From a virus, in IMG/VR virus record IMGVR_UViG_3300010413_000198, positions 1 to 30,737 of that record: 30,737 nucleotides of DNA; one strand, given 5' to 3'. The notes beneath the pieces were generated by a model. That model was given only the letters and a program-made list of their open reading frames with translations, had not been told where the DNA came from and did not search any database. Both the position numbers and the translations under genes were made by a program. Each line of letters begins with the position of its first letter. Within the stretch, counting starts at the first letter, position 1. Below are positions 1 through 30,737 of the stretch, piece by piece.

Positions 1-131
1 GACTCAGCGGTGACGATGCCGCCGAAGTCCGGCTTTTCAATCGGCACATGCTGGACACCTACCACAAGGCCCGCGAGGCCGGAAAGTCGCATCACGACGC
101 CGCGCTGGCCGCCTATGAGGTTATGGACTGA
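1..131 (+). CDS. C-terminal end of an unknown protein (5' partial)
   Basis: An open frame enters from the left edge and ends at a TGA that overlaps the next start codon (TGATG), as in translationally coupled phage genes. Only about 42 residues are visible. They are mostly helical and rich in Ala, His and Glu, with the ending AALAAYEVMD. I recognise no family. The upstream part lies outside the window, so neither start nor function can be judged. Confidence 0.6.
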   Translation, partial: LSGDDAAEVRLFNRHMLDTYHKAREAGKSHHDAALAAYEVMD

Positions 132-634
132 TGCAGACCCTTCTTCCGTATCCTGACTTTGCAAAAAGTGCGGCCTGTTTGGACAGGAAACGGCTCGGCA
201 ACCAGCGCAACGAAGCCTTCATCGTTCTTCGCACGAACCGTCAGGGGCCATTGTGCTTGTTCCGTCTCAAGACAGACGACCAAAAAGGCGGGTTCGTTTA
301 TGGCCCGATTCCAGCCGATGTTCCCGAAGGTCACGTCATCCGCCGGACTCCGTGGTACGCGCACGCCACCGCTCGGATGTGGCGCGGCTATGATGTGGCG
401 TTGCGCCTCTACGGCCGCACGATCTGCGAAGAATGGATTTCCCGCGGTTACCGTGATTCCATGAGGGATAGATTTTGCGATGGCCCGGTTTTCCATCAAC
501 ACCCGCCATGGCTCGGCGATCCCGCCTTCCACCTTGCGCACCAGTCCAATTTGATCCGCAAGGATCCCGCCCACTATCGCCCGATTTTCGGCAACGATGT
601 CCCCGATGATTTGCCCTATATTTGGCCGGTCTGA
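131..634 (+). CDS. pyrimidine dimer DNA glycosylase-like protein (MSMEG_6728-type)
   Basis: The 167-residue product matches from memory the small bacterial and phage family named after MSMEG_6728, which is related to pyrimidine dimer DNA glycosylases. Visible hallmarks are the N-terminus MQTLLPYPDF, the basic block LDRKRLGNQRNEA (about residues 18-30), RMWRGYDVALRLYG near the middle, and the ending PPWLGDP then LRKDPxHYRPxF and DVPDDLPYIWP. Such enzymes are expected to remove UV-damaged pyrimidines. Here the activity is inferred from the family only. The start overlaps the stop of the preceding gene (TGATG), which supports coupling. A longer opposite-strand frame over the same bases shows no family signature and is a shadow. 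Confidence 0.8.
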   Translation: MQTLLPYPDFAKSAACLDRKRLGNQRNEAFIVLRTNRQGPLCLFRLKTDDQKGGFVYGPIPADVPEGHVIRRTPWYAHATARMWRGYDVALRLYGRTICEEWISRGYRDSMRDRFCDGPVFHQHPPWLGDPAFHLAHQSNLIRKDPAHYRPIFGNDVPDDLPYIWPV

Positions 635-652
635 CGGCCGGAAGGAGAAGAG

Positions 653-796
653 ATGAAAAAGCGGAAAAAGAAAGTCAAGAAGCAAGCCAAAAAGAAGTCC
701 TTCGGTTTTGCCGAACTTTCACGGTCACAGCAGCAGGCCAAGCAGGAAGCACAAACAACACACTCCCGGGCCGTTGCAGACCACTACGAACGCTGA
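653..796 (+). CDS. small, very basic hypothetical protein (47 aa)
   Basis: A 48-codon frame starts 18 nt after the preceding stop, behind a clear ribosome-binding site (GGAAGGAGAAGAG before ATG). The first 15 residues are almost all Lys and Arg (MKKRKKKVKKQAKKK), followed by a Gln/Ala-rich tail. This is a nucleic-acid-binding or disordered composition. No family is recognised. It is the last gene of the plus-strand run and ends 4 nt before the convergent minus-strand unit. No terminator hairpin is visible between them. Confidence 0.6.
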   Translation: MKKRKKKVKKQAKKKSFGFAELSRSQQQAKQEAQTTHSRAVADHYER

Positions 797-799
797 ATT

Positions 800-1072
800 C
801 TAGGGGTCATAGATCGGAAGCTTCTCTCCGGTCTCAGGATCCTTTGGCCACGTTCCGGGGCCGTCCGGATAATATTCTTTTCTGCGGATCATTTCGTAAT
901 CGTATGGGAAAATCTTGCCTTGAGGATTCACAGTCACGGCTCGGCCTCCCCAGTCTAAGGTGACCCCAACTACCTTGTCCACGTAACCATCCGACTCGTT
1001 TTCCTTGGTTTGTCTCAGGATCTTCAAGAGATGCCTGCGTCTGAACCAACGGCGAATGGCTTTTATGATCAT
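800..1072 (-). CDS. hypothetical protein (90 aa)
   Basis: The start ATG overlaps the stop of the upstream gene (ATGA), so translation is probably coupled. The N-terminus is strongly basic and possibly amphipathic (MIIKAIRRWFRRRHLLK). The rest is a compact domain with VVGVTLDWGGRAVTV and a C-terminus rich in Pro, Asp and Tyr (KLPIYDP). The longer in-frame extension upstream is not used because it would run antiparallel to real coding sequence in another frame. I recognise no family. It is the last gene of the minus-strand unit that includes the primase-helicase. Confidence 0.6.
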   Translation of the reverse strand: MIIKAIRRWFRRRHLLKILRQTKENESDGYVDKVVGVTLDWGGRAVTVNPQGKIFPYDYEMIRRKEYYPDGPGTWPKDPETGEKLPIYDP

Positions 1073-1320
1073 GGTTCTTCGATCTCCAACTTTCGCCGGG
1101 CTTCGCAGTTCGGGCCATGAACCTTTCTCGTTACCGGCAACATTTGGACGACCGGAACTTTGCCGACCATCGTTGTCACCGGAATGATCACTGTCTCGGT
1201 CGGGCAACTGCACGGCGGGGGCGGGTTCTGACAAATGCCGACGATCACCATGATCAGGCATGCGACCAGACCCAAAACAGTGAGAATGAGACCGAATTTC
1301 AAAACCTTTTCTTCGTTCAT
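1069..1320 (-). CDS. small single-pass membrane protein (83 aa)
   Basis: ATG overlaps the stop of the primase-helicase gene (TGATG) and has GAGGAG six bases upstream. Residues about 7-29 form one hydrophobic membrane segment (FGLILTVLGLVACLIMVIV). It is followed by a proline/cysteine stretch (NPPPPCSCP) and a soluble tail. It ends in LEIEEP, the same last six residues as the upstream primase-helicase, probably because both junctions keep a Shine-Dalgarno-like GARGARCC for the next gene. No function is recognised. A phage holin or spanin cannot be argued from one segment alone. Confidence 0.65.
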   Translation of the reverse strand: MNEEKVLKFGLILTVLGLVACLIMVIVGICQNPPPPCSCPTETVIIPVTTMVGKVPVVQMLPVTRKVHGPNCEARRKLEIEEP

Positions 1321-3287
1321 CACGGCTCCTCGATTTCCAAGCCTGCGAGCTCATCGATTTCAGGTTCTGACGACTCGGCTTCGTTTTTATTACCCGGTTT
1401 TTCGCCGTCGGCAATCCGCCTCGCCCGTTTCAGCAAACGTTCGGCTTTGACCTTGCCGCCACCCGTCTTTTCCTGAATATCGTCAATCAGTTCTTCTTTG
1501 CTGCCTTCCGGATTCGCGGAAACGACTTCCAAGGCGAGCCCGAGTTTGTCATCGTCATCGCTGAACGGGTGGAAGCGCAGTGTCTCCGTGTTCAGGCTCA
1601 AGTCGATGGGTTCGGGTTCCTCGGCGTCACGCAGTTCGAAGTGCGCGGTGATGTACTTGCGGCGACTCACGGTGTCCCTGAATTTCTTCGCCACCATGAC
1701 ATGAGCGTTCCCCCAGTCCATGATGACCGACGAGCCCCGAATCCGGGCGCCGTGGCTTCCCTTGTTCGAATCGTTCGGTTTGTTGTGGTGGTGGACAATA
1801 ACGGTTCCCATCAGTCCGGCTTCACGAGCGGCCCATTCGATGTTTTCCAGAATGGCGCTCATTTCGTCGACCCGGTTCTCGTTCTTGCGGTGAAACCGCG
1901 CGAGAGGGTCGACGATGAGATACGACATTTTCTTGCGTTCAAGGGCCTCCCTCAAAATCCGGGCGTGTTTGGGTTGCCCGAAGTCGAGGCGCCCATTGTA
2001 AAAATGGAGCGGAAAGCGTTCCCACAACGACTCACGGCTGGCGGCGACGGTGTCGAGCCGGAACTTGAGCGATCCCCGGGAAACCTCGGCCTGCATGTAG
2101 CATACCGGCCCCGGCAGATTGACCCTGAACTGGTCCATGAACTCACCTTCGACGCCGGAGAGCAACAACATCAAATCCGTGACGAGCAACGATTTTCCGC
2201 TCTTGGATTCTCCGGAAAGAAAGCACATCCCACCGGCAGGCAGTATCCGCTCGACGGCGAAACGCAGCGGCGGCGCGTTGATGATGTCCTTTGCGGTCTC
2301 GAACACCAGAACCGAGCCGACTTCGTCACGCCGCAACGATTCGACTTCGGCGGTTCCGACGGCCTTGCGGAACGTGCGCTGAAAATAGTTTTCGTCGTTG
2401 TGACGCTCTTTCTCTTCGAGCATCTTCGCTGAAATGCCGTTGTTGGGATCATAGAAGATTTCGCGAATCTGGTCTTCGCTGAACCCAGCGACAAGCAGAC
2501 CGACCATGACCTTGAAGTCGATGGCGCTCCGGTCGACTTCCTTGGTGTCGTCCTTGGCCGCATACTTGGTCTCTGCCGCGGCTTCATGACCGCCGAGAAC
2601 CACGGTCCGCAGATCCCATCCGATGTCTTTGAAGGTCGCGGTGTCGATCGGAATCTGGCCTTCCCAGACCGCGTCGACATCCATGCTCAACAGCTCGCAC
2701 TGCGGACTTTCCAGAATGCCGTGATGCTTCCAGTTATAGGTCCCCGGGAGCCGCATGACCCGCGCCGGATTCGAAACGACTTTGTCGCCGCCCCAACGCT
2801 CCGCGAGGTCTTCGCAATCCTTCTTGACGTCCTTGATCGGTTTGGGTTGCGGGTAGAAGAAATACAGGTGCAGGCCTTTGCCGCTGGCGATGAATACCGA
2901 AGCCGGGATGTCGTCCTGCTCGATCATGGCCTCCCAGAATTCCTGCGATTTGTCGATGTCCACCCATGCCGCCGTCGCGACTTCGACATCTTCGTCTTTG
3001 CCCATCCTGCCGCGGCCTGTCGGCGTCTTCGCACGTGGAGCCGCGCCGAACCAGATTTCATAACCCTGTCGATTATTGTCGAGAACCCAGTCCGCGATGG
3101 AGAGATCGAAGGAGCGTTCCAGATTCTCGACCTTGCAGTATTCGGAGATCAGACCCGGCGCTCCGCTGATCTCGCAATGCGGTGATTTCTTTCCGCGAAA
3201 TTCGACCCAGCTTCCCTTCGGGGCATCGCGGAAAAGTCGAAGCAGAAATTCCTGTGCGGATCTCAGTGCGTGTTTCGTCGGCAGCAT
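1320..3287 (-). CDS. primase-helicase: AEP-type primase fused to RepA-like RecA-fold helicase
   Basis: The 655-residue protein should lay primers and unwind DNA at the phage fork. The N-terminal half looks like an archaeo-eukaryotic primase/PrimPol: the acidic pair VDID (about 109-112), SGKGLH (about 135-140) and the conserved R-MRLPGTYNWK region (about 176-187). A PriCT-like helical section follows (about 260-310). The C-terminal half is a RepA/AAA_25-type RecA-fold ATPase: Walker A GESKSGKS (359-366), Walker B YLIVDPLARF, a VIVHHHNKP sensor and a GSHGARIRGSS loop typical of RepA-like hexameric helicases. The start is set at the ATG behind a run of seven G, about 10 nt upstream. A TTG twelve codons earlier is possible but lacks support. 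It lies in one minus-strand unit with small genes of unknown role. Confidence 0.85.
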   Translation of the reverse strand: MLPTKHALRSAQEFLLRLFRDAPKGSWVEFRGKKSPHCEISGAPGLISEYCKVENLERSFDLSIADWVLDNNRQGYEIWFGAAPRAKTPTGRGRMGKDEDVEVATAAWVDIDKSQEFWEAMIEQDDIPASVFIASGKGLHLYFFYPQPKPIKDVKKDCEDLAERWGGDKVVSNPARVMRLPGTYNWKHHGILESPQCELLSMDVDAVWEGQIPIDTATFKDIGWDLRTVVLGGHEAAAETKYAAKDDTKEVDRSAIDFKVMVGLLVAGFSEDQIREIFYDPNNGISAKMLEEKERHNDENYFQRTFRKAVGTAEVESLRRDEVGSVLVFETAKDIINAPPLRFAVERILPAGGMCFLSGESKSGKSLLVTDLMLLLSGVEGEFMDQFRVNLPGPVCYMQAEVSRGSLKFRLDTVAASRESLWERFPLHFYNGRLDFGQPKHARILREALERKKMSYLIVDPLARFHRKNENRVDEMSAILENIEWAAREAGLMGTVIVHHHNKPNDSNKGSHGARIRGSSVIMDWGNAHVMVAKKFRDTVSRRKYITAHFELRDAEEPEPIDLSLNTETLRFHPFSDDDDKLGLALEVVSANPEGSKEELIDDIQEKTGGGKVKAERLLKRARRIADGEKPGNKNEAESSEPEIDELAGLEIEEP

Positions 3288-3310
3288 TGTGAACGGTCCC
3301 CCCCTTTGGT

Positions 3311-3745
3311 CTATTGAACGCAAGCCACCAAAATCCGGCCGAAGTTTGCTCCATGTCGTTTAACGTCGTCGATGGAATAAACGACGTACCGAACCGAAAC
3401 GCGGTGGGTACATCCGTTTTCGTAAACACTGGCGTCGGCGGAAAGTTCTATTTCGACTTCGTGCCGGTCTCCATAGATTTCATTATGACCACACGAAACG
3501 GCGTTGTCGAACCGACAGGTCACGTCGATCCAACGAACTTTTACGATCCGCCTGACTTCCTGACGAAAGATGCGGCCGATTTTCAGCTTCAACTGGTGGA
3601 AAGCCCGTTCGGGATTTTTCGCATCGCGATCTTTCTGATGCGCCAGACGGAATGCCTTTCCGACGGCAGCACGTTTGCGCCGGTTCGTGGCGCTGTTCAG
3701 AACACGCAGACAGTCGGCAACGGGATCCACGTTCTTCGGTTTCAT
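3311..3745 (-). CDS. hypothetical protein (144 aa)
   Basis: ATG is preceded by a strong ribosome-binding site (TAGGAGGGCAAG), and the stop lies 23 nt before the primase-helicase start. The N-terminal third is helical and basic (NRRKRAAVGKAFRLAHQKDRD). The C-terminal two-thirds alternate in a beta pattern with charged residues (HEVEIELSADASVYENG, VSVRYVVYS). No motif is recognised. A competing plus-strand frame of 150 codons over the same bases has no ribosome-binding site and is taken as a shadow. Confidence 0.65.
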   Translation of the reverse strand: MKPKNVDPVADCLRVLNSATNRRKRAAVGKAFRLAHQKDRDAKNPERAFHQLKLKIGRIFRQEVRRIVKVRWIDVTCRFDNAVSCGHNEIYGDRHEVEIELSADASVYENGCTHRVSVRYVVYSIDDVKRHGANFGRILVACVQ

Positions 3746-3768
3746 CTTGCCCTCCTAGAGAAATGAAA

Positions 3769-4113
3769 TCACGGTTCGACGACTTCGTAGATGTTTTCGA
3801 ATTCTTCCAACGTAATCGCTCCGAACTTCCCGGTCGAATACGTTATGATGACGTTCCCGGGGCAAACAACGCCTTCGTGGCCGCCGGGGCTGTTCTCGGA
3901 TTCGATGAACCCGTGTTCCACCATCGAGAACGCACAGTTCGGACATTCCATGGACCCGCGGCGATCAGGAACCCGAAACCTTCTCACAATCTTTCCTTCG
4001 GTCTTGAGAGGTTTGCCATCGGAATCCCGAATCCACTCGGACTCGTCACGAGGATGATCGCCGTTTTCGTGCCAATAATGGGCTTCAAGAAGTTCCTTGA
4101 CTCTGACCAGCAT
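3769..4113 (-). CDS. small phage zinc-binding protein (114 aa)
   Basis: The start chosen is the ATG behind GAGGAGGTCAAA. A longer frame upstream runs into the fucosyltransferase gene. The middle carries CPNC (about residue 57), then HGFI and GGHEGVVCPGN, ending in FENIYEVVEP. This order (CxxC, HG-W/F-I, GGH-VCPG, F--YE) matches, from memory, a widespread family of small phage proteins of unknown function that probably bind zinc. It sits 11 nt after the glycosyltransferase stop in the same unit. Confidence 0.7.
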   Translation of the reverse strand: MLVRVKELLEAHYWHENGDHPRDESEWIRDSDGKPLKTEGKIVRRFRVPDRRGSMECPNCAFSMVEHGFIESENSPGGHEGVVCPGNVIITYSTGKFGAITLEEFENIYEVVEP

Positions 4114-4124
4114 TTTGACCTCCT

Positions 4125-4910
4125 CTATATTTTCAACCAACGTTCCGGAACGATGTTCGCGGCACAGCGTCCAACGGATTCTTCGCAGAACCATTTGTGC
4201 GGAGCCACGATCTGCGATCCCGCGTTTTCGCCGAGCCATGCCGCCCACCACGAGAACGTCGAATTCGAGACGATATGATCGCCGAAAAGCGACATCGCGA
4301 AAAGATGCCCGATTTCATTGTCTTCGAGCGCGAACATCGCGCCTTCGACACCGCCGAAACGCAGGCGGACATAGTCGGGATCATCGCTGAAAAAGACGAA
4401 TTTGCGGCCCTTGAACTGGGCCATCGCACGTTCATAATAATCGGTGCGGTCCGCCAAATTGACGAAGACGTCGGAGAATCGCGAGATATAATCGCCACGA
4501 CGCACATGAACGACGACCGGGTTCTGTTCGAAGATTTTCGACCACCGAAGGAAGACAGATGTCGAGATCTCGGCGTTCGACGTGAACATTTCCTTCACGA
4601 TGAGTTTGCAGTGCTCGAAATATTTCTCGTTCTGGAAATAGCCGGTGATGAAGTTCTCGCCGGATTGCGGCACGAACGGCATGAAAAGTGAATCCGGAAA
4701 AACGATCTTTTCATGATCGGCAACGTCGAGATCTTCGACAATCGGAAACGGGTTCTTGAAAGACTCCGCATATTCCCAATTCGGCAACACCCACCGGCAC
4801 CGGTTTCGAGTCGCGATGCCGATTGTGGCCGCGACTTGGAAAAGCTGGTTTCCGAGACGGCCTTTCTTTCCGAGATCGACGGGGACAACGACGGTTTGCT
4901 GCTCGCTCAT
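4125..4910 (-). CDS. alpha-1,2-fucosyltransferase-like enzyme (GT11)
   Basis: The 261-residue protein carries the GT11 hallmarks in order: GRLGNQLFQ (17-25), VVHVRRGDY (133-141), FFSDDPDYV (about 173-181) and SNSTFSWWAAWLG (215-227). Family members move fucose from GDP-fucose to a sugar 2-OH. The VRRGDY motif is the donor-binding site. Length is close to bacterial members (about 280). ATG is chosen over an upstream in-frame ATG because AAAGG lies 7 nt before it. In a phage this may decorate the host surface, a virion protein or a modified DNA base, and the sequence does not say which. A second glycosyltransferase of another family lies at 24233-24904. Confidence 0.85.
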   Translation of the reverse strand: MSEQQTVVVPVDLGKKGRLGNQLFQVAATIGIATRNRCRWVLPNWEYAESFKNPFPIVEDLDVADHEKIVFPDSLFMPFVPQSGENFITGYFQNEKYFEHCKLIVKEMFTSNAEISTSVFLRWSKIFEQNPVVVHVRRGDYISRFSDVFVNLADRTDYYERAMAQFKGRKFVFFSDDPDYVRLRFGGVEGAMFALEDNEIGHLFAMSLFGDHIVSNSTFSWWAAWLGENAGSQIVAPHKWFCEESVGRCAANIVPERWLKI

Positions 4911-5159
4911 ATCTTCGCCTTTCTTCAAATTCAAAATAAACCCGGCCAGCCTATTGGAACACGGGAGGGCGTTTCATGTCGGCTGGCCGGGGTTTCAGGG
5001 ATGGAGTGTTCCGGTGGTTATCCAAGAATTGTGCTGAGCGTACCACACACTTTCGAAATAGATTGAGAACAATCTTGGTTTTCAAAGCGTCGGCTTTCAA
5101 GGTTTGGGAACCTAAAAATACTCGTTCACAATTTGGCCGGAACATTGCTCCACCAATGA
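4911..5159. other. intergenic region with hairpins between tRNA and fucosyltransferase gene
   Basis: No convincing gene is visible. The region holds an interrupted inverted repeat with 14-nt arms at 4938-4951 and 4981-4995 (CGGCCAGCC/GGCTGGCCG cores, one extra G, 29-nt loop), directly upstream of the fucosyltransferase start. There is also a perfect 6-bp hairpin AGATTG-loop-CAATCT near 5060-5080. A 64-codon minus-strand frame (4951-5145) has no ribosome-binding site or recognisable sequence and was not called. The hairpins could be a leader structure or end the tRNA transcript, but no good T-run follows. Confidence 0.5.
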
Positions 5160-5233
5160 CGGACCCGGCAGGACTTGAACCTGCGACCGTCGGATTAGAA
5201 ATCCGATGCTCTATCCTACTGAGCTACGGGTCT
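5160..5233 (-). tRNA. tRNA-Arg (anticodon UCU)
   Basis: The minus strand folds as a full cloverleaf. The acceptor is GACCCG paired with CGGGTC. The D arm is GCTC...GAGC. The anticodon arm is TCGGA/TCCGA around the loop TTTCTAA, giving anticodon TCT. The T arm is GCAGG-TTCAAGT-CCTGC. The discriminator is G and CCA is not encoded. The outermost acceptor pair would be A1-C72, a mismatch, so the end could be frayed or processed. It should read AGA (and AGG) codons, which are uncommon in the CGN-rich phage genes here. Confidence 0.95.
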
Positions 5234-5762
5234 ATATGCCCCACGTTCCCCCGATCCTCTACGCAAGAGGAAAGTTTTACATCCGAGAACTGCGGGACAA
5301 AATTTGGTCGGGGCCAGGATGGTACGTCCTTGGCCCCTTTCGGAACCCCGGTTACCGTTAAAGCGCGGGAGTGCGCCAGCATCGATTTCCGGAAGTCCCC
5401 AATTTTACGCCTTCCCGTGGCCGGTCATGCCCCGGCTCGGTCTTAGCTTTCAAGGCCATGCACAGCCTATCAGCATCTTTGCCTCCTAGACCACAGGAGC
5501 CAGTCACGCCACCCAGAGTTAAACGGCCTGTTCGTGGTTCGCCACGCCGCACGGAAAGGCTTGAACCCAATTTGAAAAGAACGAAAAGGATCTGTGATCA
5601 TCCGGTGGGTCCTGCCCCCACTTATCGCGGTCCCCTTCACCACGGACGCACTCATGGTTGAGGCCAGCGCACACCTGCCGCGAACCCCGCTGGTCGTGCA
5701 CGTCATATCGCCGTGCTGCGGATGTCATAGACCCAAATTTTGAAAGAACTGGATGGCTCGTT
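5234..5762. other. 529-nt region without convincing genes, rich in hairpins
   Basis: Lies between the tRNA and the HNH endonuclease. Frames of 60-96 codons exist on both strands but none has a good ribosome-binding site plus a plausible sequence. On the minus strand there is a strong hairpin pairing GGGGCCAAGGA with TCCTGGCCCC (around 5310-5340), a CCTCT/AGAGG hairpin just upstream of the tRNA, a GCCGG/CCGGC hairpin near 5425-5445, and AGGAGG-CAAAG-ATG near 5480 that opens only an 8-codon frame. An imperfect direct repeat occurs at 5565-5582 and 5731-5749 (ACCCAATTTGAAAAGAAC and ACCCAAATTTTGAAAGAAC). It could encode a structured RNA or be remnant DNA of the mobile HNH gene. Confidence 0.45.
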
Positions 5763-6272
5763 TTAACCGGCTTTTATCTCTTTGTAAAATTTCCGTTTTA
5801 CAATCCCGGCGACTGTCGATTTTGCGATGCCGTACTTCTTAGCCAAGCAATTATACGAAAGCCCACGATCTCTGTCTAAAAGCAGTGACACTATTTGTTT
5901 TTCTGAAAGACGTCGCCTTGCACGTGCTGCCGTCGCCGCATGCGCTTTGCGAATGTGTTCCGAACGGTCCATCATGTTTTGACTTGGGGACCCTAGCGCC
6001 AAATTTTCAAAGCGATTATCAAGACTATTACCGTTAAGGTGCCTTACCTGAACTCCAGCTTTTAGCATCGCTTCGCCGAATAACATAAAGGCTACAAATC
6101 TATGAACCTTAATTTTTATATTTTGTTCAGTCGCAACTGAATAATAACCATTGCTACTAACAAATACCGACATTTTCCGCCCACGTGGTGACAAAACATC
6201 GCCGTTAGGCGTTACCGTGAAGCCATTCTCTTTGGCGCGGCGGAGGGCTGTAACAAGCTTTGATTCTTTCAT
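5763..6272 (-). CDS. HNH homing endonuclease with C-terminal DNA-binding repeat
   Basis: The 169-residue protein has the phage HNH pattern VHRFVAFMLFGEA (about 56-68) then VRHLNGNSLDNRFENLALGS (about 76-95) and QNMMDR. The C-terminus (about 120-165) is a helix-turn-helix-like segment, SYNCLAKKYGIAKSTVAGI, as in intron-encoded nuclease repeats that read the target. Such enzymes cut a specific intron- or gene-free site and spread their own gene. It looks free-standing: no intron or split gene is visible around it. Codon use is more AT-rich than its neighbours, which fits recent arrival. Its ATG follows a copy of the recurring GAGAAGAAGGT element. Confidence 0.85.
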   Translation of the reverse strand: MKESKLVTALRRAKENGFTVTPNGDVLSPRGRKMSVFVSSNGYYSVATEQNIKIKVHRFVAFMLFGEAMLKAGVQVRHLNGNSLDNRFENLALGSPSQNMMDRSEHIRKAHAATAARARRRLSEKQIVSLLLDRDRGLSYNCLAKKYGIAKSTVAGIVKRKFYKEIKAG

Positions 6273-6274
6273 GT

Positions 6275-6310
6275 CTATAATACCTTCTTCTCGCCGTTTC
6301 AGAGAATTTC
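6275..6310 (-). promoter_or_regulatory. recurring bipartite element, copy A
   Basis: Proximal box GAGAAGAAGGTATTATA on the minus strand (GAGAAGAAGGT at 6292-6282), preceded without a gap by the distal box GAAATTCTCTGAAACGGC (6310-6293). The same two boxes at the same spacing occur at five other places in the window. Here it ends 3 nt before the HNH endonuclease ATG and overlaps the last codons of the upstream gene. It could be a promoter, an operator or a conserved 5' untranslated region. AGAAGG also lies at a usable ribosome-binding distance. Confidence 0.6.
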
Positions 6311-6628
6311 GATGATTTTTTCAATCTCTTCGTAAGTTTTCCCGCCGCGGACGAGAAAAACAACGAGGCGGTTACGAATTCGCGTTTCCAAGCTGTCGCT
6401 CGTCTTCCAGTTTTTATCCATGTCAACTAAAAACGATTCGTGACCTGATTCGGTGAACGACAAAACACCGTCAGTCTCCTCGATGATGCCTTCCGATAAA
6501 AACAGTTTCACCGCTTCGTTGATTTTTTCGACCGGCAATTCGAAATAATTTGAGATCTTTTCGGCACCACCGGTTTTGTTCGCATACAAATAAACGGCAA
6601 CCGCAAAGCGGTAAACATTGAGTCTCAT
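6299..6628 (-). CDS. winged-helix-like small protein (109 aa)
   Basis: The start is set at the ATG behind GGAAAGAAT. An ATG eight codons earlier overlaps the upstream stop but lacks a ribosome-binding site. The N-terminal 65 residues read like a winged-helix domain: YRFAVAVYLYANKTGGAEKISNYF, then helices EKINEAVKLFLSEGIIEE and a wing TDGVLSFTESGHES. The C-terminus has a basic helix and KTYEEIEKIIEIL. It lies 17 nt after the larger winged-helix gene and probably shares its transcript. The DNA-binding role is inferred from the pattern. A target is unknown. Confidence 0.65.
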   Translation of the reverse strand: MRLNVYRFAVAVYLYANKTGGAEKISNYFELPVEKINEAVKLFLSEGIIEETDGVLSFTESGHESFLVDMDKNWKTSDSLETRIRNRLVVFLVRGGKTYEEIEKIIEIL

Positions 6629-6645
6629 ATTCTTTCCGGATTTTC

Positions 6646-7362
6646 CTAGCATGCGATCGTCGAAGCGGCACGAACCGGCCACTTTTCGGTCATGCAGAGC
6701 AGAGCAAGTTCGCGCATATTCTGACCGTCAATGCGCTCGCCCGGAAACCGTTTTTTGAGGACGCCACGAACGCGGTTCAGGATCCGCATTTTCGGCGTTT
6801 GTCGAATCGGCGGCCTGTTTTTGAATGTTCTGATGGCCTTACCAAGAAGCACGCCGAACGAAAACGCGAAAAACGACTCGACTTTGACGATGCCCTGAAG
6901 ATTCAGGACATAATCGATTTCGTATCCCGTCCGCGTTTTGAAAAGCTCGTAGATGAGATGCGACCGCCAACCGATCGCTTTCAGGTCGCGCCTGCGTTCC
7001 TGATTGTCTTTGATGTGACCGACGACGTCCGATGTCAGGTTTTGGCGGTGGCTGTTCGTTTTCCGCATCGCGTCCTCAAGCCTGATGGATCCAAGCGGCG
7101 TCGTTTCCCAGATCTTGAATCGACCTCGGCGGCGTGTTTGCCGCACGTATTCGAGCGCGAGCAAGGCTTTCAGGACCTTCGAGACCCTTGTCGCCTCAAC
7201 CCCTGTCGCCATGCTTATGTCGCGGATCGTGCCTGCTCCGGCCTGCAAAATTCCAAGCACGAGCAGCCGGTTCTCTGTCCATCGGAAATCATGTTCCCTT
7301 CGAAGCTTTGCTTTGAGTTCGGGGTGAAGCCCCAGCGGTTTCGACACGGGAAACGGTATCAC
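6646..7362 (-). CDS. winged helix-turn-helix regulator-like protein (238 aa)
   Basis: Residues about 26-95 look like a MarR/winged-helix DNA-binding domain: RWTENRLLVLGIL, TIRDISMATGVEATRVSKVL as helix-turn-helix, and ALEYVRQTRRRGRFKIWETT as the wing ending in TPLG. The remaining 140 residues are basic, with a hydrophobic stretch VESFFAFSFGVLLGKAI, and match no family I know. The start is GTG (ATA CCG follows) with AAAGGA nine bases upstream. No better ATG lies nearby. It is the first long gene after a structured leader and may regulate early genes or itself. That is inference from domain and context. Confidence 0.7.
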   Translation of the reverse strand: MIPFPVSKPLGLHPELKAKLRREHDFRWTENRLLVLGILQAGAGTIRDISMATGVEATRVSKVLKALLALEYVRQTRRRGRFKIWETTPLGSIRLEDAMRKTNSHRQNLTSDVVGHIKDNQERRRDLKAIGWRSHLIYELFKTRTGYEIDYVLNLQGIVKVESFFAFSFGVLLGKAIRTFKNRPPIRQTPKMRILNRVRGVLKKRFPGERIDGQNMRELALLCMTEKWPVRAASTIAC

Positions 7363-7376
7363 GGCGTTTTATCCTT

Positions 7377-7532
7377 TCAGTTCTGAGTAGACAAAAAGAA
7401 AGCCCCGATCTGAGGCGCCTGTGCAGCTTGAGAAACAATCACGGCAGTTGGAGGACTTTCGTGAAAGTCGCACAAGCGCCCCTGATCGGGGCGCGTTCGG
7501 ACACGAATTTTCAACCGCGATCTTCTCAACAC
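7377..7532 (-). CDS. possible leader ORF (51 aa)
   Basis: A GTG start has an ideal GGAGG six bases upstream (7543-7539), and the frame ends 14 nt before the GTG of the regulator gene. The product (MLRRSRLKIRVRTRP at the N-terminus, IGAFFLSTQN at the end) resembles no family. The GGAGG lies in one arm of a long inverted repeat, so translation could be masked by RNA structure. It may be a true small protein, a leader peptide, or chance within a structured RNA. Another reading frame over the same stretch is equally open, which weakens the case. Confidence 0.3.
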   Translation of the reverse strand: MLRRSRLKIRVRTRPDQGRLCDFHESPPTAVIVSQAAQAPQIGAFFLSTQN

Positions 7533-7543
7533 TAAAGTCCTCC
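7393..7543 (-). promoter_or_regulatory. structured leader with competing stems upstream of regulator gene
   Basis: Read on the minus strand: GGAGGACTTT-A-GTG (7543-7530) can pair with CAC-G-AAAGTCCTCC (7463-7450), 13 of 14 positions. Inside is a perfect 7-bp hairpin GCGCCCC-loop-GGGGCGC (7494-7476). The second long arm can instead fold on itself as GACTTT-loop-AAAGTC (7469-7454). Then GCCTC-loop-GGGGC (7416-7402) is followed by TTTCTTTTT, an intrinsic-terminator look. CACAGGCGCC just before that terminator can also pair with GGCGCTTGTG upstream. Mutually exclusive folds plus a U-run resemble an attenuator or riboswitch. No known riboswitch class is recognised. Confidence 0.45.
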
Positions 7544-7560
7544 GTTGGGGACAATAAGAC

Positions 7561-7590
7561 ATCACCCCTTGAGAGTCAAGGGGTGATTTT
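7561..7590. terminator. strong hairpin after the 80-aa gene
   Basis: A perfect 12-bp stem, ATCACCCCTTGA with TCAAGGGGTGAT, and a 3-nt loop (GAG). On the plus strand it runs into TTTC. On the minus strand it lies 18 nt after the stop of the 80-residue gene but is followed by GTCTTATTG rather than a U-run. It most likely ends the minus-strand transcript of that gene before the structured leader begins, though its T-tract is poor. Confidence 0.5.
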
Positions 7591-7607
7591 CAGAAAATCG
7601 AAAATTT

Positions 7608-7850
7608 TCAGCGCAGGTCAACGACTGCGATCCCGTGGGCCGTAGCGAAGGCCGCCGCGATCCCCGTCGCCTTGAGCGCCGAGCCCCGGGCGTAGAGCTG
7701 GACGCGCTTCGTGGCGTCCGGGAAGCTCGCGAGGCGGAATTCGGCGGTCACGACATGGGCCCGGCCCTTGGCACGACCGAACTCGCGGTCCACGACGACC
7801 CGGGAGGGCACGAAACCGACTTTCTTGAGGTCAGCGATGCGGGTTTCCAT
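7608..7850 (-). CDS. hypothetical protein (80 aa)
   Basis: The start is the ATG behind AAAGGAGACCGAG. An ATG 13 codons upstream is in frame but has a poorer ribosome-binding site. The sequence METRIADLKKVGFVPSRVVV then RAHVVTAEFRLASFP and RVQLYARGSALKATGIAAAF suggests a compact alpha/beta fold. No family is recognised. It stands alone behind the best sigma-70-type promoter in the window and in front of a strong hairpin, so it is probably a monocistronic gene expressed by the host polymerase, perhaps early in infection or in the prophage state (inference). Confidence 0.65.
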   Translation of the reverse strand: METRIADLKKVGFVPSRVVVDREFGRAKGRAHVVTAEFRLASFPDATKRVQLYARGSALKATGIAAAFATAHGIAVVDLR

Positions 7851-7895
7851 CTCGGTCTCCTTTCGGCTGGTTTTGGCTTCGCTCTTCATGCCCTC

Positions 7896-7923
7896 ATTAT
7901 AACGCATGGTAGTATAATGTCAA
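7896..7923 (-). promoter_or_regulatory. consensus sigma-70 promoter
   Basis: On the minus strand TTGACA (7923-7918) and TATAAT (7901-7896) are both perfect, with a 16-bp spacer. The -10 box lies about 45 nt upstream of the chosen start of the 80-residue gene. Directly upstream of the -35 is CCGAATTTTATC, a block repeated in front of the tyrosine recombinase promoter at 22959-22986. Confidence 0.8.
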
Positions 7924-8206
7924 GGATAAAATTCGGAAGAAATCGACAAAAAGCACGAATAATCTATGGTTGATAACCGCAGCCAAAATTGAACGCCAGT
8001 TCCTACGATTCGAGCCACGAGGAGGGTCGGAAATCACGAATTGCCGTTAAGAGAAGAGTGTATGGTCAGACATCCGGAAATTGCTCCCTCCTCTTCAAAC
8101 GGCAATTTAAGTCCGAAACCGTGTTGAGATGCGTTTTCAGGCGGATTTCAAGCCGCGTTTTTATGAATGAATTCATTTTTAGCCTAACATACCGTGGTTC
8201 AACAAC
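7924..8206. other. non-coding stretch with long stem-loop
   Basis: No gene is supported: a 73-codon plus-strand frame starts with TTG, lacks a ribosome-binding site and looks random. A perfect 10-bp inverted repeat AATTGCCGTT (8039-8048)/AACGGCAATT (8098-8107) is extended inward by GAAGAG/CTCTTC after a small internal loop. Nearby are a small GCGG/CCGC hairpin (about 8142-8156) and the 12-bp palindrome AATGAATTCATT followed by T-residues (about 8166-8180). These lie just after the end of the minus-strand helicase gene and could terminate its transcript or hold a small RNA. Confidence 0.45.
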
Positions 8207-9624
8207 TTAGCGCGCTTTTGAGTCATTACTGAGACTACATCCGCTAATCTTGAATCCTTCGGCACGGCAAGCCTTGACTCTGGACAGGAAGTGACGGCGG
8301 ACCACCCGGCTCCCGGTGTCCATGAAATCGTGGACGATTGCCTCGGTTTTGCCCTTCGACGTGCGCAGCGCCCGGCCGATCCTCTGAATGACCTTGACCA
8401 CGCTTTTTCCACCTGCGGCGAGAATCATGACGTCGAGCTCCGGGATATCGACGCCTTCATCAAATATGGGTGTGGCGAAGATGATGTCGATGACCCCGGC
8501 CCGGATGTCCTTCGTGGCCCGGATCCTCTGCGCCGTGGAATTTTTGCCGGTCAGTGCCGCGAATCGGACGTCGTCCTCACAGTTCATCAACTCCGACAGG
8601 ATCTTCAGATGCCGGACCGTGTCGCAGATGATGAGGATCTTGCGCCCGTTTCTGGCTTCCTCGACGGCGAGAGCGATGATTTTCCGGTTCCGGGCATCGT
8701 GATTCTCGATGAAGGTCTTGCGAAGAATCGCCCATAAAACCTCACCGGCGCACTCCGCGATCTGATCCGATGTTGGCGGCCCGACTTGGTGGTATTTGAC
8801 CAGACACGGCACAACCCGGCCGACGTCCGCCATCTTCCCCGCCCGTGCCCGTGCGACGACAGGACCGGTTGTTGCCATCATTCGGGCATCCTTGTCTGGA
8901 TTTCCGGTTTCTGGAGTAGCCGTCAATCCGAGCCGCCAATAAGCCGGAACCATTTGGGCGACTCGGTAGAATGAGCTCGCAGAAGCGACGATGTGGCTTT
9001 CGTCACAAATTAGAATCGAGGCCTTTTGGACCATTCCACGGAAAGCGTCGCGTTCGTTCACGATGGTCTGCGGCATGGCGATCAGATATTTGTGGCCGGG
9101 CGTCAGCTCGTCGAAGAGGCCGTCGCCGATCTTCGCCGCGGTTTGCCCCGTTCGTGCAAGGATTCGCTCCGCGGTCTGATGCAGAAGGGGTGACAGAGCC
9201 ACACGCAGAGCCCGGGGATATGCTCGGCGACCATGATTCCGCATTCCGTCTTTCCGGCACCCGTGGCGAGTGCGAAAATTCCGCGGCCCCAGCCAGCCAA
9301 GAACTTTTCGACGCATCGGATCTGAAATCCGGACGGCGTGATCCCGGAGATGATGTCTGCCCGGAATTTGTGGGGTTCCGGCCGTTTGCGTTCATCGACG
9401 AATTTCGCCAGCGGGAACAAACGCCGCAGTTTCGAGAGAAGCCCTGTCGGGATCGTGGACCGTATCGGGCTGATGGGGTGCCAGTAGCCGTCACCACGGA
9501 ACCCGGGAATGAATTTTGCGCTCGGTATTTCGAAGCGGATTTCACGATCCATTCGGCGCAACGTGTCACGGTCGGTCTCGATTTTCGAAACGATGTTCCC
9601 GATCTTGACGACGATTTCTGACAT
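8207..9624 (-). CDS. UvsW-like SF2 DNA/RNA helicase, interrupted by a frameshift
   Basis: Two overlapping frames together make one SF2 helicase. The first frame starts at the ATG at the right end and runs through residues 1-146 with GFQIRCVEKFL and Walker A ATGAGKT (120-126) up to VWLCHP. The second frame carries on at LLHQTAERILARTGQ with DESH (motif II), GLTATP (III) and QRIGRALR (VI). The switch falls at a run of four C on the coding strand (plus 9187-9190). One extra C, or a -1 slip, joins HP to LLHQTAERI as expected for motif Ia. Without it the first frame stops at 9103 (about 173 aa). T4 UvsW unwinds branched DNA and R-loops, and a similar role is likely. There is no purine-rich ribosome-binding site, and a GC hairpin lies immediately upstream. 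Confidence 0.8.
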
Positions 9625-9635
9625 GATAAATGGGC

Positions 9636-9726
9636 GGGGCCCGGGCTCCGCACCAGCCCGGGCCCCTATTGGGGGGATAGGGAAGTCCAAATTGAGGCCC
9701 GGGACGGATCCGCGTCGCCCCGGGCC
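9636..9726. repeat. two GC-rich hairpins in the helicase leader
   Basis: The first is a perfect 12-bp stem, GGGGCCCGGGCT (9636-9647) with AGCCCGGGCCCC (9655-9666), loop 7 nt, ending 11 nt from the helicase ATG. The second has 8-bp arms GGCCCGGG (9696-9703) and CCCGGGCC (9719-9726). Both lie between the recurring element at 9751-9785 and the helicase start, so they would be in the 5' untranslated RNA and may restrain translation. Related CCCGGGC hairpins occur at 21927-21957 and 23466-23489. Confidence 0.6.
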
Positions 9727-9750
9727 AAGAACAAAAAGGAAACGGACGTC

Positions 9751-9785
9751 TATAAGACCTTCTTCTCGGCATTCCAGATATTTTC
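9751..9785 (-). promoter_or_regulatory. recurring bipartite element, copy B
   Basis: Minus-strand GAGAAGAAGGTCTTATA (GAGAAGAAGGT at 9767-9757) behind the distal box GAAAATATCTGGAATGCC (9785-9768). It lies about 130 nt upstream of the helicase ATG, too far to be a ribosome-binding site, which is the best evidence that the element acts at the DNA or transcription level. It forms a divergent pair with copy E in front of the polymerase gene. Confidence 0.65.
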
Positions 9786-9806
9786 ACGAAATTTGAGAAA
9801 AAAGGC

Positions 9807-9840
9807 GAAAATACCTGCAGCCGCGAGAAGAAGGTCTAAT
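9807..9840 (+). promoter_or_regulatory. recurring bipartite element, copy E
   Basis: Distal box GAAAATACCTGCAGCCGC (9807-9824) followed by GAGAAGAAGGTCTAAT, which abuts the polymerase ATG. AGAAGG is 6 nt from the ATG, so this copy also serves as the ribosome-binding site. If it is a promoter, the transcript must start inside the element and have a very short leader. Confidence 0.6.
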
Positions 9841-12800
9841 ATGAACCTCGCCGCGCTGCATTGCCACTCCGAGTTTTCGGCTCGGGATTCGCTGATCAGG
9901 ATCGGAGAATTGCCGCAGATCGCGAAAGATCAGGGATGGGATGCGGTCTCCCTCAACGATCACGGGGGGATCGACGGTGCCTTCCGTTTCGTGAAGGAAT
10001 GCAGAAAGGTCGGGATCAAGCCGATTCTGGGAACCGAACTCTATATCCATCTTGGTGACGACGTCCGCGACGCGCATTTGACGGTGATCGCCAAGAACGA
10101 AAACGGGTTTTCGTCGATTGCGAAGCTAATTTCGCATGGCAATATGCAGCGCTACAAACCCAAGCGCAGGCATGCCGCCGTGACGATGGAAGAAGTTTTT
10201 GAAATCCTTGAAGATTGTATTCTTCTTACCGGATGCGCCGGATCGGTTTTCTGGGGTGAAGATGAACGGGCACCCGGATATCTCGACAAAGCCCGTGAAA
10301 AATTCGGGGATGACCTCTTTTTCGAAGTCCAGCCGCTTTCCGACATGACCGATCAGCACCGAGTCAATCGGATCGTGGCATCAAAGGCCAAAAGTTTCGG
10401 TCACCCACTTGTTGTCGGATCTGACTGCCATTTTGCGCCCGGCGAACAGAAATTCCACGAGGCCTTGCTGGCCGTGGGGTCCCGGGCGCAGGTGGGGACT
10501 GATAAGGCATGGAAGTTCTCGACGAAACTGAACTACATCATGACGCCCGAAGATACCGTCGAGCACCTGAAACAGACAAATCTGACCGAAGCCGAAGCCC
10601 GTGCGGCGGTGGAGAACACCGAAGCGGTCTTCAATGAGGTCGGCAATTTCGACTGGAACCTGCTTCCGGCGCCACGACTTCCGAAGGTCTGCAAGGATCC
10701 CGAAGGCACTTTCCGGAAGCTCGCCGCCGACGGTCTGAAATGGCGTGGCCTCGACGGCAATCCCGAATACGAAGCGCGGCTCAAGGAAGAACTCGACGTC
10801 TTCTGCGAAGCCGGAATCGCCGGATATTTTACGCTTGCCGATGAGATCATCAAACTTTTCAGGCAGGAAGGCGCGTTCATAGGCCCGCGCGGTTCCGTTG
10901 GTGGCTCTCTTGTCGCGTATTGCATGGGCATCGCGCAGATGGACCCCATCAAGCATGAGCTTTCATATCAGAGGTTCTATTTTCCGGGCAGGAGAGGGTG
11001 GCCCGACATTGATATCGATCTCGATGACGATTTTCGCCAGCGTGTGCCCGAAATCCTTCGGGCCCGTTTCGGTGATTCAAATGTCGCACAGATTTCAAAC
11101 ATCATGTACTTCCGGGCGCGAACCGCCATTGCTGACGCCGCCATGGCTTATGGCGTCGATATTTCTTGGGTTTCGCAAACCTATGAACAGATCAAAGCCG
11201 CGGAGGAGAGCGGGAAGCTCGAAGACTTTCCGGCCGGGGCCTTCCTTCGAGACAATCATCCGGAGGCCTTCGCCTTCGCGAAAAAGCTGGTCAACCGGGT
11301 CAAAACGTTTGGCGCCCATGCCGGGGGATTCGTGATCTGCGAGAACGAGATCACGTCCGGGCGCTCGTGTGTCGTGAGGCGCGGGAAAGATCTCTGCCTT
11401 TCGTGGAACATGGCGGACAGCGAAGATCTCGGGTTCATCAAATTCGATTTTCTCGGCTTGTCATCTCTGAAAGCCATCAAAGCGATTCAGGAAATGACGG
11501 GGACAAGCCTTGATGACGCCGATTTCGAAGATGCGCGCGTCTATGACGACCTCTCGAATGGTCGATGCGCCGCGGTTCCGCATTTCCTTTCGGCCGGAAT
11601 GCGGATGTTTTTGGCGATGCTCAAGCCGAAGTGTTTCAAAGATCTTGTCTGGGCGATTTCGGCTTTCCGTCCCGGCGGTTTGGGGCAAATGACGCCTGAA
11701 AAATTGGTTGAAGCCTACCACCGCGACCCCGACGAGATCATCGTCTATCAGGAAGAGATCATGCACCTCTGCGTCGGGCTGGCCGGTTTCTCGTGGATGG
11801 AAGCCGACAAGGTCCGCAAAGTCATCGCCAAGAGCAAGGGGTCCGAAGCTCTCGACGCCTTTCGCGATAAGTTTGTCGAAGGGTGCTTGAAAAACGAAAC
11901 GCTCGACAAAGATGAAGCCAATGAACTATGGGATTCGATTCTTGAGTTTGGCCGGTACTCCTTCAACATGTGCTTGCATCCGTTGACGCTTGTGCTTATA
12001 ATAAATAGCGATGACACACTCGAAACAAGAGAAATTGGTATGGTCCGCAAAGGAGAATATCTCCTCGGTCCTAACGGTTCTAGGCGATTGGTCAAAAGCA
12101 AAATGGTCAGTGAGCGGCAATCGTTCGAGATTCTACTTGATGGCGGAGAAAGCGTTTGTTGTTCATCCGATCACCGCTTTGTCTCAGATCGAGGCATCGC
12201 GGAGCCGATTTACGAAATCGCGAAACGTGGTGGAAGTATTGCCGTCGAAACCAGCACACAATGCCCGGGAGTGGGCATGTCTGGGTTGCGGGAAAAAGTT
12301 CACGGGAAGGCACAGAAAAAACAAACATCAGAGGGAATGTCCAAAGTACCCAGAAGCAAGAAAGAAATTACGTGCGGACACGATGCGCAAAAATTGGGAG
12401 AATCCAATTCATCGGGAACATATGATCGCGTCTGCATCGAAACCGAAACCATTGACCCCCGCAGTTCTACGGGCAAGAATGGAAGCAGCAAAAAGATTTC
12501 AAAAGTGGAGAGAAGAGAACCCGGACAAAGTGAAAGAACATGTGAAGTTGATGCAAAAAGCTGCAAGGAAGTCAAAACGGACGATATCAGCTTTAGAGGA
12601 TGGTTTCGCGAAACTTGTTCCAAATGCTGCGCGGCGGATATTATTCCGCCTGAATGGGAAGAACTACGAAGCGGATTTCCTGCTTTCAAAGAAGTTTATG
12701 GTGGAAATCGACGGGCTTCATCACTTCAAGCCTGTTTTTGGGGAAACACGGCTCGCTCAAGTACGATCCCGCGATGTATGTTTGGAGAAAGCGGTTCTGA

Positions 12801-14049
12801 AATCGAAGTCAATCAGGCTCGTGCGGATCGGGATCGATTGCTTCACGACGAGAGGGGATATCCGTCCGGTGATGTTGAAGAAGATCGTGGCCTCTCTGAA
12901 AGATACGACACCCGGCATCGTGCGCTTCGGAAAATTGTGGCAATCGTTACAAGGGGAATCGAGTCTTTAATTGATATTGAAGTTGATGAAGACCATCTTT
13001 TCATGCTTGCGAATGGCATTATTTCACATAATTCCCATGCCACGGCATATTCCGGTTCCTCATTCAAGATTGCATGGGCGAAGCGTGCGTTCCCGATCGA
13101 ATCCTATTGTGCCCTACTGCAACTAGAGCAGGCCAAAGCGAAGAAGCGTCAGGAAAACGAAATTTCTTTCCTGCTCGACGAAATGATGGAACTCGGGATT
13201 CCGGTCACGCCACCGGATGTTAATCTGTCCGGGCTCGATTGGCTTATCGTCGAGACCGGGAAAGGCAAAGCGATCGCGACTCCGCTGACCGAAATCCCGG
13301 GAATGAAGACCACCACCGCGAAAGCGATTTTCAATCGTCGTATCGGAGAAACAAAAACAGATCCCGGCGGGCCGTTCAAAGACAAAGAGGATTTGCGCAA
13401 GCGGCTCGGAAAGTTGAAATACCCGCCCGGACTTCTGGAATGTGCGTTCGGCGAACGTGTTTCGATTTCGGGAGAAGTTCGAAATCCCCGCGGGGCTTTC
13501 GAAAAGGAATTTCTGCACGAGATCAAGACCTGCGTCGATTGTGAACTCACGTCGTTGTGCAGGGCCCCGGTTCTTCCAGAACGCGGGAACACGAATATTC
13601 TGATCGTCGGTGAGGCTCCCGGGAATGATGAGGACCGTAGAGGCCGCCCATTTGTCGGGAAGTCCGGAAAGCTGATGAATCTGATTCTCGACCGTTATGG
13701 GATCAAGCGCGGCGATGTGACATGGACGAATTCTGTCCATTGCAAGCCGAACGGACCCGAATATCCGACCGATTGCCCATGGGTTTTCGACGAAATCGCG
13801 CGGCTCGAACCGCCGCTGATTCTTGCCGTCGGTCGCCGTGCTTTTCACAAACTCGGCGGCGACATCGGGATCATGAAAGCGAATGGCCGGGTTTTCGATC
13901 TTCCTGATCTTCCGCCGGTCGTGGCGAGTATTCACCCGGCATATGTGCTTCGGAACGAAACCGCGCTGCCGGAAATCGAACGCGCACTTCGAAAATTTGC
14001 ATCAATGGCGCTTCGCCTGATCGGAAAGAGCAATGGCAAGAAGGCATAA
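9841..14049 (+). CDS. DNA polymerase III alpha (PHP + C-family core), intein-bearing, fused to uracil-DNA glycosylase
   Basis: Precursor of 1402 aa, about 1048 aa after removal of the 354-aa intein. The PHP domain comes first (LHCHSEFS, LNDHGG, GTELYI, SDCHF), with metal ligands largely kept, so proofreading is conceivable. The C-family core has PRGSVGGSLVAY, PDIDIDLDDDF (two catalytic Asp), AHAGGFVI and FDFLGLSSLKAI (third Asp), then VYQEEIM. The intein sits between FNM and SHATAYS. A helix-hairpin-helix region follows (EIPGMKTTTAKAIF). The usual OB fold and clamp/tau-binding tail are missing. In their place is a family-4-type uracil-DNA glycosylase (about 13490-14049): CVDC...C...C for a 4Fe-4S cluster, GEAPGNDEDRRGRPFVGKSG and HPAYVLR. 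It is the first gene of the replication operon. The 16 in-frame codons before this ATG would overlap the regulatory element. Confidence 0.9.
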   Translation: MNLAALHCHSEFSARDSLIRIGELPQIAKDQGWDAVSLNDHGGIDGAFRFVKECRKVGIKPILGTELYIHLGDDVRDAHLTVIAKNENGFSSIAKLISHGNMQRYKPKRRHAAVTMEEVFEILEDCILLTGCAGSVFWGEDERAPGYLDKAREKFGDDLFFEVQPLSDMTDQHRVNRIVASKAKSFGHPLVVGSDCHFAPGEQKFHEALLAVGSRAQVGTDKAWKFSTKLNYIMTPEDTVEHLKQTNLTEAEARAAVENTEAVFNEVGNFDWNLLPAPRLPKVCKDPEGTFRKLAADGLKWRGLDGNPEYEARLKEELDVFCEAGIAGYFTLADEIIKLFRQEGAFIGPRGSVGGSLVAYCMGIAQMDPIKHELSYQRFYFPGRRGWPDIDIDLDDDFRQRVPEILRARFGDSNVAQISNIMYFRARTAIADAAMAYGVDISWVSQTYEQIKAAEESGKLEDFPAGAFLRDNHPEAFAFAKKLVNRVKTFGAHAGGFVICENEITSGRSCVVRRGKDLCLSWNMADSEDLGFIKFDFLGLSSLKAIKAIQEMTGTSLDDADFEDARVYDDLSNGRCAAVPHFLSAGMRMFLAMLKPKCFKDLVWAISAFRPGGLGQMTPEKLVEAYHRDPDEIIVYQEEIMHLCVGLAGFSWMEADKVRKVIAKSKGSEALDAFRDKFVEGCLKNETLDKDEANELWDSILEFGRYSFNMCLHPLTLVLIINSDDTLETREIGMVRKGEYLLGPNGSRRLVKSKMVSERQSFEILLDGGESVCCSSDHRFVSDRGIAEPIYEIAKRGGSIAVETSTQCPGVGMSGLREKVHGKAQKKQTSEGMSKVPRSKKEITCGHDAQKLGESNSSGTYDRVCIETETIDPRSSTGKNGSSKKISKVERREPGQSERTCEVDAKSCKEVKTDDISFRGWFRETCSKCCAADIIPPEWEELRSGFPAFKEVYGGNRRASSLQACFWGNTARSSTIPRCMFGESGSEIEVNQARADRDRLLHDERGYPSGDVEEDRGLSERYDTRHRALRKIVAIVTRGIESLIDIEVDEDHLFMLANGIISHNSHATAYSGSSFKIAWAKRAFPIESYCALLQLEQAKAKKRQENEISFLLDEMMELGIPVTPPDVNLSGLDWLIVETGKGKAIATPLTEIPGMKTTTAKAIFNRRIGETKTDPGGPFKDKEDLRKRLGKLKYPPGLLECAFGERVSISGEVRNPRGAFEKEFLHEIKTCVDCELTSLCRAPVLPERGNTNILIVGEAPGNDEDRRGRPFVGKSGKLMNLILDRYGIKRGDVTWTNSVHCKPNGPEYPTDCPWVFDEIARLEPPLILAVGRRAFHKLGGDIGIMKANGRVFDLPDLPPVVASIHPAYVLRNETALPEIERALRKFASMALRLIGKSNGKKA
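11971..13032 (+). mobile_element. intein in DNA polymerase III alpha
   Basis: The splicing blocks are intact. Cys1 starts CLHPLTLVLI (block A). ILLDGGESVCCSSDHRFVS is block B. LIDIEVDEDHLFMLANG (F) and IISHN (G, His-Asn end) are followed by Ser+1 of the extein. The site is the conserved FN-SHATAYS region of the polymerase, four residues past the classic cyanobacterial DnaE split-intein site. The splicing parts add up to about 134 residues, a mini-intein size. The 220 residues between them in this frame (about 12265-12925) are Ser/Lys/Glu-rich and match nothing, because those bases encode an endonuclease in another frame. Confidence 0.88.
12011..12970 (+). CDS. Vsr/EDxHD-like homing endonuclease nested out of frame inside the intein
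   Basis: This frame is +1 relative to the polymerase/intein frame. Recognisable protein begins near 12278 with a zinc-finger CLGCGKKFTGRHRKNKHQRE and C, then a basic helical linker (RARMEAAKRFQKWREENPDK). The nuclease domain follows: LEDGFAKLVP, GKNYEADFLLSKKFMVEIDG, LHHFKP, SRDVCLEKA and SIRLVRIG, the E-D-H-D order of Vsr-like homing nucleases. The first 85 codons are a shadow of the intein N-terminal block, so the true start is uncertain: GTG 12227, ATG 12140 or ATG 12383 are options, none with a good ribosome-binding site. It would cut intein-less polymerase genes to spread the intein. Endonucleases of this type are known from fractured split-intein genes. Confidence 0.75.
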   Translation: MTHSKQEKLVWSAKENISSVLTVLGDWSKAKWSVSGNRSRFYLMAEKAFVVHPITALSQIEASRSRFTKSRNVVEVLPSKPAHNAREWACLGCGKKFTGRHRKNKHQRECPKYPEARKKLRADTMRKNWENPIHREHMIASASKPKPLTPAVLRARMEAAKRFQKWREENPDKVKEHVKLMQKAARKSKRTISALEDGFAKLVPNAARRILFRLNGKNYEADFLLSKKFMVEIDGLHHFKPVFGETRLAQVRSRDVCLEKAVLKSKSIRLVRIGIDCFTTRGDIRPVMLKKIVASLKDTTPGIVRFGKLWQSLQGESSL

Positions 14050-14320
14050 AAGACGGGCTGCCGAGCGGCGCGCGGAACTGATCGCCAAACTCGGCGGAAA
14101 GTGCAAATGCTGCGGTTCGACTGAAGATCTTGAGATCGATCACATCAACGGCCGGACGTGGAATCTGCGCGAGAAATCTTCAGACGTCAGAATCGCGATT
14201 TATGAACGGGAAGCGAAACAGGGGCTTCTTCAGATTCTCTGCAAACCATGTAATGCCAGCAAGGGCGGGCATGGATATCCAAAACCGACAAAACGCAAAC
14301 GCAAGAAAGGCAAACCATGA
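14033..14320 (+). CDS. small HNH endonuclease (95 aa)
   Basis: A compact HNH domain: CKCC (about residues 24-27), LEIDHINGRTWN, and LCKPCNASKGG as the second zinc pair with the final Asn. The ends are very basic (MARRHKRRAAERR; KRKRKKGKP). The ATG overlaps the last 17 nt of the polymerase gene in another frame, so the two are coupled, and its stop overlaps the next ATG (ATGA). It may be a homing or structure-cutting nuclease used in recombination or packaging. The family alone does not decide. No intron is visible around it. Confidence 0.85.
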   Translation: MARRHKRRAAERRAELIAKLGGKCKCCGSTEDLEIDHINGRTWNLREKSSDVRIAIYEREAKQGLLQILCKPCNASKGGHGYPKPTKRKRKKGKP

Positions 14321-14814
14321 AACGCGAAGGTATCATCGACATCACCGTCGGCGGCGAAGACTACCGCTTCGAAGTCAATGACGAACTCGAAATCGATGTC
14401 CACGATCTCGACAAAGAGCTCGCTCAGCAGGCCGCCCGGTATGCGTGGTTTTCCGTCCTGCTTGAACGAGCCCGTGACGAGTTTCGCGAACTTGAAGCTG
14501 AGAAGCAGGAACTCGACGCCAAGCTCGACGGCGAAATCCGGATCGACTTCGAAAAAGCGCAGATCAAAACGACCGAAGCCAAGGTTTCGGCGAAGATCAA
14601 AGCACATCCCGCTCGACGGGCGCTGAAGAAGAAAATCCGCAAGATGGAGTTCACCTGCGGTGTTCTTCTGTCGATCGTGATGGGATACGCGCAGCGCAAG
14701 GATTTGATCGTGTCACTTTCCCGCTCCCGCGGTGTAGAGGCGTCGTCGATGTCTCACGTGGAAGCGGACCGGATCAAGGATCGATTCCGGAAACGGAATC
14801 AAAACCAAGACTGA
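14317..14814 (+). CDS. UvsY-like recombination mediator candidate (165 aa)
   Basis: Mostly helical and highly charged. After a short beta N-terminus (IIDITVGGEDYRFEV) come AARYAWFSVLLERARDEFRE, a coiled-coil-like run ELEAEKQELDAKLDGEI, TEAKVSAKIKAHPARRAL and a C-terminal helical bundle FTCGVLLSIVMGYAQRKDLI ending in LSRSR. T4 UvsY has the same arrangement (YxxW near the start, a coiled coil, then a helical part with repeated short contacts). The gene sits directly before the gp32-like and UvsX-like genes. Loading UvsX on SSB-coated DNA is therefore the likely role. This is inferred from context and pattern, not from clear sequence identity. Confidence 0.6.
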   Translation: MKREGIIDITVGGEDYRFEVNDELEIDVHDLDKELAQQAARYAWFSVLLERARDEFRELEAEKQELDAKLDGEIRIDFEKAQIKTTEAKVSAKIKAHPARRALKKKIRKMEFTCGVLLSIVMGYAQRKDLIVSLSRSRGVEASSMSHVEADRIKDRFRKRNQNQD

Positions 14815-14827
14815 GGAGGACCTTTTT

Positions 14828-15799
14828 ATGAAGACGGACTATGAGAAGATGAGGGAACGTTTCCTTCGTCGGCAGAACATGGGCGAAGGTGGTGACAAGC
14901 GCTTTCTTTCCCTGAAGAAGCCCGAGGCCGGGAAAGGCTATCGGTACAGGATTCGGATTCTGCCCCCGGCCAAGGGATATGATTCGTGGGACTTCGAGTT
15001 CGGCCAGCACTACAACGTTCTGGAAGGTGGCGGCGCGCTGATGTGCCCGAAGAAGACCAAGGGTGAGCCGTGCCCGATCTGCGAATTCGTCAAGCCGTTG
15101 TGGGATGGCGACGAAAGCGACAAGAACATGGCGCGCGGCATGAACGCAAAAACCCGGTATCTCGCCAATGTCATCGACATGCGGGATCCCAGCACCGTCA
15201 AGCTCTGGGAATTCGGGCCGCAGGTCTGGGACCAAATCACGGCGATCATTTTCGGCGCCGAAGACGGAATCGTTCCGATTGACGATCCGGAAAAGGGTCA
15301 CACCTTGCAGGTCGTCATCAAGACCGAAAAATCCGGCGAAAAGGTGTATCCGAAGTACATCGTCACGCCGGAAATCAAGCCCAGCGCCCTGCCGGACATG
15401 TCGGTTCTCGATGCCCTGCACGACCCCGAAGCCGTCAAGCTTCCGGATCTCAAGTCGTACAAGGAACTCGAAGCCATCCTGAAGGGCCCCGACGAATCCG
15501 GCGAAACCGTCGAAGCCGAGCCCGAGCAGGCCGACGAGGCCGCGGGAGATGACGGCGGCGAAGAAATCGTCGATGACGATCCCGGCGAGGATCAGACCAA
15601 GGTTCCGCCCGTCGACGACGGCGGCGAAGAAGTGGTCGATGATCCCGAAGTCGTCGAGATCGAAGAACCGGAGCCCGAGCCCAAGAAGAACGCCACCGCG
15701 AAGAAGGAGAACAAATCCAATGGCGCGAAAGCCAACGGCGGCAAGTCGGCGGTCCAAATCGCCAAAGAACGACTCGCCAAAAAGCGCGCGGGCAAGTAG
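14828..15799 (+). CDS. gp32-like single-stranded DNA-binding protein
   Basis: The 323-aa protein has the zinc ligands of T4 gp32 in the same order and spacing: H61, C73, C82 and C85 (GQHYNVL...LMCPKKT...PCPIC), compared with H64, C77, C87 and C90 in gp32. The N-terminal region is basic (MRERFLRRQNM), as needed for cooperative binding. ARYLANVID-like and WEFGPQVWDQI segments follow in the core. From about 235 to 285 lies an acidic tail (GGEEIVDDDPGED), the usual partner-binding arm, but it is unusually followed by a basic Lys/Ala/Asn end (KKENKSNG...LAKKRAGK). ATG follows the strong GAGGAGGACC. The last 80 nt overlap the UvsX start. Confidence 0.85.
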   Translation: MKTDYEKMRERFLRRQNMGEGGDKRFLSLKKPEAGKGYRYRIRILPPAKGYDSWDFEFGQHYNVLEGGGALMCPKKTKGEPCPICEFVKPLWDGDESDKNMARGMNAKTRYLANVIDMRDPSTVKLWEFGPQVWDQITAIIFGAEDGIVPIDDPEKGHTLQVVIKTEKSGEKVYPKYIVTPEIKPSALPDMSVLDALHDPEAVKLPDLKSYKELEAILKGPDESGETVEAEPEQADEAAGDDGGEEIVDDDPGEDQTKVPPVDDGGEEVVDDPEVVEIEEPEPEPKKNATAKKENKSNGAKANGGKSAVQIAKERLAKKRAGK

Positions 15800-16772
15800 C
15801 CTTCGCAAAGTTTTCGGCGCACTCAAAGGTTCGCGGCCTGTCGAGTGGATCCGATCCGGTATTCCGCCCCTTGATCTTTTGATCGGGGGCGGAATACCGC
15901 TTGGTCGTTTCATCGAGATTATCGGTGAAAACTCGACGGCGAAGACCGGACTTTTGCTGCAGATCATCGCCGCATTCCAACGTGCCGGGCATGACGCCGT
16001 TTTGTTGGAACCCGAAGCCAAGCTCGACCCGGACTGGGCGCAAAGACTCGGCGTCGATTGGGCGGCGTTGCATTACGACCAACCCGAAGACCTGAAATGG
16101 CTCACCCAGTTCCTCGCCCGTGTCGGAACGACGGCATCGGCGAAAAAACCGGTGGTCATCGGTGTTGATTCTCTCGCAGCGGTCCCCGGAATCGGTGAAC
16201 TCGAAGCCGCCGAGAGCGAAGAAGGAATGGGTGAGGAGAAGATGAAGCGGGCACGCCATTTGTCGCAGATGCTGCGCGCGACCCTGCTTCAGCTCTCGAA
16301 AAAGAACGTCACGCTGATTGCCATCAATCAGCTTCGGACCAAAGTCGATTTCCGGACAGGGTATTCGGGCTTCGACTCGACTGGTGGAAAAGCGATCAAG
16401 TATCACACCGCGGTTCGGCTGAATATGAAGAACCGGGGGCGGCTCAAGACGAAAGTCGGTGACGTCACCGTCGGAATTCAGGTTGAAGTCGAAGCCATCA
16501 AAAACCAGATGGCGCCGCCGTTCCGTGCGACGAAGATGCGGTTCCGTTTCGAGACCGGTTTCGATCGCTGGTTCGGCTTGGATGAACTCCTGATCCGTTA
16601 TGGCCGCGTTGAAAACATTGGCGGCTGGCTTTCGTTCAAGGGTCGTAAGTTTCGGCGAAGTGAAATCGAGCAGGTCGCGGCCGAAATGCCCGAAATCTTG
16701 GAACCGATCCGCGGCGTCATTGAAAGAGCGGAAGGCGCGCCGGAACCCGAGCTGAAGGAATCAAAGAAATGA
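15720..16772 (+). CDS. UvsX/RecA-like recombinase
   Basis: RecA-fold strand-exchange protein, 350 aa. It has GIPPLDLLIGGGIPLGRFIE, P-loop GENSTAKT (69-76), Walker B VVIGVDSLAAVPG, the ATP-sensing LIAINQLRTKVD and a RecA-type L2/beta segment FDSTGGKAIKYHTAVRLN. The P-loop has Ala where the consensus has Gly before Lys. T4 UvsX also departs there, so it need not be inactive. The start is the only plausible ATG, with AAGGAGA ten bases upstream, inside the SSB gene. The overlap encodes a basic N-terminus (ARKPTAASRRSKSPKND). It should pair ssDNA with homologous duplex for recombination-dependent replication, with the upstream UvsY-like and SSB proteins. Confidence 0.87.
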   Translation: MARKPTAASRRSKSPKNDSPKSARASSLRKVFGALKGSRPVEWIRSGIPPLDLLIGGGIPLGRFIEIIGENSTAKTGLLLQIIAAFQRAGHDAVLLEPEAKLDPDWAQRLGVDWAALHYDQPEDLKWLTQFLARVGTTASAKKPVVIGVDSLAAVPGIGELEAAESEEGMGEEKMKRARHLSQMLRATLLQLSKKNVTLIAINQLRTKVDFRTGYSGFDSTGGKAIKYHTAVRLNMKNRGRLKTKVGDVTVGIQVEVEAIKNQMAPPFRATKMRFRFETGFDRWFGLDELLIRYGRVENIGGWLSFKGRKFRRSEIEQVAAEMPEILEPIRGVIERAEGAPEPELKESKK

Positions 16773-17794
16773 AAGCGCTCGTCTTTTCCGATCTTCATAT
16801 TCACAACTGGTCGGCTTTTGCGCGGCTTGACGAAGACGGTGTCAACGATCGCCTGCAGGATACGCTTTTGGCATTAACCGTCATTTGCGGCGAAGCCGCT
16901 TCAAATCCCGGCAAATACGACTGCGTCATTTTTGCCGGGGATCTCTTCGAGGTCACCAAACTCCCGGCGGAAGTCATCGCGCTCGCCTCCCGTGTCATCG
17001 AGGATTTCGGACCGCTCGGCATTCCGGTCTACGCCATCGAAGGCAATCATGACCAAGCCAGTCGGGCGCGCGAAATCGCCAGCGTCGAAGGCCTCCGTGT
17101 GCCGGACAACTGGTTCTGGATCGGCGGACGTGTCGCCGACTGTGCGGGACTCAAGATCGTGGGACGTAACTATGGCGCGCCGCCCCCACAAAAATCGGCG
17201 GACGTCGCCGTCATCCATCGCGGCGTCAACGGTGCGATGATCTCCGAATATTTCGCCGCTGATTTCGAAGACGATTTGAAACTCGAAGACGCCGGGAAAT
17301 ACGCCTCGAAGCTTGTTATCTGCGGGCATTACCACAAACCGCAGATTTTTCGTCGGAAGTCGGGGCCTGTGGTGTTGGTTCCCGGTGCACCACTGCAACA
17401 CACGTGGGGGGATCTTGGGCAGGATCGCGGATATTGGGAAGTCGAGATCGGGGACATGGTCTCGGCGACGTTTCACGAAATCGAGGGGTTGCCCAAATTC
17501 GTCAGGATCTCGGACCCCGGCGACATCGACGCGCAGGCAGAAGGTAATTTCGTCGAACTCGAACTCAATCCGATACCCGGGAAAAAGGAACTCGAAAAGC
17601 TGCGAAAGAAATTGCAGGAAATCAGCCGCGGGTTTTCGATAAAAACCAAACCGCCGGAGATCGTCCGGCCGCCGGAAGACAGAATCGAGGTCTCCGAGAC
17701 CAAGGATCTCGAAGACATCGTCACCGATTATGCCGAGAAATTCGGCGGTGACGCCGCGGTCGGTATCGACCTGCTCAGGAGGGCCCGGTCGTGA
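16769..17794 (+). CDS. SbcD/Mre11-type nuclease (gp47-like)
   Basis: Calcineurin-like metallophosphoesterase of 341 aa with all metal-site motifs: FSDLHIH (6-12), FAGDLFE, IEGNHDQ, VIHRGV and CGHYHKP. The C-terminal part (GKKELEKLRKKLQEISRG) is helical, as expected for the Rad50/SbcC contact. The start overlaps the UvsX stop (ATGA). It works with the next gene product as the 5' end-resection complex (T4 gp46/gp47) that makes 3' tails for UvsX. Confidence 0.9.
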   Translation: MKALVFSDLHIHNWSAFARLDEDGVNDRLQDTLLALTVICGEAASNPGKYDCVIFAGDLFEVTKLPAEVIALASRVIEDFGPLGIPVYAIEGNHDQASRAREIASVEGLRVPDNWFWIGGRVADCAGLKIVGRNYGAPPPQKSADVAVIHRGVNGAMISEYFAADFEDDLKLEDAGKYASKLVICGHYHKPQIFRRKSGPVVLVPGAPLQHTWGDLGQDRGYWEVEIGDMVSATFHEIEGLPKFVRISDPGDIDAQAEGNFVELELNPIPGKKELEKLRKKLQEISRGFSIKTKPPEIVRPPEDRIEVSETKDLEDIVTDYAEKFGGDAAVGIDLLRRARS

Positions 17795-20334
17795 GAATCA
17801 AGTCTGTCAAAGCGGAAAATTTTCTCTCATATCGGAAACTTGATTTCGAAATCGGCACCGGTATCACTGCGATCGTCGGTGAGAATCGTGACAACCCGGG
17901 TTCGCGTTCCAACGGGGCCGGGAAAACGGGATTCATCGATGCGATCTCGTGGGCTCTTTTCGGCGAGACCACTCGCGGACTCTCCGGCGATGACGTCATC
18001 AACGACGCCCTGAAGAAAGGAACCCGCGGAGAGGTCGAATTCTCTGACGGCACGAAAGTCATTCGATACCGCAAATATCCAAAACTCAAAAATTCCGTCG
18101 TTATCATCCGCAACGGCGAAGAGTCTCAGTTCGACCGGATGAAGGACGCGCAGGATCAGATCGAATTGCTTCTCGGAGTCGACTGGCTTGCTTTCCGCCA
18201 GTCCGTGCTCTTCGGTCAAGACGCCGTCAGATTCCTCGGGCTCCCCGACGCCGAGAAAAAGGCGGTTATCGAACGGATCCTCGGTGTCAGCGCTTTCGAT
18301 CAGGCCGCGGAACTCGCGCGCAAGGAAGTACGCGAACAGATTTCGGCGAAGAAACAGCATGAACAAGACGCCGAGATCTTGATGGAGAAACAGAACTCCG
18401 CTTGTCGTGAAGCCAACGCCCGTCGCGACTCTTTGGAAGAACTGCGCGGCCAGAACGAAGAGGAACAGAAACGCGTCAATGCCGAGATCGAGCAGAAACA
18501 GAATCGTCTCGCGGAGTTCCAGAAGACCGGCGATATTGAGGCGGCCGAGGCTGAACTTGGTCAACTGGATTCCGAACTTGTGGAGCTCAAAAAGCAGGAG
18601 AAAGAGATCCGCGCCGAACTCGTCGAAACCGAGACCGCGTTGCAGGCCGACAAGGATGATGCCGACGACATCACGCACAAATACCGGGAAGCCTGCGCCG
18701 AGCGCGATGCCTTGGTGCAGAAGATCGAAATCAAAACGGAGGCGCTGCAAAGCCGTGAGTCCGAAAAGCGTGACGGCGTCGCCAACGCTGAAGCCGAACT
18801 CGAAGATTTGGAAACCGGTTTCAAGACGTTGTGCGCAGAGTTGGAAGCCGGGAAGACCAAAGCCGAGACCGAGCTTGCAACCATCAAAGCCGAGATCGAG
18901 ACCAAAAGCGGGGAAGTCAGGAAAGCCGACAACGCCGTCGCCGCACTCCGCGCCAAGGTCGACGAATGCCGGGAGCGGTGCGATGCGTTGGGTAAAGAGA
19001 CAGAGCGCCGACGCGCGGAGCACGAATCGGCGTCGAAACAGATCGACGCATTGACCGGGATCGGCAATTGTTGCCCGACGTGCCAGCAGGCCGTTCCAGA
19101 CGCCCACGTCAAAAGAATCGGATCTGTGCTGCGCCAGCGGTTGACAAAGATCGAATCGGTTCTTGATGACGTCGGGAAAAAGCTTGAGACGGCGAAGGCT
19201 GAACACGACAAAGCGGTGGCCGATCTCGACAGCGCCCAGACTTCGGATGACATCAAGGCCGACATCGCTGGGCTGCGAAGCGCGGCCAAACATATCGAGT
19301 CCGTGATAGCCGATTTCCCCGGGGCCATGAAAAATGCAGAACGCGATTACGAGGACCGCGTTTCGAAGGTCATTGCACGCATCGAGAAGATTGAAGCTGT
19401 CGACATCGAGGCCGAAAAAGCTGAGATCGACGGATTCAAGACGACGGAAGCCGAAATCGCCTCCCGTGTCGGCAAGCTTGGAAAGAAAACCGCAGGGATC
19501 GCCGCGCAGATCAAGACGCGTTCAGAAGCCCTCAGAGCCGTCAAAACGCGTTGGGATGACCTTCAAGCCACTTTGGAGACTGCCAGCGCCCGCCGGGCTG
19601 AAGCGGCCCAGAAAGTCGCGGTTTTGACCGAACGTAAGTCTTTGGGAGTTAAGGAGTTACAAACGGCTATTGAGGGCCTTCAGAATCGCCTTCAGACGCT
19701 TCGTAATCGGAAATTCGACTCAGAAGTCGCGGAGATAGACAAGATCGATTCTGAGGCGGTTTCCTACAGCGACAAGGCCACCGAAGCCGAACGGCTGGCC
19801 GGGAAAGCCGAATCCCGGATCGACGCGCTTTCCTTCTGGGTCGACGCATTCGGCCTGCGCGGGATCCGGTCCATGCTCCTTGACGGCGTCCTGCCGTTCC
19901 TCGAAGAGCGGATGAATACCTATCTCGAAACCCTGACCGGCGGCACCATCAAAGTCGGACTGTCTGCCCTCAGTGAAACGAAGTCCGGCAAGGTCAAGGA
20001 TTCGTTCGGGGTCGAGATCGCCTCGACCAGCAGCGGCAGCAAATACAAAGGGCTCTCCGGCGGCGAGCGCCAACGGGTCGACATCTCCTTCGCCATGGCT
20101 CTCTTCGATCTGGCCCGCAGCCGTGCCGGTGTCGATTTCGGGCTTGCGGTTTTTGACGAGGTCTTCGAACGCGTCGACGACGCTGGACAGGAATCCGTGA
20201 CCGCGCTTCTTCGCAAAGAGGCTCCGCGCTGGGGCTCCGTTCTGCTGGTCACCCATCTCGACGGTTTGTTGTCGTCGGTTCGCAATCGTATCCGGGTTGT
20301 CAAGGAAGGTGGGGAGTCGAGGATCGAGAACTGA
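17791..20334 (+). CDS. SbcC/Rad50-type ATPase (gp46-like)
   Basis: An 847-aa SMC-like protein. The N-terminal ATPase half starts MRIKSVKAENFLSYRKLDFE and has the P-loop SNGAGKTGF. Long coiled coils flank a zinc hook CPTC (428-431). The C-terminal half has the signature LSGGERQRVD, Walker B LAVFDEVFE and a LLVTHLD switch. The start codon is GTG, overlapping the SbcD stop (GTGA), with AGGAGG upstream. It is longer than T4 gp46 (560 aa) but shorter than E. coli SbcC (1048). It drives resection and DNA tethering with the SbcD-like partner. A long opposite-strand frame (488 codons) is a shadow of its repetitive coiled coil. Confidence 0.92.
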   Translation: MRIKSVKAENFLSYRKLDFEIGTGITAIVGENRDNPGSRSNGAGKTGFIDAISWALFGETTRGLSGDDVINDALKKGTRGEVEFSDGTKVIRYRKYPKLKNSVVIIRNGEESQFDRMKDAQDQIELLLGVDWLAFRQSVLFGQDAVRFLGLPDAEKKAVIERILGVSAFDQAAELARKEVREQISAKKQHEQDAEILMEKQNSACREANARRDSLEELRGQNEEEQKRVNAEIEQKQNRLAEFQKTGDIEAAEAELGQLDSELVELKKQEKEIRAELVETETALQADKDDADDITHKYREACAERDALVQKIEIKTEALQSRESEKRDGVANAEAELEDLETGFKTLCAELEAGKTKAETELATIKAEIETKSGEVRKADNAVAALRAKVDECRERCDALGKETERRRAEHESASKQIDALTGIGNCCPTCQQAVPDAHVKRIGSVLRQRLTKIESVLDDVGKKLETAKAEHDKAVADLDSAQTSDDIKADIAGLRSAAKHIESVIADFPGAMKNAERDYEDRVSKVIARIEKIEAVDIEAEKAEIDGFKTTEAEIASRVGKLGKKTAGIAAQIKTRSEALRAVKTRWDDLQATLETASARRAEAAQKVAVLTERKSLGVKELQTAIEGLQNRLQTLRNRKFDSEVAEIDKIDSEAVSYSDKATEAERLAGKAESRIDALSFWVDAFGLRGIRSMLLDGVLPFLEERMNTYLETLTGGTIKVGLSALSETKSGKVKDSFGVEIASTSSGSKYKGLSGGERQRVDISFAMALFDLARSRAGVDFGLAVFDEVFERVDDAGQESVTALLRKEAPRWGSVLLVTHLDGLLSSVRNRIRVVKEGGESRIEN

Positions 20335-20360
20335 TTTCCCAAAAAGGAGTTTTGTGAAAT
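20333..20360. promoter_or_regulatory. operator-like palindrome, copy 1
   Basis: A 28-nt site whose arms ATTTCCCAAAA and TTTTGTGAAAT are inverted repeats with one mismatch, around a short variable centre (AGGAG). A further TTTCACAA follows 5 nt later, making a second TTGTGAAA/TTTCACAA dyad. It starts inside the last codon of the SbcC gene and lies upstream of the small gene at 20401. A near-identical copy (24/28) lies after that gene. This is typical of repressor sites, but no binding protein is known. Confidence 0.5.
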
Positions 20361-20400
20361 CGGTTTTCACAATAGCACCATAGTGTGCAAAGGAGAAAAG

Positions 20401-20628
20401 ATGAGAAATTTCACATCGGAAGAGAAGGACAAGATTATGCAGTATTACGGACTTGTTGGGACTACAGGAGATCCAAAACTTTCGATAGAGTTGTTTTTGG
20501 AGAGTGAGGCCCTCCAAAAAGCTGCCTGCGAAATGAATTGCATAGAGTGGAAATCCCCAGAGGACATCCTTAAAGCGCCTTTTGAAGCACATCCGCCTAT
20601 GGATGACAGGGGCCTAATTGTCGATTAG
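20401..20628 (+). CDS. hypothetical protein (75 aa)
   Basis: The start is the ATG behind AAAGGAGAAAAG. Six further codons upstream are open but lack a ribosome-binding site. It is acidic and helical (NFTSEEKDKIMQYYGLVGTT, LSIELFLESEALQKAACEMN), ending in a short acidic loop PPMDDRGLIVD. No family is recognised. Base composition is clearly more AT-rich than the flanking recombination genes, and it is bracketed by the two palindromes, so it looks like a small inserted and separately regulated gene (moron-like) within the operon. Confidence 0.65.
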   Translation: MRNFTSEEKDKIMQYYGLVGTTGDPKLSIELFLESEALQKAACEMNCIEWKSPEDILKAPFEAHPPMDDRGLIVD

Positions 20629-20657
20629 CCTTGCACAAAAGGCCTATAAGGTGCAGG

Positions 20658-20685
20658 GATTTCCCAAAAGCCTGTTTTGTGAAAT
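20658..20685. promoter_or_regulatory. operator-like palindrome, copy 2
   Basis: Same 28-nt site as at 20333-20360, differing only in the four central bases (GCCT for AGGA). The arms are ATTTCCCAAAA and TTTTGTGAAAT. It ends 16 nt before the RuvC-like start. A small hairpin (CTTGCAC...GTGCAG) lies just upstream, right after the stop of the 75-aa gene. Confidence 0.5.
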
Positions 20686-20701
20686 GTTAGGCGAAAGTTA
20701 G

Positions 20702-21277
20702 ATGGGAAGACTATTTGTTGGAATTGACTTGGGACTGCAGGGTGGCGTCGTCGTTCTCGACGAAGGCGGCCAACTCGCGATGCCGCCACGGATCACGCCG
20801 ATCGTCGAAGGTGCGGTCAAACGTTTCAAGGACAAAAAGACCGGCAAACCGAAAACCAAAAAGTTGGCCTCCGATGTCTATGACGAATCGGCGATGGTCG
20901 AAATCGTGGAATCCGTTCTCAACAGAGCCGACGAACTCGGGCACGAAATCCTTCCGCTCTATGTCATCGAAAAAGCGCAGACCATGCCGGGGACCATGGG
21001 TGGTTCGAAAGCCAATTTCCAGCGCGGTCTTTCTTTCGGTCTTTGGAAAGGCTTGCTCCGAGGTATGTTTCAGCGCTTCGAAATCGTGTCGCCGCAGTCG
21101 TGGCAGAAAGTCATTTTCCGCGACATGAGGATCGACGACACAAAGCAGGCGTCCGCTCTCGTGGCGTCGAGACTCTGGCCGAATCAGGACTGGCGCAAGA
21201 GTGAGAGAAGCCGAAACGCACATGACGGCCTGACCGATGCGGCTTGCATCGCCGAATATGGGCGCCGTACGTTCTAA
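20702..21277 (+). CDS. RuvC-like Holliday junction resolvase
   Basis: 191-aa RNase-H-fold nuclease. The catalytic acids fit RuvC: D9 in VGIDLGLQGG, E90 in YVIEKAQTMPG, and D175/D179 in HDGLTDA. GGSKANFQRGLSFGLWKGLL and IVSPQSWQKVIF are the conserved phage RuvC-like segments. It should cut four-way junctions made by UvsX-driven recombination before packaging. Only a weak ribosome-binding site (GGCGAAAG) is seen. It is the last gene of the plus-strand operon and overlaps the convergent gene by 4 nt. No terminator is visible. Confidence 0.85.
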   Translation: MGRLFVGIDLGLQGGVVVLDEGGQLAMPPRITPIVEGAVKRFKDKKTGKPKTKKLASDVYDESAMVEIVESVLNRADELGHEILPLYVIEKAQTMPGTMGGSKANFQRGLSFGLWKGLLRGMFQRFEIVSPQSWQKVIFRDMRIDDTKQASALVASRLWPNQDWRKSERSRNAHDGLTDAACIAEYGRRTF

Positions 21278-21657
21278 GCCGTGGCGACGAAATTGCGAAT
21301 GATCCGGCCGAGCCTGCGCAGCTTTCGCCCCTCGTTTTGCAGAAGCGCCTCTTTCGTTTCGTCTTTGAGCGCCGCGGGAAGCAATTCAAGGATTTCGCGG
21401 ACGTGCAATTCGTTGAAGAGCTGTTCGTCTTCGAAACGGACATTCGGGACCATGATCCGGACCGCGAAGCCATTCCACCGTGCCTCGCGCTTTTTGAGAC
21501 GGCCGACTTTCACTTTCGCTCGGCTGCGGGCGGCATCATGATCGCCGGGCTTCGTGCGCTCCGACATTAAGACCGCAAGCGCGGCTTCCTGACAGCGGTC
21601 TTCACGCTCGAACCCGGAGCGTACGGGCCCACGCAGATTCTTCAAATCGCGGATCAT
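21274..21657 (-). CDS. hypothetical protein (127 aa)
   Basis: ATG follows AAGGGGGATTCCA. The N-terminal half is very basic with Arg/Lys pairs (SRAKVKVGRLKKREARW). The C-terminal half is helical (FNELHVREILELLPAALKDE, RRLGRIIRNFV). No family is recognised. It converges on the RuvC-like gene with a 4-nt overlap of stops and lies 16 nt after the small cysteine-rich gene, probably on the same transcript. Confidence 0.6.
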   Translation of the reverse strand: MIRDLKNLRGPVRSGFEREDRCQEAALAVLMSERTKPGDHDAARSRAKVKVGRLKKREARWNGFAVRIMVPNVRFEDEQLFNELHVREILELLPAALKDETKEALLQNEGRKLRRLGRIIRNFVATA

Positions 21658-21673
21658 TGGAATCCCCCTTGGC

Positions 21674-21895
21674 TCAGAGAGCCTGTTTGTGAAGATGATT
21701 ATGGGTGCAACGGCCGAACGCTGTGCGGCGCTGTCCGTTGGATGTGCGATAGAAACACCAGAAAATCGGATTGATCTCGAATCTCGTCAAAACACATCGC
21801 CAGCAGAAACGCTTTTTGGGTTGCGGGACGGCCGAATCGAATCTTCGGTCGATTTCTTCGAAGTCTGGCTTTGACATGGCACGGATCCTTAACAT
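21674..21895 (-). CDS. small Cys/Arg-rich protein (73 aa)
   Basis: Two starts are possible. ATG 21895 has GGAAAG nine bases upstream. ATG 21877, six codons later, has AAGGAT eight upstream. The frame is open further, but those codons cross a terminator hairpin. The sequence CWRCVLTRFEINPIFWCFY then GRCTHNHLHKQ has three cysteines and several histidines that could bind zinc. It follows the terminator of the ribbon-helix-helix gene. No family is recognised. Confidence 0.55.
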   Translation of the reverse strand: MLRIRAMSKPDFEEIDRRFDSAVPQPKKRFCWRCVLTRFEINPIFWCFYRTSNGQRRTAFGRCTHNHLHKQAL

Positions 21896-21920
21896 ACCGA
21901 ATTCTTTCCAACGCTTCAAG

Positions 21921-21957
21921 TTAAAAGTGCCCCCGGGACAACAGGCCCCGGGGGTGC
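21921..21957 (-). terminator. rho-independent terminator after the ribbon-helix-helix gene
   Basis: On the minus strand the stem CCCCCGGG/CCCGGGGG is extended by three further pairs (two of them G-T), with a 9-nt loop, followed by ACTTTTAAC. It begins 14 nt after the stop of the ribbon-helix-helix gene. The T-run is short but the stem is very strong. Confidence 0.65.
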
Positions 21958-21971
21958 CGAAAGGAGATAGA

Positions 21972-22421
21972 TCAGATCGGATCGGGGTCGTCGATGAACT
22001 TCCACTCCTCGAATCCATCGAACTCCGGAGCATCCCCGTTTTTGCGGATGAACAGTGCCACGCCTTCGCGCAGGATCGACGGGATGCCACGCCCGACCCT
22101 GACCGCGAATTTGTTGATTCTGGAGTACATATCGGCCGGAATTGCGGTTCGTGTTATGACCGACTTTTTGGGAACCGTCAGCCGGACCGCTTCGTCGGCG
22201 ATGTCGGTCATTCCACGTTTCTTGAAATATTCGAGCAGTGCGGCGACGACGATCTTCGACGCCGTGTCGCCGCCATTCTTTTTGCCTTCGAAAACGACGA
22301 GCTCCCAGAGCTTTTCGGGACATGAGACCGAGCACCTGATCGCGGTGCTCGTGAACCTGTTTTTGCGCTTGCGCTTGACCACTTCTTTTTTGACTTTCGA
22401 GGCTCTGCGGCTGTTGTCCAT
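21972..22421 (-). CDS. protein with two ribbon-helix-helix-like segments (149 aa)
   Basis: ATG follows TAGGAAAGGAACCCC. After a basic N-terminus (SKVKKEVVKRKRKNRFT) come two similar units: IRCSVSCPEKLWELVVFEGK with SKIVVAALLEYFKK, and ITRTAIPADMYSRINKFAVR with IPSILREGVALFIRK. Each has a beta strand then two helices, as in ribbon-helix-helix repressors (CopG/Arc type). The tail is acidic (DGFEEWKFIDDPDPI). Two units in one chain would act as a pseudo-dimer on DNA. It lies 12 nt after the recombinase gene in the same transcript and may regulate it. The role is inferred. Confidence 0.6.
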   Translation of the reverse strand: MDNSRRASKVKKEVVKRKRKNRFTSTAIRCSVSCPEKLWELVVFEGKKNGGDTASKIVVAALLEYFKKRGMTDIADEAVRLTVPKKSVITRTAIPADMYSRINKFAVRVGRGIPSILREGVALFIRKNGDAPEFDGFEEWKFIDDPDPI

Positions 22422-22433
22422 GGGGTTCCTTTC

Positions 22434-22934
22434 CTACATCGCGGCGGCCGGGCTCCACCGGGAGACCTCGACTTCGCGGGTATAGACCGTGGTGGTGTCC
22501 AGAGAGGCATGACCCAAGAGCGCCTGCAGAACGGCGGTCGGGCAGTTCTGCTCTGCGTTGGCGATCGCCCAGCCGTGGCGGATGGCGTGGGGATGCGCGC
22601 GGCGGGAGTCGACATCGGCAATCTTTGCGGCTTTTTTCATGGCCTTGTGGACGGCCTGCCGGGTGATCCCGAAAACGCGGTCTTCGGGAAGCCGATCTTT
22701 GACGAGGCGTTCCGCGTATTCGCGGCCGATCGATATCCTGCGGACCGGATGGGCGGGGTTCTTCAGCGTGCGGATGCGGACCGTCCCGGTTTGGGTGTCG
22801 ATGTCGAAGCCGGTGACTGCCAAGGCCTCGGAGACACGAGCACCGGTCAGTGCCAAGAATTCGGCGACGTCCCGGCTCTGTCCCGTCATCGCGATTAGAA
22901 GCCGCCGCACTTCGTTCTTTTCGAGTCTTTTCAT
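22434..22934 (-). CDS. tyrosine recombinase/integrase, catalytic domain only
   Basis: 166 aa with the full catalytic set: R33 (TGARVSEAL), K58 (TLKNP), H116-x-x-R119 (HAIRHG), H142 (LLGHASLDTT) and Y151 (TVYTREV). The N-terminal core-binding (SAM-like) domain and arm-binding domain of phage integrases are absent, so it resembles minimal recombinases. ATG follows GAAAGGAGAACTCG. A sigma-70-like promoter lies directly upstream. It may integrate the phage, resolve dimers or invert DNA. No attachment site, inverted repeat pair or invertible segment is visible beside it. Confidence 0.88.
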   Translation of the reverse strand: MKRLEKNEVRRLLIAMTGQSRDVAEFLALTGARVSEALAVTGFDIDTQTGTVRIRTLKNPAHPVRRISIGREYAERLVKDRLPEDRVFGITRQAVHKAMKKAAKIADVDSRRAHPHAIRHGWAIANAEQNCPTAVLQALLGHASLDTTTVYTREVEVSRWSPAAAM

Positions 22935-22958
22935 CGAGTTCTCCTTTCGACTGCCTGA

Positions 22959-22986
22959 AGTATAACAGGCGGAAAGGAGAAGTCAA
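22959..22986 (-). promoter_or_regulatory. sigma-70-like promoter of the recombinase
   Basis: Minus-strand TTGACT (22986-22981), 16-bp spacer, TATACT (22964-22959), about 25 nt upstream of the recombinase ATG. Directly before the -35 is CCGAATTTTATC, the same block found before the promoter at 7896-7923. Confidence 0.7.
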
Positions 22987-23004
22987 GATAAAATTCGGAA
23001 AAAT

Positions 23005-23442
23005 TCAGCGAATGTGGACAACGGTCTTCAGGACCGGCAGGGCCATCGAAAAGTCGAAAACCCAGCATATCCCGACGTGATTGATCCGAACGATTCCGGA
23101 GGCCTGAATCGATTTTTCGGCGGCCTTCGCGGCGTGCCGTTCGATCCAAGAGTACAGACCTTCCCATTTCCCCGGGGAGACCTCGCGCTTCGTCTTGATG
23201 TAGTCTTCGAGGAACCGCGTCGAAACCCGATCGATGGCATGTGCCGAGATCTCGACACTGTCCGTGCGCTCTCCGCGCCGGGTAAGTTCGGCTTTCGCGA
23301 GCTCGTGGAAAGGCTGCGCACCGGTCGGTGTCCGCAGCATCCGATCGACGCCGTTCGTGACCGCCCATTTGAGATAGCTGACCGGAACACGCATGAGCGA
23401 TTCGCCGTCGTACTTCCCGAAGTTGATTTTGATGACGTCCAT
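23005..23442 (-). CDS. DUF3820-like domain fused to unknown C-terminal domain (145 aa)
   Basis: Residues about 1-50 (INFGKYDGESLMRVPVSYLK, then WAVTNGVD and HELAKAELTRRGE) match, from memory, the short DUF3820 motif also found at the end of exodeoxyribonuclease X-type proteins. The second half, from SAHAIDRVSTRFLEDYIK through GLYSWIERHAAKAAEKSI to GICWVFDFSMALPVLKTVV, is a separate alpha/beta domain whose strand pattern recalls small toxin-like folds, but I cannot assign it. The start used is ATG with GAGGG six bases upstream. A GTG four codons earlier lacks a ribosome-binding site. Confidence 0.65.
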   Translation of the reverse strand: MDVIKINFGKYDGESLMRVPVSYLKWAVTNGVDRMLRTPTGAQPFHELAKAELTRRGERTDSVEISAHAIDRVSTRFLEDYIKTKREVSPGKWEGLYSWIERHAAKAAEKSIQASGIVRINHVGICWVFDFSMALPVLKTVVHIR

Positions 23443-23599
23443 GGGTGCCCTCACAGAACCAAGAAGGCCCGGGCGACAATGCCCGGGCCTCTGGTATTGG
23501 GTTGATTTCCCGAAGGCCTCTCAAGGCCTTAATTGTAGCCGGTATCAAGCCCGGCCTCTGCGTTGTGCCGCACAGGACGGGTTGGGGTGCCGATCTCCC
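23443..23599. other. intergenic region with two perfect hairpins
   Basis: Contains GGCCCGGGC-loop-GCCCGGGCC (23466-23489, 9-bp stem, 6-nt loop) and AAGGCCT-CTCA-AGGCCTT (23513-23530, 7-bp stem). Neither has a good U-run on the minus strand (CTTCTTGG after the first), so they may be transcription stops, processing sites or a leader fold for the downstream DUF3820-like gene. No coding sequence is visible. Confidence 0.5.
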
Positions 23600-23881
23600 C
23601 TACGGCTTGGTATGCCCTACTGCAGCGCGTGGTCGCCGATTGTGGCGTGGTCTACGGCCAACGTCTCCCGCATGACCATTGTAGGGGCACAAAATGGCGC
23701 TGGGAGACGAAATCACTTTGACGAATTCGCGGTATTCTCTTTCACGTTCTGCGGCGGCCAATAAGGCGGCATCGCTCGACGGATGTCGGACATGATCGAA
23801 GGGGGTATGCAAGCCATGCCGGGGTGGCATGGCTTGTGCCATGCTCATCGTTGCAGCAGAAACCAGCAGGCTAAAAATCAT
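23600..23881 (-). CDS. small protein with possible signal peptide (93 aa)
   Basis: The ATG overlaps the upstream stop (ATGA) and GAGGCGAGGA lies directly before it, so it is probably translated. The N-terminus MIFSLLVSAATMSMAQA-MPPRHG reads as a short signal peptide with an AQA cleavage site, which would send the protein out of the cytoplasm. The middle is helical and acidic (AALLAAAEREREYREFVK). The last 35 residues are Arg/Pro-rich and may be poorly constrained. No family is recognised. Confidence 0.5.
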   Translation of the reverse strand: MIFSLLVSAATMSMAQAMPPRHGLHTPFDHVRHPSSDAALLAAAEREREYREFVKVISSPSAILCPYNGHAGDVGRRPRHNRRPRAAVGHTKP

Positions 23882-24063
23882 TCCTCGCCTCGTGCCCTTT
23901 TCCAGATATCGAGAAGCCAGTCGGACTGCGCCGGGGACAGGTCGATATCGGTTTTTGCCGCAATGGAGTCGATGAATTCCGCGTCTTTTCGGCTCGGCTC
24001 ATATTCACCGTCGCCGATCATCCTTTTGACTTCGAAAAATGTTGCGCGATCGACTGAATCCAT
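23878..24063 (-). CDS. hypothetical acidic protein (61 aa)
   Basis: ATG follows AGAGGCCAAC. Copy D of the recurring element lies 16 nt further upstream. The protein is short, helical and acidic: ATFFEVKRMIGDGEYEPSRK, then AEFIDSIAAKTDIDLSPAQS and DWLLDIWKRARGEE. The last part resembles small phage helical proteins, but I cannot name a family. It is the first gene after the element and is coupled to the signal-peptide-bearing gene. Confidence 0.65.
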   Translation of the reverse strand: MDSVDRATFFEVKRMIGDGEYEPSRKDAEFIDSIAAKTDIDLSPAQSDWLLDIWKRARGEE

Positions 24064-24078
24064 GTTGGCCTCTAATAT

Positions 24079-24107
24079 ACCTTCTTCTCAGCGATCCCGG
24101 AAAATTC
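24079..24107 (-). promoter_or_regulatory. recurring bipartite element, copy D
   Basis: Minus-strand GAGAAGAAGGTATATTA (GAGAAGAAGGT at 24089-24079) behind GAATTTTCCGGGATCGCT (24107-24090). It overlaps the stop codon of the small membrane protein gene and precedes the 61-aa gene, whose own ribosome-binding site AGAGG lies downstream of it. This copy is therefore not needed for translation. Confidence 0.55.
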
Positions 24108-24219
24108 GCCGGGTTTTTGATTTTCGGACGAAAGTTTTTGATGACGACAACGCGAAACCGATTACGCCGCTGATTATGATCCCAGCGACCATTCCGAGGA
24201 AGAAAGAACCGGCGTTCAT
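24088..24219 (-). CDS. small membrane protein (43 aa)
   Basis: The start is the ATG behind CCGGATAGCGCA. The track of codons further upstream belongs to the glycosyltransferase region. Residues about 3-26 form one glycine-rich membrane helix (AGSFFLGMVAGIIISGVIGF). The C-terminus is strongly basic (KTFVRKSKTRRIFRDR), so the N-terminus would face outward. No family is recognised. It follows the galactosyltransferase-like gene by 13 nt. Confidence 0.6.
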   Translation of the reverse strand: MNAGSFFLGMVAGIIISGVIGFALSSSKTFVRKSKTRRIFRDR

Positions 24220-24232
24220 TGCGCTATCCGGA

Positions 24233-24904
24233 TTAAGGTGCGCCGATATCGACGGCAAGCAGTCTGGAATCACCTTGGTCAATGTTCTCGACCACATCAA
24301 AGCCGATGTCGGTCAGCCCCGACGTGCCGTCGTCGGCTTCGCAGAGCATCCAGTTCTGTTTCGATGTCTGGTCTTGGTGCGGCTGTTTCTCGTGGCTGAG
24401 TGCGATGAATTCGCCGCGGCGACGGACGACGTTCATTCCTGCCCGCTTGACCCTGTTTAGAAGACAGGTGTCTTCATATCCCCACCCCCAGAAATTGTTC
24501 GGGAATCCGTTGATGGCTTCGAATTGTGAGGCCGAAAAAATGTTGACGCCGCCGAACGGCTCGAAGACAGGGTCGTTGTTGGGTGGTGGAATGACGCCGT
24601 CAATCATTCTTACTTTCCCGATTGGATGAACCGGGCCTTCTTCCGCCGGAGCGTAGATCGACGACGGATAACCGGGCATGAAATCGACGTCGTGGAAACA
24701 GAAATTCTCCGCGCCTTGTGAACGCAGATAGAGAAACGCGGCGTTGAGTAGCTTTCCACGGTTGAACGGTGCGCCTCCGAGCTGCTCGACAAAAATCAAA
24801 GAGCTTTCGAATCGCAGAAGGTGTCGAAAACTCTGAAATTCGGTTATGAAAAAGATTCTGTTGACGACGCGGTCGCGGTATGGGACGACAAAGTTTATGG
24901 TCAT
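24233..24904 (-). CDS. beta-1,4-galactosyltransferase-like enzyme (GT7)
   Basis: 223 aa with the GT7 series in order: VPYRDR (7-12), FNRGKLLNAAF (47-57), FCFHDVDFMP (68-77, the DxD metal and UDP-sugar site), FGGVNIFS (117-124) and INGFPNNFWGWGYED (131-145, acceptor and catalytic region). These enzymes move galactose or a similar sugar from a UDP donor. There is no membrane anchor, so it acts in the cytoplasm, on DNA, protein or a lipid-linked sugar. The target is unknown. ATG overlaps the upstream stop (ATGA). With the GT11-like enzyme at 4125-4910 it is the second glycosyltransferase in the window. Confidence 0.88.
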   Translation of the reverse strand: MTINFVVPYRDRVVNRIFFITEFQSFRHLLRFESSLIFVEQLGGAPFNRGKLLNAAFLYLRSQGAENFCFHDVDFMPGYPSSIYAPAEEGPVHPIGKVRMIDGVIPPPNNDPVFEPFGGVNIFSASQFEAINGFPNNFWGWGYEDTCLLNRVKRAGMNVVRRRGEFIALSHEKQPHQDQTSKQNWMLCEADDGTSGLTDIGFDVVENIDQGDSRLLAVDIGAP

Positions 24905-25230
24905 GGCTTGTTCTTCTCATCGTCTTTCGCCGCCCTGAGGTTATCGAGGTGGGAGATGGCTTCCTTGGTCTTTTTTCTCCGAAGTCCGAGAGTGACATTT
25001 AATTCGGCGTCATCAACGTATTTTCTCGCCGCATTCTCCACGCCTTTCAACAACCCCAACTCCTTCACCGCCTCATCCCTTTGCTTGGTGACGGTGGCGA
25101 GTTGGGAGCGGAGGGATTTCATTTCAGTCACGGTTTCGTCATACTCGCCCTGAATTCCTGCGTTAGCCTGTTCGATCTCTTCGGCAATCGGCCTAATGGC
25201 ACCAAGTATTCTATCGGTAATTCTGCCCAT
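24901..25230 (-). CDS. small coiled-coil protein (109 aa)
   Basis: ATG overlaps the upstream stop (TGATG), with GAGGGGGTGGAG before it. Residues about 15-70 are predicted coiled coil (EEIEQANAGIQGEYDETVTE, LRSQLATVTKQRDEAVKELG). The C-terminus HLDNLRAAKDDEKNKP is nearly the same as that of its upstream neighbour, and the DNA is identical over 22 nt there (24918-24939 and 25244-25265). No function is recognised. Confidence 0.65.
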   Translation of the reverse strand: MGRITDRILGAIRPIAEEIEQANAGIQGEYDETVTEMKSLRSQLATVTKQRDEAVKELGLLKGVENAARKYVDDAELNVTLGLRRKKTKEAISHLDNLRAAKDDEKNKP

Positions 25231-25673
25231 CACTCCACCCCCTCATCGTCTTTCGCCGCCCTGAGTTTGTCGAGGCGGCCAAGTAGAGCAATGTTTCTTT
25301 TTATCATGGAATCCATCTGTTCCATAAAACGGTAATAACTCCCGTCCAGCGAAAGACCCGCCGCCATAGTAGTCAATCCCGCAAGGATGGGGACGTCATT
25401 TCTCAGGATGTTCTCGGCTTCTTCCAACAACTCCAACTCCTCCAAGGTCTTTTCGAGGTCGATGGTGCTAAAAGTGTAGCCAAGATGCTTGAATGCATCT
25501 TCTGGGGATTCGTGAGTTGTTCCGTCATCGGCTTGGAATGGTCCATTTTCTCCCGTGCTGTTGATGCGCACACGATGAGAAATGTTGGGATCGCTCATTG
25601 CGCGAGATGCGTTTCTTCCAAAAGCAACCATCTTTCCTTTTTGATCAAACATCACCGTAATTTCCGCGCTCAT
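25230..25673 (-). CDS. hypothetical protein (147 aa)
   Basis: ATG follows AAAGGCGGCTCAAA. The N-terminus is beta-rich (SAEITVMFDQKGKMVAFGRN) and the C-terminal half helical and acidic (LEKTLEELELLEEAENILRN, DSMIKRNIALLGRLDKLRAA). The opening resembles that of the 238-aa gene upstream (a strand, then D-G/K-x-M/I-V-A/D-FG). It ends in LRAAKDDEGVE, shared with the next gene. No family is recognised. Confidence 0.65.
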   Translation of the reverse strand: MSAEITVMFDQKGKMVAFGRNASRAMSDPNISHRVRINSTGENGPFQADDGTTHESPEDAFKHLGYTFSTIDLEKTLEELELLEEAENILRNDVPILAGLTTMAAGLSLDGSYYRFMEQMDSMIKRNIALLGRLDKLRAAKDDEGVE

Positions 25674-25692
25674 TTTGAGCCGCCTTTCTGAG

Positions 25693-25908
25693 TTACATAA
25701 AAACAGGTTTCTCTACCCCGTGCCCGCAACACGCGCTCCGCGCTCCCGGAATATTCCCCAGACAGGCATCGTACCCCTCAGGGGTCGGCCGTCTGCCGCA
25801 CCTTCGACACGGCCGCGTATGGCTTACGCGCTCTCCTGTATTGGAATACACCCACTCCCGTCCGTTCCACTCTATTTCCCACCCCCTACTCATTGCTTTT
25901 GCAACCAT
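25693..25908 (-). CDS. small Cys-rich phage protein with DACLG/ACCGHG motif (71 aa)
   Basis: The start is the ATG behind GGGAGGAATAT, inside the end of the upstream gene. After WNGREWVYSNTGERV come RPCRRCGRRPTPEGYDACLG and IPGARSACCGHGVEKP. The order CxxC, P-T-x-EG-DACLG, ACCGHG is one I know from many small phage proteins of unknown function, presumably zinc-binding. It overlaps the upstream gene by 23 nt, which supports coupling. Confidence 0.75.
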   Translation of the reverse strand: MVAKAMSRGWEIEWNGREWVYSNTGERVSHTRPCRRCGRRPTPEGYDACLGNIPGARSACCGHGVEKPVFM

Positions 25909-26602
25909 ATATTCCTCCCTTCTCTTCCCCACCATCCCTCACCGGGGGAGCGGGAGGGGTGAATAGTTCGTCAATTTCCTTTAATGCTTCAGACACAAGG
26001 TGAATTGTCCTTTTGGTTTCGCTGTACAGCATGGCCTCGTATACCTTGCCATAAAACCCCCGCAACCGCTCATTCTCCTTTGCCAGCGCATCGCGTTCAT
26101 CCGTCAGGGCTCGGATGCAGTTAACCCTGTTAAAATCCTCAGCCGTCATATCGGCCACCTCGTCAATGACTGTTACATCAGGGGTGAGGGCAGAATCGAA
26201 CAGTTCCCGGAACCCGTTGCACTTGTCACAGATAAACCGGATACCGCTCTTGTCGCTTTCGAGGGCGTGGACACGACCCCGCAACATTTCATTTTCATCG
26301 GCCAGCGCATCGCGTTGCTGTTCGACTGTCTGCAATCGCTCGGCCAGTTGCATTTTTTCCTTCAGGTGTTCCTCTGCGACACCCTTCTGGAATTCACATT
26401 CCTGCTCGGCCTTGGTGGCGCGGGCGATCGCTTCTATGGATTTGTCGAGGTACATGAATCGCACCTTCATCCCTGCGGGTAGAGCGATAAGGCTATGCCA
26501 TGCGCGGTCGAGATTCCCCATGAAGTAGGCATTGCTGCCGTCAGGCAAACCGAAATCGACAATTTTCTCTCCGTCCATCAGGACGGCCACCTTGATCCCC
26601 AT
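25886..26602 (-). CDS. coiled-coil protein with a CxxC element (238 aa)
   Basis: ATG follows the strong GAAGGAGGATTAAAA. The N-terminus (IKVAVLMDGEKIVDFGLPDG) is a small beta unit like that of the 147-aa gene downstream. Most of the rest is heptad-like (LAERLQTVEQQRDALADENE; ALTDERDALAKENERLRGFY), interrupted near residue 125 by FICDKCNGFRELFD, a CxxC turn. It ends in a Pro/Gly-rich tail. Possibly structural or a small scaffold. No family is recognised. Confidence 0.7.
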   Translation of the reverse strand: MGIKVAVLMDGEKIVDFGLPDGSNAYFMGNLDRAWHSLIALPAGMKVRFMYLDKSIEAIARATKAEQECEFQKGVAEEHLKEKMQLAERLQTVEQQRDALADENEMLRGRVHALESDKSGIRFICDKCNGFRELFDSALTPDVTVIDEVADMTAEDFNRVNCIRALTDERDALAKENERLRGFYGKVYEAMLYSETKRTIHLVSEALKEIDELFTPPAPPVRDGGEEKGGIYGCKSNE

Positions 26603-26646
26603 TTTAATCCTCCTTCCCGCTGTCGCTTGCGCGGGGTTCGCTTCGC

Positions 26647-27054
26647 TTATTGTTCCTCTGCGATCGTCGGGATTCCGGCTTCTGTCATTTCGGACGCGAT
26701 TCGCTTTGCCATTTCACGCGCAGCGTTCTGCCGTTTCTCCGGGTATTTGCGCGCATTGGCGGCCAGAACGAACCGGAGGAATTTTTCCTTTGCGATGATG
26801 TCGATCCGGAAGCCGAATTTGAGATGTTCTGCCATTCGAACCCCGGCCGGGAAAGTGAACCGCGAAAACGAGAACCCGGCACCCATTGCCTGAACGACGG
26901 TATCCCGGATCTCGATCAGATCCCGGTCATCTCCGATTTCTTCGCGGCCGTGCAGTGCGCACAACGCTCCTTCGACGATGATCGGGAAGTCCCCGGCATC
27001 GAGATCACCTATACTGGCACCGTCGCGGATGTGGATGGCATCCATGGCAGTCAT
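26647..27054 (-). CDS. hypothetical protein (135 aa)
   Basis: ATG overlaps the upstream stop (ATGA), with GAGG eight bases before. A second ATG lies three codons in. It is a mixed alpha/beta protein (HIRDGASIGDLDAGDFPIIV, ALCALHGREEIGDDRDLIEI) with a basic C-terminal helix (AREMAKRIASEMTEAGIP). The pattern does not match a family I know. It belongs to the minus-strand unit that starts at element copy C. Confidence 0.6.
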   Translation of the reverse strand: MTAMDAIHIRDGASIGDLDAGDFPIIVEGALCALHGREEIGDDRDLIEIRDTVVQAMGAGFSFSRFTFPAGVRMAEHLKFGFRIDIIAKEKFLRFVLAANARKYPEKRQNAAREMAKRIASEMTEAGIPTIAEEQ

Positions 27055-27218
27055 GACCGAAGCCTCATTCGGTTAAGGGCCGCACGGAGGCGGCTGACTT
27101 CGGTTTCGCTGAGATGCAGTTTTTTGGTCTCCGCTTTCCGGCTTGCCTCCAGAACGAATCGGTCTCGTGGTGCCCGGCTCATGCACCGCTCGCAGCGGCA
27201 ACGCTTGATTCGAATCAT
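27051..27218 (-). CDS. small basic protein with Cys cluster (55 aa)
   Basis: The start is the ATG behind GGAGGATCTTTTC. A TTG five codons earlier is weaker. The N-terminus MIRIKRCRCERCMSR holds three cysteines that could bind a metal. The rest is Arg/Lys-rich and helical (SETEVSRLRAALNRMRLRS). It is the first gene downstream of element copy C and is coupled to the following gene by ATGA. Confidence 0.6.
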   Translation of the reverse strand: MIRIKRCRCERCMSRAPRDRFVLEASRKAETKKLHLSETEVSRLRAALNRMRLRS

Positions 27219-27230
27219 GAAAAGATCCTC

Positions 27231-27265
27231 CAATAGACCTTCTTCTCATGAATTCAGATATTTTC
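27231..27265 (-). promoter_or_regulatory. recurring bipartite element, copy C
   Basis: Minus-strand GAGAAGAAGGTCTATTG (GAGAAGAAGGT at 27247-27237) behind GAAAATATCTGAATTCAT (27265-27248). It precedes the 55-aa gene, whose real ribosome-binding site is the GGAGG further downstream. It forms a divergent pair with copy F, the same arrangement as copies B and E near 9.8 kb. Confidence 0.65.
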
Positions 27266-27277
27266 CCGAAAAATCGG

Positions 27278-27311
27278 AAATTTCGTCGGAATGCGGAGAA
27301 GAAGGTCTGAT
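27278..27311 (+). promoter_or_regulatory. recurring bipartite element, copy F
   Basis: GAGAAGAAGGTCTGAT (GAGAAGAAGGT at 27296-27306) directly before the MazG-like gene ATG. The distal box is the most diverged: GAAATTTCGTCGGAATGCG, one base longer than in the other copies. AGAAGG is also a fair ribosome-binding site here. Confidence 0.5.
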
Positions 27312-28106
27312 ATGGGAGCAAAAACAGGGCATCAAGCCCGAATAGAAGAGTTCATGGTTCTCGCCGGGCAGGATGTGCCGGAGAAGCCGACGATTCCCGG
27401 TGAGAAAGTCCGGATTTTGAGGGCGCGGCTCATCTTCGAGGAAATGTGCGAACTCTTCGACGGACTCGGAGTCAGCGTAGATATCGAGCGCGATGACCAA
27501 GACCGTCCGACAGCAAAATTCCGCATTTCCAAACGCTTTCTCGACGACGCCAACATGCGCGAAATCGCGGATGGATGTGCCGACCTCTCGATCGTCACGA
27601 TCGGCACGCTGTCGGCCTGCGGGATCCCGGACTTCGAGCTTCTGCGCATCGTTGACGAAAACAATCTGGCGAAATTTGGTCCCGGCGGATATCGGGACGA
27701 GCATGGGAAATGGATCAAGCCGCCCGGGCATCGGCCGCCGGACATCGACGGGCTTCTGAGTCGTCTGCGTTCCGAAAAGCCGGTCAAGCTCAAACGAAAA
27801 ATACCGCCATGGGAAATTGAGAGCAGAACCCGGTTCCATGAGTACACCGGCAAAAAGGATTGCGATGGCACGGACATTTTCGAAGGTGATGTTCTGAAGA
27901 TGACGACGAGAGACGATCGCGACATTTTCGAGCTTGTCTGCTGGTCACCGAATTTCGGGGCATGGATCGGATGGCGTCGTCTGTACGGCGAGGCGTGGCA
28001 TCATTCGCCGAACGCCTCCCATTTCAGCAAATATCGGCGGATCGGCTCATATGATGACGACCCGAAACTGCTGAAGGTAAGCAGCACACCACCGCAGCAC
28101 AAATAG
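27312..28106 (+). CDS. MazG-like pyrophosphohydrolase domain fused to a YopX-like domain
   Basis: 264 aa. The N-terminal domain (about 1-150) has the all-alpha NTP-pyrophosphatase/PRA-PH pattern: FEEMCE (42-47), ADGCADLSIVTIGT (86-99) as the second metal-binding helix, and DENNLAKFGPGGY with HGKWIKPPGHRPPDI as the conserved N-x-x-K loop and end. Such enzymes hydrolyse (d)NTPs to monophosphates or act on related nucleotides. The C-terminal part (about 165-254) looks like YopX: RFHEYTGKKDCDGTDIFEGD, VCWSPNFGAWIGW, then IGSYDDDPKLL. Start follows element copy F. It stands alone between divergent and convergent neighbours and ends before a clear terminator. Confidence 0.8.
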   Translation: MGAKTGHQARIEEFMVLAGQDVPEKPTIPGEKVRILRARLIFEEMCELFDGLGVSVDIERDDQDRPTAKFRISKRFLDDANMREIADGCADLSIVTIGTLSACGIPDFELLRIVDENNLAKFGPGGYRDEHGKWIKPPGHRPPDIDGLLSRLRSEKPVKLKRKIPPWEIESRTRFHEYTGKKDCDGTDIFEGDVLKMTTRDDRDIFELVCWSPNFGAWIGWRRLYGEAWHHSPNASHFSKYRRIGSYDDDPKLLKVSSTPPQHK

Positions 28107-28121
28107 GGCGCCCACCCATAG

Positions 28122-28160
28122 AAAATCCCGGAACTCGAAAGAGAACCGGGATTTCTTTTT
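28122..28160 (+). terminator. rho-independent terminator of the MazG-YopX gene
   Basis: Stem AAATCCCGG (28123-28131) with CCGGGATTT (28146-28154), 14-nt loop, followed by CTTTTTG on the plus strand, 15 nt after the stop codon. It may also serve weakly the convergent minus-strand gene that ends at 28165. Confidence 0.8.
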
Positions 28161-28164
28161 GCCT

Positions 28165-28611
28165 CTAATACTCGACTTCGACGCCGATGGCGCGCAGTGC
28201 GGCGAAAGCAATGATGTCGGGTTCCAGATAGACCATCCAGTACGGATAACCTTTCGGGCTCAGCCGCTGAAGGTCCGTCATGAACTGCTGGACGTAGAAC
28301 TGTTTTCCGGATTCGATCCTTTCCCTGAGAATGGCGAGGATGTCACCGACGAATTCGAAGCTGTCCATGAGTTGCGGCGGTTCCGCTTCGGGGCAACAGA
28401 ATACACCGGAAGCGCCGCAGAGCACATCGACGGCGTTCGTGCCGTCCCCGATGCAGTTGCCATGCCCATGCTCTCCGCATGCCTTGCACGTCAGAAATCG
28501 GGTGCCGTCACAGAGTCCTTCGGCATGGCTCGGTTTCCATTCGATCAGATTCTCGGCGACCATCGCCGAACGTTCTTCGTCGCTCATCTGTGACCAGTGC
28601 TTCGATTTCAT
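28165..28611 (-). CDS. hypothetical protein with many cysteines (148 aa)
   Basis: ATG follows GAAGGAGGTCCCG. Residues about 10-35 (MSDEERSAMVAENLIEWKPS) are helical. Then LTCKACGEHGHGNC forms a likely zinc-binding loop, with VLCGASGVFCCPEAEPP after it. The C-terminal part reads DSFEFVGDILAILRERIESG and PYWMVYLEPDIIAFAALRAI, resembling small phage proteins that describe a per-sample region, but I cannot assign one. It ends the minus-strand run that fills the right end. Confidence 0.65.
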   Translation of the reverse strand: MKSKHWSQMSDEERSAMVAENLIEWKPSHAEGLCDGTRFLTCKACGEHGHGNCIGDGTNAVDVLCGASGVFCCPEAEPPQLMDSFEFVGDILAILRERIESGKQFYVQQFMTDLQRLSPKGYPYWMVYLEPDIIAFAALRAIGVEVEY

Positions 28612-28622
28612 CGGGACCTCCT

Positions 28623-28973
28623 TCAACTGTTTTCAAAAAGGAACTTCCGTATTTCACGAGCTGCCAGTGCGGCGGCTTCGTTTGCGGTAAGTCCGGGATG
28701 ATTCCATTGAAGTTCGTTGCAAGACAGTTTTGCGGTCCAGTGCTGTGGCGCCAGAGACGGCGTCAGAACGAACTGTATGTAGAGCTGCTGCGCGCAGGCA
28801 TGCCCCGAACTTTTGACGATGAGACTGACGCTCAGCCCGGAATCGACTGTGTTTCGAAGCGGGGAAACGACGGCACTCGTCTTGTCGAAAGGACAATCGA
28901 CGGCCGTGACGGCTTCGACCAAAGCGTCTTTGAGCTGCGCGATTTCACATAGGTCGTTGACGTTGACTCTCAT
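28623..28973 (-). CDS. hypothetical protein (116 aa)
   Basis: ATG overlaps the upstream stop (ATGA) with GGAGGACCG before it. An N-terminal helix (VNDLCEIAQLKDALVEAVTA) is followed by a beta-rich centre (GLSVSLIVKSSGHACAQQLY, IQFVLTP) and a C-terminal helix (ANEAAALAAREIRKFLFE). No family is recognised. The shape is like a small alpha/beta sandwich. Confidence 0.6.
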   Translation of the reverse strand: MRVNVNDLCEIAQLKDALVEAVTAVDCPFDKTSAVVSPLRNTVDSGLSVSLIVKSSGHACAQQLYIQFVLTPSLAPQHWTAKLSCNELQWNHPGLTANEAAALAAREIRKFLFENS

Positions 28974-29347
28974 CGGTCCTCCGTACTGGCGAACCAGAAA
29001 TCGAGAACGCTTTCAAATTTTTGCAAGGCTTCGTCGAAACTCGTCGCGAAAAACCAGTCCGGGGAATGCTCGACCGGACATTTCGGGATGACGAGCTTCC
29101 ATCCGCTTCGGGTCGGAACCCCGAACATGTGCACCCTCTCGTGCGCGCCGACATCGGTGAACGAAATCCAGACCGCGGCAACGCCGAGCGTCATGGTTCT
29201 GCCGTCACGGTCCGTTTTCTTCATCGGACAGGATCCGTAATCGACGAAAACATTGATATTCGAACGTTTTCCAAGCGAGAGCACCCAGCCGGAAGCCTTT
29301 TTGCGGGCGGTTTCAAGCCGGACTGCACGGTCATCGTGGAAGTTCAT
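28970..29347 (-). CDS. hypothetical protein (125 aa)
   Basis: ATG follows GAGGACACCG and overlaps the C-terminal codons of the small zinc-ribbon gene upstream. The sequence alternates strands (SNINVFVDYG, MTLGVAAVWISFTDVG, HMFGVPTRSGWKLVIP) and ends in a helix (FDEALQKFESVLDFWFAS). It is rich in aromatic residues. No family is recognised. Confidence 0.6.
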   Translation of the reverse strand: MNFHDDRAVRLETARKKASGWVLSLGKRSNINVFVDYGSCPMKKTDRDGRTMTLGVAAVWISFTDVGAHERVHMFGVPTRSGWKLVIPKCPVEHSPDWFFATSFDEALQKFESVLDFWFASTEDR

Positions 29348-29483
29348 CGGTGTCCTCTGAAATGATTTTGCAGCTCATCTGGTTGCAGCATGGACAAACG
29401 AGGTCACGTTCTTCGGTGCCTTCCCGGACGCTGGCCTCGAATTCGGTCAGGCATATCGTGCAATATGCTTTGATGTCTTTCAC
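29331..29483 (-). CDS. small zinc-ribbon protein (50 aa)
   Basis: A short frame starting with GTG (AAA GAC ATC follows), with GGAA upstream. It has two cysteine pairs, YCTICLTEFEA and LVCPCCNQMSC, the usual zinc-ribbon spacing of about 25 residues, and an acidic tail SEDTDELPR. It overlaps the next gene by 17 nt. It is too short for routine calling. It probably binds zinc and contacts DNA, RNA or a protein, but the role is unknown. Confidence 0.6.
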   Translation of the reverse strand: MKDIKAYCTICLTEFEASVREGTEERDLVCPCCNQMSCKIISEDTDELPR

Positions 29484-29524
29484 TGGTTGTTCCAATCATT
29501 CTAGACCCGCACGGTCGCCACGGG

Positions 29525-29947
29525 TCAGGCCGTTTCGGCTTCGGGGTGGTTCTTGCGTTCGACAAGCCGGATCACATTGCGGATTCTATCCGATTTCGAC
29601 CACTTGTCGAATTCTTTCTGAAGCCGGAAAAGGATCTTTCCGGGCAGCTCGTCCCAGAGGACAACGATCGTTTTCCCTGCGGTCGTGCGTTGGACCCGCC
29701 ACAGGTCGCAGTGATTGGCGACGTCGAGAATCAGGTGATTTTCGATTTTGCGGCCGATTTCGAAACGCACCGAAACCGCGACGACGCCCCGGGCGATGGT
29801 CCTCAGACGATTCGCGCCGACAAGATCTGTGCTTCGATAGCAGACCGTTGCGAACATGTTGGCGATATTGGGAAGTCCGCGTACCCACTTCACAATTTCG
29901 CGGCGACGGATTTCGATTTCGGCGGCGCTGTCGTCCCATGCTCTCAT
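29525..29947 (-). CDS. hypothetical protein (140 aa)
   Basis: ATG follows CCGGAGGTCAACG and overlaps the stop of the gene upstream (ATGA). It is basic, with a helical start (AAEIEIRRREIVKWVRGL), a beta middle (GVVAVSVRFEIGRKIENHLI; TAGKTIVVLWDELPGKILF) and a basic helical end (DRIRNVIRLVERKNHPEAE). No motif is recognised. A hairpin GACCCG/CGGGTC (about 29502-29526) lies at its 3' end but lacks a T-run. Confidence 0.6.
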   Translation of the reverse strand: MRAWDDSAAEIEIRRREIVKWVRGLPNIANMFATVCYRSTDLVGANRLRTIARGVVAVSVRFEIGRKIENHLILDVANHCDLWRVQRTTAGKTIVVLWDELPGKILFRLQKEFDKWSKSDRIRNVIRLVERKNHPEAETA

Positions 29948-30276
29948 CGTTGACCTCCGGATTCGATCAGCAAAAGAAACTGGCGAATGATTTCGTTCAG
30001 AATCTTGACGACGTCATATGAGCGCACTTCGATTGAATTTCGAAAATCGTGGAAGCCCGAACTGCTGAATTCGAAGTTCGCATAGCCACCATCCGTGATG
30101 CCGATTTTTATCCGCAGGCCATAGCTCTTGAGTTCCGGAAAAACGCGGATAACGGCAACCGATTTTTCACCGGAACTCAGGTAGCAGTACACGGACGTCG
30201 AATTTCGGACATCGGCGCGGATCAAGGCATCCCGCCAGTTCCGGACAGCTTCGAAAAGGGTTTTGACGTCGATCAT
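29944..30276 (-). CDS. hypothetical protein (110 aa)
   Basis: ATG overlaps the stop of the membrane protein gene (ATGA), with GAAGAAAA before it. Longer upstream codons overlap that gene and are not used. N-terminal helix KTLFEAVRNWRDALIRADVR, a beta-rich middle (TSVYCYLSSGEKSVAVIRVF; LRIKIGITDGGYANFEFSS) and a C-terminal helix YDVVKILNEIIRQFLLLIES. No family is recognised. Confidence 0.6.
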   Translation of the reverse strand: MIDVKTLFEAVRNWRDALIRADVRNSTSVYCYLSSGEKSVAVIRVFPELKSYGLRIKIGITDGGYANFEFSSSGFHDFRNSIEVRSYDVVKILNEIIRQFLLLIESGGQR

Positions 30277-30437
30277 TTTTCTTCGAGGATGATGCGGATC
30301 GTCGGCGGTTCCTCGGTGACAGGAAAAGCCGTCACCCATTCCGTCCACCGCCACGCGAAGACGCAGGCGGCGATTATGACGGTCGAAACCACGACAACGG
30401 CTTTCAACTTTCTCAGAGAGGTCGGGCGATATGGCAT
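30273..30437 (-). CDS. small single-pass membrane protein (54 aa)
   Basis: The start is the ATG behind GGAGAAGAAAAACTG, overlapping the upstream stop (TGATG). A basic N-terminus (MPYRPTSLRKLK) precedes one membrane helix (AVVVVSTVIIAACVFAWRW) and a short acidic tail (EEPPTIRIILEEK), so the N-terminus should stay inside. No family is recognised. Confidence 0.6.
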   Translation of the reverse strand: MPYRPTSLRKLKAVVVVSTVIIAACVFAWRWTEWVTAFPVTEEPPTIRIILEEK

Positions 30438-30550
30438 CAGTTTTTCTTCTCCGTGTTGTCCGCTTTGAAATACTCCCGCAGGATTTGGCCGGTGGGGCAG
30501 GTTTCGCACGGGTCAGCGATTCTGAATTTGTGATCAGGATTCCACATCAT
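30437..30550 (-). CDS. very small protein with a CxxC pair (37 aa)
   Basis: The start ATG overlaps the upstream stop (ATGA). A second ATG follows at once. The product has ADPCETCPTGQILREYFKAD and a basic end (KKN). No ribosome-binding site is visible, so translation would depend on coupling with the upstream gene. Its stop overlaps the next ATG (TGATG). The tight junctions on both sides are the main evidence for a real gene. Confidence 0.5.
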   Translation of the reverse strand: MMWNPDHKFRIADPCETCPTGQILREYFKADNTEKKN

Positions 30551-30737
30551 TTTTTATAACACGATCCATTGCAATTCAGGACTGCAACCAACCTATCAAT
30601 AAACTTCAGCGCATCAGGCAGGAAGGTGCGGGATTGGGCGCAAAAGTTCAGGTCTTTGTACCCATCCACCGGATCAAACGAGGCGATGTGGACAGGCTCA
30701 AAACTGCCATCCGGATACGCCTCAAGGTTGGCGTGAT
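30547..30737 (-). CDS. C-terminal part of a phage protein (5' partial)
   Basis: The frame enters from the right edge and ends in a TGA that overlaps the next ATG. The visible 62 residues include LEAYPDGSFEPVHIASFDPV and LNFCAQSRTFLPDALKFIDR. The last part resembles, loosely, the common phage ending N-x-x-F-A-x-x-R-x-x-LP-x-L, but the match is not firm. The start lies outside the window. Confidence 0.55.
   Translation of the reverse strand, partial: HANLEAYPDGSFEPVHIASFDPVDGYKDLNFCAQSRTFLPDALKFIDRLVAVLNCNGSCYKK

Follow-up and report, generated by a model that had tools for sequence, protein, structure and literature searches.

Can a single stretch of DNA inside a phage polymerase gene serve as a protein-splicing intein in one reading frame and as a homing endonuclease gene in another? 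In the usual view, an intein and its nuclease form one nested polypeptide or, after fracture of the host gene, separate genes. The question arises from the uncultured-virus record IMGVR_UViG_3300010413_000198, a phage contig of 30,737 bases that is referred to here as the window. Its polymerase frame (frame 0) runs without a stop from 9793 to about 14046-14049, encoding in turn polymerase, a 354-residue intein and polymerase again. Within the intein (Table 1), the same DNA is apparently read as two proteins, and the arrangement recurs in other phages.

The intein is surrounded by a replication module comprising a primase-helicase, a helicase, the DnaE-type polymerase, a gp32-like single-strand binding protein, RecA, and SbcD-like and SbcC-like proteins. 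The polymerase is fused to a family-4 uracil-DNA glycosylase, with the UDG domain at the C-terminus (13500-14049, plus strand); Pseudomonas phage Nican01 and Rhizobium phage N1_15 have polymerases with C-termini of similar appearance. The polymerase stop codon lies within a small endonuclease VII/HNH-like gene (14033-14320, plus strand), and an endonuclease VII gene also adjoins the intein-bearing polymerase of the Rhodococcus phages Francesca and Dorin. The XPB-like helicase gene (8207-9690, minus strand), to the N-terminal part of which SPO1 gp19.5 is related, consists of two overlapping ORFs in different frames that break at about 9170, with the Walker A motif in one and the helicase C domain in the other. 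This break is a genomic frameshift, a programmed shift or a read error, and because of it single-base errors in the window contig cannot be excluded in general. The GC content of the intein is 47%, against 55% for the host gene, and falls to 34% over the final 100 bases; the low value would be in keeping with a recent horizontal arrival.

Table 1. Features of the window, and viral inteins at the DnaE site with an in-frame nuclease
Feature	Locus	Position	Strand	Basis
N-extein: PHP and polymerase domains of a DnaE-type DNA polymerase III alpha	window	9841..11970	+	Pfam PHP, DNA_pol3_alpha, DNA_pol3_finger; phrog_405 E=1.7e-196
Whole intein CLHPLT...GIISHN, 354 stop-free codons, then Ser of the C-extein	window	11971..13032	+	frame 0; NCBIfam intein_Cterm above cut-off; Foldseek
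N-terminal splicing half, block A (Cys1) to block B (CSSDHRF, His68)	window	11971..12255	+	AF2 pLDDT, conservation
Weak Shine-Dalgarno-like GGTGG, 5 bases ahead of TTG 12239	window	12229..12233	+	duplex energy -4.9 kcal/mol, unremarkable against background
Putative hidden homing endonuclease gene, 243 aa	window	12239..12970	+	+1 frame; profile match, stop shuffles, homologues
Frame-0 linker, blocks B to F, Ser/Arg/Glu/Gly-rich	window	12256..12906	+	predicted disordered; composition
Zinc-finger-like CLGCGKKF...HQREC of the hidden nuclease	window	12278..12340	+	+1 frame; conservation
EDxHD (Vsr-like) catalytic core	window	12590..12850	+	E 12596, D 12674, E 12704, D 12710, H 12722, D 12773
C-terminal splicing half: block F (IDIEVDEDHLF), block G (NGIISHN)	window	12907..13032	+	pLDDT, conservation
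C-extein: SHATAY..., HHH motif, fused family-4 uracil-DNA glycosylase	window	13033..14049	+	Pfam HHH_6, UDG; TIGR00758
In-frame HNH, viral inteins, DnaE site	L125, L126, L137, L139, L129, L134, L138, L143, L170 group, L179, L180			assigned by eye from motifs
In-frame LAGLIDADG, viral intein, DnaE site	L189			assigned by eye from motifs

The intein is inserted between FNM and SHATAY, where intein-free relatives read FNK-SH[AS]-x-A-Y, so that both junctions are exact; together with the open frame 0, these empty sites bear out the boundaries given in a preliminary description of this DNA. An intein-bearing query aligned over the full site with nine Rhodococcus phage records, and all five of those inspected carry mini-inteins of 150-168 residues at the DnaE site. 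Judged by sequence, the window element is an intein, and its insertion point is of a known kind. The residues expected of class 1 splicing are present (Cys1, block B His68, block F Asp335 and the HN-S junction), with His68, Asp335, Asn348 and Asn354 invariant among 14 inteins of the DnaE site. AF2 predicted the splicing domain (residues 1-95 and 313-354) with high confidence and block means of pLDDT mostly 90-97. In the N-half, these means were 90-96 for residues 1-90 and 67 for residues 91-100; in the C-half they ranged from 72 to 97, with the lowest (72) beside the linker. Linker residues 111-306 scored below 50, mostly 30-40, and are predicted to be disordered. By Foldseek, the best matches of the splicing domain were inteins, with gp41-1 (6qaz) first at a probability of 1.00; the 13 PDB matches at E<=0.001 included the gp41-1, DnaB and NpuDnaE inteins, indicating a horseshoe HINT fold. 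With the residues in place and the fold predicted, the earlier claim that blocks A, B, F and G are intact in the polymerase frame stands. The best reading is that the window intein would be competent to splice, with excision and ligation themselves inferred, not shown. A group I or II intron carrying a homing gene was considered as well and rejected, as an Rfam scan of 11800-13200 gave no family at E<=1 and hence no catalytic intron RNA.

The +1 frame is open from 12005 to 12967 (321 codons) and holds a CxxC...H...C motif as well as ADF...VEIDGLHHF...SRD, the conserved residues of EDxHD (Vsr-like) nucleases; its stop codon, at 12968-12970, falls within block F. A profile built from 11 phage EDxHD endonucleases, with the window sequence excluded, matched this frame at 95% probability (E=3.7e-8, residues 216-292 of the ORF at 12011), and the same profile found no match in frame 0. 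With the nuclease core alone, tblastn returned genes annotated 'homing endonuclease EDxHD' and 'VSR homing endonuclease', at weak E-values. A Foldseek search with a low-confidence model of the nuclease (pLDDT 60) placed I-Bth0305I (3r3p) first, weakly (E=0.068), and Vsr (1cw0) seventh. The motifs and the profile match thus support the preliminary assignment of a zinc-finger plus Vsr/EDxHD nuclease to the +1 frame, and by its sequence the predicted product belongs to the EDxHD (Vsr-like) homing nucleases; site-specific cleavage of an intein-less allele is inferred. Upstream of about 12260, the openness of the +1 frame is unremarkable (P 0.33-0.58 by shuffling), so the gene probably starts at 12227-12239 rather than at 12011. 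TTG 12239 is the best candidate, with GTG 12227/12230, ATG 12140 and ATG 12011 as alternatives, and both TTG 12239 and the two GTG codons directly precede the zinc finger. A perfect hairpin in the N-terminal splicing half, AAGGAG-AAT-ATCTCCT at 12050-12065, contains a strong Shine-Dalgarno core; it was rejected as the start signal of the nuclease for lack of a suitably spaced ATG, GTG or TTG in the +1 frame.

By searching with the C-terminal junction, we recovered DnaE inteins at the site used in the window. Two of them, L122 and L130, carry a homologous nuclease in the +1 frame with the polymerase frame open across it, and a nuclease-alignment search added a third, L156, at the same DnaE site, likewise in +1 and with frame 0 open. 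In L122 and L156 the nuclease occupies the interval from block B to block F, as in the window; in L130 it follows directly on block A. The nucleophile at position 1 is Cys in the window, L156 and L130, and Ser in L122. The four hidden homologues are divergent, with at most 34% identity to the window. Within the zinc finger, the second Cys, the His and the last Cys are invariant, and in the EDxHD core the E, D, E, D and H are invariant in all four; the last D is found in three (the window, L122 and L156), L130 having no aligned counterpart. In L130 (4870-6096), this location of the nuclease recalls the point at which atypical split inteins with a very short N-part are divided. A second intein in the contig of L122 (L155, 2414-3619), at the PDIDxD site of the same polymerase, also hides a +1 nuclease (2598-3572). 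This one is a zinc-finger, T7-endonuclease-I-like protein (PF05367 E=1.5e-4; phrog_9019 E=3.3e-12) unrelated to that of the window. All five out-of-frame cases are in +1.

The four members found of the window nuclease subfamily all come from uncultured-virus contigs. Two viral scans yielded no further members, nor were any present elsewhere in 20 contigs; a plasmid search, and a bacterial-genome search with nuclease alignment A7, gave no matches. No close relatives emerged when the entire nuclease, the polymerase or the DNA served directly as the query; it was the nuclease-core and junction alignments that succeeded. Among free-standing EDxHD homologues at 26 viral loci, none overlapped an open host frame. 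An in-frame homologue, which the preliminary description had named as a finding that would refute it, was not found for this subfamily.

If the nuclease is encoded in +1, each stop in frame 0 must read T-AA, T-AG or T-GA, with the T at the third codon position of the nuclease. We shuffled the genes by holding the nuclease amino acids fixed, redrawing synonymous codons from the gene's own or the extein usage, and counting frame-0 stops over 20,000-50,000 draws. For the window (codons 12239-12967), 10.3 stops were expected with its own codons and 11.0 with extein usage, with means of about 9-12 overall; none was observed, and a count of zero never occurred in 50,000 draws (P<2e-5). The chance of 0.00003 on which the openness of the polymerase frame had first been called selected was crude, yet in the right range. 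The avoidance is visible in the codons themselves: a wobble T precedes AA, AG or GA codons in 0 of 53 cases in the window, against 42 of 127 before other codons and 34 of 218 in the exteins. Frame-0 stops were likewise absent from all five hidden cases, for which shuffles with their own usage gave means of 8.4-12.7, and the weakest single P was 0.002 (extein usage). Pooled over the five, a wobble T precedes AA, AG or GA in 0 of 268 cases, compared with 257 of 787 elsewhere in the same genes and 167 of 1062 in the exteins; at the extein rate, 0/268 has an arithmetic probability of about 1e-20.

Between copies, mismatches in the linker are fewest at position 2 and most frequent at position 3 of the +1 codons, the pattern of a coding +1 frame. 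Selection on frame 0 beyond openness was not found, the identity of the linker being no higher than +1-synonymous reshuffling gives. Taken together, these two results indicate that the nuclease is selected for its sequence and the polymerase frame only for its openness. The proposal that one stretch serves both as intein linker and as a gene is supported: a linker kept open fits the data, but a selected linker sequence is unsupported. Codon-usage scores were excluded as evidence, since they do not cleanly separate the frames within an intein whose composition differs from that of its host, and openness without homology was never counted, as a nested-ORF screen turned up many chance ORFs in GC-rich polymerase regions.

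The constancy of the phase may follow from the genetic code. By dynamic programming, the hidden nucleases can be encoded in +1 without any host-frame stop and with their amino acids unchanged, whereas the +2 phase leaves 0-4 unavoidable stops. Since every T-ending codon has a C-ending synonym, silent changes can always rid a +1 insert of its host-frame stops. That +1 is the phase in which this is always possible is inferred from the code and agrees with five of five cases; the sample is small and drawn from one polymerase family. As for expression, L130 has AAAGGAG seven bases ahead of GTG 4934, in a nuclease frame that opens at 4901; the sequence and spacing are canonical, and the Shine-Dalgarno energy falls between the top 5% and 25% of a purine-rich background. 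In L156 (AGGAAGG ahead of GTG 4893) and L122 (GGAGG ahead of ATG 5219/5222), the spacing is likewise suitable and the energy lies in the top 5% of the respective background. In L155, the second intein of the L122 contig, no recognisable Shine-Dalgarno site precedes the hidden start. The nuclease is thus likely to be separately initiated, with its translation inferred and the support weakest in the window; a shift out of the polymerase frame is still possible as its source.

At the same DnaE site, 12 distinct viral inteins have a readable in-frame nuclease, HNH or LAGLIDADG (Table 1), and in these inteins the other frames hold stops or short openings only. Mini-inteins are numerous. A genome scan with the C-junction found four DnaE inteins: L163 and L164 (bacterial-genome inteins with in-frame HNH), L165 (small) and L166 (partial, also from a bacterial genome). 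By eye, L166 (1-540, Candidatus Eremiobacterota) has an apparent in-frame Vsr/EDxHD-type domain (VCDFYFGGIYWEMDGMDRH) at this site, in a contig that begins inside the intein. At least two inteins per DnaE gene are seen in L136, L143, L164 and L188, some of them a few residues from FNK-SHA.

We consider it probable that the window holds a splicing-competent mobile intein in which a homing gene is overprinted in the +1 frame and translated separately. The sequence analysis itself establishes the boundaries, the homologies, the joint openness beyond chance, the recurrence, the phase and the conservation of the nuclease frame, with splicing, translation, cleavage and homing all inferred. Against this reading stand the weak ribosome-binding site ahead of the window nuclease and its lack in L155, the low-confidence nuclease model with its weak fold match, the small size of the subfamily as found, the Ser at position 1 of L122 and the apparent frameshift in the helicase gene. 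Ribosomes in the polymerase frame would make an unbroken precursor, reading the nuclease bases as a disordered linker, and the splicing halves would fold together across this linker, excise themselves and join the polymerase. Other ribosomes would initiate inside the intein in +1 to produce the zinc-finger/EDxHD nuclease, which may then cut intein-less polymerase alleles at FNM/SHA, so that repair copies the intein in. Such an arrangement would be stable because stops in the +1 phase require a wobble T, and changing T to C never alters the nuclease.

Other accounts of the same DNA can be given. Two compensating indels, erroneous or real, could disguise an ordinary intein with a truly in-frame nuclease, and the apparent helicase frameshift near 9170 is a reminder that the contig is not guaranteed to be free of errors. 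Frame 0 of the linker would then be untranslated, with about ten stops expected where there are none; moreover, three independent contigs share the +1 phase with an open frame 0, and an unrelated nuclease in a second intein is also in +1. Indels, which the preliminary description had itself named as a possible refutation, cannot account for five cases in one phase and are refuted as a general account, and we regard this explanation as barely credible. A loop-like insertion that the protein tolerates without ever splicing it out, the proposal made for the ShiLan domain of phage methylases (PMC11855218), shares the out-of-frame principle and is equally hard to credit: all splicing blocks are present here, unlike in ShiLan, and the splicing fold reaches a pLDDT of 90-97 over most of the halves. 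Retention would be expected to be harmful, as the site breaks the conserved FNK-SHA motif of the polymerase, and real mini-inteins occupy the same site.

A decaying intein, in which a once in-frame nuclease was silenced by a frameshift and splicing alone maintained, gains something from the weak start signal of the window copy and from the many mini-inteins at the site, where nuclease loss is common. Against decay, the catalytic residues and the finger are conserved in four copies as divergent as these, substitutions are distributed over the +1 codon positions as in coding sequence, two different nuclease families share the phase, and a Shine-Dalgarno-like site precedes the hidden start in three copies, which makes decay unlikely. 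Programmed +1 frameshifting would instead yield a fusion of N-extein, N-terminal intein half and nuclease; as +1 is open from 12005, a shift anywhere up to the linker would suffice. We think this very unlikely, given that the nuclease frame of L130 opens only at 4901, with a canonical AAAGGAG-7-GTG at 4934, and that the upstream +1 openness of the window is at chance level, although no systematic search for slippery motifs was made.

With canonical large inteins carrying HNH or LAGLIDADG nucleases, the window element, which we read as a splicing intein with a separately encoded nuclease, shares the splicing domain, the position of the nuclease between blocks B and F and the DnaE site (L125, L126, L137, L139, L170 group and L189). 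In those, however, the nuclease and intein are one polypeptide, whereas the +1 nuclease of the window would have to be a separate protein. Dassa et al. in 2009 reportedly described fractured genes in which split inteins are accompanied by EDxHD homing genes (gp41-1, NrdJ-1). Such genes likewise associate inteins with a nuclease of the I-Bth0305I-like fold class, and gp41-1 is the closest solved splicing fold, but they comprise two genes with a free-standing nuclease between them, while in the window the host and intein share one frame that the nuclease overlaps. Frame 0 is uninterrupted in the window, L122, L156 and L130, so none of these meets the definition of a split host gene or intein. 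The catalytic core and motif are shared with I-Bth0305I and other EDxHD homing endonucleases of phage group I introns, which are free-standing or intron-encoded, in contrast to the window, where no intron RNA was detected. The ShiLan domain, an insertion in a phage methylase, carries an HNH gene out of frame while the host frame stays open, and its authors found no intein or intron features in it (PMC11855218). As in the present cases, the endonuclease is read in a different frame from the host gene, which itself runs through the insertion, and the element is mobile by its distribution; it differs in lacking intein blocks and in having an HNH nuclease in the third host frame, as opposed to a complete intein with an EDxHD or T7-endonuclease-I-like nuclease in +1. 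An out-of-frame nuclease within a splicing intein has no description in the literature searched, though a preprint on actinobacteriophage inteins of 'non-canonical architecture' (10.1101/2025.01.02.630785) may overlap.

On balance, we lean towards the view that frame-decoupled inteins are a recurrent class, with at least two unrelated nuclease families, two polymerase sites and two positions in the splicing fold, always in +1. They would be working inteins and dual-coding mobile elements, whose nuclease may be regulated or lost separately from splicing, and would plausibly form a bridge to split inteins that have free-standing nucleases. As intact inteins in which splicing and nuclease share DNA but not a reading frame, they would uncouple expression of a selfish nuclease from that of an essential polymerase, and they suggest a route by which a homing gene could invade an intein without fusion. 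They also provide a concrete candidate for an intermediate on the way to split inteins, a role that has not been shown. A survey confined to host-frame translation would record such an element as an intein with a meaningless linker and overlook its nuclease, and the restriction to +1 makes a sharp prediction for all intein collections.
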